A stretch of DNA of 64,000 bases from Bartonella massiliensis (GTDB taxonomy: Bacteria > Pseudomonadota > Alphaproteobacteria > Rhizobiales > Rhizobiaceae). The translations under genes and the position numbers were made by a program. Under the pieces are notes generated by a model that saw only the letters and a program-made list of their open reading frames with translations, ran no database searches and was not told the DNA's origin. The stretch covers positions 62,001 through 126,000 of the forward strand of contig NZ_CABFVS010000002.1 of NCBI RefSeq assembly GCF_902150025.1, read 5' to 3'. This document shows positions 1 through 64,000 of the stretch, piece after piece (position 1 is the first letter of the stretch; each line of letters starts with the position of its first letter).

Positions 1-207
1 AATAGTATTTTGAATATATTATAATATTATTTACAATTTAGTTTTAATATATATTTAACAGTAAACATACAATATAATACATAATAAATTTCTATTTGCT
101 AGATATTCTCTTACCTTAAAATATAAAGGAACATCAAAAATACTTTATATTATTACGATTTGCGTTCTAACTTTCTCATGCAATGTCATAAAAACTTTAT
201 TCAAGCA

Positions 208-768
208 TCAGAAAGCCCCTTTCTCGGAATGAATGAGAGGAACAGTTTTTTTTATGATAAGCGCTACAAAGGATGCAATCAGCACTTTAAAAAAACCACC
301 AATTAAAAAAACTAATGACCCCATTAAAACTGTCAACAAAGACACTTGTGTCATATACGCTGTCCATGGAATACCAAAAGCATAGACAATGCCTATACCA
401 CCCACAGCATTTATCAAAAATAAGAGTATAAAATTTAATCTCTTCCAAAATAACTCAACCAGTAAACCAATAAAAAATGCAGCAAAGGGAAAACTAATGA
501 GATAGCCACTCGTAACGCCTAAAAAAACGCCAATGCCACCCCGACCTCCAGGCAATAAAGGCAATCCAATCGCAACAAGAACAAGGAAAAGAAGTGATGC
601 GAGAGCTCCCCTTTTAGCACCAAGTATAGACCCTGCTAACATTGGAGCCATAGACTGAGCTGTAATAGGAACTCCTAAAAGAAAAGGGAAATAAATAGGA
701 GGAAAAAGGCTCAAAACAGCATAAATCGCGGCAAATAAAGCTATATAGACTAAATCTTTTGTATTCAC
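208..768 (-). CDS. bioY: Biotin ECF transporter S component BioY (copy 1)
   Basis: Substrate-binding membrane subunit of the energy-coupling-factor biotin transporter. The protein is hydrophobic with about six membrane segments and has the BioY pattern of an N-terminal TKDLVYIALFAAIYA helix and a GLPLLPGGRGGIGVF loop. It is the last gene of a run bioM-bioN-bioY-bioY on this strand. Start choice: an ATG at 783 has no clear ribosome site, whereas GTG at 768 is preceded by AAGGA seven bases away and aligns exactly with the ATG of copy 2, so I prefer GTG (186 residues); the ATG would give 191. It is nearly identical to copy 2 over the central part and diverges in the last 50 residues. Family assignment is firm; which copy is used is unknown. 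Confidence 0.9.
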   Translation of the reverse strand: MNTKDLVYIALFAAIYAVLSLFPPIYFPFLLGVPITAQSMAPMLAGSILGAKRGALASLLFLVLVAIGLPLLPGGRGGIGVFLGVTSGYLISFPFAAFFIGLLVELFWKRLNFILLFLINAVGGIGIVYAFGIPWTAYMTQVSLLTVLMGSLVFLIGGFFKVLIASFVALIIKKTVPLIHSEKGAF

Positions 769-956
769 TTGATATTCCTTCATTGTAGCAAAGTTTTGTT
801 ATTGTTGTATAATTAATCAAAAGTATCAGCTTTATAAAAACAAATTTCCAATGCCTTAGATATAAAGAAAAATATTATATTGGCTTTAGCTTATTCTTAT
901 TATGCTGCATTTTTAATTTATTGTATTATAATATAATAATGTATTCAAAATAAAAC

Positions 957-1511
957 CTATTTTTTCTTTGAATGAATGAGAGGAACAGATCTTTTAATCG
1001 CGAGTGCAACAAAGGATGCTATCAGCACTTTTAAGCAATCACCTATCAAAAAAACTGAGGAAGCGGTTAAAACTTTCAGTAAAGAAGCTTTAGTCATATA
1101 TGTTGTCCATGGAATACCAAAAGCATAGATAATTCCTATACCACCCACAGCATTTATCAAGAATAAGAGTATAAAATTTAATCTCTTCCAAAATAACTCA
1201 ACCAGTAAACCAATAAAAAATGCAGCAAAGGGAAAACTAATGAGATAGCCACTCGTAACGCCTAAAAAAACGCCAATGCCACCCCGACCTCCAGGCAATA
1301 AAGGCAATCCAATTGCAACAAGAACAAGGAAAAGAAGTGATGCGAGAGCTCCCCTTTTAGCCCCAAGTATAGCCCCTGCTAACATCGGTCCCATCGACTG
1401 AGCTGTAATAGGAACTCCTAAAAGAAAAGGGAAATAAATAGGAGGAAAAAGGCTCAAAACAGCATAAATCGCGGCAAATAAAGCTATATAGACTAAATCT
1501 TTTGTATGCAT
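957..1511 (-). CDS. bioY: Biotin ECF transporter S component BioY (copy 2)
   Basis: Second BioY, 184 residues, directly upstream of copy 1 in the direction of transcription and downstream of bioN. It carries the same LPGGRGGIGVFLGVTSGYLIS core. Residues up to about 130 match copy 1 almost perfectly in both DNA and protein, while the C-terminal third (from about TKASLLKVL) differs, a pattern of tandem duplication followed by homogenisation of the core or divergence of the tail. It probably belongs to one transcription unit with bioM and bioN and supplies biotin to a cell that, like other Bartonella, may have to import it (inference). Confidence 0.9.
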   Translation of the reverse strand: MHTKDLVYIALFAAIYAVLSLFPPIYFPFLLGVPITAQSMGPMLAGAILGAKRGALASLLFLVLVAIGLPLLPGGRGGIGVFLGVTSGYLISFPFAAFFIGLLVELFWKRLNFILLFLINAVGGIGIIYAFGIPWTTYMTKASLLKVLTASSVFLIGDCLKVLIASFVALAIKRSVPLIHSKKK

Positions 1512-1569
1512 TTGATTATTCTTTCGTTATAAGACACTTTGATAATTATGAAATACTTTATCAAAAATA

Positions 1570-2165
1570 TCAGCCATCATAAGAGCGTGCTTCCAATGCC
1601 TCAGCCACTTCTGAAGCCATTCTTATGACTTTTATAATTAAAGGTATTGCAAGAGCAACAATGTTAGTATTAAGCCCCCGTGCTTGCTGTGCTTCACGCA
1701 CATCATTAAACTTCTCACTCAAAAGAGGAATAAACCTGATCGCCATAGAGATAACCATACTTACTTTTGATGGATTTAGACCAACATAACAAAAAGGCTG
1801 AAGCCCTGCTTCAATTGCCTCCACCATATCTGAAACTTTTGTTGTGAATGAAATAAGTGATGATAAAAAAAGAGGATAATAAGACGTAATACGACTTCAA
1901 CTCCTGTAAGCCAACTATTAAAAATAGCCTGAAATACAAACAGAAGAACTAAAAGTAATCCCATCGATTTAAACTGATTTATCACAGTGCTAAAAGGAAC
2001 CTTGGCAACTCTATAGAATAAGGCAACGAATAATAAAAAGAGTCCAAGAAGTGGTATAGATGAAACCATTATTATAAAAGTTCCACATACTGTAAGGAAT
2101 AATAACTTTACTCTAGGATTAAGCCTATGAATAGATGTGTCTTTTGGAATATATAAACCGATCAT
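1570..2165 (-). pseudogene. bioN: Biotin ECF transporter T component BioN, frameshifted
   Basis: Transmembrane coupling subunit, present as two overlapping frames. The N-terminal part ([20 protein letters not shown], then several membrane helices) runs from 2165; the C-terminal part containing the EcfT coupling helices EAQQARG and EALEARS ends at 1570. The join is at a run of seven T (seven A at 1865-1871 on the plus strand): one extra base gives a continuous protein of about 199 residues, normal for BioN. The start overlaps the bioM stop (ATGA). Either the gene is broken, or the homopolymer slips during transcription or translation, or there is a sequencing error. BioY can take up biotin without BioMN in some bacteria, which could tolerate the loss. 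Confidence 0.8.
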
Positions 2166-2842
2166 GACATTCTTCGTATATATTCTCTTATAGCAACAAA
2201 AGGTATATCATCGATTACTATTTCTCCCCTATCAAAAACAAGTACTCTATCAAAACTTTTCAAAAACTCTAAATCATGCGATACAACTATTGCCGTTTGT
2301 GGTAATTCTTCTATCACTTGCGTAACGCGATGCTTATTTCGCAAATCAAGTAATGTCGTAGGCTCATCAAAAATAATGTAATCTGGTTTCATGGCCACCA
2401 CACTGGAAATAGCAACAAGTTGTTTTTGGCCACCACTTAATAAATGAACAGCGTGATTTCTGAAATCCTGAAGTTCATAACGCTGTAAAATTTCATCTAC
2501 ACGCTCCTTAATTTCATCCTTACTAAGCTTCAAATTTTTAAGACCAAAGGATAAGTCTTCTTCCACTAAGGGTAAAACAATCTGATTATCAGGATTTTGA
2601 AAAACAAATCCCACTTTGCGTTTTACTGCTTTTGCGTCGCGTTTGGTATCAAGCCCATCAACGCTTACAAAACCATGAGATGGTAATTGGAGCCCATTAA
2701 TAAGGCGAACAAATGTACTTTTCCCAGAACCATTTGCACCAATAATGGCGATGCGTCTTTCGGTAAGTTGTACAGTAATATTCTTTAAAACATACAACTC
2801 ACCAAAGACTTGTGTCACCTTATCAAATTTTATAATTCCCAA
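2162..2842 (-). CDS. bioM: Biotin ECF transporter ATPase BioM
   Basis: ABC ATPase that energises the biotin ECF transporter. Walker [10 protein letters not shown] at residues 35-43, Q-loop FQNPDNQ at 81-87 (the NPDNQ form is typical of ECF ATPases), signature LSGGQKQ at 135-141, Walker B YIIFDEP at 155-161 and the switch His in VVSHD at 189 are all present, so the enzyme looks active. It has 226 residues, usual for BioM. First gene of the bio transporter unit; its stop overlaps the bioN start. The symbol follows from the neighbouring bioN and bioY. Confidence 0.92.
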
Positions 2843-2882
2843 GGTTTACTCCAATCAAACCCTTTATATTACCCTTTTATTG

Positions 2883-4310
2883 TTATCGCTTAAGTTTATA
2901 GCCTAAAAGTAAAAATAAGCACCATAGAGGAATAATAATAACTGCCAAACTCATATCAGGCATCTGTCCAGGAATATATGTTTCAAGAAAAGGTATTCTT
3001 ATCCCTACCATATCCAAAAGTCGAACCATTAATCCATTTTTCCCAAAACCACTTATAAGCATTATAAAAAATAATAAAATAAGAAAGCATAAGCAAAGAT
3101 AGTTAGCGTAAGGATATAAACCAAATGGATAAATAAAGCTTTCTTTTCTGTTTTTATGGGTCTTTCGAAATTTCAAATGAACAATAACAATCATAGCCCA
3201 AGTAATAAGCGCGGCTGCAGTTGCAAGAGCCATGATTCGCATAAAACTATTATCAGGAACAAGAGCATTAATAACAACGATTATTGCTGTACATAACGAC
3301 GAAAAAAGGATAGCAATATAAGGAACACGAGCAGCACTTAGTTTACTGAAAATATGTGGTGCATTTTTTTGTATCGCTAAACTATAAAGCATACGACCAT
3401 TAGAATAAATTCCACTATTGTAAACAGAAATAGCCGCCATAATAACCACAAAATTCAAAATATGACCCGCAGCGGAAATCCCTACAGTTTCAAAAATTGT
3501 AACAAAAGGACTACTATCTTTTCCAATCATATTCCACGGACTGATTATCATGATAACGCTGATAGAACCAACATAAAAAATTATAATTCTCCACATAACT
3601 TGACGAATAGCCGCCGAAATTGTTTTTTGTGGATTAGATGTTTCTCCAGCAGCAATACCAATAAGCTCGGTTCCTCCAAAAGAAAACATCACTACAGAAG
3701 TCGCCAAAATAACCCCTATAGCTCCATAAGGAAAAAAACCGCCGTGATCCCAAAGATAATGGATACTCGCTTGATTTTGCCCTATTCCAGTGACAATGAG
3801 AAAAATCCCAAAAATAATCATACCAATCACAGCAGCAACTTTGATTAAAGCACAACCAAATTCAAATTCTCCATAAAAACGAACATTCAACAAATTGATC
3901 AATGTCACACATAAAAGAACAATGAAAGAAGACTTCCAATGATCAATCAAAATCCAATGATCTAGATAAAATCCAATCACTGTAAGCTCAGTCATACTGA
4001 CGAGAATATAAAGAAACCAATAATTCCAACCTGATATAAAACCTGCTAAACTCCCCCAATATTTATAAGCAAAAAAACTAAAAGCACCCGATGTTGGTTC
4101 TTCTACTGACATTTCACCAAGCATTCGCATGATGAAATAAATAATAAGTCCCCCGAAAAGATAAGCTAGAATAGCCGAAGGACCAGCCAATTTTATAGAT
4201 TCCGTTGAACCATAAAAAAGACCTGTTCCAATAACACCTCCTAAAGCAATCATTTGAATATGACGATTTTGAAGATTACGTGTTAATTCATCGTGCTTTT
4301 CTTCAAACAT
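2883..4310 (-). CDS. Amino-acid permease (APC superfamily, AAT type)
   Basis: Inner-membrane amino-acid/proton symporter of 475 residues with about 12 membrane helices. The N-terminal LQNRHIQMIALGGVIGTGLF is the hallmark of the AAT family (relatives of AroP, LysP, ProY, GabP, CycA) and is followed by the GPSAILAY helix. The substrate cannot be read from the sequence. It lies upstream of bioM with a 40-base gap but is probably transcribed separately; upstream of it is a gene on the other strand. The length is normal and no lesions are visible. Confidence 0.88.
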   Translation of the reverse strand: MFEEKHDELTRNLQNRHIQMIALGGVIGTGLFYGSTESIKLAGPSAILAYLFGGLIIYFIMRMLGEMSVEEPTSGAFSFFAYKYWGSLAGFISGWNYWFLYILVSMTELTVIGFYLDHWILIDHWKSSFIVLLCVTLINLLNVRFYGEFEFGCALIKVAAVIGMIIFGIFLIVTGIGQNQASIHYLWDHGGFFPYGAIGVILATSVVMFSFGGTELIGIAAGETSNPQKTISAAIRQVMWRIIIFYVGSISVIMIISPWNMIGKDSSPFVTIFETVGISAAGHILNFVVIMAAISVYNSGIYSNGRMLYSLAIQKNAPHIFSKLSAARVPYIAILFSSLCTAIIVVINALVPDNSFMRIMALATAAALITWAMIVIVHLKFRKTHKNRKESFIYPFGLYPYANYLCLCFLILLFFIMLISGFGKNGLMVRLLDMVGIRIPFLETYIPGQMPDMSLAVIIIPLWCLFLLLGYKLKR

Positions 4311-4456
4311 TATGCCTCATTACTTTTGTTGAAACTGATTACGCACCTTTTTCAAAAAACACAAAACAAACGTAAACTTATTTTCTTACCATAATGCAAC
4401 TCCTTATTTTTCTGTGCATTATATACGTATACCTCGTTAAAGCCTTAGGAAAAAAT

Positions 4457-4777
4457 ATGCTCCGCCCTTTATTTAGCTTAATGACCTTCATTTTCGTTAC
4501 GCTAACAATTATAGCATTGGTCATTGATAATACACACTCTGTAATTACATCACGTTGGAAAACAACCCCCCTTAATAAAATTCTGGCAAATCTTCTGCAA
4601 ACAGATATTTATAGCCTTAATCAATCTCTTGATAAGATAATGCCCAATTTCCTGTCCTCAATTTGCATTACTCTTACTTATTTACCAGCATGGTCTATTT
4701 TTGGTGCTTTAGCAATAGTATTTTATATCTTAAATTACGAAAAACAAAAGCCTTTTCACAAAATATTATATTCATAA
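4457..4777 (+). CDS. Small membrane protein of unknown function
   Basis: Hypothetical protein with two or three membrane segments (about MLRPLFSLMTFIFVTLTIIALVI at the N terminus and PAWSIFGALAIVFYIL near the C terminus) and a basic tail. I prefer the ATG at 4457 (106 residues), which has TTAGGA placed well in front of it; an in-frame ATG at 4394 would add 21 hydrophobic residues. I do not recognise the family. A decayed copy of its 3' end lies at 40571-40642, showing that the gene or its surroundings have been duplicated in this genome. Confidence 0.6.
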   Translation: MLRPLFSLMTFIFVTLTIIALVIDNTHSVITSRWKTTPLNKILANLLQTDIYSLNQSLDKIMPNFLSSICITLTYLPAWSIFGALAIVFYILNYEKQKPFHKILYS

Positions 4778-5089
4778 AATGAAAAATACATTTAATCTTG
4801 AAAAAGACTTCTAGAATCCTCTGTATAATACATCATCAGTATAGCTAAAAGCACCCCTTTCTATCAAAATAACAGAAAGTTATTTGATCATAAGAATGAA
4901 TTAAAATAAACATATACTTCCCCATAACATCTATCTATATCACTGTATTGGCATAATTAGTGATAAATAAAGTCCTTAACCTATAGAAACATTCTGTACA
5001 GAAAGATTGAAATATATCGAAGTCCCTAAATTTTTCTCTTGCTGCTGCTTGATACTCTACAAAAACCTTTTTGATATAATTCAACATAT

Positions 5090-5340
5090 TGATTTATAAT
5101 GATAGTTTATCACTTGTTTATATTGGAGCGCTTAAATAACGTAAAGTTCTCTTATTTCAAATCTCTCTATATTGAATCAATCAAAACTCTTCGCTTGCAC
5201 GTTACAAGGAAGAAAGCCATGTAGATAAAACTGTACAAGAGAAAAACTAAAAATGGTTCTTATGAACCGTCTTACATGCCAAAACCCGTCGCAATATTAG
5301 GGGCTAGTAAATATAACGATGATACCAACTTGTGAAATCG
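5090..5340 (+). repeat. Integrase-derived repeat, copy 1 (5' part)
   Basis: Resembles the leader and first codons of the integrase fragment at 14178-14720: shared blocks include GAATCAATCAAAA, TTGCAC and a broken reading frame beginning MVLMNRLTCQ followed by KYNDDT-like codons. Only the 5' end of the ancestral integrase is left, with stops. Confidence 0.55.
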
Positions 5341-5634
5341 CCCCCCTATACAACAAGATGTGCTGTTTTATAAAGAGCTTCTATCTCTCTATTAACTATT
5401 GAATAGAACATGCTTTCCATTCGTAGCCTATACGTGTTGTCAGATTAATATCTTTACACGTAATCCACTTAACTATCCAATCCCCAAAAAATTAAGCACA
5501 AACTAAAAAGCGGAATACTCACTCTTTAGAAGAGAAAATTTGTTATCGTTATATTTAAAGAGGTTATTTTTTCAGAAACAATAAGCTGTCCAAAAACTTC
5601 TCTCCCAGCCGATCCAATTTCTTTTCCGTTTATA

Positions 5635-5769
5635 ATGTTTGCCACTACCTTATCTCTCTCATTGCCCTATTCACCTCTCACCAGAAGTGCATTAGCCGTT
5701 ACTGGAGACAATACTGAAGAAAAAGCAGAAAACAAAGCTGCTGCTAAAACAGTGCATTTTATGAGATAA
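5635..5769 (+). CDS. Candidate 44-residue peptide with signal-like N terminus
   Basis: Short open frame beginning MFATTLSLSLPYSPLTRSALA followed by a charged Glu/Lys/Ala stretch (TGDNTEEKAENKAAAK). The hydrophobic start, the A-x-A-like junction and the polar tail look like the front of an exported protein, but the hydrophobic part is interrupted by Pro/Ser and no good ribosome site is visible. It may be the remains of a larger gene. Low confidence. Confidence 0.2.
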   Translation: MFATTLSLSLPYSPLTRSALAVTGDNTEEKAENKAAAKTVHFMR

Positions 5770-6582
5770 ACGTCCCTATAAATAATTAAATTTTACACTA
5801 TTTTTACTATGAAATGAGTCCGTGCATATTTTGATTACAATTAAGCATACAATTTGAGTGTAATCATCAACAAATAAATTATAATTTTTTCTTGCTAGGA
5901 AGCCATGTTGCTCAGAAGCCAAATATACAATACACTAAAGGGTAGAATTTAATTGATGGTTTCAGCAACAAACCAAACTTTAAATAAACTCTGAAAATGT
6001 AGAAGTATCTTCTGAAAAAATTGAAGCAACAGCAGAGAAATGGCGCTTAAAATATAATATAAACTCAATACATAATTTTATCCAAAAGAGCTTGACTATC
6101 TGTCGTACAGACTATCGAGAGCAGTACTGTATTTTTATGGATAGACGTTTTTTTATGCTGTTGTTTTATCTGTTATGAATATAACTTGGAAGTACTGTTT
6201 TTTATAAATAAAATTATAAAGGAAAAATAACCTTTTAACCAATTCTACTTATCTTTACATCACAAAAGATAATAGCTTTTGTTGCCCTCATGGCTTATTC
6301 AACAATTTTCTTCCCTTTCTAAAATCAGCAAATATTTTAATTTTTACAAAGATATCCTGACACTGTTTTCCACCTTAAAGATGTGTTTTTCTAATAACTT
6401 CTTGATTAAAAAACGATCGTAAATTAAAAGACACTGACCTGCTTTCAACTTTTGCATTCCTCTCTTCTACTTCAATGATTATCATACATTATAAATTATT
6501 GAAAAAAATGCATACTTGCTTTTATGCGTACTTTTGGTTATTACCATCAAACTAGTTTTGTCTTATTGAATTATAAGCTTAT

Positions 6583-6655
6583 GCCGCATTAGCTCAGTTG
6601 GTAGAGCACATCATTCGTAATGATGGGGTCGCTGGTTCGAATCCGGCATGCGGCA
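6583..6655 (+). tRNA. tRNA-Thr (anticodon CGT)
   Basis: Folds as a full cloverleaf: acceptor stem GCCGCAT pairs with ATGCGGC, D-arm contains AGCTCAGTTGGTAGAGC, anticodon stem CATCA/TGATG encloses loop TTCGTAA (anticodon CGT, reads ACG), and the T-arm contains GGTTCGAATCC. CCA is not fully encoded (ACCG follows). Phage-type remnants begin directly downstream, so it probably served as an integration site. Confidence 0.95.
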
Positions 6656-6712
6656 CCGTTTTGTGTTTTTAACATATTGAAATATATAGATTTTTATTTG
6701 ATTCGCTTTTTT

Positions 6713-6736
6713 AGACCACCTTTCAGACCACCTTCT
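6713..6736. repeat. Tandem 12-base repeat beside tRNA-Thr
   Basis: AGACCACCTTTC is followed at once by AGACCACCTTCT, two near-identical 12-mers about 58 bases past the tRNA 3' end. Their position next to a candidate integration site makes them a possible recombinase or excisionase binding element; this is inference. Confidence 0.4.
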
Positions 6737-6755
6737 ACGGTTTATACAATTTTAC

Positions 6756-6958
6756 CTAATTTGTTGTTATTTGCTCTGTATTTTTCTTTGGAGTAAAGGT
6801 TAGAATCTCTTTTTTTCTCCATCTTACAGCTCTTTCTAACTTATATGGTTCTGAAATACCCCTTGAAGAACTCAATTGCGAATCGTTGTTGTCGATCCAC
6901 TAAAAAGCTCTGCACATTCACGGGTTGTTACATATCTATCGCCATCATAAAATATCAT
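6756..6958 (-). pseudogene. Broken HTH / AlpA-excisionase-like DNA-binding protein
   Basis: Two frames together give a small helix-turn-helix protein. The first part reads MIFYDGDRYVTTRECAELF then SGSTTTIRN and stops; a shift gives SRGISEPYKLERAVRWRKKE followed by ILTFTPKKNTEQITTN and a stop at 6756. The YVTTRECAELF-S-STI-RW pattern is that of AlpA/Xis-type winged-helix regulators of integrative elements. A frameshift near base 6870 breaks it. It lies right after tRNA-Thr, as expected for an excisionase or regulator of a former island. Confidence 0.6.
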
Positions 6959-7037
6959 CTCATGATCTTTCTATTTTAATGTAAATAAGTGGACTGCTAA
7001 GAGACGCCTCTGTATTTAAAATTTGCAAATTTATTTC

Positions 7038-7502
7038 TTAGATGTGTTTAATTTCATATTTCCAATCTTTGAATTGTATAAGAGCCTTCGCAATTTCTCC
7101 CCGATAACACATCGCACACATCAGATTCAAAATAAGTAAGAGCAACACGTTTTTTATCCCAAAAAAGCTGGTATAATTTTTCTATTGCATGAAGATTATC
7201 TTTAAGAGTTGTATTTTTGTAATCTTCAAAAAGATGTTCATAATCTTCTCGTGTTTTCAGATTGCGTCTTTTTTAGAGACAATTCCAAGTTCAGGCAAGT
7301 GTATATATTCAATGCCAATGTTGCTTACAGCTTTCTCTAATTGCCTTTTTGAAAAACCATGTTTTCTACTTATTGGCTTTTTACGAACATCACATAAAAA
7401 TTTTATATCGTTTTCTATAAGACAATTCAGACAATGGTCTCATGATTTTCCTTCATAACCAATGGTAAAAAAACAAGGTTTCTCATCTTTGCTATTACAC
7501 AT
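7038..7502 (-). pseudogene. Broken DUF488-family protein
   Basis: A 155-codon region that reads as DUF488 once frameshifts are repaired. It starts MCNSKDEKPCFFTIGYEGKS (the GYEGK signature), continues DVRKKPISRKHGFSK and IEYIHLPELGIVSKK, then RVALTYFESD and CAMCYRGEIAKAL (normally C-x-x-CHR), and ends DWKYEIKHI. A stop after GKS and at least two further frameshifts inactivate it. DUF488 proteins are small enzymes of unclear function often found on mobile DNA; this copy is dead, and its position supports a decayed island after tRNA-Thr. Confidence 0.75.
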
Positions 7503-8559
7503 GTTTAATTTCTTTATATGGGGGGCTGGGAGGAGAAAGCAGCCCCATAACTCCAAGTGGCTTTTATCAAAATCTTTTGCATCTCTTGTTTACGAGTGCT
7601 CCCTAAAAAGATTTCAAAAGTTTGATTGATTTATTGAATCTGTTGCTGGACACCTAGCCAATAAACATTAGAAAAAGATGGATATTATTGTCCTCCTCCC
7701 ATAAAATACTTCATATCAAAAAAAGTAAAGCTTTACTCATATGAATAAAAATACACAGCTAAGCCTATTGTTAGATTTTATTACAAAATAATATTCTTTA
7801 CAAACCTATCAAATATCATTGGCCTATATATTGAATATGTTCCACTAATATATTGTTTCAGTTGGAAACATATTATAAGAGAATAAAAAATATCCATTAT
7901 GTTTTTATATAAATATACTTTATTTATAAAGAAATTGATGTAACAGTCTATTTAAAATCTTTCATAATGGTACTTTTTTAAGAAAATTAAGCCATTAGCG
8001 GAAAAATAAAGAATAGTTAAATTAGCTATAGATTTTTTGATTAAATACGTGTAACACATTATGTATTCGTTATATTGATTCTAAAAAAGCTTTAAGATAT
8101 ATAGCCTTTAGCCATAATATATCTTTTTGTTTTTATAGAAAATTTCTATGGTGTTAAATTATGGATTTTACAATTATTTAAAAATCGATACCTATTATTT
8201 CGTTAATTATTATATATCTTGTTTTTATAAGAAAAACTTTTTTCTCTAGATATATCAAGTTCTTCAGGTAGGTTTTATAAAATAATTTTGAATAATTGTA
8301 AAAAAAATTATGAGCAGAATCCATTTGATTATTAATTGAATTTATGAAGGATTATTTTCTTTAAATGGAGATTAATTGCTGCGAAATGAATAGTTTTTAG
8401 CATAATCTTTGTTTTAAATAAAAACTATATGAATTTTACAAAGCCCATTATAGAGGTCTTAGTTATTTAGATTCTTTTACTGTTCCGTTTTTTTATGCGT
8501 AGATGTAAGTTTTGAATTCATATCCTACTTTTTGTAGGTTTTTTTATAGGATAAGAATA
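7503..8559. other. AT-rich gap before the lysis genes
   Basis: About 1 kb of very AT-rich sequence with stops in every frame. I see no gene, RNA or clear repeat. The segment just upstream of 8560 may carry the promoter of the lysis genes. Confidence 0.5.
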
Positions 8560-9222
8560 ATGAGAAAAATATCAAAGGAAGGAATTGCACTGATTAAGCA
8601 ATTAGAAGGCTTGCGTTTAAAAGCCTATGAGGATTCTGGTGGGATATGGACAATTGGTTATGGGCATACAAGTGCTGCTGGTGCCCCAAGTGTCCATAAA
8701 GACCTAGAAATCACAGAAAAAGAGGCTGAAAAAATTCTTTATCAGGACTTGAAAGAGTGTGAGGCTGTCGTTGGAAAAGTCGTTAAGCCTCCTTTAAGTG
8801 ACGAACAATTCGCGGCATTAGTATCATTTTGTTATAATGTAGGAATAACAGCTTTTTGCAACTCTACCCTTTTAAAAAAGCTCAATAAAGGTGAATATGA
8901 AGCGGTACCAGCTGAATTACAAAAATGGACAAGAGTAGGAGGAAAACGTATCCAAGGTCTTGTCAACCGTCGAGCAGCCGAGGCAGGATTATGGGCGAAA
9001 GGAGCTCATGTTGCCCCCAATTATCATGTCGTGGAATCAGAAGGTGTAACAGGTATTTGCAAAGTAGAAGCTCTTGCACCAATCATAGGTTCTTTTTCAG
9101 GGCTTGGAGGACTTTTCGCAGGAAATGGCCCTGTCCAATGGGTTTTAGCAGGCATTATGGTTTTGGCTGCTTGTACAGCTATGGTCTATATTGCTAAACG
9201 TTTTCAGGAACACCGCCTATGA
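8560..9222 (+). CDS. Phage-type endolysin (GH24 lysozyme)
   Basis: Muramidase cleaving peptidoglycan glycan strands. The T4-lysozyme catalytic triad is intact: Glu16 (QLEG), Asp25 (YEDSGG) and Thr31 (TIGYGHT), the same spacing as T4 E11-D20-T26. The core ends near residue 150 with the RRAAEAGLW motif. Unusually, the C-terminal 70 residues hold a membrane segment (WVLAGIMVLAACTAMVYIA), so it may be tethered. There is no cleavable signal, so export would need a holin or the C-terminal helix. I chose ATG 8560 because AGGATAAGA precedes it; an in-frame ATG at 8512 lacks a site. The stop overlaps the next gene by four bases, forming a lysis unit. Confidence 0.9.
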   Translation: MRKISKEGIALIKQLEGLRLKAYEDSGGIWTIGYGHTSAAGAPSVHKDLEITEKEAEKILYQDLKECEAVVGKVVKPPLSDEQFAALVSFCYNVGITAFCNSTLLKKLNKGEYEAVPAELQKWTRVGGKRIQGLVNRRAAEAGLWAKGAHVAPNYHVVESEGVTGICKVEALAPIIGSFSGLGGLFAGNGPVQWVLAGIMVLAACTAMVYIAKRFQEHRL

Positions 9223-9446
9223 TTTTATGGATAAAAAAATATCTAACGCTAACATCAGCAATCATAGCAGCTTTTTTTATAGCTTTAGTAAAAGCCTTTT
9301 TTATTGGAAAAAAAGTTGAAAAGCAAAAACAAACAAAAGAAGCTTTTAAGGTAGCGACAACACGGCTTGAGGTAGAAAATGAAATTAACAAGAAAAGTGA
9401 TGCTGATGTACGCGCTAAGCTTTCTAACTGGTTGCGCGACGAATAA
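9219..9446 (+). CDS. Putative inner-membrane spanin (Rz-like)
   Basis: 75-residue protein with one N-terminal membrane helix (about residues 9-30) followed by a charged, probably coiled-coil tail (KVEKQKQTKEAFKVATTRLE onward). This layout, directly after an endolysin and overlapped by a small lipoprotein gene in another frame, matches an i-spanin of the Rz class, which helps disrupt the outer membrane during lysis. It overlaps the endolysin by ATGA. The assignment rests on architecture and context, since spanins have little sequence conservation. Confidence 0.7.
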   Translation: MILWIKKYLTLTSAIIAAFFIALVKAFFIGKKVEKQKQTKEAFKVATTRLEVENEINKKSDADVRAKLSNWLRDE

Positions 9447-9588
9447 ACAAATGTCTTGTATTGGTTGGCTGCCAATTTATTTGAATCGACAAGACATCAA
9501 TGTCATTAGCTCTCATTTGGCAAGAGATATCCTAAAACATAACGAACAAGGTGAACGTCTATGTGGATGGAAACATACACGAAAGTAA
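9379..9588 (+). CDS. Putative outer-membrane spanin lipoprotein (Rz1-like)
   Basis: 69-residue protein with a short signal ending in the lipobox LTGC (Cys19), so it should be lipid-anchored in the outer membrane. It begins inside the preceding gene in the +1 frame (68-base overlap) and has its own ribosome site GAGG six bases before the ATG. Rz/Rz1-type spanin pairs typically overlap this way. The Cys-rich remainder (SCIGWLP, RLCGW) is not proline-rich like lambda Rz1, so the role is inferred from position and lipobox. Confidence 0.65.
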   Translation: MKLTRKVMLMYALSFLTGCATNKQMSCIGWLPIYLNRQDINVISSHLARDILKHNEQGERLCGWKHTRK

Positions 9589-10191
9589 AGTGATAAAAAT
9601 ACACTTCTTTTGCAAGATTAATCCGTAAAGAAATTTGAAAAAGGTGTGTACATTCACGTTAAAATCAGCGGCACTTAAAAGGTTAAAGCACTTTGATGAT
9701 CTATTTGGTTTAATTGAAGTGGCTTAATTTAATTGGAATGATAAGGGGGTACTTGACTTAGAACCAAAGGATTCAACAGGTTATATTTGCGTAAAAGAAT
9801 TGAGTGTATTCATATATTTTGAAGAGATCTCTGTTATCCTATCCAAACAAGATAAGAAAATATGATGGATTACTCTGTGATTGCCATTCAAAGATTTGAT
9901 GATACAAAAAAGGAGCTGTCTTCAAGAAAAATCATATCTAGAGTGCTAGCCTTAAGAATATAACCCCACAGAACTGTATGGAAATATTGGCTTTTTATGC
10001 GATTTGTACATGACATTGTGTAGCTTTTTTACCGTCATGATGTTGAAGATAAGGTCAATATTTTCACATTGTATCTGCTTTTCCACGCTAAAGTGGCGTA
10101 AAAAGATTGCGAATGGTATTGGCTGTTAATTTTTTATCGGTAAGCTGTCTATGTGCGAAATAACATGCAACTCCCGTGGAAACACTCACAA
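9589..10191. other. Degraded sequence after the lysis genes
   Basis: About 600 bases with stops in all frames. Short peptide-like stretches suggest decayed phage coding sequence, but nothing identifiable remains. Confidence 0.4.
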
Positions 10192-10401
10192 CTATTTTTT
10201 ATTTTTGCCTTTATTTTTTAATCGAACTTTTGTATTTTCAAAGGCTGAATGCGCAATCTCTTTAAAAATATTACTTTGCTGTTTTTAGATCGTTTGTCCC
10301 CCAAACACAATAGGACCATTACCTTCTTTGAGAATATCACTCTAATGTCTTGCAAACTTCCACGCTTCTTGTAAAAAAACTTGTGATAGATCAAAATCCA
10401 T
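10192..10401 (-). pseudogene. Remnant of an unidentified phage-like gene
   Basis: A frame of about 70 codons with two in-frame stops reads MDFDLSQVFLQEAWKFARH, stop, SDILKEGNGPIVFGGQTI, stop, then KQQSNIFKEIAHSAFENTK and a basic Lys-rich end. The amino-acid composition is protein-like and the stops could each be single-base changes from sense codons. A different frame starting at 10466 (MFEKIIYALGFFVVYITM) has a good ribosome site GGAGAGTGA and could be the start of a small membrane protein overlapping it. I do not recognise the family. Confidence 0.4.
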
Positions 10402-10863
10402 TTTACGGAGCTCATTGTGATATATACAACGAAAAAGCCAAGAGCGTATATTATCTTTTCAAACATTCACTCTCCTACTTTATCACAATATTGACCTTGA
10501 AGCAAGGTCTTTACCAATGCTGCTGATGAATCTATGAAGCATCCTTACCTAACTTATTTTTTCTCTACTTTTTTCATGCATTACCTGTCCCCCCCTTGGG
10601 GATCACCTTTTAGCCCCCCTTAGTTTATGCCTTGAAACTTTTTCTTTAATTCTTACTTTTTATTGAATTATAAAAATATATGAAGCAAGAGCTTTATATA
10701 TCTTTCTTCTCGTTGCTAAAGCCCAGTCTGCTGACATGAGACACTATTTTTTTATATTTAATATATATTTTTAAATTTATTCGTAACTTGCTAGAAAAGT
10801 TTCTATATTTTGATAGAGAATATTGCATCAGTTCACTTTTTTCAAAGGATTCTTAACAAACAT

Positions 10864-11238
10864 TCAAATTAAAAAACTTTCTTTTAGTTGTGCAAACAGC
10901 CTAGACACCATCTGATAATTTTCTCGCTTACACAAATCCTTTCCGTAGTAACCTTCAACATCACAATAAAGAGGAGAAAAATAAAACAAGGTTTTTGGAC
11001 GCTCATAATGCACAATAAACTCAGACTCGTTTAAATGTTTAATGCGAACACCTAATAAAGGGTAGCCAATAAATTTTAGCTCGCCTTCAAGTTGGAAAGG
11101 ACTAAACTCGTGCGCTACAATGATTTCAACTCTCATCGACAGTTGGCTACCTTCCAGCGAATAATGGGTGTAAATATCAAACTTTGAAGACCGTTCTAAA
11201 TTGTGCTTTATTAAACGTTGAAACCCTTCACGGGCTGC
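10864..11238 (-). pseudogene. Hypothetical protein fragment, 5'-truncated
   Basis: Open frame of 125 codons ending LFAQLKESFLI. The first ATG is at 11136 but has no ribosome site, and protein-like sequence (EGFQRLIKHNLERSSKFDIY) continues upstream to a stop at 11239, so this is probably the C-terminal part of a longer gene whose front is lost. It has an aromatic-rich C-terminal half and no recognised domain. It sits in the phage-remnant region. Confidence 0.4.
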
Positions 11239-12353
11239 TCATCTGAAACGCTAACAATTTTCAAAAAAGAACGATCGTGGTGACATAACATCGTTCCAAA
11301 AGTTTATGACATCACTTAAGAGATTTTGGCTGATTTCAGCAAATAGATTGAATTACCTTCTAAAGTCCCCATGCAGACAAAAGACTTTGTATACAAGCTA
11401 TGAGGAATATCTTAAAAGTTTTAGTAAAATTTCTTTTGTCATCGATATCGGCAGCAACTGGTGTGATAAAATCAACATGTTTTAATTTTTCATACGTAAA
11501 GTATATCCATTATTTTTAATATTCTTGTCAGCTATATTCGCCGTATTCTCATTGCATTGTGATAAAAAGTAACTGCGATATTAAGTTTTATTCTATCGAA
11601 CTGGTTCGTCGCAAAACTATCTGTGTTGGCTGACTAACTCGCCTGACCTCTATGAGAAAGAGTTTTCCTTAGCTACAGAGTAAAATTTACCCTATTGCTT
11701 ACAAGAACAGTTGGATCATTTTGTCCCTATTCTTCACCCTCAAACTGAAGTACAAAATTTACCCTTTGATCTCAGTGCCATAAAACCAAAAAAAGGAACA
11801 ATTTAGCTCTTTCATTTTCTATTCTCGCGAGATTAATTGACTCATGTTTGGGGATTAAGATAATTTTTTTGGTATATCCGCTTGTCTTCTCATAGTATGA
11901 ATAACATAGAAAGAACTGATATCATGAATCTTTCCATGGAGCCCTAGAGAATAAATGATTGATAAACCATGATTTTTGTGGCGCCATTTTGATGCCAAAG
12001 AACCGCTTTCTATAGTACAAGCTGATCCGCGCCTTCTTTATCCGAGGATAATATATTGATTTAATGTTTTCGTATTAAATTGAGAAAATCTAATACTGTA
12101 AAATTTTATTTTAAATTTTTTCATCGTAAATTCATCAGAACTATTGGCGCACGCTACAGCTAGGATTGGTGTGTGGAAAAAACTGCACAAAAAAGAATTG
12201 AGAATACTTCTTATAAAACGTTTAAGTGCAAAGGCTATTGCAATGTTTGGAACGAGAAAATAAAATGATCGTACGAACTGTTTAAAATAGAGGATAAATA
12301 GCACACAAAGTTGCACTTGGAAGTGATAATTTTATAAAGGGGGGGAAGAAGAT
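11239..12353. other. Degraded region before the split transketolase
   Basis: No intact gene. It includes the broken frame at 11608-11806. The sequence near 12000-12330 is open on the minus strand for 92 codons, but its composition does not look protein-like. The transketolase ribosome site (GGGGGGAAGAAG) lies at its end. Confidence 0.45.
11608..11806 (+). pseudogene. Remnant of an unidentified gene with one in-frame stop
   Basis: Reads SQNYLCWLTNSPDLYEKEF then SLATE, a TAA that is one change from CAA, then NLPYCLQEQLDHFVPILHPQ and TEVQNLPFDLSAIKPKKGTI to a true stop. The long protein-like stretch either side of the stop shows a recently broken gene, of which only the C-terminal part is seen. 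The family is not recognised; the context suggests phage or island origin. Confidence 0.4.
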
Positions 12354-13202
12354 ATGGCTTATGTAGCCAATAAAGCAAATATTGATGATGCGATTTATGC
12401 TCTTCGTTTACGCCTTAAAATACTTGATCTTATTAGGAAAGCAAAATCTGGTCACACAGCTGGGAGCCTTTCCTGTATTGATTTTATCTATATCTTATAC
12501 AAATATATTCTTCAAATAGATCCAAAGCGTATCCATGATCCCAATCGAGATCGATATATCCAAAGTAAGGGACACGCCGTTGAAGCGTTGTATATTGTAT
12601 TATCAGAAATGGGGTATTTTGATCCTCAACTTCTTGATACTTATTTAGGCTTTGGTTCGGATTTTATTGGTCATGTCACTAAAAAAGTCCCTGGTATAGA
12701 ACAAAGCACAGGTTCTCTTGGGCATGGCCTATCTCTTGGCACAGGGATGGCTCTCTCTGGACTGCTTAATTCTCAATCTTATCGTGTTTTTGTGCTTCTT
12801 GGTGATGGCGAAATGACAGAGGGTTCTGTTTGGGAAGCAGCACTTTTTTCAGCACATTATAAACTGAGCAACCTCATCGCCGTTGTTGATAGAAATCGGT
12901 TGCAAATTACAGATAAAACGGATGTTTTAATGAAAACAGAGCCCTTAGCAGATAAATTTACAAGTTTTGGCTGGCATGTTGTAGAAATTGATGGTCACGA
13001 TATGGCCCAACTGAAAACATCATTAAAATTACCTCCATTTCATCAGGATAAGCCAACAGCAATTATTATGAATACCATAAAGGGAAGTGGAATTTCTATC
13101 GTGGAAAATGACATAATCTGGCACCATAAAGTTCCAACAGATGAGGAATATAATCTTGCTGTCGAGGAAATTGAGACAAAAATTCAATTAATGGGAGTAT
13201 GA
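12354..13202 (+). CDS. Transketolase, N-terminal (thiamine diphosphate-binding) subunit
   Basis: First half of a split transketolase, 282 residues. It has SGHT (His34), SKGHA (His74), GSLGHGL (His124) and the thiamine diphosphate/metal motif GDGEMTEGSVWEAALFSAHY from residue 150 with the closing VVDRN near 185. The catalytic Glu is on the partner encoded next, which starts four bases inside this gene (ATGA overlap), implying coupled translation and a heteromer. The strong ribosome site GGGGGGAAGAAG precedes ATG 12354. Such two-gene transketolases often act in dedicated sugar pathways rather than the main pentose phosphate route; the substrate is not evident here. Confidence 0.88.
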   Translation: MAYVANKANIDDAIYALRLRLKILDLIRKAKSGHTAGSLSCIDFIYILYKYILQIDPKRIHDPNRDRYIQSKGHAVEALYIVLSEMGYFDPQLLDTYLGFGSDFIGHVTKKVPGIEQSTGSLGHGLSLGTGMALSGLLNSQSYRVFVLLGDGEMTEGSVWEAALFSAHYKLSNLIAVVDRNRLQITDKTDVLMKTEPLADKFTSFGWHVVEIDGHDMAQLKTSLKLPPFHQDKPTAIIMNTIKGSGISIVENDIIWHHKVPTDEEYNLAVEEIETKIQLMGV

Positions 13203-14179
13203 GTGTGGATCATCTTCATCAAAAAACACAAAATGCCGTGAAATTTTCAAACCTCGATATTTTAAATAAGACTCTTATAAAAATAGCAAAATTTGATAAA
13301 GATATTGTTGTTTTAACGGCTGATTCACGCTTATCTGGAAAGATTGATCAATTTGCAAAGCTCTATCCAGAGCGTATTATAGAAGTTGGAATTGCTGAAC
13401 AAAATTTAGTAGGTGTTGCTGCTGGTCTTGCTTCATGTGGCAAAAAGCCTTTTGTTGTTTCGCAGGCTTGTTTTTTGACAACGCGTGCCCTTGAACAAAT
13501 AAAGGTAGATGTCGCTTATTGTGAAAATCCTGTTCGATTAATTGGTATTAGTGCTGGGATTAGCTATGGGGCACTGGGGGCTACACATCATGCTATTTCT
13601 GATTTTGCTTCACTTCGTGCCATTCCCAACATACACATTATTGCTCCTGCGGATAATAAAGAAACAGAAGCTGCAATTCTCTCGACGTTAAGCAGTCCTA
13701 TGCCTGCTTATATACGTTTAGGAAAGCGTGCTCTTACAAATATTCATAAAGATGCTGCAAAAATTGATATCAATAAAGCTTCTGTTATAAAAAAGGGAAA
13801 AGATATTCTCGTACTTGCCACTGGTGAAACGGTGCAGATTTGTCTTGATGCGGCTGAAGAACTCAAAAAATATGAAATTATACCAACAGTTGTCAGTGTA
13901 CCAACAATTCGCCCTTTAGATAACGCATCTCTATTAGAATTTTGTAAATCCCACCGTTCTGTCATTGTTTGTGAAGAGCATAGCATTAACGGGGGGCTTG
14001 GAGATGCCATTGCAAGATTACTTATGGAATACGGTATTGCATGTAGATTTGTATCGTTAGGAATACCAGATGAACCAATCTGTAATGGAAGCCAATTAGA
14101 TGTTTTAGCACATTATGGAATAAGTCGAGAAGGTATAACGAAAACTGTGTTAGAAATGATAAAAGTTATTGATTTATAA
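13199..14179 (+). CDS. Transketolase, C-terminal (pyrimidine-binding) subunit
   Basis: Second half of the split transketolase, 326 residues. The catalytic Glu that activates thiamine is Glu67 in EVGIAEQNLVGVAAGLA. A pyrimidine-binding domain is followed by a C-terminal transketolase domain (about residues 190-315, with VPTIRPLDNASL and CEEHSINGGLGDAIA). It is translationally coupled to the upstream subunit. Together they make about 608 residues, close to a single-chain transketolase. Both genes are intact although the flanking DNA on each side is decayed mobile sequence, which suggests selection or recent arrival. Confidence 0.88.
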   Translation: MSVDHLHQKTQNAVKFSNLDILNKTLIKIAKFDKDIVVLTADSRLSGKIDQFAKLYPERIIEVGIAEQNLVGVAAGLASCGKKPFVVSQACFLTTRALEQIKVDVAYCENPVRLIGISAGISYGALGATHHAISDFASLRAIPNIHIIAPADNKETEAAILSTLSSPMPAYIRLGKRALTNIHKDAAKIDINKASVIKKGKDILVLATGETVQICLDAAEELKKYEIIPTVVSVPTIRPLDNASLLEFCKSHRSVIVCEEHSINGGLGDAIARLLMEYGIACRFVSLGIPDEPICNGSQLDVLAHYGISREGITKTVLEMIKVIDL

Positions 14180-14720
14180 TGATAATATAGCGTTATTCAT
14201 ATTGAATTGAGAGTCCCGAATATCGTAAGATTCTCTCATTTCAAACTTATTTATCTTGAATCAATCAAAACCATTTGTTTGCACATAAAAAGTGGGGGTG
14301 ATGTGTGGGTAAAATTGTATAATAAAAATGGCTCTTATAAATTGTCTTAAATGCCAAAGTCAGTCGCAACACTCAAAGGCTGGCCAATAGTGTGATGGTG
14401 TTGGCTTGCTTCTCCATAAGCGTAAAGATGGCGGTGCTCAATGGCTTTTATATTATTCTAGTGGAGCTTTATCGTTACACCATTCACGAGAGCTGTCGCG
14501 AAATGGGAGTGGTGTACACTTTGAGAGATGTCTCTTTAAAACAAGCCCGTGAATATGCAACCGGGGGGCGTTCTGTTTTACGTGAGGGTCGTGCCCCCAT
14601 TGACATGCAACAAAAAAAAGCGTGAGGCAATGCGCAATCTTCATTATTTAAAATGATATTGCTCTCGACACTTTTGAAAGTCGTAAAGCTGATACAAGAT
14701 ATAAAAAACATTAAACTGCT
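14178..14720 (+). pseudogene. Tyrosine integrase remnant (integrase repeat copy 2)
   Basis: The best preserved N-terminal fragment of a P4-type phage integrase. Pieced across frames it reads LLLHKRKDGGAQW, then ELYRYTIHESCREMG, LRDVSLKQAREYATG, RSVLREGRAPID, and after a frameshift EAMRNLHYLK and DTFESRK. This is the DUF4102-like arm-binding domain and the start of the core-binding domain; the catalytic domain is missing. The leader (GAATCAATCAAAA, TTGCAC) recurs with other copies in the window. It marks the far side of the mobile-remnant stretch that begins at tRNA-Thr. Confidence 0.75.
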
Positions 14721-15286
14721 GTCTAATATGCACGGTCGTAAAAAAACATTATAAATTTAAAACGTCATCAATAATTGGGGATGAAATAAAAAAGTCTGAT
14801 AAGTATGTTAAATCGTGCTGTTTTGTTTTCTCGTGAACGCGTTTTTTAAGATACTATCCTGTATTTTTTTATTGCTTTAAAATATATTTCATAAAATGAC
14901 AATATCATATCCATATAATATATTATTCAATAAAAAATATAAATAAGAGAGGAAAAATGTTCACAGCATTCCTTATATCTATTTTTTCTATGTCAACAGT
15001 TGTTTTGCCTTTAATCGCAGCGCTTGTTCCTTTTTATCCTTAGAATGAGTTTTAACTAAAGTGAATAACAGATTTATGAAGTGTTATTGGTGATTTTTCT
15101 GCGTTTATGATTATTAAGCTTTTTTTCTTTACTCAGTATTGCAATTATTGAATATTTTTTATTATTTTGTGGAGAAGAATTTTGACCTTTTTCCTTAACG
15201 TTAACTGTCAATGTATTTGTGAAATATATAAATATATTCCTCTATAAAAAGCTTTCTTTTTCTAAAAGCAGTATGAAATATTGCTC
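14721..15286. other. Gap with a candidate 28-residue membrane peptide
   Basis: AT-rich. Apart from the short open frame at 14957-15043, listed separately, nothing is recognisable. Confidence 0.4.
14957..15043 (+). CDS. Candidate 28-residue hydrophobic peptide
   Basis: Short frame beginning MFTAFLISIFSMSTVVLPLI and ending in VPFYP, predicted to span the membrane once. A strong ribosome site AGAGAGGA lies six bases before ATG, and AT-rich promoter-like sequence precedes it. There is no clear homologue in my memory. It could be a small membrane protein, a toxin-like peptide or chance; the ribosome site is the main support. Confidence 0.35.
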   Translation: MFTAFLISIFSMSTVVLPLIAALVPFYP

Positions 15287-16450
15287 TCATTGCTTAAAAA
15301 CATCTGTATTCACTAAACTCTCATGTGTAATCTCTTTGATTGTCTGGGCACCAGTCAATGTCATAGCTACCCGCATTTCATTGGCAAAAAGATCAAGTAG
15401 GTGAGCAACACCTTTCTCACCTGCTGCTGCAAGCGCATAAACAAAAGCACGACCAATCATAACAGCATCCGCGCCTTGTGCGATCATGCGTACAACATCA
15501 AGCCCAGAACGCACACCAGAATCCACTAAAATAACCAAATCATTCTTTACAGCCTCCGCAATTGATGGTAATGCCTGTGCCGTTGATAAGGCACCGTCAA
15601 GCTGACGTCCGCCGTGATTGGAAACAACAATCCCATCAGCACCAAATTGTACCGCTTCTCGCGCATCTTCTGGATCAAGAATACCTTTTAGAATCATTTT
15701 TCCCTTCCAGAAATCTCGAATCCATTGTAGATCATTCCAACCAATTGATGGGTCAAAATTTTTTCCAAGCCAACCAACATAATCGTCCAATGCAATCTTC
15801 TTTTTGAGATAAGTGGAAACATTTCCAAGATCATGGGGGCGCCCCATAATACCAACATTCCAAGCCCAATGTGGATGCGTAAAAGCTTGTAAAAAACGGC
15901 GTAACCCAGCATAAGGACCAGACATTCCTGAATGCGCATCACGATAACGTGCACCGGGGGTTGGCATATCAACTGTAAAAACCAACGTGCGTACACCAGA
16001 TGCCCAAGCCCGCTCTAATACATCACGCATGAAACCGCGATCTTTGAGAACATAAAGCTGAAACCAAAATTCCCCTCCAACCGCTTCCTGCACTTCTGCA
16101 ATGGAACAAACTGAAACTGAGGATAGGGTAAAAGGAATGCCTTTTGCAACGGCAGCACGTGCTGCTTGCACTTCACCACGACGTGCATACATGCCCGTTA
16201 GACCAACAGGTGCAAGTATAATCGGTAAATCGAATTTTTGATCAAAAATCTTGGTGGTAAGATCAACAACACCAATCTGTCTCAGAATCTTTTGACGTAG
16301 TGCAAGTGCTTGAAGATCTGTACAATTACGCCGCATCGTTTCTTCAGCATAAGCTCCACCATCAATATAATGAAAAAGAAAAGGAGGAAGCCGACGCTTT
16401 GCTGCCTTGCGATAATCAAATGTTGAAGAAATAATCATTGATGGCACCAT
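15287..16450 (-). CDS. lldD: L-lactate dehydrogenase (FMN, quinone-dependent)
   Basis: FMN-dependent alpha-hydroxy acid dehydrogenase that oxidises L-lactate to pyruvate at the inner membrane. It matches LldD along its length: FHYIDGGAY near residue 27, QLYVLKDRG at 131, [13 protein letters not shown] at 159 and the catalytic base His279 in [13 protein letters not shown]. It has 387 residues. The start at 16450 has AGGA close by; the in-frame ATG at 16438 ([16 protein letters not shown]) matches the usual LldD start better and may be the real one. Convergence on a respiratory lactate substrate fits a Bartonella lifestyle (inference). Confidence 0.92.
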
Positions 16451-17533
16451 TGTTCCTAAATGAAAAGAAAAGACCTCCTAAAATGCTCTATTGAATAAAT
16501 AGAGGTAACAAGGATTGCAACTTTCTAAAAAAACCAATTGATAAAAACAACGTCTTTTTTTCTCTTTCCCAAATTTAAAACTTCACAATATGGAGCAGTA
16601 TTAATAACATATTCACGTATATATTGTTCATGTACAATTGAAATATTATACTTTCTGTAAAAAAATATCTCTTCGAGAGCTCTTACTTCACCATTTAGTT
16701 TACTATAATTTAACAGTCGTTTCTCCCTTTAAAAGATTATTTACATTATCATTTATAAGAATGGAGAGACCATTGTCATTAATTATAAAATATCCCCTTC
16801 CCCAAAAAGATAAAAAATTATTTACAAATGCTGAAAATAAAACTGTTGTGGACATCCAGAAATTTTCTCATATTAATATTCAAAATTAGAACTGTTATTT
16901 TTTCATAAAATTTTAACAGTGCCTCATTCACATAAAGTATAAAAAAATTTAATGTTCATACGAATAAAATACCTTCATCTTTAATAAGGCTCTGGCAGTA
17001 TTATATCTTAAGGATATAGAGTATTTCTTAAAATTAGAACGTTATTTATAAAATTATTACTAAACTTTAGTCAAAAAAAATATTTATTGGCTCTTAATAA
17101 TCAATTTTATATAAAATAATATATACTAAGCATTTAAGCTCTAAAAAAATGAACTTAATAGCAAAATCTAAAGCTTACATGTTTGTTTTGAACAAGCAAA
17201 AACGTTATTGTTGTATCAAATTTTCGTAACTTATTGATTTATTATCACAATACATATGCATAATATATTTAATATAGTACAGATCTTTCATTTTAGATCT
17301 TTTGACAATGAAACATTTGAAACTATTCTTTTTTTCCTCATAAATGGAGCTCGTATGGATAAAAGCTCTTGAAAAAAGAAGTAAAAATGCCGCTTACATC
17401 CTCTAAAATGCAAAAACAATCATAATTTTTAAAATTGAAAATAGAATGCATGGTACCAGTTTTGTGAAAAACAACTTTTCTTACTTAAAAGATATTTAAG
17501 ACCTACATTTTATCAAAATTCGTCGTTTTCAGC
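16451..17533. other. AT-rich gap between lldD and dcd
   Basis: No convincing gene; an 83-codon frame at 16638 has low-complexity composition and no homologue I recognise. A short decayed integrase leader is at about 17345-17420. The lldD promoter should lie just above 16451. Confidence 0.45.
17345..17420 (+). repeat. Integrase-derived repeat, copy 3 (leader fragment)
   Basis: About 75 bases resemble the segment just before and at the integrase start in other copies (GGATAAAA, then GTAAAAATG and a TAAAATGC block). Strongly decayed. Confidence 0.35.
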
Positions 17534-18622
17534 TTATTTAAAATGCTTGGACAACTTTAAACCCTGTGCTTGATAATGGGAACCAACATCATGTCCATAA
17601 AGAATTGATGGTCGATTAAGCATATGCTCATAGACCAAACGACCAATAATTTGACCATGCTCTAAGATAAAAGGAACTTCATGGCTCCGCACTTCTAAAA
17701 CCGCTTTTGCCCCTTTACCATCTGCTTCCCTATGCCCAAATCCTGGATCAAAAAAGCCTGCATAATGCACCCTAAACTCACCCACTAAAGGATCAAAAGG
17801 GGTCATTTCTGCAGCATAAAGTGGAGGTACATGAACAGATTCTTGTGAAACTAAAATATAAAACTCATCAGGATCAAGAATCAGTTCATTTTGACCACGA
17901 TCAAACAGAGGTTCCCAAAAGTCTAACACATGGGCAACAGCACGTTTATCAATATCAATAACACTTGTATGATGTTTACCGCGATAACCTATAAGCCCGT
18001 TGTCATCTCCTTTTAAATTAATGGAAAGTCCAATACCACCAGCACTAATATTAGGAAGATCATCCGATATCAGCGTTTCTTGCCGTTGCAAAGCATGTAG
18101 CTCAATTTCATTTAAATAACTTTGTCCTTTTCTAAATCGAAGCTGTGATAAATGTGAGCCTGTACGCACCAAAATTGGAAATGTTCGTGGGCTAATTTCT
18201 AAATAAAGCGGACCACGATAACCAGCACAAATTTTATCAAACTCTTGAGCATTATCGGTAATAACGCGTGTAAAAATATCTAATCGTCCCGTAGAGCTTT
18301 TTGGATTGGCAATCGCCGATAAAGTTTCTGGTAAAGCCAAATTTTCCAAAAGTGGAACAATATAAACACACCCCGTTTCCAAAACAGCTCCGTCTCGTAA
18401 ATCAAACTCATGTAACTTTAACCGTTCAAGCTTATCCGAAACTTTTGCATCAAGACCCGGCATAAAGGAAGCACGTATACGATAAGCTTTCTTTCCTAAA
18501 CGAAGATCAAGACTTGCGGGCTGTATTTGAGATTGATCAAATGGACTATGAGCTTTCAGAAAGTTGTTATCAATCAAAGCTTGTATATCACTATCTGCTA
18601 AAATACCGCTTATACGCGCCAT
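17534..18622 (-). CDS. dcd: dCTP deaminase, double-length alphaproteobacterial form
   Basis: Converts dCTP to dUTP for thymidylate synthesis. It has 362 residues, about twice the size of E. coli Dcd (193), with two dUTPase-like modules: QIQPASLDLRLG near residue 32, IANPKSSTGRLDIFTRVITD near 106 (nucleotide-binding Ser/Arg) and a second half containing HYAGFFDPGFGHREADGKG around 287 and VLEVRSHEVPFILEHGQIIG. This duplicated form is common in Rhizobiales. It is divergent from mutL across a 270-base promoter gap. Confidence 0.88.
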   Translation of the reverse strand: MARISGILADSDIQALIDNNFLKAHSPFDQSQIQPASLDLRLGKKAYRIRASFMPGLDAKVSDKLERLKLHEFDLRDGAVLETGCVYIVPLLENLALPETLSAIANPKSSTGRLDIFTRVITDNAQEFDKICAGYRGPLYLEISPRTFPILVRTGSHLSQLRFRKGQSYLNEIELHALQRQETLISDDLPNISAGGIGLSINLKGDDNGLIGYRGKHHTSVIDIDKRAVAHVLDFWEPLFDRGQNELILDPDEFYILVSQESVHVPPLYAAEMTPFDPLVGEFRVHYAGFFDPGFGHREADGKGAKAVLEVRSHEVPFILEHGQIIGRLVYEHMLNRPSILYGHDVGSHYQAQGLKLSKHFK

Positions 18623-18894
18623 ATATATTGCCTTCCCTTTTTACACTGTTTCTTTTTTGACCTAGATGATCAATTGCTGCAAGCTATTTTAGGATGATAA
18701 AAACTATTTTTCTATTTTTTCCAACTAATTTGTTAATACTTCGAAGAATGAAAAACATTTAATATAATACGCTCTCGAAAAAATAAGAAGCGTTTAGAAA
18801 TAATAGTTCTTCTATCCTCTCATTCTTGAATGTTGCACAAATAATGTTATCATAATTTTCTACAAACCCTTTAAGAATCCTGTTAGAATTTATT

Positions 18895-20748
18895 ATGATT
18901 ATACGCCATCTTAGCGAAAATATTATTAATCAAATCGCCGCTGGTGAAGTTATTGAACGACCAGCAAATGTTGTTAAAGAACTTGTTGAAAATGCTATTG
19001 ATGCTGGTGCAACGCGCATTGAAATTATTACAGCAAATGGTGGAAAAAATTTTATCAAAGTCTGTGATAATGGTTGTGGGATTCCGGCAGATCAATTAAC
19101 TTTAGCTGTTTCTCGCCATTGTACCTCAAAAATTACCGATGACGTGCACAATATCTGCTTCCTTGGATTTAGAGGAGAAGCACTCCCCTCTATTGGCTCT
19201 GTTGCTAAACTCAAGCTCATTTCACGAACAAAAGAAGCTGAGAATGCTGCTGAAATTTCCGTTACAGCAGGAAAAATTGTAGGTCCCAAACCAGCCGCTG
19301 CAAATCTGGGAACAATTGTTGAAGTTCGTGACCTTTTCTTTGTTACACCAGCACGATTAAAATTCATGAAAACTGATCGGGCTGAAACAAATGCTATCAG
19401 TGATATGATTAAGCGAATTGCTATCGCATTTCCACATATTCGCTTTTCTCTTTCAGGACTAGACAGAAGCTCTATAGAACTGTCTGCGACAGAAAATAAT
19501 ACGCAAGGACAATTACAACGTATTACCCAAATTATGGGAAAAGAATTTGCTCCTAACAGTATCACACTGAATGCTGAACGCGAATCTGTGCGCTTAACAG
19601 GGTTTGCTTGTTTGCCATCTTTCAACCGAAATAACAGCCTTCACCAATTTGCCTATGTTAATGGGCGCCCCGTGCGTGATAAATTTCTATGGGGTGCAAT
19701 CCGAGGGGCTTATGCTGATGTCATGACACGGGATCGTTATCCTGTCGCTATTCTTTTTATTGACCTTCCACCTGCTGAGGTAGATGTTAATGTCCATCCA
19801 GCCAAAGCTGATGTACGATTCCGTGATCCAGGATTAATTCGTGGTTTAATCGTTGGAGCCATTCGTGAAGCATTGCAACAAGCTGGTATTCGTCCTACTT
19901 CAACCCGTTCTGAAGCAATGTTGGCTGCTTTTCAAACACAAAAACCATTGGCCCCACAATCATTAGACAATTTTAAAAATGCTCACCCCCCCTCTTCTTA
20001 CAGCCCACAGCCTTACCCTTCTGCCACTGTTTCAATGGTTCATAAACCGTTGGATAATAGCAGCTCTTTTGGTTTTAAAGAAGACACTGCTCCCCTTATG
20101 GAGGACTTAAATACACCAAGTGGAGAGGCATATATTCCAAGCACGATACCTTCATCAGAAGAATTATCTTACCCTCTAGGCGCAGCCAGAGCACAAATCC
20201 ATAAAAACTATATTATCGCGCAAACTCAAGATAGTTTGATTATTGTCGATCAGCATGCAGCGCACGAACGGTTGGTTTATGAAGCCCTCAAAAGTGCACT
20301 TTATGCCAAACCACTTCCTTCACAATTACTACTCATTCCTGAAATTGTAGAACTCTCTGAAGAGGATGCAACGTGCCTTTTAACACACAAAGATGCTTTG
20401 AAAAAATTTGGCTTAGGGATAGAACCGTTTGGGCCTGGAGCAATTGTTGTACGCGAGACACCTTCCATGTTAGGAGAGATTAACGTACAAGCCCTTATTA
20501 AAGATCTTGCAGATGAAGCCGCTGAATATGATACAACAGATAATTTAAAAGCAATGCTTGATTATGTTGCAGCAACAATGGCTTGTCACGGTTCAATACG
20601 CTCAGGGCGCCTTTTACGCCCCGAAGAAATGAACACACTGTTACGACAAATGGAGGCAATACCCAACACAAGTACATGTAATCATGGCCGCCCAACTTAT
20701 ATTGAACTCAAATTAGCAGATATAGAACGGCTTTTTGGCAGAAAATAA
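18895..20748 (+). CDS. mutL: DNA mismatch repair protein MutL
   Basis: GHKL ATPase that couples mismatch recognition by MutS to strand removal; 617 residues. The N-terminal ATPase motifs are [19 protein letters not shown] and [16 protein letters not shown]. The C-terminal dimer domain holds [12 protein letters not shown] at about residue 452, fitting the endonuclease motif DQHA-x2-E-x4-E, plus ACHGSIRSG and CNHGRPT, so this MutL probably nicks DNA itself, as expected in bacteria without MutH. A Pro/Ser-rich linker spans about residues 350-430. The downstream DUF2093 gene is co-oriented. Confidence 0.95.
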
Positions 20749-20857
20749 GCTCTTACTTATTTTGAATAAGAAAAATATTTTTAAATTCACTTTTGACTTT
20801 ATAATATATCTTATGGCATTTTTCTTGAATAGTAATATCAAGTAAAAAGGAATGATA

Positions 20858-21094
20858 ATGTTTTCCAATGGTGAACGCGAAGCAAAAGTTCGTTATTCTA
20901 ATAACGGATATGACATTGTAGAATATGGAACCTATACTATTTGTGCTGTTAGCGGACAAAAAATCCCTATCGATGATTTAAAATATTGGAATCACCACCG
21001 CCAAGAAGCATATGCCAGTTGTGAAATTTCCTATCAGCGCGAACTTGAATGCAATCCATATCTCAAGAAATTGTTAGAAACACAAGAAAAATAG
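20858..21094 (+). CDS. DUF2093 family protein
   Basis: Small conserved alphaproteobacterial protein of unknown function (78 residues from ATG 20858). It has the family layout of an acidic/basic N terminus REAKVRYSNNGYDIVEYGTY, then VCAVSGQKIPI-like TICAVSGQKIPIDDLKYWN and a short helical end. I chose ATG 20858 because AAGGA sits six bases ahead; the ATG at 20852 is too close to it. It typically neighbours lpxK, waaA and mutL in Rhizobiales, and it does so here. Confidence 0.85.
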   Translation: MFSNGEREAKVRYSNNGYDIVEYGTYTICAVSGQKIPIDDLKYWNHHRQEAYASCEISYQRELECNPYLKKLLETQEK

Positions 21095-21120
21095 ATCCTT
21101 AAAAGCTATAAATTGAGCCT

Positions 21121-22155
21121 TTACCTTTTACGACAAGAAAATTCAAGGGAACGTTTTCTAAAGCGCGTTATGACCTCCTCAAGGAGCATATGACAGAAAT
21201 CTTTTTGAACAAAGTCGACATCCACATCAAAAACAATAAGATTTTTCAAATCTTTTTGCGTATGAATTGTCTTTATACGGATATAATCTTTAGCAGTTGT
21301 CGCAAGCCATAAATTGTGCATTTGAGCCTTTTGTATAAGGCTTGTTAAATTTTTATCGGTGAAAAAATAGTGATCTGGATAGGTATAAGTTTGCACCACA
21401 TGACCCGACAATTCTTTGATGGATTGAAAAAATTTATCTGGATTGCCAATCCCTGCAAATGCCAAAAATGATTTTCCAGCAACCTCATCAGAAGCACTGG
21501 CTTTAAGATGTGCACGATATAAAGGCTTTCCTGTACGTGAAACAAGAAAAGCAATATTATCATACGCATCTGAGTGACCAATCAATAAAACGCTATCCAT
21601 AAAAGAAAACTGCGTTTTTAATGGAACACGTAAAGGGCCCGCTGGAAAGACAGCGCCATTACCAAAACCACGCATCGCATCAACAACGAGTAATGCATAA
21701 TCTGTATAAAGGCGGCGGCTTTGAAATCCATCATCCATTAAAATAAGATCACATCCCTCTTGTTTCAGCCGCTGTGCTGCTGCATAACGATTAGTTGATA
21801 CAGCGACAAGCGCATGTCGTGCCAGTAAAAGGGCTTCATCTCCAACATCGCGTGCGGTATCATATTTCTCATTTACAAGATGCACTCCTTTAACGGCTCC
21901 ACCATAACCACGTGATACAACACCAGGAATGAAACCAAGTTCTCTAGCCACTTTGGCAAAAGCAATAACAACCGGCGTTTTACCTGTACCACCACATGTA
22001 AAATTTCCAATGCATAAAACCGGAAGATCAATCACGGGCGGCTGTCTTGCCATAAAACGACGTGAAAAATAACCATACCCCCATGAAATTGGAGCAAATA
22101 AAAAACGCAAAAAGCTTTTATTTTTCCACCAAAAATGAGGAGCACTAATAGGCAT
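21121..22155 (-). CDS. lpxK: Tetraacyldisaccharide 4'-kinase (lipid A)
   Basis: Phosphorylates the 4' position of the lipid A disaccharide precursor at the inner membrane. It has 344 residues with the N-terminal membrane-associated segment, a P-loop-like [12 protein letters not shown] at residues 50-61, VVSRGYGG near 97, and DDGFQSRRL near 140. It overlaps waaA by 11 bases, so the two lipid A/Kdo steps are co-transcribed. Length and motifs are normal. Confidence 0.95.
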
Positions 22156-23473
22156 ATCTACCCTGCCCCTGACACTGTCTTAAACCTGTTTGTATGACAA
22201 GAGGTTGTAAAAACGGATCTAAAATCTTTAATGTTCGCTCAAGTGCACCTGCCATAGCTGTTGCTACTTCATGAGCCCTATCAACCATTTCTTGTCGCGA
22301 TGTTTCATTTGTTAAAAGCCTATAGACCTCAATCGCAAGCTGTTTTGTATCTTGAACCATACATGCTGCATCACGTGCTAAAAATTGTTCAAACATCTCT
22401 TGAAAATTTGAAACATGAGGCCCCGTCAAAACAGCAGATCCAAGCAAAGCCAATTCCAATGGATTATGTCCACCCTTTCCACATAACGACTTACCAACAA
22501 AAGAAACTTTTGATAAACGAAGAAAGAGTCCCATTTCTCCAATCGTATCGCCCCATAAAATGTCGGTATTCATATCTGGAATAGCATTTCTGCTTCTCCG
22601 AATAAAGCGTAAGCTCTGATTGTCACATTTTTTGAGCAGATCTTCTAAACGTTCTGGATGACGAGGCACAATAATCGTCAATAAATCTGGCAAATAATTT
22701 TTAACAATCTTATGAACTTCAAAAGCAATCTCCTCTTCCCCTTCATGGGTCGAAACAGCAGCCCAAACTGGGCGATTACCTATAGCACTACGATAACGTG
22801 AAAGTAATGCTTGATCTTCAGACAAAAAAACATCAGCCTTGAGATTACCAGAAAATGTAACAGATTTTACGCCAAGTGTATGATAATAAGTGACATCTCT
22901 TTCATTCTGCCCAATGGCCAAATTAATATCTTTAAAAATATATTTGGCAAGAAGACGCCACTTTTGCCAAACTTTAAAAGAGCGTTCAGACATATGGGCA
23001 TTAACCAAAATCTGCGGAATATGCATTTTGGCAAGTTCTTTAATACGCAGAGGCCAAATTTCTGATTCACAAATCAAAACGAGATCAGGCTTCCAATGTC
23101 GAATAAAACGGCGTACTGCAAAATTTAAATCTAAAGGAGCATATTGATGAATCAATCGATTACCAAAATGTTTTTTCACAAGAGAGGAAGATGTTACAGT
23201 TCCTGTTGTCAATAAGACATTAATTTTTAATGATAAAATATGATTGATAAGTGGAATAAGCGCAAGTGTTTCCCCGACACTTGCTGCATGCACCCAAACT
23301 AACGAACCTTGGGGACGTACAAGAGAGCTTTTACCTAAACGCTCTTTTTTGCGACACCATTCTTCTTTTCCACGGATAGCACGAAAAAACAAATAAAAAG
23401 GAATAACAGGACATAAGCAAAAACCAATGATTCGATAAGCCAAAAGAGCCGCATGTGCCTTTAATTCTATCAT
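22145..23473 (-). CDS. waaA: Kdo transferase WaaA
   Basis: Transfers 3-deoxy-D-manno-octulosonic acid from CMP-Kdo to lipid A precursor (GT30 family). It has 442 residues: an N-terminal membrane anchor, the conserved [17 protein letters not shown] with the catalytic Glu, TTGTVTSS, and a C-terminal domain with VPRHPER and [14 protein letters not shown] for nucleotide-sugar binding. It is translationally coupled to lpxK. Whether it adds one or two Kdo residues cannot be seen. Confidence 0.95.
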
Positions 23474-25000
23474 TTAAAATTACCTCATCCAGCTGTTTTG
23501 AGATATCTATAAGCTTATTTTGTTAAAAAATTTATCAACATCATCAGGAGCATCTATATTTTTTTAATACCGTCCGTAGTTTGGATAAAAAAGCTTCATT
23601 CATAATGAAAATTGAAAACACAAAAGGAAAAGAAATGCAATTTTATCTCCGTATTGCTGTTATATTTTCCTATCAAAATAAATACACATTTTTTAAATCC
23701 ACTTTAATGAAACTTTGTTAGTTATTCAGTGACATTAACTTTATTATTTCATTTTGCACCCTAAAAAAATCTTAGTTAAAAATAACAAAACTATATTTCA
23801 ATAGATTATAATTTTTAAAATGTAACAGATAAACGCAATACGATTTATGATACAGGTTTTATCAATTTTTCAGACCTCTTAAAAAATACCTCTCATAAGT
23901 TTAGTGAATCATTAAAATATATCTTCGTTAAGAAGCCCATGATCTTTTAAAACCTTTTAACAATTTTTGTTGTAATGCTAGCAAGATGTATTATAGATTT
24001 TAAAAACTGATCTTTTTTAAAATACTTTATTTTTAGATATGTGTGAGTTATCAATTAGCAAAACATATAGATGCTATAACCTGCATAAATAGAATATATT
24101 TAAAGGAAAGGTCAATCTCTATGTTCTTATTTCAATAAAATAAATATATAAAACGAACCTTTAAATAGAACTTTTGAAAAATCTGAAGCTGTTATTTTAA
24201 ATTATAGTACAATCTCTTAAAATCAACCGAGAAAAACTTAATCTTGTTTAAGAGGTAATTTCTTAAAAGTCTTAAAGCTATTAAAATAGGTTTTTTTTAA
24301 TTTTTACCCCCCTCTTTTTTAGAAAAGAGCAGATAAATATTCTTTTTAAGATTGTATATAATTCACTAAATAAAATGATTAACTTATCAATTATCGTTTT
24401 AAACAAATACTCAAGAGGCTCCGATGGGATAGGTTAACTTCATAAAGCTATTTAGTTTCTCTAAGTTTCCAATTTCGGTAAACTTCTCATGATTTTCATG
24501 GTTTTTAAGTTTACAATAATGACTCGTTGAAACCATTCCAATGGATAAATAGGACTGCCAATGATCTCAACAAAGGAGCAATTGGCTTCATAGCGATGCT
24601 ACTCTTTTATCAGTTGTAACGTATTAACGTCTTATATCCCTTTCAAGAGCATAGTGACTATTTGCAGTATCATTATAGGCTGCTTTGAGCAATATTTTTT
24701 CACTATAATACTGTTGTTATAAATAATTTGGTGGGCTATCTTGCACTTTTATTAAGCGTAAAGATGATAACGCGAACTGGATTTTACATACTCCATGAAA
24801 GATGTTACATTATATTCTTCATTAGTGTTGTTGTAAAATAAATGTTACATGTCCTCTGAAATATTTCTTTTCAAAAAGCATATGAATTTTTAAAAACAAG
24901 CATTTTCTGTTTTTCAGCATTCTATTTTAATTAAAGAACACACCTACAAGAGCACGATCAAGAAACGTGAGGCAATCTACAGGCTATCGCTATTCACATT
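23474..25000. other. 1.5-kb gap between waaA and the DUF4170 gene
   Basis: No intact gene. The minus strand between about 24400 and 24700 has protein-like scraps (LKAAYNDTANSHYALERDIR; NHENHEKFTEIGNLEKLNSF) separated by stops, suggesting a dead gene of unknown origin. In related genomes the flanking genes tend to be close, so this looks like an insertion that has decayed (inference). Confidence 0.45.
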
Positions 25001-25246
25001 TTACTCTGCATCGCCTGATTCAGCATCAAGAAACTGATGCAAGTCTACAATGTAATACCGTTGTAATGCATTATCGACACTGCTTTGTGCCTTTGCCTGC
25101 CATGCTTCTTGAGCGGATTGATAATTTGAGAAAATACCAACCACATCTAAATCATCAGGATTCTTAAATTGATTGCTCTTAAGATTTTTTAATTCACCAC
25201 CAAATACAAGGTGTAAATATTGTTTTTTTTCGTTGGCTTTAGTCAT
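25001..25246 (-). CDS. DUF4170 family protein
   Basis: Small conserved alphaproteobacterial protein of 81 residues, starting MTKANEKKQYLHLVFGGEL. The pattern hLVFGGEL...DVVGIF-NY--A---WQAKAQ-TVDNA--RYYIVDLH is that of DUF4170. The start is ATG 25246, five bases after GGAGG; the upstream ATG at 25258 overlaps that ribosome site. It lies between waaA and the cysQ-like gene, its usual neighbourhood. Function unknown. Confidence 0.85.
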   Translation of the reverse strand: MTKANEKKQYLHLVFGGELKNLKSNQFKNPDDLDVVGIFSNYQSAQEAWQAKAQSSVDNALQRYYIVDLHQFLDAESGDAE

Positions 25247-25291
25247 ATGTGCCTCCATATCATTCAGATGATTTTAGCGTTTTTCATGTGA

Positions 25292-26095
25292 TTAAACTAA
25301 CTTTGTTTGACGAACAACATCTATCATATCCTGACAGCAATTATTTTTACCAGCAATCAGAAGTCCATATTGATAAGGTTCAATTCCGTAAGATAGTAAA
25401 GGGGCATCAAGCGATAAAAAACGCCCTCCACACTCCTGCAAAATAAGATCAGCAGCGGCAATATCCCATTCATGACAATTGGGACGAACCAATACAATAT
25501 CAATCTCATCTTGAGCAACCAGAACGATACGATAAGCAAGAGAAGGAAGATAGTGGTAAAGACTGATTCGATTGAGAAAATCATCTGGTAATTTTTGTGC
25601 GAGCGATTTATCAATCGAAACTTTATATTTTCGATGAACTCTCGAAGCTAAACGAGGAAGTTTTATCCCATTTAATGTCGCCCCTTCACCCGTGACCGCT
25701 GCATAAACATCCCCTTGAATTGGACATTGTAGAACGCCCACAATAGGACGCCCATTTTCAATAATAGCAACCGAAATACACCAATAAGGGCTACCAGAAA
25801 GAAAACCACGTGTTCCATCAATAGGATCAACCACAAAGGAACGTTCATAATTTTGCTGTTCTCGATTATCTTTTGTTTCTTCTGAAATCCATCCATAATC
25901 TGGACGTGCTCCAAGAAGTTTATCTTTTAAAAAATGATCAACAGCAAAATCTGCCTCACTGACCGGTGAATTCCCCTCTTTCATCCAAACATCCAACGTG
26001 CATCCAAAATACCGCATCGCTAAAGCTCCCGCCTCTCGACAAACGTCATACAAAAGATTTAAATCAGAACAATGATGCGTGTTATTTTCCTGCAA
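25292..26095 (-). CDS. cysQ: 3'(2'),5'-bisphosphate nucleotidase / inositol monophosphatase family
   Basis: Mg-dependent phosphatase, most likely acting on 3'-phosphoadenosine 5'-phosphate or a related phosphate ester. It has 267 residues. The metal site is complete: Glu72/Glu73 in WISEET, Asp90-x-x-Asp93 in DPIDGT (with GFLSGSPYWC), and EWDIAAADLIL in the C-terminal half. It overlaps pmbA by 14 bases. The substrate within the family is uncertain; an inositol monophosphatase remains possible. Confidence 0.85.
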   Translation of the reverse strand: MQENNTHHCSDLNLLYDVCREAGALAMRYFGCTLDVWMKEGNSPVSEADFAVDHFLKDKLLGARPDYGWISEETKDNREQQNYERSFVVDPIDGTRGFLSGSPYWCISVAIIENGRPIVGVLQCPIQGDVYAAVTGEGATLNGIKLPRLASRVHRKYKVSIDKSLAQKLPDDFLNRISLYHYLPSLAYRIVLVAQDEIDIVLVRPNCHEWDIAAADLILQECGGRFLSLDAPLLSYGIEPYQYGLLIAGKNNCCQDMIDVVRQTKLV

Positions 26096-27413
26096 GTGTC
26101 ATCCCTTCAATTAACAAGGTTGGTGCCGCTGTACCATAACGTCGATCAATATCATTGGCAGGTGTTAAATGTGCTAACATATGGAGCAAATCAGAACCCA
26201 GCGTTACTTCACTCACCGGATAAGCAATTTCACCATTTTCAATCCAAAAACCAGAAGCACCCCGACTATATTGACCAGTAACAAAATCAATGCCATGGCC
26301 AAATAATTCTGTCACATAAAACCCTCTTCGCAAATCTTTAATCATATCGCAAGGCGATACTAAACCCGGCTCAATAGCAAAATTCGTACGTGTCGGCTGC
26401 ACCAACGCACCTGAACGCGCACCGTGTCCATTTGTTTTAAGCCCCAATTCACGTGCTGTAGATGATGACAGAAGCCAGTTTTTTAAAATACCATTTTCAA
26501 TAATATTGAGTGTTTGCCCCTCTACCCCTTCTCCATCAAAAGGATGAGAAGCATTTCCACGTAATCGCAAAGGCTGATCGGTGACATTAACATCAGGCTT
26601 CATGACTGACTTGCCTAAAAAGTCTTGTAAAAGACTCGTTTTACGAACCACAGAGGCTCCATTAACCATAGATGCGATATGCCCTGCAATTCCGCGAGCC
26701 GTACGCGGATTAAAAATAACATCAACACCTCCTGTCGCTGCACGAACTGCCCCTAAACGTCGAACAGCACCAAGCCCTGCATTTTTTCCTACTGTTTCTG
26801 CCGCCTCTAAATCAGAAAAATGTAAGGCTGTTGTATAATCATAATCCCGCTCCATCTGTGTCCCCTCCCCTGCAAGAGCACTGCAAGAACGTGAAAAGCA
26901 ACTGGAGCGATAGGTGCCACAAAAACCATCGCTGGTTACAAGAACAAACCCACTACGGCCATAAACTGTTGCAGCACCACCAGAATTGCTTACGCCTTTA
27001 ACATCAAGAGCTGCTGCTTCCGTTTTTAAAGCATCCTCTGTTAAAAAATGACTGCTTGGTACAAAATCATCAAAAAGATCAAGATCTTTCGGCTGCTTAA
27101 CCAAACACTCTTTATCGACTAAACCTTCAAATAAACTATCGGGAGAAGCTTTAGCCATCGCAACAGCACGTTCTGCGAGTTCTTGCGGATAAGACGCTAA
27201 ATTAGCAGAAACACTGGCTACTTTTTTTCCAACAAAAACCCTTAGAGTAAAATCATTGCTCTCGGCCGCTTCTGTCGATTCGACTTTCCCAAAACGAACA
27301 GATACACTGGTAGAATGTGTATGAACAATAACCGCATCAGCAGCATCCGCACCAGAGCACTTTGCCGCTTCGACCAACGACACCGCTTTCTCAATCTGGT
27401 TCTTGTCAGTCAT
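26082..27413 (-). CDS. pmbA: Metalloprotease-like PmbA/TldE
   Basis: TldE/PmbA subunit of the TldD/TldE protease known for trimming peptide antibiotics and degrading CcdA in E. coli. It has 443 residues with the family marks SVRFGKVESTEAAES near residue 35, the glycine-rich FNPRTARGIAGHIASMVNGASV region and GHGARSGALVQPTRTNF. TldE lacks the metal site that TldD carries; the TldD partner is not in this window. First gene of the pmbA-cysQ-DUF4170 unit. Confidence 0.9.
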   Translation of the reverse strand: MTDKNQIEKAVSLVEAAKCSGADAADAVIVHTHSTSVSVRFGKVESTEAAESNDFTLRVFVGKKVASVSANLASYPQELAERAVAMAKASPDSLFEGLVDKECLVKQPKDLDLFDDFVPSSHFLTEDALKTEAAALDVKGVSNSGGAATVYGRSGFVLVTSDGFCGTYRSSCFSRSCSALAGEGTQMERDYDYTTALHFSDLEAAETVGKNAGLGAVRRLGAVRAATGGVDVIFNPRTARGIAGHIASMVNGASVVRKTSLLQDFLGKSVMKPDVNVTDQPLRLRGNASHPFDGEGVEGQTLNIIENGILKNWLLSSSTARELGLKTNGHGARSGALVQPTRTNFAIEPGLVSPCDMIKDLRRGFYVTELFGHGIDFVTGQYSRGASGFWIENGEIAYPVSEVTLGSDLLHMLAHLTPANDIDRRYGTAAPTLLIEGMTLAGK

Positions 27414-29099
27414 TATAGCCTCCCTAAAATATTTTATTATTTACATTGATAAGCACTCTGACAAATTTATACAAATCAGAATATAACTCTTGTGGTTTCA
27501 TTCATAAAATTATGCACATCACATGCATTCTTTTTCTTTTAATGCAATTAAATCATTTCCTTTTAGCTTCTTTATGAAAAGATGTAATATGTCGTAAAAT
27601 CTCTTTTGTTTCAAGATTTCTCATGAGACCTTATCATTTTAAAATCTCAACCTGCACTCACAATTAGATCAACAGAAAACCTCGTAAATTAATAGACGGC
27701 TTAGCAATAATACTTGGATTTAAGCCAAAATCCTCAAAAAATTCAAAAAGCATAAAACGGCCTAAACCGCAAACCTTTTGTCCTCTAGAGTGTCAAATAA
27801 CTTCCCTCATTTCTATAGCTTTCTTTAATTCTCAAGCAAGAATCAATAAAGATCTATGTTTTGGGATACTTCTTTACTTCGATAAGCTCTCTCATAAGAG
27901 AACTGTAATCTTGTCAATAAAACAAAATATCAACAGCGTAAAAAATATTTTCTTTCATTAAATAATTTCAATAAAATGAGCTGTCATAAACTTCTTTATC
28001 CATGATAAGTAATATCATAGAAAATTCCTTTTTATATTTATTAAAAATAAGTTATAATTATAACATTTTTTTCAAGTCTAGTGTATCTAGACGAGAATCC
28101 TTGTTTTTTTTCATGCTTCATCCTTAATCGGTTACTTTGTTATTAAGCAGGCATAATTTGACAGAATTCTCTTTCCTGAAACAAAAGTCTCAAGATACGG
28201 GATAGATTTTGATTTAATATTTTCCCTCTCACCCCTCCATTAAACAATGAAGGGTCATGATATTGTCATACAATGATAATCAATAAAAGTTGTCTATGAA
28301 ACTCAATATTGTATCTATTTCTCAATTTAGTTTGCAATAAACATATTCGCTCAATTAGTTTTGGCCCCCTTATCACTCATAATTATTTTAACAGCTATAA
28401 AAATATTTGTAGAAGCCGCGATATCTCCACGTATTTGAAAAATTCAATTTTTAAAACATTTGAACAAAATATATCGATACGAGATTCATTTTTACAGGAA
28501 CAAAGTGTGTGCCTATTTTATCTTCTAGAGTCTTTTAGAGCTATACTCTTTAGAAAAATGATCACAAAAAATTATCCTTGTAATTTTGTAACCAGTATTT
28601 TGATTTATAATCATAATTCATTGTTTTGCCATTTGCTCAAAAGAGCTTAATATCATACAATTCTCTCCATTAAAAATCTACCCACGTTGAGTGAATGACA
28701 ACTATTTTCTAGCACATCATGAATAGAGTTTGTGTGAATCAAAATTATTGCAAAAGAAGTCAAAATGCTTTTTATGAATGCCCTAAAATACAAAAGCTGT
28801 AGCACTATTAGAAACTGAAAAATACCACATGATGATATCATGTCGGCAACTTCATAAGAAAAGCCATGAACTTCTAAAACTTTCTTATTTTCAATGAAAA
28901 AATCATCTTATAAGTTTTTATATATACAATAAAATTCAATGAATTTTATAAGATCGTTAGGGAAAAATTAATCCTGTAAGATGATCTAATATGCTCTCAA
29001 CGACTAACTAAAAACTCATTGGTTTGTGATATACTCATAACTATTTCCATTCTCATAAGGCTATAATTTCTGCATCTTTTTTTAAAAAAGCCAACTTCT
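27414..29099. other. 1.7-kb gene-poor stretch
   Basis: AT-rich with stops. A 113-codon frame at 28309-28650 (plus) has skewed composition, no ribosome site and no recognised motif. A decayed integrase leader is at about 28690-28870. Nothing else identified. Confidence 0.45.
28690..28870 (+). repeat. Integrase-derived repeat, copy 4 (leader fragment)
   Basis: Recognisable by the order of blocks: GTGAATCAAAA, a stretch then GTCAAAATGCTTTTTATGAA followed by CCACATGATGATATCA, matching the leader and first integrase codons of better copies. Heavily decayed. Confidence 0.45.
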
Positions 29100-29557
29100 T
29101 TATGAAGACACATCAGATGGCTTATTTTCAGTAAGAACACGTCTGCTCATTTCAATCATTGCATCGCAAAGATGTAATTTAATTTTTGATCCAATAATCA
29201 TTCCAAAGAAAGGAGAAAGTAAACCAGACATCGTTACAGGATGATGAATTTTATTATTTGAAGAACCAGATTTTTTTGAACAAATATATTCATGATCAAA
29301 AATCATGCGTGTAAGAGGAAGTTTAGCATAATCAGAAAAACAAACACTTTTTATAACTTTATCCAGTGTAAAAATTACTGTTGGTCCCTTTTTAGATTTT
29401 ATGCGTCCTATAGCGCCTTCTTTGAAAGTACCAGAAAATTCTAGCCATTCAAGTGCATGATCCAGCAAGGACATGTTGCTACATCTTCCCACATAGACCA
29501 CATTTGCTCTGCACTTTCTTGTATGCTAATTTCTTCACTATGTATCCATTTAAATAT
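29100..29557 (-). pseudogene. SRPBCC-family protein, frameshifted with start codon lost
   Basis: Two frames join to a START/SRPBCC-fold protein. The N-terminal part FKWIHSEEISIQESAEQMWS continues MWEDVATCPCW; after a one-base deletion near 29480 the other frame continues DHALEWLEFSGTFKEGAIGR, then KGPTVIFTL, KLPLTRMIFDHEY and HPVTMSGLLSPFFGMIIGSK. The ribosome site GGGAGG is followed by ATA where ATG is expected at 29557, a second lesion. Relatives are small hydrophobic-ligand-binding or ARO/CYC-like proteins of unknown role. A shortened product from an ATG at 29471 or 29501 is possible but would miss the first strand and helix. Confidence 0.65.
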
Positions 29558-30244
29558 GATAACCTCCCTTTTTTTTACAAAATCACTTAATCTTTAATGA
29601 TAAAGAGTAATATATAAATTACGCTTAAAGCTGCACAACAATAAGATATTTAATTTTCTTAAGTGTCCTTAAATAGGTAATGAGTAAATCAACAAGCGAT
29701 ATTAATAACGTCAACACACAAATGTTCATTAATAAATGAACAATATTGTCTACCTTAAATAAAGATATCTGTTTTAAGTTCATACAATAACAACGATAGA
29801 ATTTACGCAATTACTTAAGATATCAATATAGATGACACAGCTTAAAACTTTCAACTGTTTATAAGGTATTGATAATTAAGGTGTAACCAAAATAAATAAA
29901 ACAAAAATATATCGTAAATATTGTCGTGTAATATATTTCCTATTGAAGAAGAAACATTTATCAGTAGCTCATAACACACTAAAGCTTTAACAATGCATTA
30001 AAACTTGTAATCTATCTGAAATTAATAAATTAGCCCATAACTTACAAAAACGAGCAGCACCATATATTGTGAACACAGATACAATAAATTGCACCTCAGC
30101 GTAATTTGGGGTTGGACAGAAAATTAGAGGATATTTTCTATATTATAAAGAGCATATATCGTAAAATGTTCGCTCTTCGAACGAGAAAAAACTTCAAAAA
30201 AGTTAACTTCACAAACTAAATTACCATCAAAATTATTAACGAAA
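29558..30244. other. Gap between SRPBCC remnant and higA
   Basis: AT-rich; no gene seen. A 61-codon minus-strand frame at 29625 is not protein-like. Confidence 0.45.
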
Positions 30245-30544
30245 TCAAAGCGACGTTTGAGGCGCATCAGAAACCTGTGGGGAAATAGGTGGTTGTACTT
30301 GTTGTATTGTTTGCCATAAATTATAGTTTGTTTGCATATCCAACCAAAATTTTGCTTTACTAAAACCAGCTAATTCTAATTTAATTGCAAGCTCGCTACT
30401 CATAGAAGCATGACCGTTAATCACTCTTGATAGAGAAGCTCTTGTCATATGGAGGTGGTCGGCTAATTTTTGTATTGATAGCCCCATTTCTTCCAAGAAA
30501 GCTACCTTTAGAACTTCGCCCGGATGTGCAGGATTATGCATCAT
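30245..30544 (-). CDS. higA: Antitoxin HigA (XRE-family)
   Basis: DNA-binding antitoxin of a HigBA module. It has 99 residues starting MMHNPAHPGEVLKVAFLEEM, the HigA/VapI signature, followed by a helix-turn-helix (LSIQKLADHLHMTRASLSRVINGHASMS, about residues 22-49) and a short dimer helix (AIKLELAGFSKAKFWLDMQ). The ribosome site GAGGAA is about nine bases upstream; ATG 30541 is an alternative. It follows the toxin gene, the usual HigBA order, but that toxin is frameshifted. It is likely to repress its own promoter through the palindrome at 30847. Confidence 0.88.
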   Translation of the reverse strand: MMHNPAHPGEVLKVAFLEEMGLSIQKLADHLHMTRASLSRVINGHASMSSELAIKLELAGFSKAKFWLDMQTNYNLWQTIQQVQPPISPQVSDAPQTSL

Positions 30545-30562
30545 TTGTTTTTGTTCCTCTCA

Positions 30563-30830
30563 TCAATGGTAGTCTTGATAATCAACAAGCTCCACATCTG
30601 TTCCTATGAAGCGAAAAGTAACACGCCCATTGCCATTCACCCACATAGAATCAGATCCTGCACCTTTAAGAAGATGCACTTTAAAGGCAGGTGCTTTCAA
30701 CACTTCAGACGTAGTAGCACTTGTTAAAGCTGTTAAGATAACGCGTAACTTTTTTGTATAAAACGCTTGGATAACTTTTGTAGAACCCCTTGTATTAAAA
30801 TAATTTTAAGCCTTTATGTTTAAAACTCAT
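30563..30830 (-). pseudogene. higB: Toxin HigB (RelE-like), frameshifted
   Basis: Reads MSFKHKGLKLF then stop; dropping one T from a TTTT run near 30800 restores NTRGSTKVIQAFYTKKLRVI, then LTALTSATTSEVLKAPAFKV, HLLKGAGSDSMWVNGNGRVT and the HigB ending FRFIGTDVELVDYQDYH. The repaired protein is about 88 residues, normal for an mRNA-cleaving HigB. Everything else (ribosome site GAGGTGGTG, start, C terminus) is intact, so the break is recent or the run slips. The gene is separated from higA by about 20 bases. Confidence 0.8.
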
Positions 30831-30846
30831 AATCACCACCTCTTAT

Positions 30847-30865
30847 CGTATAGTATAACTATACG
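30847..30865. promoter_or_regulatory. Palindromic operator candidate upstream of higBA
   Basis: CGTATAGTATAACTATACG is a perfect 8-base inverted repeat around a 3-base centre, 17 bases before the higB start. Its site and symmetry fit binding by a HigA dimer for autoregulation (inference). Confidence 0.6.
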
Positions 30866-31120
30866 CTCATAACAATAAGAGTTAAGTATTCTATTGGCAA
30901 ATTCTATTTCACATCCGGATAAAACAATTGAGATGGAATAAGCTATAAAAAAACTTCCAAAAAACGAAAAAGAGAAGCAAAAAGCGTAATAAAATTAAAA
31001 TTCATCAGTTCTTTTAACGTTAGAATCTTTTATTGATCTTCTGCTTAAGCTTGAAAGAAACCATATAAAATAAAGAAACTGTAAAGAAGCGTTTTTTTAC
31101 CCAACCGGATAAAAAAAATC

Positions 31121-31687
31121 TCAAGATGTAAGCAGTCGTAATTTATAAAGACGTATTGCTGTTTCACCATAAAAACGCTCATCATCTAGATAAAAGACGT
31201 CAGGCAAATGAATGATTGTATCTTTCTTTTCTTCAAGTATAAAAAGTGTATCAGCTTTTGCCCACCCTCCTCGCAAAGCTTCTACAAAAGCCTGTTCACC
31301 TAAACAACGGCTATAAGGAGGATCAGCGAAGATAACATCAAATGGAAGCATTGTTCCAATATTGCCAAGTTTGGTTGCATCACGACGTAAAATCCGTCCT
31401 ATCGACTGTAACTCAAAGGCTTCGATATTTTTTTGAAGAATCCCCCGCCCCTCAACCGAGTTTTCAACAAAAACAGCAGCCTTTGCTCCACGTGAAAGTG
31501 CTTCAATGCCTAAAGCACCAGTACCCGCAAACAGATCAAGAATGCGTTTACTGGTCCAAAATTGTTCTTCACGGCTAGAAAGAATATTAAAAAGGCTTTC
31601 TCGTGTACGATCACTCGTTGGGCGAATCGACTGATCAATAGGCGAAAACAAAACGCGCCCAGCAAATTTACCGCCGATGATCCGCAC
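31121..31687 (-). CDS. rsmD: 16S rRNA (guanine966-N2)-methyltransferase RsmD
   Basis: Methylates G966 of 16S rRNA in the assembled small subunit. I chose the GTG start at 31687 (188 residues): GGAGG lies five bases ahead and the protein then begins [11 protein letters not shown], the usual RsmD N terminus; an ATG at 31723 would add 12 residues with no ribosome site. SAM-binding [19 protein letters not shown] at about 50-68 and the catalytic DPPY at 122-125 are present. It overlaps the end of rluB by 20 bases. Confidence 0.92.
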
Positions 31688-33068
31688 GGGGGCCTCCAAA
31701 TCGTTTCGAAGTTTTTGTACCATCTTTGTGTGGTTTAGATTTTTTCATAGCACCACCAAATGATTTTACCTTTTTCTTTCTTTCAAAAGAATGCTCATCA
31801 GGATCACCTTTTACCATTCTCTCTTTATCCTTTAAAAAGCGATCTTTCTTACCAAAGCTATGTGTCTCATCATAAGATGTTTTGCCACGTTTTTGAACAA
31901 AGCTTCCCCCCTTCTCTTTCTGCAAGTGATTGTCTTTTAATTTTTCCTTGCCTCGATGAAAGAATTTTTTATCAGTCAAATTTCTCTTATGATCATGCGA
32001 TTTATCCTCACTATAGGAAGGATTCCTCCGTGCACTCTGCGGACGAGCACCAGGAGCCATCCAAACATTAGCACGACGAGAACGCGGGAGAAAACGTTCT
32101 GCTTTTCCCTCCACACTTTTCCCCTTATTCACATTCTCATGAGACTTTGCATTTAATCGTGCGCGACTATGCTCAACAGAACCATCTCTAGGGTGGCGCC
32201 GTATCGCTCTTTCGCTTGAGAAAACCCAACCATTATTGGCAATAGAAACATCCTTCTGGCTTTGTTTTTTCCCAACAACTGGAGAATTTGAAAATGGTTT
32301 CAGAATAGGAGCATCAAAATCTGCATTAGCTTGCATAATCAAACGCTCTCCTAACTGATCACGTAACATCCGACCTTTTAATTCTTGTACAGCTCCTTCT
32401 TCTAAATCAGAGAGATGAAATGGACCATAAGAGACACGGATTAAACGATTAACTGATAATCCCAACGCCCCTAAAACATTCTTTATTTCACGATTTTTTC
32501 CTTCTCGCAAAGCGACAGAAAGCCATATATTAGACCCCTGTTCCCATTCAATTGAAGCTTCAATCGAACCATAGAAAATACCATTAATCGCAATACCATT
32601 TTTAAGGTTATCTAGCGCACTCTGCTTTATTCTTCCATGGGCACGAACGCGATATTTGCGAACCCACCCCGTTACAGGAAGCTCTAATACACGTGCTAAG
32701 CCACCATCATTGGTTAAAAGCAAAAGCCCTTCCGTATTAATGTCAAGCCTTCCAACAGAAAGAACGCGCGGCATTCCTTTTGGTAAATGACTAAATACTG
32801 TAGGTCTACCTTCCGGATCACGGTTCGTGGTGACAAGCCCTGCTGGCTTATGGTAAAGCCATAAACGGGTTCGTTCTACAGGGGGTAAAAGTTTGCCATC
32901 GACTTTAATAACATCAGAGCGGCTAACATTAAAAGCAGGCGTTTTCACAACTGTACCATTCACAGAAATACGACCTGCAACAATCATCATTTCTGCATCT
33001 CGACGTGAAGCAACGCCAGCACGCGCTAACCTTTTAGCAATCCGTTCACTCTCATTATTTTCATTCAT
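31668..33068 (-). CDS. rluB: rRNA pseudouridine synthase RluB-type with long basic tail
   Basis: Pseudouridylates 23S rRNA. S4 RNA-binding domain at about residues 8-55 ([20 protein letters not shown]), then the RsuA/RluB catalytic domain with Asp109 in [19 protein letters not shown] and [12 protein letters not shown] near 195. Residues from about 255 to 466 are a Lys/Arg/Ser/Gly-rich, low-complexity extension, probably disordered and RNA-binding. E. coli RluB has 291 residues; such tails are common in Rhizobiales. Co-transcribed with rsmD by overlap. Confidence 0.9.
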
Positions 33069-33337
33069 TTGCGTTTCAAACCAATTTTTGCCAGTATGTT
33101 CAGAAAATTATTTATATGCACCATACCGCTTATCCTGAAAGAGCAAGTAACACAATCATTTATCATTTTCTATCCTTTAACAGCAATAACGTATCCATTG
33201 ACTTGCAAGTTTATTTTAAACATTTAAAAAAAATAAAAGTATTCCTTTCATTATAAAAAAATAATAAATTACTCATTCCATAGCATTCCTTATCGAGAAA
33301 GCTTGAGATTTTCTATGCCTTCAGTAGAAAGAACATC

Positions 33338-33784
33338 ATGACCTTGACGCCCATGGAAATAGCCCTTTTGGAAGCACAATGGGCTGCAAAAAAAGATGAG
33401 GTTCCCGTAGGCGCTGTCATTACACGTGGAAAAGCTATTATCGCACGCGCTGGTAACCTTATAAAATCTGCCTATGACCCTACAGGACACGCAGAAATGC
33501 GTGCAATCCGTATGGCTTGTGAAACATTGCAAAGCGAAAGACTGCCGGATTGCGATCTTTACGTAACACTTGAGCCTTGTGCTATGTGTGCTGCTGCCAT
33601 TTCATTCGCACGCATACGACGTCTCTATTATGCAACAAATGATCCCAAAGGAGGCGCTATAGAAAATGGCCCACGTTTTTATCAGCAACCAACTTGTCAT
33701 CACAAACCTGAGATTTATTCTGGCTTTAAGGAAAAAGAAGCTGCTCAATTACTTAAAGATTTTTTTATCCAAAAGAGATCCTAA
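33338..33784 (+). CDS. tadA: tRNA-specific adenosine deaminase TadA
   Basis: Converts A34 to inosine in tRNA-Arg(ACG). It has 148 residues. The cytidine-deaminase-fold zinc site is complete: His51-Ala-Glu53 (GHAEMRA) and Cys81-x2-Cys84 (EPCAMC), with Glu53 as proton shuttle. It faces away from rluB. The start could also be the second ATG (residue 6), but the first keeps the usual N-terminal helix. Confidence 0.92.
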   Translation: MTLTPMEIALLEAQWAAKKDEVPVGAVITRGKAIIARAGNLIKSAYDPTGHAEMRAIRMACETLQSERLPDCDLYVTLEPCAMCAAAISFARIRRLYYATNDPKGGAIENGPRFYQQPTCHHKPEIYSGFKEKEAAQLLKDFFIQKRS

Positions 33785-33949
33785 AAACAATGCTTCATTT
33801 ATACCTTTCACTCTTTAAAAGAACTATCCTATCTTTAAAAAAAGACTATTATCCTTTTAATATAGAAAAAACTATTTCAAAGCATTTTTTCTCTTATAAC
33901 ACTACATCGTGCTTTTATTAGATAATCCATTATTTTGTATATAAAATAT

Positions 33950-34190
33950 ATAGTCCAAAATATCGTAGATATACGCTCATTTTAAATGATACTGAATCAA
34001 TAAAAATCTCCCTCTTACATGCCACAAGGTAGATTACCATCTGGATAAAAAATGATTTAGAAAAGACTAAAAATAGCTTTTATGAAGACTCTTAAATAGA
34101 AAAATTAGCACATTAGAAGCTGGCAAATACAATGATAACACCAGCCTGCTTCTGTATAAGCATAAAGATAGAGAATAATGAATTTTTTAT
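33950..34190 (+). repeat. Integrase-derived repeat, copy 5
   Basis: Leader plus first codons: TGAATCAATAAAAATC, GACTAAAAATAGCTTTTATG, GAAGCTGGCAAATACAATGA and CTGTATAAGCATAAAGAT match the parts of the ancestral integrase that encode its start, EAGKYND and LLLHKHKD. Many stops. Confidence 0.6.
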
Positions 34191-34199
34191 ATAACACAT

Positions 34200-34690
34200 T
34201 TATTTATAATGATAATTTAGTGTGTTTATATTAGATTAGAGATCCGAATATCGTGAGATTCTCTCATTTCCAATCTAGTTTATATTGAATCAATCAAAAT
34301 CACTTTCTTGCACACCACAAACAGAGCTGACGCGTGGATAAAAATTATATAAGAAAGAACGAAAATGCCTTTTTATGAATTGTCTTAATTAAGATCTATC
34401 GTAAATATTGAGGCCAACAAAATAAAATGATGATACCAGCTTTCTCCTTCAAAAGCATAAAGATGGTAGTACTCAATAGATTTTATATTATTTCATGGAG
34501 GTTTTATCGTTATACCATCCACACAAGTAACAGTGTGAAATGGGCTTGAGAACTTTGAGAGAGGTTTCTTGTTAGAGAAATAAAAAAACTCCCTCTCGAT
34601 GCTATTGCTATATTACAACTTTATGAAAATAACGATCTTCTTATAGCAATGACAAAGCTCTGCGTAAATAAAAACTTGGTATCATAAGTC
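34200..34690 (+). repeat. Integrase-derived repeat, copy 6
   Basis: Follows copy 5 in tandem and is better preserved: CGAATATCGTGAGATTCTCT leader, GAATCAATCAAAATCA, then codons for KHKDG, WRFYRYTIHTS and LRTLREVSC before the frame is lost. Two adjacent 5' fragments argue for repeated insertion or duplication at this place. Confidence 0.6.
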
Positions 34691-34731
34691 TTATAAGAAT
34701 ACCGCACATCCTTTAATACTTGATCTTTCCT

Positions 34732-35223
34732 CTATCGACCAATCGGTGCAGTCTTTGCTGGTTGGCGATAACTTAAAGGCGGTTCCGTGAGATAGCGACG
34801 ATATTTGGGACTTCCCACTTGTGCTCTTTGACGACGTAAATATTCTTGTCGTTGTTTTGCATTTAACTGTGAAGGATTTTCTGAACCAGCACTCTTAACT
34901 GACGATCCTTTGTGAGGAAAAGGAGAACTTCCTTGATTTTTCTTCGATACTGCCATTTTATTAACCGATCTATCTTGTTGTGGCAACGGTAAAAACCTAC
35001 GTGAGCTAGGACTTGGTATGATAAGCTCTCGACGAGGTTTCATAACAATCTGATTACTATTGTTGACCGGTGTCAATGAAGCAATATTAGCAACATCTTC
35101 AAAAAACTGTATCGAAACCGGTTTATTTGTCCCATAGGTAGGAGCAGATAAGCTGCATCCTGTTAAAATAAAGCATACACTTAAAACTCCTATTGGAAAT
35201 ATTTTTACTTCACGTTTTCTCAC
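34732..35223 (-). CDS. Putative lipoprotein downstream of ileS
   Basis: 163-residue protein with a signal ending in the lipobox LTGC (about residues 20-23), then a Ser/Pro/Lys-rich, probably disordered body with a Gln/Arg-rich patch (QLNAKQRQEYLRRQRAQV) and a basic end. It begins with GTG at 35223; GGAG lies 12 bases upstream, rather far. Small lipoproteins of this type follow ileS in other Rhizobiales (from memory). Function unknown. Confidence 0.7.
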   Translation of the reverse strand: MRKREVKIFPIGVLSVCFILTGCSLSAPTYGTNKPVSIQFFEDVANIASLTPVNNSNQIVMKPRRELIIPSPSSRRFLPLPQQDRSVNKMAVSKKNQGSSPFPHKGSSVKSAGSENPSQLNAKQRQEYLRRQRAQVGSPKYRRYLTEPPLSYRQPAKTAPIGR

Positions 35224-35400
35224 TGCCTATTCCATCTCCTAAGTATATGGCTTATTAATATTCCCGCTATTTATGAGAGAACGATCCATACACAAATTTC
35301 CCCCCTGCAGATAAAATAACGGAACTTACCTCGTAGCACAAAAAACTATATTTATCAATATGGGAAGTCTTCTTGCATTTCTTTCCCCTGATCTAAAATT

Positions 35401-38316
35401 TTAAATCTTGCCAAGAGCTTTTAATTCCCGCAAAGCCGCTGCATCACGAGCAGAGACATCAGGATAAGTTGGGTCACTCCCGACATCTTGTGTATAACGC
35501 CATGACCTGGCACACTTTTTCCCTACCGCTTTCTCTGGCAAGACACCAACGCCTTCAACATCATGCAAAGTAAAAGCATCAGACGGTATAGGATCCTGCG
35601 TAATCGTGAGAGCACTGGTGATACAGATCTCTGCCATATCCACATTTTCTAATGCCTCTCGTAAAACCGGATTGGAAATAAAAACAATAGGCGCTGCTTC
35701 TAGTGAGGATCCAATACGCTTATCTGCGCGTTCAAGCTCTAAAGCACCTGTCACAACTTTACGAACCTGCCGAATTTTTTTCCAACGTTCAGCCAAAGAT
35801 TGGTTTTGCCATTCTTCTGGCACAGAGCGAAATTGTTCCAAATGCACAGACTGACTTTCTGGATAACGCTCCAACCAAGCCTCTTCCATCGTAAAAGGCA
35901 ACATTGGAGCAAGCCATGTCACCATTCGTTCAAAAATCTCACGAACAACTTGTAAAGAAGCCTTACGTTTTTGTGATGAAGGTGCGTCACAGTAAAGAGA
36001 ATCCTTGCGGATATCAAAATAAAATGCCGATAACTCAATGATTGAAAAATCCAATAATGCACGCATAATCTTTTTAAAATCAAACGCATCATAGGCTCGA
36101 TTAATCAGTTGATCGAGTTCAAAAAGCCGATGTAAGATAAGTTTCTCAAGATCTGGCAGTGCGTCATAAGGTATTTCTTCCCCTTCATCGTAGGCTAAAG
36201 TTCCAAGCATCCAGCGAATTGCATTGCGCAATTTACGATATGAATCCACATTTGTCTGAAGAATTTTCTTACCTAAACGCTGATCTTCCCAATAATCTGT
36301 TGTCATCACCCAAAGACGAAAAATATCAGCTCCAGATGTTTTTATGATCTCTTGTGGAACAACCGTATTGCCTAAAGATTTAGACATTTTCTTACCATTT
36401 TCATCCAAAGTAAAACCGTGTGTGATCACTGTTTTATAAGGAGAACAACCACGTGTGCCGCAGCTTTCCAAAAGAGAAGATTGAAACCATCCACGATGTT
36501 GATCAGAACCTTCAAAATAAACATCTGCTGGCCATTTCAAATCCACCCGATCTTCCAATACAAAGCTATGACTTGCGCCAGAATCAAACCAAACATCCAA
36601 AATATCATAAACCTGCTCCCAAGGCTCATGTGCACGGTTACCTAAAAAACGTTCACGCGCTCCTTCAGCAAACCATGCATCTGCCCCTTCTTCTTCAAAA
36701 GCCCGTAAAATACGCTCGTTCACGCTTTCATCTTTTAGGACAACACCATCCTCATTGGCAAAAATACAAATAGGAACCCCCCAAGAACGTTGCCGTGACA
36801 GAACCCAATCAGGACGATCTTCTATCATAGAAGCGAGGCGGTTTTGCCCAGAAGATGGTACAAAACGGGTTTTTGCAACAGCTTCCAAAGCTCGACTACG
36901 TAAAGTTTCCCCATCCCCAAGATCTTTATCCATTGAAATAAACCATTGCGGCGTATTGCGAAAAATAACGGGTTTTTTCGAACGCCAACTATGGGGATAG
37001 GAATGTTTTAAACGCCCCCGTGCAAATAATCGATCTGCATTAATTAAAGCATTAATGACCTCTTTATTGGCGTTACCCATTTTTCCATTATCATCAATAA
37101 CACGTGCTGGTCCCCCTTCCCGATTCGGACCAAACCCAAGAACATCTTTCGTATAGAACCCTGCATCATCAACAGGAAAGGGTATTGATGAATCAATTCC
37201 CGCTTGCTCTAATAAAAGCTTATAATCATTCCAAATTTCAAAGTCCTCACGCCCATGGCTCGGTGCTGTATGGACAAAACCTGTACCAGCACTTTCCGTC
37301 ACATGAGCCCCCTCAAGCAGTGCAATCTTATAATTATATCCTCCAGCCAAACCTTTAAGTGGATGAGAAAGAATAAGAGCTTTCAATTCATCAGCGGAAA
37401 TAACACGCAAACGTTTCAAAACAAGTTTGGCTTTTTCTGCACAACTCATGGCGAGAGCATCTGCAAAAAGAAGCTTTTCTCCCATTTGCGGACCAAAATC
37501 ATTTTCAGCCCTTTCAACCTCATAAAGGCCATAAGAAATCTGCGAAGAATAACTCACCGCACGGTTAGCTGGAATTGTCCATGGTGTTGTTGTCCAAATG
37601 ACGACATAGGCCCCATATAAATCATCAGAATTTGTTTCAAAAACAGGAAACTTAACCCAAATCACCTCTGATTCATGATCATGATATTCAATCTCTGCCT
37701 CTGCCAAGGCTGTGCGCTCCACAACAGACCACATCACTGGCTTGGAACCACGATAAATCTGATCTGACATCGCAAATTTTATCAATTCACGCGCAATGCG
37801 TGCTTCTGCTTGAAAAGCCATTGTTGTATAAGGCGTATTAAAATCTCCCACAACACCAAGGCGTTTAAATTCTTCACTTTGAACGCTCACCCAATGCTGT
37901 GCAAATTCACGGCATTCCTGACGAAACTCGTTCAGAGGAACCTCGTCCTTATTTTTTCCTTGTGCGCGATATTTTTCCTCAATTTTCCATTCAATTGGAA
38001 GCCCATGGCAATCCCAACCAGGAACATAATTTGCATTAAAACCCCGCATTTGGAATGAACGAACAACTACATCCTTGAGAACTTTGTTTAAGGCATGCCC
38101 AATATGAATATGACCATTTGCATAAGGTGGGCCATCATGCAGAATATAAAATGGACGATCTTTTGCTTGTTGGCGCAATTGCGCATAAAGCCCCATATTT
38201 TCCCAACGCGCCATTAATTCACGCTCTTTTTGCGGAAGCCCTGCACGCATAGGAAAATTTGTTTGTGGGAGATAAAGAGTTTTTGAATAATCTATTGTTT
38301 CATTTTTCACAGTCAT
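35401..38316 (-). CDS. ileS: Isoleucyl-tRNA synthetase
   Basis: Charges tRNA-Ile. It has 971 residues. The class I signatures are HIGH at residues 71-74 ([15 protein letters not shown]) and KMSKS near residue 640 ([12 protein letters not shown]). The CP1 editing domain lies between, including [13 protein letters not shown] and the [17 protein letters not shown] loop. The C-terminal anticodon-binding region ends without a Cys zinc finger, as in many alphaproteobacteria. No lesions. Confidence 0.96.
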
Positions 38317-38502
38317 TGTGAAATATTCCTGTCCATTTTACGATTTTATTTTTGCATAACTTCCCTGAATCCTGCAACTTTTGTTTTTATCTATAGGGAA
38401 AGCCCTGCTTATCATTCGTATTAAACAGCAATCAAGAAAATATATCATCACACTTTATGGGCTTTATCATGAAATTCACAAAAAAAGAAACCAAAAAATG
38501 AG

Positions 38503-38538
38503 CTTAAAAAAATAAAGGCTCCACTGTTAGTGGAGCCT
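38503..38538 (-). terminator. Rho-independent terminator after the first hbp gene
   Basis: AGGCTCCACT, loop AAC, AGTGGAGCCT on the minus strand: a perfect 10-bp stem followed by a T-rich run. It lies 26 bases past the stop codon. Confidence 0.85.
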
Positions 38539-38563
38539 CTTAAAAATTTGCTCTTAAAATAGA

Positions 38564-40195
38564 TTAGAATTTATAAGCTACACCAACACGGAAATCATTG
38601 GTTTTGTAGTTAACCTCAAGTTTTTCCTTTGCAAATTTCTTTTTACCAAAATCGGAGTAACGGTATTCTGCACGCACAATAACGTTATCCAACATCGCAA
38701 AATCAATGCCACCACCAAGAGTGTAACCAACCATAGTCTTAGTTTCATCGGTTAAATTCCTAGAAGAAACAACATTCCCATCCTCATCCTTAACGGATAT
38801 TGATACAGTATCTTGGAACTGCCCATAAGCAATACCACCAGCAAGATAAGGCATAAAGCGATCAGCAGCAAAACCAATACGTACCCGTGTAGCACCACCC
38901 CAATTTTGTTTGAAAGTATGATTTAAAGTTTCAACGTCATCCTCTTGATCAAGACCAAGTTCAGAAGCCATCCTTTTCATTTGTTCTATACCATATACAC
39001 CGGACGCCCCCTTATCCGCTGCTTGGGTACTTTGCACTCCATGTGGATGAGAGCCATGTGAACCGTGTGGGTTAGCACCAGAGCCATGATGACTACCTGC
39101 GTGATAGCTACCATGCGAATGAGGATATCCACCACCATGGGCACCATGATAACCTTGCGCTCCACTTGTTCCTGTTCCGTTTGCAGCTTTTGCTGGTTCA
39201 GAGGATGAACTTGACCTCGCCAATGTAAGTGTTTTGCTCGGTACTGTTTTTTCTGCTGTTGATGATTGTGATCCTGGCTGTATCGACGTAGGTGCTGTTG
39301 TTGCTAGCTTATTTACTGCTGATTCTGTTGATGATGCAGAGGATACTGCCGTTGTCGGTTGTGCTGCTGGTTTAGCTACATCATCAGGTTTTACTGGTGC
39401 TGGTTGTATAGGCACACTTGTTCCACTTGCCCCTACTCCTGATAAGTTATCCACCGAAGCTGATCTTCCCAATAAGAGCGATGATGTCCCTCCTGTATCT
39501 GATCGCGCTGATAATTCCGGTGATGATTGTACTGATGGTGATATTGCCCCTGAACTAGAGGATGTTGTGGGTGTAGTTGAAGCCCCACTCCTTGATACTG
39601 TCGTTACCGTTGACGCTGATGTGGTAGTGGAGGCTGCTGCTACAGGTGTCACTGAAGCGCTAAGCGTTGCTGATGTGCCAGATGTTGCTCCTGCTGATTC
39701 TGGTGCTTTTGCCTCTCCTGATTCTCCTGGTACTGTTCCTGTTCCTGATGCTCCTGACCGTAATGCACGTACAGATCTGCGGGATCTTGCGACTGCATTT
39801 TCTACTGTAGAGTCATTAGTTGCACCTATATTAATGGTCTTTGTGTGTTTTTTACCTGATAACATTAAATCCGTATCGACACCAAAAATAAAGTTATCAC
39901 CGAGATCAATATTAGAGCCCATATAAAAACCACCTGCAAAACCTGAAAGTTTAGGAGAGAACTCTTTATCTAGTGGAAAACTCTTTTCTTGATCAACAAG
40001 AGCTATATCACCTTTGCTCGAAAAACCACCAGCCTGAACACCTAAATAAAGGCCTGTCCATGAAAAAGTAGGCGCAACAATAGTAGAAGACGTTGATGAT
40101 GCTGACTGATGAGGAATCATCACATCAGCAGCAAGCGCTGTAGACGCTGAAATTAAAGAAAAAATAGACGCCGTTATTAAACGTTTTGTATTCAT
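38564..40195 (-). CDS. Hemin-binding-protein family OMP with long Ser/Thr/His-rich insertion
   Basis: Outer-membrane beta-barrel of the Bartonella Hbp/Pap31 family, 543 residues from ATG 40195 (ribosome site GGAGAG). The signal peptide ends STALA-ADV at about residue 22; barrel strands include FSWTGLYLGVQAGGFSS at about 44-60 and WGGATRVRIGF near 432, and the C terminus NDFRVGVAYKF ends in Phe as porin-like barrels do. Family members here have 275-294 residues; this one carries an extra segment at about residues 140-395 of Ser/Thr/Ala/Pro-rich low complexity ending in a His-rich patch (11 His in residues 350-385). By alignment the insertion falls in a loop between strands, probably outside the cell. 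The family binds heme; metal or heme binding by the His patch is inference. Confidence 0.85.
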   Translation of the reverse strand: MNTKRLITASIFSLISASTALAADVMIPHQSASSTSSTIVAPTFSWTGLYLGVQAGGFSSKGDIALVDQEKSFPLDKEFSPKLSGFAGGFYMGSNIDLGDNFIFGVDTDLMLSGKKHTKTINIGATNDSTVENAVARSRRSVRALRSGASGTGTVPGESGEAKAPESAGATSGTSATLSASVTPVAAASTTTSASTVTTVSRSGASTTPTTSSSSGAISPSVQSSPELSARSDTGGTSSLLLGRSASVDNLSGVGASGTSVPIQPAPVKPDDVAKPAAQPTTAVSSASSTESAVNKLATTAPTSIQPGSQSSTAEKTVPSKTLTLARSSSSSEPAKAANGTGTSGAQGYHGAHGGGYPHSHGSYHAGSHHGSGANPHGSHGSHPHGVQSTQAADKGASGVYGIEQMKRMASELGLDQEDDVETLNHTFKQNWGGATRVRIGFAADRFMPYLAGGIAYGQFQDTVSISVKDEDGNVVSSRNLTDETKTMVGYTLGGGIDFAMLDNVIVRAEYRYSDFGKKKFAKEKLEVNYKTNDFRVGVAYKF

Positions 40196-40251
40196 AAAAT
40201 CTCTCCAAATATCCAAAATGATATGTATATAGAGCATCTTTTTGGAAATAT

Positions 40252-40270
40252 CTGTAGCAAAAATGACACA
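40252..40270 (-). promoter_or_regulatory. Conserved hbp upstream box, first hbp gene
   Basis: CTGTAGCAAAAATGACACA on the plus strand, one base different from the cluster consensus CTGTAGTAAAAATGACACA, 57 bases before the start codon. Confidence 0.65.
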
Positions 40271-40469
40271 CTCACAAAAAAATAAAGAACTTTTGAAAAT
40301 AAGCCTTCTGAACCATTGAATTTTGTATTCAATGAAAATTTATAAACTAAATCATACTGGATATGTGTCTTATTGTTGGACTCATTTGCATTAAATTTTC
40401 GCATGACTGTTAAGGACAATATTCTTTACAAATTTTTTTGACCGAAATCTAAATAATGCTATGCTTCAT

Positions 40470-40516
40470 ACAATAGAATATTGTCTGTCATTGCAAAGTT
40501 AATGCCAGCGCAAACA
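40470..40516 (-). pseudogene. Scrap of an hbp gene
   Basis: ATTGTCTGTCATTGCAAAGT at 40483 matches the segment of the hbp genes encoding DFAMTDN, with flanking similarity. It is a 45-base relic of a further hbp copy. Confidence 0.6.
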
Positions 40517-40570
40517 ATTAAACAAATCATTGCCTTTGTTAAAATTAAGCACCATTAGAGTTTTATCTAT

Positions 40571-40642
40571 TGTCCAACATGGTCTATCTTTGATGCTTTA
40601 GAAATGAGTATTTTGTATCTTTAATTACGAAATACAAAAGCC
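40571..40642 (+). pseudogene. Scrap of the small membrane protein gene
   Basis: About 72 bases match 4681-4752 with scattered substitutions and one indel (CATGGTCTAT, GATGCTTTAG, AATTACGAAATACAAAAGCC). It corresponds to the C-terminal WSIFGALAIVFYILNYEKQK of that protein. Confidence 0.7.
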
Positions 40643-40689
40643 TAAAGTCAAACATCAAACAACTTTTAGATTCTTTGTGGAGATATTTT

Positions 40690-41073
40690 CATCCAGACAC
40701 ATCACTTTGATTGATAATAATAACTTATTGTTTTGCACGTTGAATGCAAAAAAACATAGGATTATCTCATTTCAAACCTATTTATACTGAATTAGTCAAA
40801 ATTACTTGCTTACACATCAAAAGCGAGGTTAGCATGTGGGAAAAACCGTACAAGAAAGATATGCCTTTTCACAAACCGTTGAGAAGTGCCAAGCTTTAGT
40901 CTGCGACATTCTAGAGCTCGCACAAGTGTATGATGATGTCAGCTTATTACTCCATAAGCGTAAAGATGGGGGTGATCGATAGATTTTATATGATATGGAG
41001 GGGGGAGTATTGCATCATTCATAGAGCCGTCATGAAGTAAATGTGATGTGCTTTGAGCAAATATTTCTTTAGA
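40690..41073 (+). repeat. Integrase-derived repeat, copy 7 (5' part)
   Basis: Leader followed by decayed codons for LLLHKRKDGG and YCIIHRAVMK...LRANISL, ending at about 41073 where it meets the oppositely oriented copy 8. Confidence 0.6.
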
Positions 41074-41074
41074 G

Positions 41075-42390
41075 TAAGTGTTTAAATACGAAAAACAAGT
41101 GTATTTTGTTGGGATATTCTGTTTTGCATGGGCGGTGATCCATATATCCCCTTTAACTTGATCTTCACATATGTAACGTAAAGGATATGTACGAACTTCT
41201 GTAAGGATCAGCAGAGGTAAAGCCAGTTGTGTTATAGCTGTTGTTTGACAAAGTATTTTATAAAAAGCCGAAATATCTCTCCAATTTATTACTGGCATAT
41301 GTTGTATTTTATGACATTGTTTTCCTAAAAAAATACGTGCTTTTCTATTGCTTGTAAATCAATATCCACCCCTAAGGCAGCCGCATATTTGAGACAAAGA
41401 TTAAAACGGTTCAGTATTTTTTCAGCTGTTGCAGCTTTTCTATGCCAAATAGGAGCGAGAGTATTGCGTATCTCTGTTTGTGTAATTTCTAAAATGGGCA
41501 GACAGCCTAATTTAGGAAGAATATGAAGACGTAAAGGTGTAAACCATTTACCATTTTTTCCCCATCACCTTTTAATTCAGCTTTATGGCTTTCAAAAGTA
41601 TCTAATGTCTTTTAAATAATGGAGATTACCCATTGCCTCACATTTTTGTTTATTGTGTGTCTAATGGAATCACAACTCTCACCTAAAACAGCGCCCAAAT
41701 GGAATATAGGCATGTTGCACATTCATGGATTTGTTTTAAAGAAATATCTCTCAAGGTATATTATACCCATTTCACACAGGGCCCCATAAATGAAGGGGAT
41801 AGTGATAAAGCCTCAATAATATAAAATCTATTGAGCTCCACCATCTTTACGCTAGTGAAAGAGAAAGCCGGCACCATCGTTATATTTTCCAGCCCTAAAA
41901 TATTGCGTTCTGGGAGTACGACCTTCATGTAACACAGAACGCTCCAAATAGAATATAGGTATGTTGTATATTCACGAGCTTGTTTTAAAGAGGCATCTCC
42001 CAAGATATACCCCCCATTTTACGACGCCGACTGTGAATGGTATAACGATAAAGTCCCAATAATATAAATCTATTGAGCTCCCTATTTTTATGCTTGTGAA
42101 AAAGAAAACCGGCATCATCGTTATATTTTCCAGTCCTAAAATATTGCAGCAAACCTTGGCACTTAAGACGATTCATAAGAACCATTTTTAGACCTTTCTT
42201 GTATAGTTTGTACTCACACGCCTGCCCCGCTTGTGACGCGCAAGCCAAGTAATTTTTATTGATGCAACATAGTGAGATTTGAAATAAAAGAATCTTACGG
42301 TATTCAGACTTTTAATTCAAGTTGAATAACGCTAGATTATCATTATAAATCAATGTATCATATCCTTTAAAGAACATCGTTAATGAAAGC
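41075..42390 (-). pseudogene. Tyrosine integrase remnant with catalytic-domain part (copy 8)
   Basis: The longest integrase remnant. From 42250 downward: MVLMNRLKCQ, GKYNDDAGFLFHKHK, LYRYTIHSRRRKMG, then PLKQAREYTTYLYSIWSVL; a second partial N-terminal copy overlaps at 41665-41985. Further on come DTFESHKAELKGDGEK, LHILPKLG-like and LAPIWHRKAATAEKILNRFN codons in shifting frames. An open stretch (40939-41298) reads MPVINWRDISAFYKILCQTT, TQLALPLLILTEVRTYPLRY and ICEDQVKGDIWITAHAK: the start of the catalytic domain with the first Arg region. It is cut before the His-x-x-Arg and Tyr motifs. Confidence 0.7.
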
Positions 42391-42394
42391 GCAA

Positions 42395-42600
42395 TATATT
42401 GAAAAAATGTCCAATCTTTATTATTTAAAAGATATTAGATGCTTTTGAAAATCGTAAAGCTGAGTGACAAAAAAGAGGGTGAAGTTGGAAACTGTTTTCT
42501 ATTTTTTAAAAATTGGTTTCTATTTTTAAAACTTCATATTTTTCTAAAATGAAGCTCTATATTTCGGTTTTAGCGATGAGTAGATATACATCATACCCTC
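42395..42600 (+). repeat. Integrase core-domain scrap
   Basis: Decayed codons MSNLYYLKDI, then a frame change giving ENRKAE-like and WFSI-LK-HIF sequence, corresponding to the part after the N-terminal domain in copies 2 and 8, but in the opposite orientation to copy 8. Confidence 0.45.
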
Positions 42601-42861
42601 GCTCTCATCTGGTATATAGTCTATAAAAGAAGGTTAAAGTTGATTACTGATTATAATCTTTTTCTACTTCTGAGATTTGCTAAATGCTTTCCACTTGTTT
42701 CGTAGAATAGTCGTAGCACTATAAAGTTTTATGAATCAGTCATTATAAAACCGATATATGCCCCAATTTACTCCCTATGATATAAAACTTTTTTTAAAAG
42801 TCTTATGACGCAAAATAATATAAAGAAATTAAGAGAGATCAAATAGAGAGTGAATGAAATA

Positions 42862-42884
42862 AAGGCCCCGTTAAACGAGGCCTT
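42862..42884 (-). terminator. Terminator after the second hbp gene
   Basis: AAGGCCTCG / CGGGGCCTT stem (one G-T pair) with a short loop, followed on the minus strand by a T-rich stretch; 38 bases past the stop. Confidence 0.75.
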
Positions 42885-42922
42885 CGTATTTTTCCTGTGT
42901 TTATAATTTCATGTTTATGAAA

Positions 42923-43807
42923 TTAAAATTTGTAAGCAACACCTACACGGAAATCATTAGTTTTGTAGTGGAATTCACGTGTATCGTTTGCGAATTTCTT
43001 TTTACCAAAATCAGAGTAACGATATTCTGCACGCAACAGCACATTGTCTGTCATTGCAAAGTCAACACCACCACCTATAGTGAAACCAACCATTGTCTTC
43101 GTGTCATCAGCCCAAGTACCACCAGTCAAATCTACAGTTTGCATATTCTTTTCTGGCTCCTGCCCCCCATCTTTCTGCACATCCTTAGCTCTTTGGCCTT
43201 TTCCTGCAACGGATTGAATGCCCTGTACCTGCGCATAGGCAATACCCCCAGCAATATAAGGCATAATACGGTCAAAAGCAGTATAACCAATACGAACACG
43301 TGTCGCACCAGACCATTTTTCTTTGTAGCTGTGTGTTTCCGCTACCTGGTCCGTTGCTTGAAACACTTGGTCACCTTCTAATTCAACCTTAGCTTTTTCA
43401 AGGGCAGCATTAAAACTTTCTGCTTGCGTAGAATTAAGAGTGTACTCATCTGCTGTTTTTGTTTTTTCACGGTCTGCCCAAACGGCATCGGTTTCAACAC
43501 CGAGAATGAGGCCATTTCCAAGATCTACGTTAGAACCTGCATAAATACCTCCCATGAAACCAGAAGGCTTAGGTGTGTTATCTTTTTTGAAAAGATCTTT
43601 ATCTTCTCCTGGAATAGTTACTTTAGTTTTACTTGAAAAGTTTCCAACTTGACCACCGATATAAAAACCTGTCCAAGAAAATGAAGGGGCTGCTGCAATA
43701 ACGGCTGCTGGGGCTGCTTCATGAGGGATCATGACATCAGCAGCTTGTGCTGCAGAAGCGGAAACCAAAGCGACAACAGAAGTCGCTATTAAAGATTTTG
43801 TATTCAT
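42923..43807 (-). CDS. Hemin-binding-protein family outer-membrane protein (second)
   Basis: 294-residue Hbp/Pap31-family barrel. Signal MNTKSLIATSVVALVSASAA with cleavage after AQA, then ADVMIPHEAAPAAV, FSWTGFYIGGQVGNFSS, the conserved NGLILGVETDAVWADRE, KWSGATRVRIGYTA, and the Phe-ended C terminus. The variable loop at about residues 115-160 (Gln/Glu/Ala-rich) and another at 195-230 distinguish it from its neighbours. Likely role is heme binding at the cell surface, as known for the family. It carries the shared upstream box and its own terminator, so it is probably transcribed alone. Confidence 0.88.
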   Translation of the reverse strand: MNTKSLIATSVVALVSASAAQAADVMIPHEAAPAAVIAAAPSFSWTGFYIGGQVGNFSSKTKVTIPGEDKDLFKKDNTPKPSGFMGGIYAGSNVDLGNGLILGVETDAVWADREKTKTADEYTLNSTQAESFNAALEKAKVELEGDQVFQATDQVAETHSYKEKWSGATRVRIGYTAFDRIMPYIAGGIAYAQVQGIQSVAGKGQRAKDVQKDGGQEPEKNMQTVDLTGGTWADDTKTMVGFTIGGGVDFAMTDNVLLRAEYRYSDFGKKKFANDTREFHYKTNDFRVGVAYKF

Positions 43808-43862
43808 AATTTTGCTCCTAGTTTATTTATAAGACAGTGCTACAAGATTACAGAGTGAAAAG

Positions 43863-43881
43863 CTGTAGTAAAAATGTCACA
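43863..43881 (-). promoter_or_regulatory. Conserved hbp upstream box, second hbp gene
   Basis: CTGTAGTAAAAATGTCACA (one mismatch), 56 bases before the start. Confidence 0.65.
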
Positions 43882-43974
43882 GTCGTACAAATAAAAAGGA
43901 AATAAAATAAAAGAGTTATCTTTGATAAAAACTCTTAGAAATTTATTTTTTATTAATCATTTTATTTTACGGGC

Positions 43975-44817
43975 CTAAAATTTGTAAGCGACACCGAAAC
44001 GGAAATCATTGGTTTTATAGCCTAATTTAAGATTATCTTTTTTAAATTCTTTTTTACCAAAGTCTGAGTAACGGTATTCTGCACGCAATAACACATTGTC
44101 TGTCATTACGAAATCAACACCTGCACCCAAGAGTAAAACCGACCATCATTTTTGTTTTATCAAGTACTGTCGCAAAGACTTCTTTACTTGGTTTACCATC
44201 TACCGGCTTTTTTGTTCCTGAAACACCACCAACACCTTGTATTTGCGCATAGGAAATTCCCCCCGCAACATAAGGCATCATGCGGTGTGTAACAGCAAAA
44301 CCGATACGAACGCGTGTAGCGCCAGACCATTTTTCTTTGAAACCAATGCTATATACTGCTTTGTCACCCTTCTTAAACTTTTCATTTTCATCCAGTATAA
44401 CACCAGCATCTTCAAATTTATCATTAAAATCATCAAATTCATCAATCGCAAGGATCTTTGAGACTGTCTTCTTATCTCCTCGATCTGCCCAAACGGCATC
44501 GGTCTCAACGCCTAGAATAAGGCCATTACCAAGATCTACGTTAGAACCTACATAGATCCCCCCATGAAACCAGAAGGCTTAGGGAGCCCATCTTTATCTG
44601 TCGTTTTTTCTTTTGTCTCTAAATCAAATGCTGCAACTTTACTTGAAAAGTTTTCAACTTGACCACCGATATAAAAACCTGCCTAAGAAAATGATGGGGC
44701 TGCTGCAATAGCTGCTGCTGGAGCTATTTCACGAGAGGTAATAACATCAGCAGCTTGTGCCGCAGAAGCCGTTGCTATAGCAATGACAGAAGTTGTTATT
44801 AAAGATTTTATATTCAT
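43975..44817 (-). pseudogene. Hemin-binding-protein family gene, disrupted
   Basis: A third hbp copy that is clearly dead. It starts MNIKSLITTSVIAIATASAA and has signal and first strand, but TAG at 44683-44685 replaces the Trp codon in the FSWAGFYIGG motif. A one-base deletion near 44570 (GATCCCCCCATG) and a one-base insertion near 44130 (CACCCAAGAG) shift the frame, compared with the fourth copy. The C terminus KTNDFRFGVAYKF is still readable. Overall closest to the fourth copy in leader and signal peptide. It keeps the upstream box but has no obvious terminator. Confidence 0.85.
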
Positions 44818-44873
44818 AAACTTTGCTCCTCATTTATTTATGAGACAGTGCTACAAGATTAAATGAAGAAAAG

Positions 44874-44892
44874 CTATAGTAAAAATGACACG
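44874..44892 (-). promoter_or_regulatory. Conserved hbp upstream box, hbp pseudogene
   Basis: CTATAGTAAAAATGACACG, two mismatches to the consensus, 57 bases before the dead start. Confidence 0.55.
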
Positions 44893-45135
44893 GTTACAGG
44901 AAAGGAGGAGTTTGCCGAAAATAAAATCACTGCACAGCTTCCACACCCTCACAACGCTTCATAACTTTAGTTCGTACAAAAAAATGCAAGCTATACACAT
45001 ACATAAGATGTTGATCTTACAGCGTCATTATTGTCTATGATTTATAAAAACATTTTAAGAAAATCTGAATAATATCCTTTTTGCACCCTCAATAAGACAC
45101 GAAGTGCGTGAATAAGATAGAAACAGAAAAAAACA

Positions 45136-45160
45136 GAGGCTCTGTTTTTGACAGAGCCTC
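45136..45160 (-). terminator. Terminator after the fourth hbp gene
   Basis: GAGGCTCTGT and ACAGAGCCTC form a perfect 10-bp stem around a five-base loop; a T-rich run follows on the minus strand. Confidence 0.85.
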
Positions 45161-45202
45161 ATAATAAATTATTTTATGTTCATCATTTCGTTTTTTACGA
45201 AA

Positions 45203-46030
45203 TTAGAATTTGTAAGCAACACCTACACGGAAATCATTGGTTTTGTAAGAGGTTTTATCCTCGTCCTTTTCAAAGGCTTTTTTACCAAAGTCTGAGTAAC
45301 GGTATTCAGCACGCAACAAAACATTGTCTGTCATTGCGAAGTCAACACCACCACCAATGGTGAAACCAACAAACGTTTTTGATTTATCATATACTTTAGC
45401 AGTAGCGATTTCGTCACCACCAGCTGTTTCTGCCTTAAGAGAACTGGCAAGCTGCAGCTGTGTATAAGCAATACCACCAGCAATATAAGGCATAATACGG
45501 TCAATGGCTGAAAAACCAACGCGAACGCGTGTAGCACCAGACCACTTTTCTTTTAGAAAGCTGCTCTCTACTTTCTTGTCATTCTCCGTAATACTATCAA
45601 CCTTTCCCGTAGCTTTAAGTGCTGTAAGCTTATTTTTGAATGTTGGAAGGTCAGTCTTCCCAATAACTTCTGAAGAAGCTTTTGTTTCTTTGCGATCTGC
45701 CCAAACGGCATCAGTTTCAACACCTAAAATGAGGCCATTGCCAAGATCCACGTTAGAACCTACATAGATACCGCCCATAAAACCAGAAGGCTTAAATACC
45801 GAGTCTTTATCTGTAATTTTCTTTTTTGATTCTGAATCAAAGATATCAACTTTACTTGAAAAGTTTCCAACTTGACCTCCGATATAAAAACCTGCCCAAG
45901 AAAATGAAGGGGCTGCTGCAATAACTGCTGCTGGGGCTGTTTTATGAGGGACGATAACATCAGCAGCTTGTGCTGCAGAAGCAGCTGCTATAGCGATAAC
46001 AGAAGTTGTTACTAAAGATTTTATATTCAT
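45203..46030 (-). CDS. Hemin-binding-protein family outer-membrane protein (fourth)
   Basis: 275-residue Hbp/Pap31-family barrel. Signal MNIKSLVTTSVIAIAAASAA, cleavage after AQA; ADVIVPHKTAPAAV; FSWAGFYIGGQVGNFSS; NGLILGVETDAVWADRK; KWSGATRVRVGFSA; end TNDFRVGVAYKF. A Lys/Asp-rich variable loop at about residues 120-160 is probably surface-exposed. Its leader is nearly identical to that of the neighbouring pseudogene, pointing to tandem duplication. Has its own box and terminator. Confidence 0.88.
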   Translation of the reverse strand: MNIKSLVTTSVIAIAAASAAQAADVIVPHKTAPAAVIAAAPSFSWAGFYIGGQVGNFSSKVDIFDSESKKKITDKDSVFKPSGFMGGIYVGSNVDLGNGLILGVETDAVWADRKETKASSEVIGKTDLPTFKNKLTALKATGKVDSITENDKKVESSFLKEKWSGATRVRVGFSAIDRIMPYIAGGIAYTQLQLASSLKAETAGGDEIATAKVYDKSKTFVGFTIGGGVDFAMTDNVLLRAEYRYSDFGKKAFEKDEDKTSYKTNDFRVGVAYKF

Positions 46031-46086
46031 AAACTTTGCTCCTAATTTATTTATGAGACAGTGCTACAAAATAATATGGAGAAAAG

Positions 46087-46105
46087 CTGTAGTAAAAATG
46101 ACACA
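46087..46105 (-). promoter_or_regulatory. Conserved hbp upstream box, fourth hbp gene
   Basis: CTGTAGTAAAAATGACACA, the exact consensus, 57 bases before the start. Confidence 0.7.
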
Positions 46106-46318
46106 GTCACAGGAAATGGAGAGTTTGCCGAAGATAAAAACACTTCATACCCTCGTTTTATACGAGAAACTGGAAACGGTGTATATAAATAAATGATTGA
46201 TTTAAAATGTAAATCTTATTTTTTTGTTTATGAAAATACTTTTAGTAAAGTCTGATAAATATCTTTTCACATCCACACTAAAATATGGAAGTGTGATAAT
46301 ATAGCAACAAAAATAACA

Positions 46319-46345
46319 AGAGACCCTATCTTTAACAGAGCCTCT
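46319..46345 (-). terminator. Terminator after the fifth hbp gene
   Basis: AGAGGCTCT pairs with AGGGTCTCT (two G-T pairs) on the minus strand, then a T-rich run; 23 bases past the stop. Confidence 0.7.
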
Positions 46346-46367
46346 TCGTTATTTAACTGATCATCTG

Positions 46368-47201
46368 TTAAAATTTGTAAGCAACACCAACACGGAAATC
46401 ATTGGTTTTATAAGAAGTTTCATATTTATCATTTGAGAATTTCTTTTTACCAAAATCGGAGTAACGATATTCCGCACGGACAATAACATGATTGGTCATG
46501 GCTAAATCAACACCTGCACCAAGGGTGTAACCAACAAGAGTCTTTGTTTCATCAGTAAGATTACCAGAAGCTATAACTTTGTCTGAATCTTTTCCTGTTA
46601 TTGAAATCGATGCAGTATCTTGAAGCTGTGTATAGGCAATACCCCCCGCAACATAAGGCATAATACGTTCAGCAGCAAAACCAATACGTACACGCGTTGC
46701 ACCGGCCCACTTTTCTTTAAAAGTAAAACTATGTGTCCGTTTAGAACCCTCTACGAGTGCATCTTCACCAATATTAATTCCAGCCTCTTTCAACATCCTC
46801 TTAATATAATTGACGTGACCTTTGTCAATGAGAAATGTTTCTCCTGTCTTCGTGTCGCTTTTATCAGTCCACATGATATCTGTATCGACACCTAAAATGA
46901 GACCATTGCCAAGATCAATATTGGAACCTGCGTAAAGCCCCCCCATAAAACCAGATAATTTAGGCAAAAGGCTTTTACTCACAGGAATCTTTTGTCCTCC
47001 AGCAAGAATATCCATCTTCGTCTTACCAGAAAAACCACCAATCTGCCCACCAAGGTATAAACCTGTCCAAGAAAAAGTTGGTGCAACAATAACGGGAGCA
47101 ACAGGTGTTGGATTCGGGGGAACAATAACATCTGCTGCCTGCACCGCTGAACCTGAAATAAAAGCGAAAGCAGAAGCTGTCATTAACCATTTCATATTCA
47201 T
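46368..47201 (-). CDS. Hemin-binding-protein family outer-membrane protein (fifth)
   Basis: 277-residue Hbp/Pap31-family barrel. Signal MNMKWLMTASAFAFISGSAV with cleavage after VQA; a Pro-rich start of the mature protein (VPPNPTPVAPV); FSWTGLYLGGQIGGFSGK; NGLILGVDTDIMWTDKSD; KWAGATRVRIGFAAERIMPY; SISI-GKDSDKVIASGNLTDE; end KTNDFRVGVAYKF. In FSWTGLYLG, DTD and NLTDETKT it resembles the barrel of the first (insertion-bearing) gene more than its other neighbours, so there are two sub-lineages in the cluster. Confidence 0.88.
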   Translation of the reverse strand: MNMKWLMTASAFAFISGSAVQAADVIVPPNPTPVAPVIVAPTFSWTGLYLGGQIGGFSGKTKMDILAGGQKIPVSKSLLPKLSGFMGGLYAGSNIDLGNGLILGVDTDIMWTDKSDTKTGETFLIDKGHVNYIKRMLKEAGINIGEDALVEGSKRTHSFTFKEKWAGATRVRIGFAAERIMPYVAGGIAYTQLQDTASISITGKDSDKVIASGNLTDETKTLVGYTLGAGVDLAMTNHVIVRAEYRYSDFGKKKFSNDKYETSYKTNDFRVGVAYKF

Positions 47202-47268
47202 ATTTTCTCTCCATAGCTGAATATTTATTTGAACACATCATGTCATATAGAGCCGCAATTCCAGATAT

Positions 47269-47287
47269 CTGTAGTAAAAATGACACA
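47269..47287 (-). promoter_or_regulatory. Conserved hbp upstream box, fifth hbp gene
   Basis: CTGTAGTAAAAATGACACA, the exact consensus, 68 bases before the start. Confidence 0.7.
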
Positions 47288-47489
47288 CTTATAAAAAAAC
47301 AAAAAGCCAATCACAGCGCCCTTAATTGCTTGTGCTTTAACAAATGAGAAGTAAACGATGCCCATACACAAATGGGTTCCTCTCACCATATTTTTTTCTT
47401 TATAAATTTTTCAAAAAAACTGTGTCATCCCCCGTGTAAAGCATGTGTTATTAACTATGGAAAGATAGCTTATTGATTATAATGCAAAA

Positions 47490-47660
47490 GTTATCTTTTC
47501 CTCTGTAATATTGAAAAGGCTTTCATCTTAAATCATTTTATTTAAAGTAAGCAAAATCACCCACCTATAGGTTACAAACAAGCATGTGTGTGTAAAACCT
47601 GTTTAAGAAAAAGCTAAAAATGGCTTTTATGACACTCTCAATATCAAAGACAGCGAAAAA
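47490..47660 (+). repeat. Integrase-derived repeat, copy 9 (leader)
   Basis: GTAAGCAAAATCACC, GTAAAACCTGTTTAAGAAAA and GCTAAAAATGGCTTTTATGA match the leader and start-codon region of other copies; coding part lost. Confidence 0.45.
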
Positions 47661-48439
47661 ACTATTACGATCTTGAGAAAATGCACATAGCTCTTTGATT
47701 ATTTTTTTTACTGTAAAGGATGTGTGTTGCATATAAACAAAGTTTCGAATACTTCATAGGTTGTAACAAGATCACATTCAACTTACCTGCTCTTTGTTTT
47801 TACGTTAGACGCTTATTGTTTTTGAAAGATTGCCCATTTTTATCTCGACTTTGTAGAAAATCTTTTTCAAAGCTTCAGCCTTCTTTTTTGGCGCTCTATT
47901 CCATGCTCTTTTATAAACTAAATTGAAAAAACAATTCATGATAAACAACCGGTATGATAAACATTGAAACTTATATAAAAGCTCTCCCTAAAGTTAAAAA
48001 AATGAGAGATTGTTCTTAAAGTGTTCAAAACAAACCTTGCTCTAAAAATCATGAATTTGGTAAATAATTTGGTGGAAAAAATACCTGAAATTGAATCATA
48101 GGCAAATAATGCAGTGTTTTTAATTGTGTCGTTGAAACATACTACAAAAATCAAAAGTTTAATTAAAAAAGTTTGTTATACCTTCACTCATAAAGTCCTC
48201 CTCGATTTTGAGGAAAGGGCCTCATCGCATCCAGTATGCAAACAGCTAAGACTCTTGTCAAACGAGGTTTCTTCATTTCCCGCTCATGTAATTGACTTAA
48301 CTGAAGACTCTATGGACTAAACCCTGCTCTGATCCATCCCTTCCTTTAAAAATGAATGATCACGGAAGTTTAAATGCCACACTTAAAAAGGTATTTACCG
48401 CTTCCACCCAATCTATAGGTTTATAAACCCATAAAATTT

Positions 48440-48900
48440 GTAATAGAGCGATAAATTTATAACGAGCGATTGCCATTATACAGTTTTTACTGAAATCTCC
48501 CAGCTCCTATATTTTCCAATGTCAAAACACCATTGGGTTGTATAGCCACGCATTCACTTTAAAGAGACATCTCTTATAGTTTCCACTCCCATTTCGCAAC
48601 GGCAAACATGAACGGTATAAGGTAAATCCCTTGTTACCATCTTTATGCTTATGAAAGAGCAAACAGATACCCTCCTGCACTCTGCTAATCTCCAAGCCTG
48701 CCTCAACCTTCTCGCCCTTACAGACGGCTCATAAGAGGCATTTTATTGTACAGCCTCACTCCAAACGCTCATCACGCTGGTAAAATACAAAGAAATGATT
48801 TTGATTCATTCAATCATGGAGCACGTTTGAAATAGGAAAAGCCTATGATACTCTGTATTCTCACTCAACACGCAAAACAATGAATAATCATTATAAATCA
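48440..48900 (-). repeat. Integrase-derived repeat, copy 10
   Basis: On the minus strand: leader, then codons for MPLMSRL, LLFHKHKDGN, YRSCLPLRNGS and RDVSLK, in order but with stops and shifts. About 460 bases of the ancestral 5' end. Confidence 0.55.
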
Positions 48901-49054
48901 ATATACTTTATAAACAGTGCATTTCATCCTTATCGCGCAGAATTATATTACTCTTTGCAAACAAACACTCCTCCCCCTTTCCAATTGATAAAAAATATCT
49001 CTTTTCTTCAACTCCCGAGCATAGTTACAACTCCTGATATTATCGTTTCACTTT

Positions 49055-49375
49055 TTAGAAACTCATTGGACCTCGTGACAATCTTGGCCGCCCTTTTTTA
49101 CCTGGTCCTTTTTTAGGGCCTCTGTTTTTACCAAAATGTGATACAGGTACTAACTGAGCAGCTGTCATACACGGGTTGCTATTTATACAAGAAAGTTCCA
49201 TTTGAACAACATCAGATAAAGCCTTACTCAGCTGTTCCCTAGAAAAAAGATCTATAAGAGGAGCAACTGAAGATGCTCTCTGTATAAGGTTTTGAGACGC
49301 CCAAAAAGCCCCCCCCTGAGCGACAGAGATTGAAGTAAAAGTAGCAAAAGCTGTCATAAAATATTTTATACTCAT
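49055..49375 (-). CDS. Small exported protein with basic C terminus
   Basis: 106-residue protein from ATG 49375 (GAGG eight bases ahead; the longer frame to 49426 lacks a site). Signal peptide MSIKYFMTAFATFTSISVAQ; the mature part has a helical stretch (LIDLFSREQLSKALSDVVQM), two Cys (SCINSNPC) that could pair, and a Gly/Lys/Arg/Pro-rich tail (GKNRGPKKGPGKKGRPRLSR). No domain recognised. It sits alone among integrase remnants. Confidence 0.6.
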   Translation of the reverse strand: MSIKYFMTAFATFTSISVAQGGAFWASQNLIQRASSVAPLIDLFSREQLSKALSDVVQMELSCINSNPCMTAAQLVPVSHFGKNRGPKKGPGKKGRPRLSRGPMSF

Positions 49376-50065
49376 AAATTTAACCTCATTAAAATATTCA
49401 TAATGAGTTTTACCTAGTATCTTCATTGCAAATTTCCAGAAAAAATAGCATGTTTATAGATAAAAAGTGAAAAATATAAAAAAAACAAAGTTTTGGAGCA
49501 TCTTAATTTTAAAATAAATACAAATTGCCCTGCTCTACCAACATAGAAATCTCTTGTTTGGTAATAAATAAAAGCATAAAGTATCGTCTGGAAGAAACGA
49601 CACAAGTATCACATCAATATATTTATAAATCAAAGTATTATACCATTAAAGAGCGTGAAGCACGCGTGTCATCTCCATGACTTAATGATATTGCTTTAGA
49701 TACTTTTGAAAGGCATAAAGTAGAATTAAGGATGGTAAGAATGGAAGTTGTTTTTACATTGATGTCTTCATATTCTCGGCAAATTAAGCCATATACCGAT
49801 TTCAGAAATTGAAGTCCTCCAACCTAGCATATGTTCCCAACCTCTCCTCAAAATCGCTTTTTTCAAATAAAGACCGTTAAAAACATAAGCATAAAAAAGC
49901 ATAAAGCCGTAAATGTATTTTTATTGCCTAAACTTCAACTAAAATAGCGCAACTCTATTATAAAAATGCTCTCATCAAAAAAATAAGAGGAAAAAATGCC
50001 GATAATGTGGGCATTTTATCCTCTCGCATTAATAATTCACTCCATTTAAAAGCCAATTTTCAAAG
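49376..50065. other. Gap with an integrase core-domain remnant
   Basis: No intact gene; holds the integrase remnant at 49620-49970. The promoter of the exported protein should lie above 49376. Confidence 0.45.
49620..49970 (+). pseudogene. Tyrosine integrase remnant, core-binding part (copy 11)
   Basis: Reads REARVSSP, then LNDIALDTFERHKVELR, and after a gap SSYSRQIKPYTDFRN-like sequence corresponding to HILPKIG-PISEI in intact relatives, with later LLPKLQLK and stops. It covers the segment just after that in copy 2. Confidence 0.55.
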
Positions 50066-50686
50066 CTAGCTATGCGCAAAAATATCAACTTCCGACCACC
50101 CTAAAAGGTCAAGCCTAGCTCTCATAGGCAAAAATTGAAAACATGCCTTAGCAACACTTTCTCGCTCTTCGCGTTTTAAGCGTTCTTCAAATATAACTTT
50201 TAAACGATGCAAATATAACACATCCGACGCAGCATATTCAATTTGTGCCTGAGATAACTTTTCTGCCGCCCAATCGGAAGATTGTTGCTGTTTAGAAATA
50301 TTCACATTCAGCAATTCACTACAAATTTCTTTCAATCCATGACGATCTGTATAGGTACGCGTAAGTTTTGAAGCAATCTTTGTACAAAAAACAGCCTCTG
50401 GCATCACTCCAAATGTATGCGCTAAAATAGCAAGATCAAAACGCCCAAAATGGAATATCTTGGTGACTGCATTATCTTTAAGAATCTTGACCAAATGAGG
50501 CGCACTCTTTTGTCCTTTAGCAATCTGTATAATATCAGCAGTCCCATCTCCAGAAGAAATCTGAACAACACATAAACGATCACGATGTGGTTGAAGCCCT
50601 AAAGTCTCAGTATCAATCGCAATGGCATCAGTTTTATAATTGTCTAAGTTTGGTAAATCACCTTGATGAACACGAATCTCAGCCAT
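50066..50686 (-). CDS. RNase D-like 3'-5' exonuclease
   Basis: DEDDy-family exonuclease. The catalytic residues are visible: Asp25 and Glu27 (AIDTETLG), Asp84 (FGRFDLAIL), and Tyr151/Asp155 (YAASDVLYL). It has 206 residues from ATG 50686, which follows GGGGGGAAAA; the longer frame to 50713 overlaps the upstream gene and has no site. It lacks the HRDC domain of E. coli RNase D (375 residues), as is usual for the short alphaproteobacterial form. It likely trims structured RNA 3' ends. Confidence 0.88.
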   Translation of the reverse strand: MAEIRVHQGDLPNLDNYKTDAIAIDTETLGLQPHRDRLCVVQISSGDGTADIIQIAKGQKSAPHLVKILKDNAVTKIFHFGRFDLAILAHTFGVMPEAVFCTKIASKLTRTYTDRHGLKEICSELLNVNISKQQQSSDWAAEKLSQAQIEYAASDVLYLHRLKVIFEERLKREERESVAKACFQFLPMRARLDLLGWSEVDIFAHS

Positions 50687-52073
50687 TTTTCCCCCTATTT
50701 GCAAAAGCAGCAAGAATACGTGCCCAAGACCGTTGCCCTTTATGAAATGATTTTAGATTATACTTTTCATTAGGGGAATGAATACGGTCATTATGTAACG
50801 CAAACCCAACTAGAATAGATTCCATATCAAGAATTGACCGAAAATCTCCAACCACTGGAATCGAGCCCCCCATAGCTTCAAGTACAGCAGGATTACTCCA
50901 TTCTTGCGATAAAGCTTCCTTTGCCGCCTTAATACAAGGTGAATCATAAGGTATTTGAATTGCAGAAGAACCACCATGTTCCTTAAACTCAACAGTACAG
51001 TCAGCAGGAATAAGACTGTGCACATAATGACGGAAAGCTTGACGTATTTTATCCGGATCTTGCTTATGCACTAAGCGAAAAGACACTTTCGCATTCGCTT
51101 GAGAAGCAATAACCGTTTTTATTCCCTCTCCTTCATAACCACCACTAATCCCATTAATTTCTGCCGTAGGACGTGCCCATACAAGTTCTAAAATGCTCCG
51201 ACCTTTTTCACCAGAAGGAATGGAAAGTCCTATAGGACCAAGAAAATTTTCAGCAGTACAGTCCAATGCATTCCATAATTGTAAAATATGTGGAGGTGTT
51301 TCCTCTACGCCATCATAAAAACCAGGAAGTGTTACCTGACCATTATCATCATGAAGTCCTGCTAAAATTTTCGTTAGGATATGAATAGGATTGGCCGCGA
51401 CTCCTCCAAAAGCACCAGAATGCAAATCACGATTAGCTGCCGTAATGGTAACCTCTTCTCCTAAAATACCCCGAAGAGCAATACAAATAGATGGTGTATC
51501 TGCATTCCACATTGAAGTATCACAAACCAATGCATAATCAGCCTTAAGCTCATCCTTGTTTTCTTTCAAGAAAGGAACAAGAGAAGAAGAGCCACTTTCT
51601 TCTTCCCCCTCCAATAAAACAGTAACTTTAATGGGAAGCTGTCCCGTTTCTTTTTTAAACGCACGGCACGCTTCAATAAAAGTCATCAACTGCCCCTTGT
51701 CATCAGAAGCTCCGCGAGCACAAATAACCTGTTCTCCCTCTTTCTCTTTTAAGGAAGGACTAAATGGATCATCTTCCCATAAACTTAGTGGATCAACAGG
51801 TTGAACATCGTAATGTCCATAAAATAACACATGTAAACAATCCTCTGAAGGTCCTGGATGATGCCCAACGACCATTGGATGACCTGGTGTATCACGCCGT
51901 GAAGCCTCAAAACCAATGCTTTTTAAATCTTCTACTAACCAATCAGCTGCTTTACGACATTCATCTTTATAAGCCGAGTCTGTAGAAATCGATTGAAAAC
52001 GTAAAAGAAAAAAAAGGCGTTCAAGGCTCTTTTCTATATTCTTATCAAGATGTGTTAGTACTTTATTCAGCAT
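50679..52073 (-). CDS. M20-family dipeptidase
   Basis: Zinc-dependent metallopeptidase of the ArgE/DapE/carnosinase-like M20 family, 464 residues from ATG 52073 (GAGAGG ahead). Metal-site motifs: VLFYGHYDVQPVDP (His and the conserved Asp) at about residue 75, RGASDDKGQLM near 110, LLEGEEESGS near 145, plus ALRGILGEEVTI and the C-terminal HNDRIHSPNEKY His. Overlaps the RNase D gene by eight bases. Probably cytoplasmic peptide degradation; exact substrate unknown. Confidence 0.87.
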   Translation of the reverse strand: MLNKVLTHLDKNIEKSLERLFFLLRFQSISTDSAYKDECRKAADWLVEDLKSIGFEASRRDTPGHPMVVGHHPGPSEDCLHVLFYGHYDVQPVDPLSLWEDDPFSPSLKEKEGEQVICARGASDDKGQLMTFIEACRAFKKETGQLPIKVTVLLEGEEESGSSSLVPFLKENKDELKADYALVCDTSMWNADTPSICIALRGILGEEVTITAANRDLHSGAFGGVAANPIHILTKILAGLHDDNGQVTLPGFYDGVEETPPHILQLWNALDCTAENFLGPIGLSIPSGEKGRSILELVWARPTAEINGISGGYEGEGIKTVIASQANAKVSFRLVHKQDPDKIRQAFRHYVHSLIPADCTVEFKEHGGSSAIQIPYDSPCIKAAKEALSQEWSNPAVLEAMGGSIPVVGDFRSILDMESILVGFALHNDRIHSPNEKYNLKSFHKGQRSWARILAAFANRGKNG

Positions 52074-52158
52074 AAAAAAACCTCTCAAGCCTTGTATTTT
52101 CGTATAATTGTCAGATCCTGACTTTAAGCTTCTTGTCGGATTTTGCAAGACACCTTAT

Positions 52159-53034
52159 TCATTTTTGACATTGTGAGCAGTAAAAACTTGAACGCCCAGC
52201 CTGTAAAATACGGAGTATAGGCGTTCCGCATTCCAAACATTCCTTGCCTTCTCGTCCATAAACTGAAAAAGCATGTTGAAAATAACCAAGTGAACCATCT
52301 ACATGCGTATAATCACGTAAAGAAGAGCCACCAGACAAAATGGCTTCAGAAATTACATTGCGTATATTCTGTGCTAAAGAATCTGCAAGTTCACGTGCAT
52401 GTAGGTTTTTTGATGCCAATGTAAATGCCCCACGGTGTGGAGATAAACGACTCCGCCAAAGTGCCTCACAAACATAAATATTCCCAAGACCCGCAACGAT
52501 AGATTGATCAAGTAAAACCCCTTTAAGAGACATTTTTTTATTAACAAAAGCCTTTTGTAAATAATGACCAGAAAATGCATTACTCATAGGTTCAAGCCCT
52601 AGCTTATTTAAAAGCGGATGTTCATAAAGCTTGTCTGTATCAACTAAAAGCATAAACCCAAAGCGACGCACATCATTATAAATAAGATGATAAACTTCAC
52701 CATCCTTGGCTTGAAGAACCATAATAAAATGATCATGCTTAACCAATTTACTTGTCTTTGAAAAACCTTTTCTTAAAAGATCATTCTCTATACGCCATGA
52801 GCCCGACATTCCTAAATGGCTTAAAATGGTTTCATCCTGAGAAAGATGAAATAATAGATATTTCGCACGCCGACCAAGCTCTATAATTGTTCTGCCAACA
52901 AGACGCTCAGAAAAAGCCTCAGGAAAAGGAAAACGCAAATCTCTACGATTAAGTTTGGCAGACACTATCTTTGCATCAGTGACAACAGACTCAAGTCCAC
53001 GACGAACTGTCTCTACTTCAGGAAGCTCTGGCAT
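52159..53034 (-). CDS. mutM: Formamidopyrimidine-DNA glycosylase
   Basis: Removes 8-oxoguanine and FapyG and cleaves at the abasic site. It has 291 residues, starting MPELPEVETVRRGLE with the catalytic Pro2 and Glu3. The central H2TH region contains GLGNIYVCEALWRSRLSP, and the C-terminal zinc finger CLEC-x16-CSQC is intact. Co-oriented with the M20 gene, 85 bases away. Confidence 0.95.
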   Translation of the reverse strand: MPELPEVETVRRGLESVVTDAKIVSAKLNRRDLRFPFPEAFSERLVGRTIIELGRRAKYLLFHLSQDETILSHLGMSGSWRIENDLLRKGFSKTSKLVKHDHFIMVLQAKDGEVYHLIYNDVRRFGFMLLVDTDKLYEHPLLNKLGLEPMSNAFSGHYLQKAFVNKKMSLKGVLLDQSIVAGLGNIYVCEALWRSRLSPHRGAFTLASKNLHARELADSLAQNIRNVISEAILSGGSSLRDYTHVDGSLGYFQHAFSVYGREGKECLECGTPILRILQAGRSSFYCSQCQK

Positions 53035-53339
53035 CAGTCCTCTTTAATAATTATGCACTTTTTTAATGATTTATGCACTTTCCAATCATATCACCGATAA
53101 ATTGACTTCTTCTCTGTTCTTAAAGAACGAAACCCCTCACCTCATCTGGTCTATAAAAAAAACAAGCTCTCGTCAAATGGACCTCTCTTGGCTTCCTAAC
53201 CATGTGATTTACTTACCAAAAGATTTTACGGTCAGACCTCCACCTTGAGTATTCAACACGTACTCTTATAGAATACTTCACATGTCAAGAAAGCCTACAT
53301 TTCCCATCTCAAATGACGGTGTTTTACACTATAACAGGA
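53035..53339. other. Gap between mutM and the M29 aminopeptidase
   Basis: A 60-codon plus-strand frame (53066) ends SWLPNHVIYLPKDFTVRPPP and resembles, at peptide level, the stretch at 48190-48320. It may be a scrap of a repeated gene; otherwise empty. Confidence 0.35.
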
Positions 53340-54587
53340 TTAAGCCCATTCGCCCTTACGAAAAATAGGAACTTTCGCACCATCCTGCCTAATGCCATCT
53401 ATATCAATTTCACCAGAACCAATCATCCAATCGATATGAATAACACTTTTATTACCGCCACGTGCTGCAATCTCTTCTGGTGTCAATGATGCACCATCTA
53501 AAAAGCATTTGGAATAACATTGCCCTAAAGCAATATGACAAGCTGCATTTTCATCAAATAGGGTATTATAAAAAAGAAGACCACTCTTAGAAATGGGTGA
53601 AGAATGCGGCACAAGAGCAACTTCACCCAATCGGCTTGCCCCCTCATCACTTTGCAAAACCTGCTGTAAAACTTCCTGACCTGCTGATGCACAAGCCTCA
53701 ACAATACGCCCTGCTTCAAAACGCACTTCAATATTATCAATGAGTGTTCCTTGATAGGAAAGTGGCTTTGTTGAGCGAACAAATCCTTCAACCTTATGAG
53801 CATGAGGCGTTGTAAAAACTTCCTCTGTTGGAATATTAGGATTGCAAACAATACCATTTTGAGCAACTGATGACCCTCCATGCCACTCATGATCATCAGC
53901 CAAACCAACCGTTAAATCAGTCCCTGGTCCTGTAAAGTGCAAGGCAGAAAAACGCTGCTCATTAAGCCAAGATGATCGTTTCTTCAAAGTTTCATTATGG
54001 ACAATCCATGCATGCACCGGATCTTCCCCTGTAACACGTGAAGCTGCAAAAATTGCATCGGCTAATTTTTTTACCGCTTCATTAAGTGGTAAAGAAGGAA
54101 ATATCGCTTCAGCCCATCCTATTGTTGGGTAAGCAACAATCGACCAATTGATAGCAAAATTTGATATTTTTTTGAGAGCAGGTTGGTAAGCCAACGAAGT
54201 TGCCTTATTCAAACGCGCAACTTTATCAAAGTCTTGATTGGAAAGGAGCAAAGGATTATCACCAACAATCGCTAAACGTGCAGCCCCATTTTCAAAAGCC
54301 TTCGCCATTCCCTCATAAAGCCAAGAAGGTGCGCAATCAAAACTTGCCGTATGGGCATTTTCAAAACGCATAAGCGATAACATATCATCACTAAAAATGG
54401 GTGTAATGACACCAGCACCAACCTTATAAGCATGATAGGCAATACGTCGAACAAAAGGTAATGCTGAAACTGGAGCCGTCAAAACAAGATCCTGCCCCTC
54501 TTGTAAATTAAGCCCCACTTTTACCGTAACTTCTGCAAGACGATTAAGCAATTCAGGAGAAATGGTCTCATGAATATCAAAATACAT
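53340..54587 (-). CDS. M29-family aminopeptidase (AmpS/PepS-like)
   Basis: Metal-dependent aminopeptidase of 415 residues, starting MYFDIHETISPELLNRLAEV. Family marks: NLQEGQDLVLTAPVSALPFV, RFSALHFTGPGTDLTVGL, CNPNIPTEEVFTTPHAHKVE (metal-binding Glu and His), RFEAGRIVEACASAG, and the C-terminal HIDWMIGSGEIDIDGI. I chose ATG 54587 because AAGGAT lies seven bases ahead; the TTG at 54593 is too close. Likely cytoplasmic peptide turnover. Confidence 0.9.
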   Translation of the reverse strand: MYFDIHETISPELLNRLAEVTVKVGLNLQEGQDLVLTAPVSALPFVRRIAYHAYKVGAGVITPIFSDDMLSLMRFENAHTASFDCAPSWLYEGMAKAFENGAARLAIVGDNPLLLSNQDFDKVARLNKATSLAYQPALKKISNFAINWSIVAYPTIGWAEAIFPSLPLNEAVKKLADAIFAASRVTGEDPVHAWIVHNETLKKRSSWLNEQRFSALHFTGPGTDLTVGLADDHEWHGGSSVAQNGIVCNPNIPTEEVFTTPHAHKVEGFVRSTKPLSYQGTLIDNIEVRFEAGRIVEACASAGQEVLQQVLQSDEGASRLGEVALVPHSSPISKSGLLFYNTLFDENAACHIALGQCYSKCFLDGASLTPEEIAARGGNKSVIHIDWMIGSGEIDIDGIRQDGAKVPIFRKGEWA

Positions 54588-54764
54588 TACCAATATCCTT
54601 CTTTAAATAAATATATTCCTTACGCCGTCATATTCTAAATTGTTTTTTCAAAACCTTTGCGTTCACTTTCTCTACGTATATTTATACGTGCCATTATCGC
54701 TAAAGGGTTTACTGAATGCATTAAGCCACAATAGCTGTATACCCCTTCTTTGGTCGTGAAAAAA

Positions 54765-55610
54765 TTACCAGTTTCTACGTCGTTTTTCTAACATTGCAAC
54801 AATTGCATTTAACTGATCGGATGAAGGTAATGCCATAATCGCTTTATTTTCTTCTTTCTGAACTAAATGTTGAGGTGCATAGCTTGGAATGGGAACTTTA
54901 TCAAGCCGAACCATAGCAAAAGACTTAAGCTCTACCGCCTTGGATTGTGCTACTTCTGTCGAAGAAGATACACCTTTTTCTACCTTTATTCCCTTATTTT
55001 CTAAGCCTTCATCGATAAAGTTTGGAACATGACCAGAACGTTCTTGAGCAAAAGCATAAGCAACATCATAAGGACGATTATTGGTAGGAACTTGAAGTGA
55101 TCCATCACGTGATCGTTTTTCATAAAAAGCATTGCCCCCTGCAACATGAACATAGTGCATGTTTCTATAAGGAAAAGACAAACCAGCGGTGTGGAAAAAC
55201 TTAGCGTGTTTCACTTTCTTATCTCGCTCACCCCGTAAAACAGCATCAGCGGCCTCTCTTACACGAGCAACAGATGCTTTCTCCGTCATAGGACGCGTTA
55301 AAACGCCAGGAGCAAATTGCTTATATTGGCCAACAACACCACAAATCGTCTTGGGATAGGCGGTTGAATTAACACGATTCATAACAACCGTCCCAACAGC
55401 AATCATTCCTTCACGACTTGAGCGATTTGATTCAAAATACATCGCACGCATAAGGCATTGGCGCTCTGTCAATGGATACGAAACTGTTTTTGTTCTCTTA
55501 TTATTTACTTTGCTAGCATCTAAATGATTTGCAGCACACCCCACAGTAACCAACGGCAATACGCAACAAGTAACAAAAACATCCCAACATTTTTTTTTCA
55601 TCTTATGCAA
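54765..55610 (-). CDS. SleB/CwlJ-type cell-wall hydrolase
   Basis: Putative peptidoglycan hydrolase with a Hydrolase_2 domain at about residues 48-165: LTERQCLMRAMYFESNRSSR (catalytic Glu), GMIAVGTVVMNRV, YPKTICGVVGQYKQFAPGV, HAKFFHTAGLSFPYR. An N-terminal segment with LVTVGC suggests a lipoprotein or membrane anchor. The tail is Lys/Glu-rich. TTG 55610 has AGGA five bases ahead; the ATG at 55601 has poorer spacing. Such enzymes in alphaproteobacteria act in wall remodelling; exact bond not shown. Confidence 0.85.
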   Translation of the reverse strand: MHKMKKKCWDVFVTCCVLPLVTVGCAANHLDASKVNNKRTKTVSYPLTERQCLMRAMYFESNRSSREGMIAVGTVVMNRVNSTAYPKTICGVVGQYKQFAPGVLTRPMTEKASVARVREAADAVLRGERDKKVKHAKFFHTAGLSFPYRNMHYVHVAGGNAFYEKRSRDGSLQVPTNNRPYDVAYAFAQERSGHVPNFIDEGLENKGIKVEKGVSSSTEVAQSKAVELKSFAMVRLDKVPIPSYAPQHLVQKEENKAIMALPSSDQLNAIVAMLEKRRRNW

Positions 55611-56205
55611 AACATTCCTATAATCTCTAGCCTATATATAATCTCTGAGCTCTTTCAAACTTTGAAATAAGCTTTAAATGTATCTCTCAAAAAAGTATAT
55701 AACTAATCGTCACCGCTCAGTAAAATTTTAATACAAGCGGTAATCAAAAACTATCTGTGTGAAATAAATAATAAAAAAATATCAATTTATAGACCAATAC
55801 TATCATTCCTAATAGCCACACACAACCCATAATACCCCTCGCATTTTCATCGCAATAAAATTAAGACACTTTCAAAAACGACCCATTCATTCTACATACG
55901 AAAAAAATTGGAACATCAAAACTTTTAGCATCAATATTGATAAAAACAATACAGCTATCCCCTTAATATAAAGTTTAACAAAATGAACAGAAAAATCCCC
56001 TCTGATCACAATACAAACGATGATATCATTCAATATGCAAATATGTCAAATCAAGGGTTAACAACCCGTTATGTTAACCTGAAAAAGCTCTTTGTTGCTT
56101 CTCTATGCTTCTTTGAGAATATGGTTATTACATTCTTTCTATAGCTGCACTGTAAAAAAAGATTCAATGTATCTACAAGCTTCTTTCAGATCTTTTTAGA
56201 AAAAT
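55611..56205. other. Gap between the hydrolase and phoU
   Basis: No recognised gene. A 53-codon plus-strand frame at 55983-56144 (MNRKIPSDHNTNDDIIQYAN onward) has no ribosome site and no homologue I know. Confidence 0.4.
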
Positions 56206-56928
56206 TTAATCTATTTTCTTCTCACTTATGCCAACTTTATATGTAAGGTCATCGCGAGGACGATCAGAAGACATATGATCACCCGTTATGATATAATGCA
56301 ACATTTCAGCAATATTGGTAACATGGTCACCAATTCGTTCGATATTCTTTAAACAAAACAATAAATGCGTACAAACTGTAATATTGCGCATATCTTCCAT
56401 CATATATGTCAAAAGCTCACGGAAAAGAGAGGTATACAAAGCATCGATCTTTTCATCACGCTCACGCACGGCATCAACACGCTCTAATAGACGACCCGTA
56501 TAAGCATTTAAGACTTCTTTTAATTGATTGAGTGCTAAAGCTGTAATTGTTTCAAGCCCATGATAAAAGGAGGCGGATTGACGTATTTCTGAAAGGGCAA
56601 CAGTCCTCTTAGCAATGTTTTTGGCCATATCCCCAATGCGCTCAAGATCAGAAGAAATACGAATGGCTCCAATGATCTCACGCAGATCTACAGCCATCGG
56701 CTGGCGTTTGCAAATAATAGCAACCGCTTTTTCATCAATATCACGTTCTGCTTCATCTAAAAACACATCATCGGCAATCACTGCCGTTGCTAGCTGAAGA
56801 TCACTACATACAACCGAGGCAACAGAACGTTCAATCATTCTTTCTGCATGGCGCCCCATTTCTATAATCCTTGCTTTTAGATATTTTAGTTCTGCATCAT
56901 AAGAACGAACAGTATGGTTCATAGACAT
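56206..56928 (-). CDS. phoU: Phosphate transport regulator PhoU
   Basis: Links the Pst transporter to the PhoR/PhoB regulator and limits phosphate uptake. 240 residues, two three-helix PhoU repeats with metal-site patterns: VIADDVFLDEAERDIDEKAV near residue 50 and the second repeat with KNIERIGDHVTNIAE near 190; DLERIGDMAKNIAKR is the matching motif in the first. It ends the pst operon, 20 bases after pstB. Confidence 0.95.
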   Translation of the reverse strand: MSMNHTVRSYDAELKYLKARIIEMGRHAERMIERSVASVVCSDLQLATAVIADDVFLDEAERDIDEKAVAIICKRQPMAVDLREIIGAIRISSDLERIGDMAKNIAKRTVALSEIRQSASFYHGLETITALALNQLKEVLNAYTGRLLERVDAVRERDEKIDALYTSLFRELLTYMMEDMRNITVCTHLLFCLKNIERIGDHVTNIAEMLHYIITGDHMSSDRPRDDLTYKVGISEKKID

Positions 56929-56949
56929 ATTTTATACTCCTCAATTCAC

Positions 56950-57708
56950 CTATCCAAAACGCCCCGTAATATAATCTTGTGTCCGTTGTTCTTTGGGTGA
57001 GGTGAAGATCATTTCCGTTGCACCAACTTCTACTAAATGCCCTAAATGAAACATGGCCGTATATTGAGAAACACGGGCTGCCTGTTGCATAGAATGTGTT
57101 ACAATAACAATTGTATAATTTTGCCGTAACGCATCAATAAGCTCTTCAATCCGTGCCGTCGCAATGGGATCAAGAGCTGAACAAGGCTCATCCATCAAAA
57201 TAACTTCAGGACTAACCGCAATGGCACGCGCAATACACAAACGTTGTTGTTGTCCTCCGGATAAACTTGTTCCAAGATCATGAAGACGGTCTTTTACTTC
57301 TTCAAATAGACCAGCTTGCCTCAAACTCTTTTCAACCACATCATGCAATTCAGAACGCGTTTTTACTAAACCATGAATGCGTGGACCATAGGCAACATTT
57401 TCAAATATAGATTTTGGAAAAGGACTAGGCTTTTGAAAAACCATTCCAACACGGGCACGTAATTCTACAACATCGATCTTCGGATCATAAATATTCTCCC
57501 CATCTAAAGTAATAAGACCCGTTATTTTAGCCCCTTCAATCGTATCATTCATACGGTTGAAACAACGCAAAAAAGTCGACTTTCCACATCCTGATGGACC
57601 AATCAAAGCCGTGACTTGATGTTCAGGAATATCAAGAGTAATACCGTGAAGAGCTTCTTTGTCTCCATAAGAAACCTTTACATCCTGACCACGCATTTTA
57701 ATCTTCAT
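56950..57708 (-). CDS. pstB: Phosphate ABC transporter ATPase PstB
   Basis: 252-residue ABC ATPase. Walker [10 protein letters not shown] at 37-45, FQKPSPFP Q-loop at 91-98, signature LSGGQQQ at 149-155, Walker [11 protein letters not shown] at 171-180 (the Cys-Ser-Ala form is typical of PstB), and [12 protein letters not shown] with the switch His. Between pstA and phoU in the operon. Confidence 0.96.
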
Positions 57709-57759
57709 AACAAAAACTCACCTTGCAAAAATCTTATCGAAATTATTATTTATTAAAAA

Positions 57760-59049
57760 TTACTGGCGGCATTCAAATCGTCGACGTAAAAAAACCGCAG
57801 AAATATTCATGATCGCAAGAAAAATCATTAATACAATAATAGCCCCCGATGTCTTTTCAATAAAAGCGCGCTCTGCTTCACCTGCCCACATAAAAATTTG
57901 AACCGGCAAAGCTGTTGCCGGGTCCATAGGAGTTGTAGGAATATTAACAACAAAAGCAACCATTCCAATCAAAAGCAAAGGGGCTGTTTCACCCAAAGCC
58001 TGAGCTACTCCAATGATTGTGCCTGTCAAAATACCAGGTGCTGCTAAAGGAACAACATAATGAAAAATCATTTGTGTTTTTGATGCCCCCAACCCTAACG
58101 CTGCTGCACGAATAGAGAGAGGAACCGCACGCAAAGCAGAACGTGTTGCAATAATAATCGTGGGAAGAGTCATGAGCGCTAAAACAAGACCACCAACAAA
58201 AGAAGCTGAACGGGGTAATCCCAAAAAATTAACAAAAACCGCGAGTCCTAAAAGACCAAAGACAATCGAAGGAACAGCGGCAAGGTTATTGATATTCACT
58301 TCAATAAAATCTGTAAATTTATTTTTACGTGCATATTCTTCCAAATAAAGAGCCGTTGCTATACCTATCGGAAGTGAAATCAATAAAACAATACCTATCA
58401 TATAAAGAGAACCAATGATCGCAACACCTAATCCCGCAGTTTCAGGACGACTTGAAGCACCAAATGTAAAAAAACCAATATTAAATGTCTTATAAAGCGT
58501 ACCATCATGCGCTAAACGCTTTATCCATTCTACTTGTCGGTTAGAAACTTTGCGGTTTTTTTCTGCTACATGCAGATCAATCTGCCCCTTATAAGCAGAA
58601 TCAATATCCGCTGCTGCTAAAACTTTAATTTTTTGCATTGTGCCAATCAGTTTTGGATTTTTTGTCACCATTTCACGCAGTTGTACACGGATACCTTTTG
58701 AAAACATACGGTTAATGTCCCGCAGAGAGGCTCGATCATTTTGATTGATATCAAGTTTTTTTACTAAAGCATTGCGTACAAGAAGAGGATAATTCGCTGT
58801 CATGAGAACTTGTGGATTTGTTTGACGTTGACCACTTGGATCAATAATCTTTTCATCCAAATAAACCGATAATGCCATTTCACTTTGAAAAAAAGCTGTA
58901 TAGCCTTGACTAAGGATAGACCATAAAAGCGCAAATAAAAAAAACAAACCAATAAAAATAGCAATTAAACCATAGGCACGAAAACGACGTTCAGCCCAAT
59001 GTCGACGTTTAAGGCTAATATTGCGACGAGGAAAAAAGTCTTTATTCAT
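57760..59049 (-). CDS. pstA: Phosphate ABC transporter permease PstA
   Basis: 429-residue inner-membrane permease. After the first helix there is a long periplasmic segment (about residues 50-190), typical of the rhizobial PstA; the core permease domain follows with GIATALYLEEYA, PSIVFGLLGLAVFV, and the EAA loop ALRAVPLSIRAAALGLGASK. Overlaps pstC by four bases. Confidence 0.94.
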   Translation of the reverse strand: MNKDFFPRRNISLKRRHWAERRFRAYGLIAIFIGLFFLFALLWSILSQGYTAFFQSEMALSVYLDEKIIDPSGQRQTNPQVLMTANYPLLVRNALVKKLDINQNDRASLRDINRMFSKGIRVQLREMVTKNPKLIGTMQKIKVLAAADIDSAYKGQIDLHVAEKNRKVSNRQVEWIKRLAHDGTLYKTFNIGFFTFGASSRPETAGLGVAIIGSLYMIGIVLLISLPIGIATALYLEEYARKNKFTDFIEVNINNLAAVPSIVFGLLGLAVFVNFLGLPRSASFVGGLVLALMTLPTIIIATRSALRAVPLSIRAAALGLGASKTQMIFHYVVPLAAPGILTGTIIGVAQALGETAPLLLIGMVAFVVNIPTTPMDPATALPVQIFMWAGEAERAFIEKTSGAIIVLMIFLAIMNISAVFLRRRFECRQ

Positions 59050-60506
59050 TCATATTGTTCCCGATATTTACGCACAATATAAAGAGCTAGAATGTTCATC
59101 AAGAGGGTCATGACAAAGAGTGTCATCCCCAAGGCAAAAGCCACCAGAGTTTGCGGAGAATTAAACTCAAAATCGCCGGTTAATTGATTAACAATCTTAA
59201 CCGTCATGGTGGTCATTGCTTCGAAAGGATTGAGTGTTAAGTTTGCAGCAACACCTGCTGCCAAAACGACAATCATTGTTTCCCCAATTGCGCGCGATGC
59301 CGTTAACAAAATGGCTCCCATAATCCCTGGAAGTGCTGCTGGTATAATGACTTTTTTTATCGTTTCAGATTGTGTTGCTCCTAAACCATAAGAACCTTCA
59401 CGCAAAATGCGTGGAACAGCCGTAATAACATCATCTGACAAAGAGGAAACAAAAGGTATCAACATAATTCCCATCACAACGCCAGCGGTCAAAACACTTT
59501 GTGCCATAATAAAACCACCACCATTTGAAAGAGAAGCAGACAAATCACGTAAAAATGGTCCTACAACCTTCAAAGCAAAAAAACCATAAACAATGGTTGG
59601 GATTCCAGCAAGAACCTCCAATAATGGCTTTACAATTGCTCGCAATCGTCCAGAAGCATATTCAGCCATATAAAGCGCTGAAAACAGTCCTATAGGCACA
59701 GCAAAAAGCATCGCAACAAATGCAATATAAAGTGTACCAGCAAGGAGCGGTATTAAACCAAATTGTCCACCTTCATCGTTTGAACCACTCGCAGCAAAAC
59801 GTGGATCCCAAACCGTTCCGAAAAAGAAATTTGAAAAAGATACAGACTGAAAAAAGCTTATTGTTTGAAAAAACAGAGAAAGTGCAATGGCAATTGTCGT
59901 TAAGACTGCGACAATAGAAGCGCAAGCCAATCCAATAATAATCAAAGTCTCAACCTTATTGCGCGCACGTTGATGAGGCGCAATTTGTATCATTCCACAG
60001 ATAAAACCAAAAGATGCAATAGCAAAAAGAAAACCATGACCAATAAATTGAAGCTTTTTAGAAAAAAACATCCATGACCGTGCTATTTTGAACACATCAT
60101 CTGATGCTTCACGCGGTAGAATAAACCCCTTCGCCAGTAATTGTGCCTGCACTTCCTTATAAGAAGCGGTGGAAAGATTCCCTTCAAAGTAATGAATCAT
60201 TTTAACAAGACTTCGAAGAGCCTCCCAAAGTAGATTATAATTGACAGATTCTGTTACATGCGCACTATATGCATTAAGCTCTTGAGAGGCATTATATTCT
60301 AAATAAATCGCACTCCCCCCATCCCACAAAATTAAAAAAATAAAAGCTGGAATAACCGTAATCAAAAAAGTCCACCAGCCATAATAATATGCACGAGAAT
60401 GCATTTTATGTTGTTTGTATTCAAAAGTGCGGGCTTTCCTATAAGAAATACAAAAGCCACAAAATCCAAAAAGCAATAACAAAAAAACGATGAAGGAAAT
60501 GCGCAT
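59046..60506 (-). CDS. pstC: Phosphate ABC transporter permease PstC
   Basis: 486-residue inner-membrane permease, longer than E. coli PstC (319) because of an N-terminal extension with two helices and a periplasmic loop. Core: LFSALYMAEYASGRLRA, EVLAGIPTIVYGFFALKVVG, and EAA loop AVPRILREGSYGLGATQSET. Follows pstS by about 80 bases and is coupled to pstA. Confidence 0.94.
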   Translation of the reverse strand: MRISFIVFLLLLFGFCGFCISYRKARTFEYKQHKMHSRAYYYGWWTFLITVIPAFIFLILWDGGSAIYLEYNASQELNAYSAHVTESVNYNLLWEALRSLVKMIHYFEGNLSTASYKEVQAQLLAKGFILPREASDDVFKIARSWMFFSKKLQFIGHGFLFAIASFGFICGMIQIAPHQRARNKVETLIIIGLACASIVAVLTTIAIALSLFFQTISFFQSVSFSNFFFGTVWDPRFAASGSNDEGGQFGLIPLLAGTLYIAFVAMLFAVPIGLFSALYMAEYASGRLRAIVKPLLEVLAGIPTIVYGFFALKVVGPFLRDLSASLSNGGGFIMAQSVLTAGVVMGIMLIPFVSSLSDDVITAVPRILREGSYGLGATQSETIKKVIIPAALPGIMGAILLTASRAIGETMIVVLAAGVAANLTLNPFEAMTTMTVKIVNQLTGDFEFNSPQTLVAFALGMTLFVMTLLMNILALYIVRKYREQYE

Positions 60507-60583
60507 TTTATCTTTCAGTTTTTATAAAAAAAATAGCACCCAAAACGCTTGGCTCCGGAAACCCAATAAATTATTCCCCCAAA

Positions 60584-61630
60584 TTATTTCAACATCATTA
60601 CCCGACCAGCAGAAAAATCAGAACGCTGTGCTTGACGCTCGTTTTCAGGAGCAACAACCAAACCATATTCAGCCAAAGGACTATCCGGACCGATCATTTG
60701 ATCAGAAAGAAAAAAGTTAACATACTCTCGCAAACCTGGAACAATATCTAAATGGGCTTTCTTAATATAGAAAAAAAGTGGTCGAGAAACTGGATATTGT
60801 CCGCTAGAAATTGTCTCAACTGTTGGCGAAAAACCATTAATATCGGCAACCTTTAGCCTATCAGCATTATTTTGATAAAAAGACAACCCCAAAATACCAA
60901 CCCCAGTTTTATTCGAAGTTAAACGCGCAAATGTTTCAGAATAATCACCATCAATATCAACCGCTTTTCCATCCTTACGGACCGCGATACAAGCAGCGTG
61001 TATCTCCTTATCATCCATTCCTGACGACTTCATCACCTCAACTGCCCCACTCTCTTTACAGCCCACAGCAAGTAATTTTTCCTCAAAAACTTCCCGTGTT
61101 CCATGCTTTTCTCCAGGAATATAGGCTTCTATCATCCAATCAGGAAGAGAACTATTGACAGCACTCCATTTCGAAACATTATTGGGTTGCAACTTTCCAT
61201 CTATAATAATTCGAGCAGCCAAGGCTTTATAAACATCTACCGGCTGTAATTTCCAATCAGGACCTTTAATATCCGTTGCAAAAACGATGCCATCATACCC
61301 AATGCGTATTTCTCCAACATCTCTCACACCAGCATCAAAACAAGACTGTAATTCACTAGGCTTCATTATCCGCGAAGCATTAACAATATCAACAGTGTTC
61401 TCCCCAATACCATGGCAAAATTCCTTAATACCAGCTCCTGTCCCACCCGATTCGATAACCGGAACCTTAAAATGCGGATAAACTTCTCCAAATGTCTCAG
61501 CAACAATCTTTTGATAAGGTAAAACTGTAGATGAGCCAGTAATCTGTATTTGATCGCGTGCGTTGCCTCCCTTTACGGACAGCAGTAACATTAAAATCAA
61601 TCCCACTCCAATTGATAATACCCTGCTCAT
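60584..61630 (-). CDS. pstS: Phosphate-binding protein PstS
   Basis: Periplasmic phosphate-binding component; 348 residues. Signal peptide MSRVLSIGVGLILMLLLSVK, then ITGSSTVLPYQKIVAE, ESGGTGAGIKEFCHG (phosphate-contacting Ser/Thr), and YIPGEKHGTREVFEEKLL. Ribosome site AAGGAG precedes ATG. First gene of pstSCAB-phoU. I looked for a Pho box upstream and saw no clear one. Confidence 0.94.
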   Translation of the reverse strand: MSRVLSIGVGLILMLLLSVKGGNARDQIQITGSSTVLPYQKIVAETFGEVYPHFKVPVIESGGTGAGIKEFCHGIGENTVDIVNASRIMKPSELQSCFDAGVRDVGEIRIGYDGIVFATDIKGPDWKLQPVDVYKALAARIIIDGKLQPNNVSKWSAVNSSLPDWMIEAYIPGEKHGTREVFEEKLLAVGCKESGAVEVMKSSGMDDKEIHAACIAVRKDGKAVDIDGDYSETFARLTSNKTGVGILGLSFYQNNADRLKVADINGFSPTVETISSGQYPVSRPLFFYIKKAHLDIVPGLREYVNFFLSDQMIGPDSPLAEYGLVVAPENERQAQRSDFSAGRVMMLK

Positions 61631-61775
61631 CTATAAACTCCTTAAAAATTGAGGACAAAGCCTCTTAACGTATATCATACGGTTATTCTAGTTCACATTT
61701 GCAGCATAACAAATATAAAAAAACAACATGAATCATTTTTTTACAAAACCATGTGTTGGCTCTTTGTCAAACAAA

Positions 61776-62714
61776 TCATTTTGAACGTTTTAACTCAACA
61801 ACATCCCAAAACAGATGCGCAACATCTGTACCGCAGAAGCGCTTAATTTCACGAATTCCCGTAGGAGATGTCACATTGATTTCTGTTATATAATCTCCAA
61901 TCACATCAATCCCCACAAAAAGAAGACCACGCTCTTTTAAGGCTGGACCAATGCGTTCACAAATCTCATAATCACGTTTTGTTAATGCAACATTTTCCGC
62001 GCGACCTCCAACATGCATGTTAGAGCGCACATCTGTTTTTGTCGGAATTCGATTAATGGCTCCAACAGGCGTTCCATCAAGCAAAATAATTCGTTTATCG
62101 CCTTTTCGTACTGCCTCTAAATAACGCTGAACAATAAAAGGTTCGCGATAAATGTCTGAAAACATTTCCAGCAATGATGCTAAATTGCGATCATCTTGTT
62201 TTAAATAAAAAACACCAGCGCCGCCATTCCCATAAAGTGGTTTCACAATAATATCGCCAAATGTCTCTCTAAAAGCTGTTATTTCTTCAATATCTTTGGT
62301 AATTAATGTTTCTGGCATCAAATCAGAAAATTCAGTCACAAAAATTTTTTCTGGACTATTGCGTACCCATGCCGGATCATTCACAACGAGTGTTTTCGGA
62401 TGAATGCGTTCTAATAAATGAGTCGTGGTAATATAATTGAGATCAAAAGGCGGATCTTGGCGCAAAAGAACCACATCCATATCTCTTAATTCCATGCGAA
62501 TAGGCTTTCCTAATTGATAATGGTTTCCCTCTTCATCATGGACAGTCAATGACTCTAGTTGTGCAATCACACAACCATCGCGCAAAGATAAACGATCTGG
62601 TGTATAATGGAAGAGAGAGTGTCCACGTTCTTGCGCTGCTAAAGCGAGTGCAAATGTCGTATCTCCTTGAATCCGAACTGTTGAAATATGATCCATCTGA
62701 ATGGCAATTTTCAT
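61776..62714 (-). CDS. gshB: Glutathione synthetase
   Basis: Joins gamma-glutamylcysteine and glycine with ATP; 312 residues, ATP-grasp fold. N-terminal [55 protein letters not shown] (ATP-binding), and [25 protein letters not shown] (metal site). Divergent from the next gene. No lesion. Confidence 0.95.
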
Positions 62715-62802
62715 AAATAAATCCTCCCTTAGCTTAAAAGCAGACTGGTTTATACATCATAAACTTAGTAAACAATAAAAGAACGATGACAAGAGAAAAT
62801 TC

Positions 62803-63579
62803 ATGACACAAGAAACAGATATAAAATTCAACAACGAAGAAATCGAACGCTATGCACGCCACATCATTTTGCCTGAAATTGGTGGAGCGGGGCAACAAAA
62901 GCTCAAAAAAGCGCGTGTTCTTGTTGTGGGTGCTGGTGGTCTTGGAGCGCCTGTCTTAACTTATTTAGCCGCCGCAGGTATTGGAACCCTTGGAATTGTC
63001 GATAACGATACCGTTTCACTTTCCAATTTACAACGTCAAATTATTCATAAGACAGATGCAATCAACCAAAGCAAAACAGACAGTGCTGAAACCACTATAA
63101 AAGCTATAAATCCCAATGTTACGGTTGAAAAACACACCCTACGCTTAGAGAAAAGTAATGTGGATAAACTGCTCAATGCCTACCATATTATTGTTGATGG
63201 AAGTGATAATTTTACCACACGCTATCTTCTTGCTGATCACGCAGCCCAATGCAAAAAGCCTTTAATAAGCGGTGCTGTAGAACGTTTTAATGGCTCATTA
63301 ACCGTCCTGATGCCGTATAAGGACAATAACCCTCACTATCGTGATTTATTCCCCACACCTCCTGCTCCTGGGACTATCCCAACATGTGCTGAAGCTGGAA
63401 TCATTGGTGTTTTACCCGGCGTTATTGGAACCCTACAAGCAATGGAAGCGATTAAAATAATCACAAACACCGGAGAACCACTCGTAGGAAAGATCCTTCT
63501 CTATAATGGATTATTAGCGCAATTTAATATTATTACCTATAAACGGAAAAATTATAAAGAAAATACCTTAAACGAATAA
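62803..63579 (+). CDS. moeB: MoeB/ThiF/HesA-family adenylyltransferase
   Basis: E1-like enzyme that adenylates the C terminus of a sulfur-carrier protein (MoaD or ThiS). 258 residues: RYARHIILPEIGGAGQQKL, nucleotide-binding VLVVGAGGLGAPVLTYLAAAG, NLQRQIIH, DGSDNFTTRYL, and PTCAEAGIIGVLPGVIGT with the conserved Cys. The zinc-binding CxxC pairs of E. coli MoeB are missing (YRDLFP replaces the CYRCLF type), as in many alphaproteobacterial forms. No rhodanese domain. Partner not in the window, so MoeB versus ThiF is not resolved. Confidence 0.82.
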   Translation: MTQETDIKFNNEEIERYARHIILPEIGGAGQQKLKKARVLVVGAGGLGAPVLTYLAAAGIGTLGIVDNDTVSLSNLQRQIIHKTDAINQSKTDSAETTIKAINPNVTVEKHTLRLEKSNVDKLLNAYHIIVDGSDNFTTRYLLADHAAQCKKPLISGAVERFNGSLTVLMPYKDNNPHYRDLFPTPPAPGTIPTCAEAGIIGVLPGVIGTLQAMEAIKIITNTGEPLVGKILLYNGLLAQFNIITYKRKNYKENTLNE

Positions 63580-63894
63580 GAAGCTTTGAGAAGCATGATT
63601 TTATCCCTTCTCATTTTCAAAACTCTTACGATGTGTATTGAAACTGGATGTTTTACAGCAAATCATCGAAATGCTGTAAACAATCGAAACGTTTAAATTT
63701 ATCATAAATATTGAAGACCTCTTGTAGAAAAAATCTCTTTAAAATAAGCGGATGAATGTGCGACGTGAAGTGCGTTCTGTTTTGTGTGAAAGACTTTTTC
63801 CTATCAAAACATCAATGAAGGTCCTTATGATAAAGCCTTCAGAATCAAATTACAAAAAACATTGCATTTTTTTCTAAAGTGAGTATCTCTGATT
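63580..63894. other. Gap before the cytochrome c gene
   Basis: Short AT-rich spacer between converging genes; no gene and no strong hairpin seen. Confidence 0.4.
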
Positions 63895-64000
63895 TTAGCT
63901 TGGTTTATTCGCTTTACCATTATCCCTTGGTATGGGAACAGGATTATCGGATAAACTGCGCAAATAGAGCAAAAGATCTGCACGATCTTGGTCATTTTTA
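63895..64000 (-). CDS. Cytochrome c family protein, C-terminal end (cut by window edge)
   Basis: Only the last 34 codons are present: KNDQDRADLLLYLRSLSDNP then VPIPRDNGKANKPS and stop. The pattern (K-x-D-Q-x-R-A-D-hh-x-YLR-x-LSDNPVP-P) is the final helix of class I cytochrome c of the CycM/c552 type. The heme-binding CxxCH and Met ligand lie beyond the window. Confidence 0.8.
   Translation of the reverse strand, partial: KNDQDRADLLLYLRSLSDNPVPIPRDNGKANKPS

Follow-up and report, generated by a model that had tools for sequence, protein, structure and literature searches.

The window, a stretch of 64,000 nucleotides of Bartonella massiliensis DNA, encodes an Hbp of 543 residues in which outer loop 2 carries about 265 residues more than in other copies of the family. 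We assign the gene to hbpB, and the protein is predicted to fold into an outer-membrane barrel of eight strands, like OmpA, NspA and Opa. The loop is a mosaic in which conserved ends and a His/Gly patch surround a hypervariable linker, and the insert is confined to one clade of the genus. Our tentative reading is that the loop is a disordered tether on the surface and that heme (or metal) is captured by its His patch. We infer the binding by the patch itself and give this reading as a whole a probability of about 0.4. That HbpB has an extra segment is not new: it is published for B. quintana, whose HbpB is described in the available text as ~11 kDa bigger, with a central part that other Hbps lack (PMC3483173). 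As far as the literature searched goes, what is new is the clade-only presence, the position in outer loop 2, and the mosaic of kept ends and patch around a variable linker; we found no published account of how the HbpB loop varies across species.

Identity of the Gene

The gene lies in a genome of 2.27 Mb (G000), and its product starts with MNTKR. The protein matches PF13505, an outer-membrane beta-barrel domain, at 50 bits (cut-off 28.7), and the Porin_2 model overlaps that match at 51.2 bits (cut-off 22). The hbp paralogues and a remnant lie upstream and ileS lies downstream, so that ileS adjoins the gene at the end of the hbp cluster, which is the place of the HbpB subgroup. In one genome, G023, the ileS-adjacent gene contains exact matches to the cores of both B. 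henselae hbpB primers in the literature, and for that reason we take G023 to be B. henselae. Since the primer-matched gene also adjoins ileS, the window gene is identified as hbpB. From MNTKR, the G023 gene measures 1176 bases with its stop, 6 below the published 1,182-base product; the published hbpA and hbpC products are likewise 6 bases longer than their open reading frames. The C-terminal barrel of the window protein groups with other HbpB, and its central part is absent from other Hbps. In a midpoint-rooted tree of C-terminal barrels, the smallest clade holding all 41 HbpB contains 43 of the 212 tips, the extras being G035 and one paralogue; the largest wholly pure HbpB subclade has 33 members and is without support. 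Judged from gene order, primers and barrel, the window gene is thus an orthologue of a known protein, sharing with HbpB of B. henselae and B. quintana the same ileS-adjacent gene and the same kind of central extra part. The inserts nevertheless differ: from the end of strand 3 to the second helix, that of B. henselae (G023) has 138 residues versus 290 in the window, and the linker is mostly unalignable between them.

Table 1. Features of hbpB and its surroundings, in window coordinates.
Feature	Position	Strand	Basis
hbpB coding sequence, 543 aa + stop	38564..40195	-	ORF call; B. henselae hbpB primer match in the G023 orthologue
Putative signal peptide, residues 1-22	40130..40195	-	Read from sequence (A-L-A before ADV); model helix 3-21
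Barrel strands 1-3, residues 48-122	39830..40054	-	AlphaFold2/DSSP; amphipathic blocks in paralogues
Conserved first insert flank, helix 129-143, RSRRS motif (137-141)	39767..39811	-	Alignment and model
Hypervariable Ser/Thr/Ala/Pro linker, residues about 142-345, predicted disordered	39161..39772	-	Alignment, composition, model
27-base tandem repeat, 2.6 copies, within the linker	39686..39756	-	Repeat finding
His/Gly patch, residues 350-385, 11 His	39041..39148	-	Residue count; kept across the clade
Conserved second flank, helix 401-412	38960..38995	-	Alignment and model
Barrel strands 4-8, residues 423-543	38567..38929	-	AlphaFold model, structural matches
ileS, synteny marker downstream of hbpB	35401..38316	-	ORF call
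Intact Hbp paralogue, 294 aa, no insert	42923..43807	-	ORF call
Degraded hbp remnant interrupted by stops, flanked by intact paralogues	about 43978..44817	-	Sequence reading
Intact Hbp paralogue, 275 aa, no insert	45203..46030	-	ORF call
Intact Hbp paralogue, 277 aa, no insert	46368..47201	-	ORF call

Architecture of the Barrel and Loop 2

The sequence-only reading had described a Ser/Thr/Ala/Pro-rich extra segment placed between barrel strands in an external loop and ending in 11 His within 36 residues. The composition, the His count and the place between strands hold, and the external position is predicted. Among the 211 of 228 Hbp open reading frames that could be parsed, the distance from the end of strand 3 to the Trp opening the strand 4 motif is 322 residues in the window protein, whereas 148 other Hbp copies have a median of 56. 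The His count is exact, at positions 350, 353, 359, 361, 365, 369, 370, 377, 380, 383 and 385. The AlphaFold model has eight strands and places the insert between strands 3 and 4, which is outer loop 2; its mean pLDDT is 63 and its pTM 0.52, and residues 149-399 mostly fall below a pLDDT of 50, so the loop is modeled at low confidence. Structural matches to OmpA, OmpW, NspA and Opa60 fall within residues 43-543, and a profile match of HbpB to Opa60 is significant (E 1.1e-5). The patch is not at the tip of a stalk. It sits near the barrel, where the loop ends on its C-terminal side, beside the conserved helix.

The side of the membrane is assigned by barrel convention and by homology to Opa, since the AlphaFold model carries no membrane orientation, and that leaves some room for a periplasmic segment. 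In the model strand order, however, three short turns (residues 100-101, 443-446 and 501-504) lie on one side of the barrel and the insert on the opposite side, no model puts the segment in the periplasm, and the hypervariable loops of the homologous Opa60 are extracellular according to the accessible part of a published account (PMC5020929). We regard a periplasmic location as very improbable.

Forty other genomes have an open frame with this architecture, and in a 41st, G035, the corresponding parts flank a stretch of unread bases; the insert is therefore neither chance nor a frame artefact. No second copy of it was found in its own genome. On the + strand opposite the insert, a 230-codon open frame runs from 39234 to 39926, probably as a by-product of the codon make-up of the insert.

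Distribution of the Insert in Bartonella

Of the 70 other Bartonella genomes, 68 supplied the stretch upstream of ileS and G057 a shorter one; G062 was left out. Insert landmarks are present in 41 of 68 ileS-adjacent Hbp open reading frames, the window included, with 97-403 residues from strand 3 to the second helix. Counting G035, where the insert parts flank the unread bases, the insert is in all 42 genomes of a clade that forms a single group with support 1.0 in an ileS tree of 70 genomes. It is in none of the 27 genomes examined outside that clade (26 plus G057), with G062 and G063 left unjudged. The clade includes B. tribocorum, B. grahamii, B. elizabethae, B. vinsonii, B. doshiae and B. 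taylorii, and we take it to be lineage 4. Because the distribution is clean, the insert was probably gained in the common ancestor of the clade, and a single gain on its stem would be the simplest history. A foreign origin is not needed, since the GC3 of the insert is like that of the barrel (0.23 vs 0.26). Among the ileS-adjacent copies outside the clade, 6 of 23 (G036, G010, G042, G015, G047 and G006) are nearest HbpB among clade proteins in the C-terminal barrel tree, and the remaining 17 are nearer other paralogues.

One ileS-adjacent Hbp outside the clade (L115 10804-11844, in G046) has a moderately long loop 2 with a GRSDAARNGS stretch and no His patch. It might represent an intermediate stage.

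Variation of the Linker

The segment had been suggested to be variable, and it differs strongly between species. Mean pairwise identity is 0.75 in the N-terminal barrel, 0.65 in the first flank, 0.23 in the linker, 0.40 in the His patch, 0.66 in the second helix region and 0.83 in the C-terminal barrel; these figures come from 39 sequences (741 pairs) for the linker and 41 (820 pairs) for the other parts, with the linker taken as window residues 142-324 and the patch as the 75 residues ahead of the helix (325-399). Shuffled linkers align at 0.18-0.19, so the linker retains little beyond its composition, which is 59% Ala, Ser, Thr and Pro and 0.2% His, with almost no aromatics and with Cys and Trp absent. 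Shuffled patches align at 0.18-0.20. Orthologues carrying one unchanged segment would have spoken against a variable loop, and the forms that the orthologues carry are very different. Even in close species, with a barrel dS of 0.04-0.16, the linkers align only partly (G025/G066 and G026/G049).

Tandem repeats are a conspicuous part of this variation. The inserts contain 95 arrays, or 2.96 per kb, and the rest of hbpB 5 (0.15 per kb), about a twentyfold difference. They occur in the inserts of 30 of 41 genomes with units that differ, and 94 of the 95 periods are divisible by three. The patch has repeats of its own, such as NPHGS four times running in G035.

The linkers do not follow the species. 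In 9 of 37 cases the linker is most similar to that of the nearest species by ileS (4 of the 41 had no match), versus 19 of 41 for the barrel; the best match falls among the three nearest species in 14 of 37 versus 33 of 41. Between G025 and G067, 206 bases are shared at 90.3%, a far closer match than G025 has with G066, its nearest species. No shared linker stretches more alike than ileS were found. Older exchange or differential loss could both produce this disagreement.

HbpB shares with Opa60 of Neisseria a homologous eight-stranded barrel and a hypervariable loop 2; HV1 of neisserial Opa is loop 2. HbpB differs from Opa in varying in one loop only, as the conservation of the C-terminal barrel indicates. 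Its repeats also stay in frame, without the on-off switching of frame-shifting repeats, and it carries the His patch.

Conservation of the Patch and Flanking Motifs

Within the insert, the patch is where the His are confined: the last 95 residues contain 6-14 of them in 40 of 41 inserts, and the exception, G001, has only 2. Individual His positions shift within the patch alignment, and a Pro-His pair of the form [NHSAQRC]PH occurs in 38 of 41. His is followed by Gly 189 times and preceded by Pro 96 times. The median dN/dS is 0.60 for the patch (106 pairs) and 0.15 for the barrel (107 pairs); the patch dS is about twice that of the barrel (0.51 vs 0.26), which indicates that the patch alignment is partly wrong and makes its dN/dS rough. 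Close to the start of the insert, 39 of 41 have an RSRRS-like motif, which could be a protease site or a ligand contact. Of the 406 Arg residues counted over whole inserts, 213 precede a Ser, and these 213 RS dipeptides are a threefold enrichment over shuffles (71 +- 8). Including loops 3 and 4, the C-terminal barrel has 112 residues in 38 of 41.

Possible Function of the Loop

Plasmodium HRP2 and mammalian histidine-rich glycoprotein are His-rich binders of heme or metal with low-complexity His-rich runs. Only the type of run is alike, with no homology claimed, and the HbpB run differs in sitting in a barrel loop. The HbpB used in published uptake tests is, by the primer match in G023, the insert-bearing ileS-adjacent gene. 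In those tests, as far as the accessible text goes, HbpB outdid the three other B. henselae Hbps when paired with HemR in E. coli, giving halos of 2.77 cm at 50 uM hemoglobin; at 1 uM the values were 1.84 for HbpB and 1.22 for HbpD, with none for HbpA and HbpC (PMC3483173). The Hbps were described there as helping HemR use hemoglobin heme and as not being transporters themselves. These data are in line with heme capture. Our confidence stays below one half because, in the same available text, heme binding on blots is reported for each of the four Hbps, of which three lack the insert, and every blotted protein bore a C-terminal six-His tag; HbpD, without the insert, was second best in uptake; and HbpB was undetected by western blot in cultured B. 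henselae, with the same reported by the authors for outer-membrane proteomics (PMC3483173). Since all four bind heme and carried tags, the difference seen in those tests does not point to the patch in particular. Published knockdowns of each of the four Hbps shortened persistence in fleas.

We propose that, in the ancestor of the clade, outer loop 2 of HbpB gained a long segment predicted to be a disordered tether. Slippage of in-frame repeats, and possibly exchange, would lengthen, shorten and turn over its middle, as suggested by those repeats and by linker relationships at odds with the species tree. The C-terminal end of the tether, the retained His/Gly patch, would capture heme on the outside of the cell. 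This would increase the heme available locally to the actual transporter and build up a heme shell that protects against peroxide. The linker would serve as a flexible spacer and low-complexity cover, free to vary. A more ambitious version, rather doubtful at present, is that the single stem event made loop 2 an evolving disordered heme sponge, a selected His/Gly polymer on the fastest-turning spacer, partly exchanged between species, feeding uptake as well as hiding the barrel.

A main role in immune evasion, with the loop as a decoy or shield that draws or blocks antibodies and the His patch secondary, is rather unlikely. Such a role would suit the contrast in identity between linker (0.23, 741 pairs) and C-terminal barrel (0.83, 820 pairs), the poor agreement of best linker matches with the nearest species (9/37 vs 19/41 for the barrel), and the use of the same loop as Opa HV1. 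The excerpted sources add that Opa HV regions are extracellular (PMC5020929) and that B. birtlesii and B. tribocorum strains with disrupted Hbp genes, which Hbp being unstated, cause no bacteraemia (PMC3430587). Against it, available passages report B. quintana hbpB as raised in arthropod-like conditions, at low temperature and high heme (PMC3483173, PMC3799009), and HbpB as undetected in cultured B. henselae (PMC3483173). The repeat units that vary by species yet stay nearly always in frame, and a composition that is held while the order is not, with barrel-like GC3, would also fit a linker that is an unconstrained spacer drifting by slippage, with only flanks and patch of importance. We think this unlikely, as the near lack of aromatics and His, the absence of Cys and Trp, and the enrichment of RS dipeptides suggest some selection.

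The patch may also bind a transition metal such as zinc, nickel or copper and not heme. Its His-Gly (189) and Pro-His (96) runs are typical of metal-binding His-rich stretches. The function of the family and the HbpB uptake phenotype, as the available text reports it, concern heme, however (PMC3483173), and we consider this quite improbable. The extra part of HbpB, the best of the four Hbps in uptake, is left without explanation in the available text of the published account. By inference, the loop would be unlikely to serve as a shared antigen and perhaps useful for typing.

The hbp Cluster

Five Hbp proteins had been counted in the window; four intact genes are present, and the fifth is a remnant with stops. 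HbpA/Pap31 and the other Bartonella Hbps share the barrel and the cluster with HbpB, at 45-57% identity to the window protein (36 insert-free copies aligned), but unlike HbpB they have at most 4 His in loop 2, a count that holds for all 148 copies. A 2.7 kb spacer, mostly of low GC, separates hbpB from the next hbp gene (40238-42922), its longest listed open reading frame having 119 codons. Among the matches listed, pieces of it match at least several hbp-cluster sites in related genomes at about 65-80%, some of them inverted. The final 330-400 bases ahead of hbpB are kept in several relatives, which fits a promoter region. Large tandem hbp arrays lie upstream of ileS in L114 (G047) and L115 (G046), with 12 and 11 open reading frames in 12 kb.
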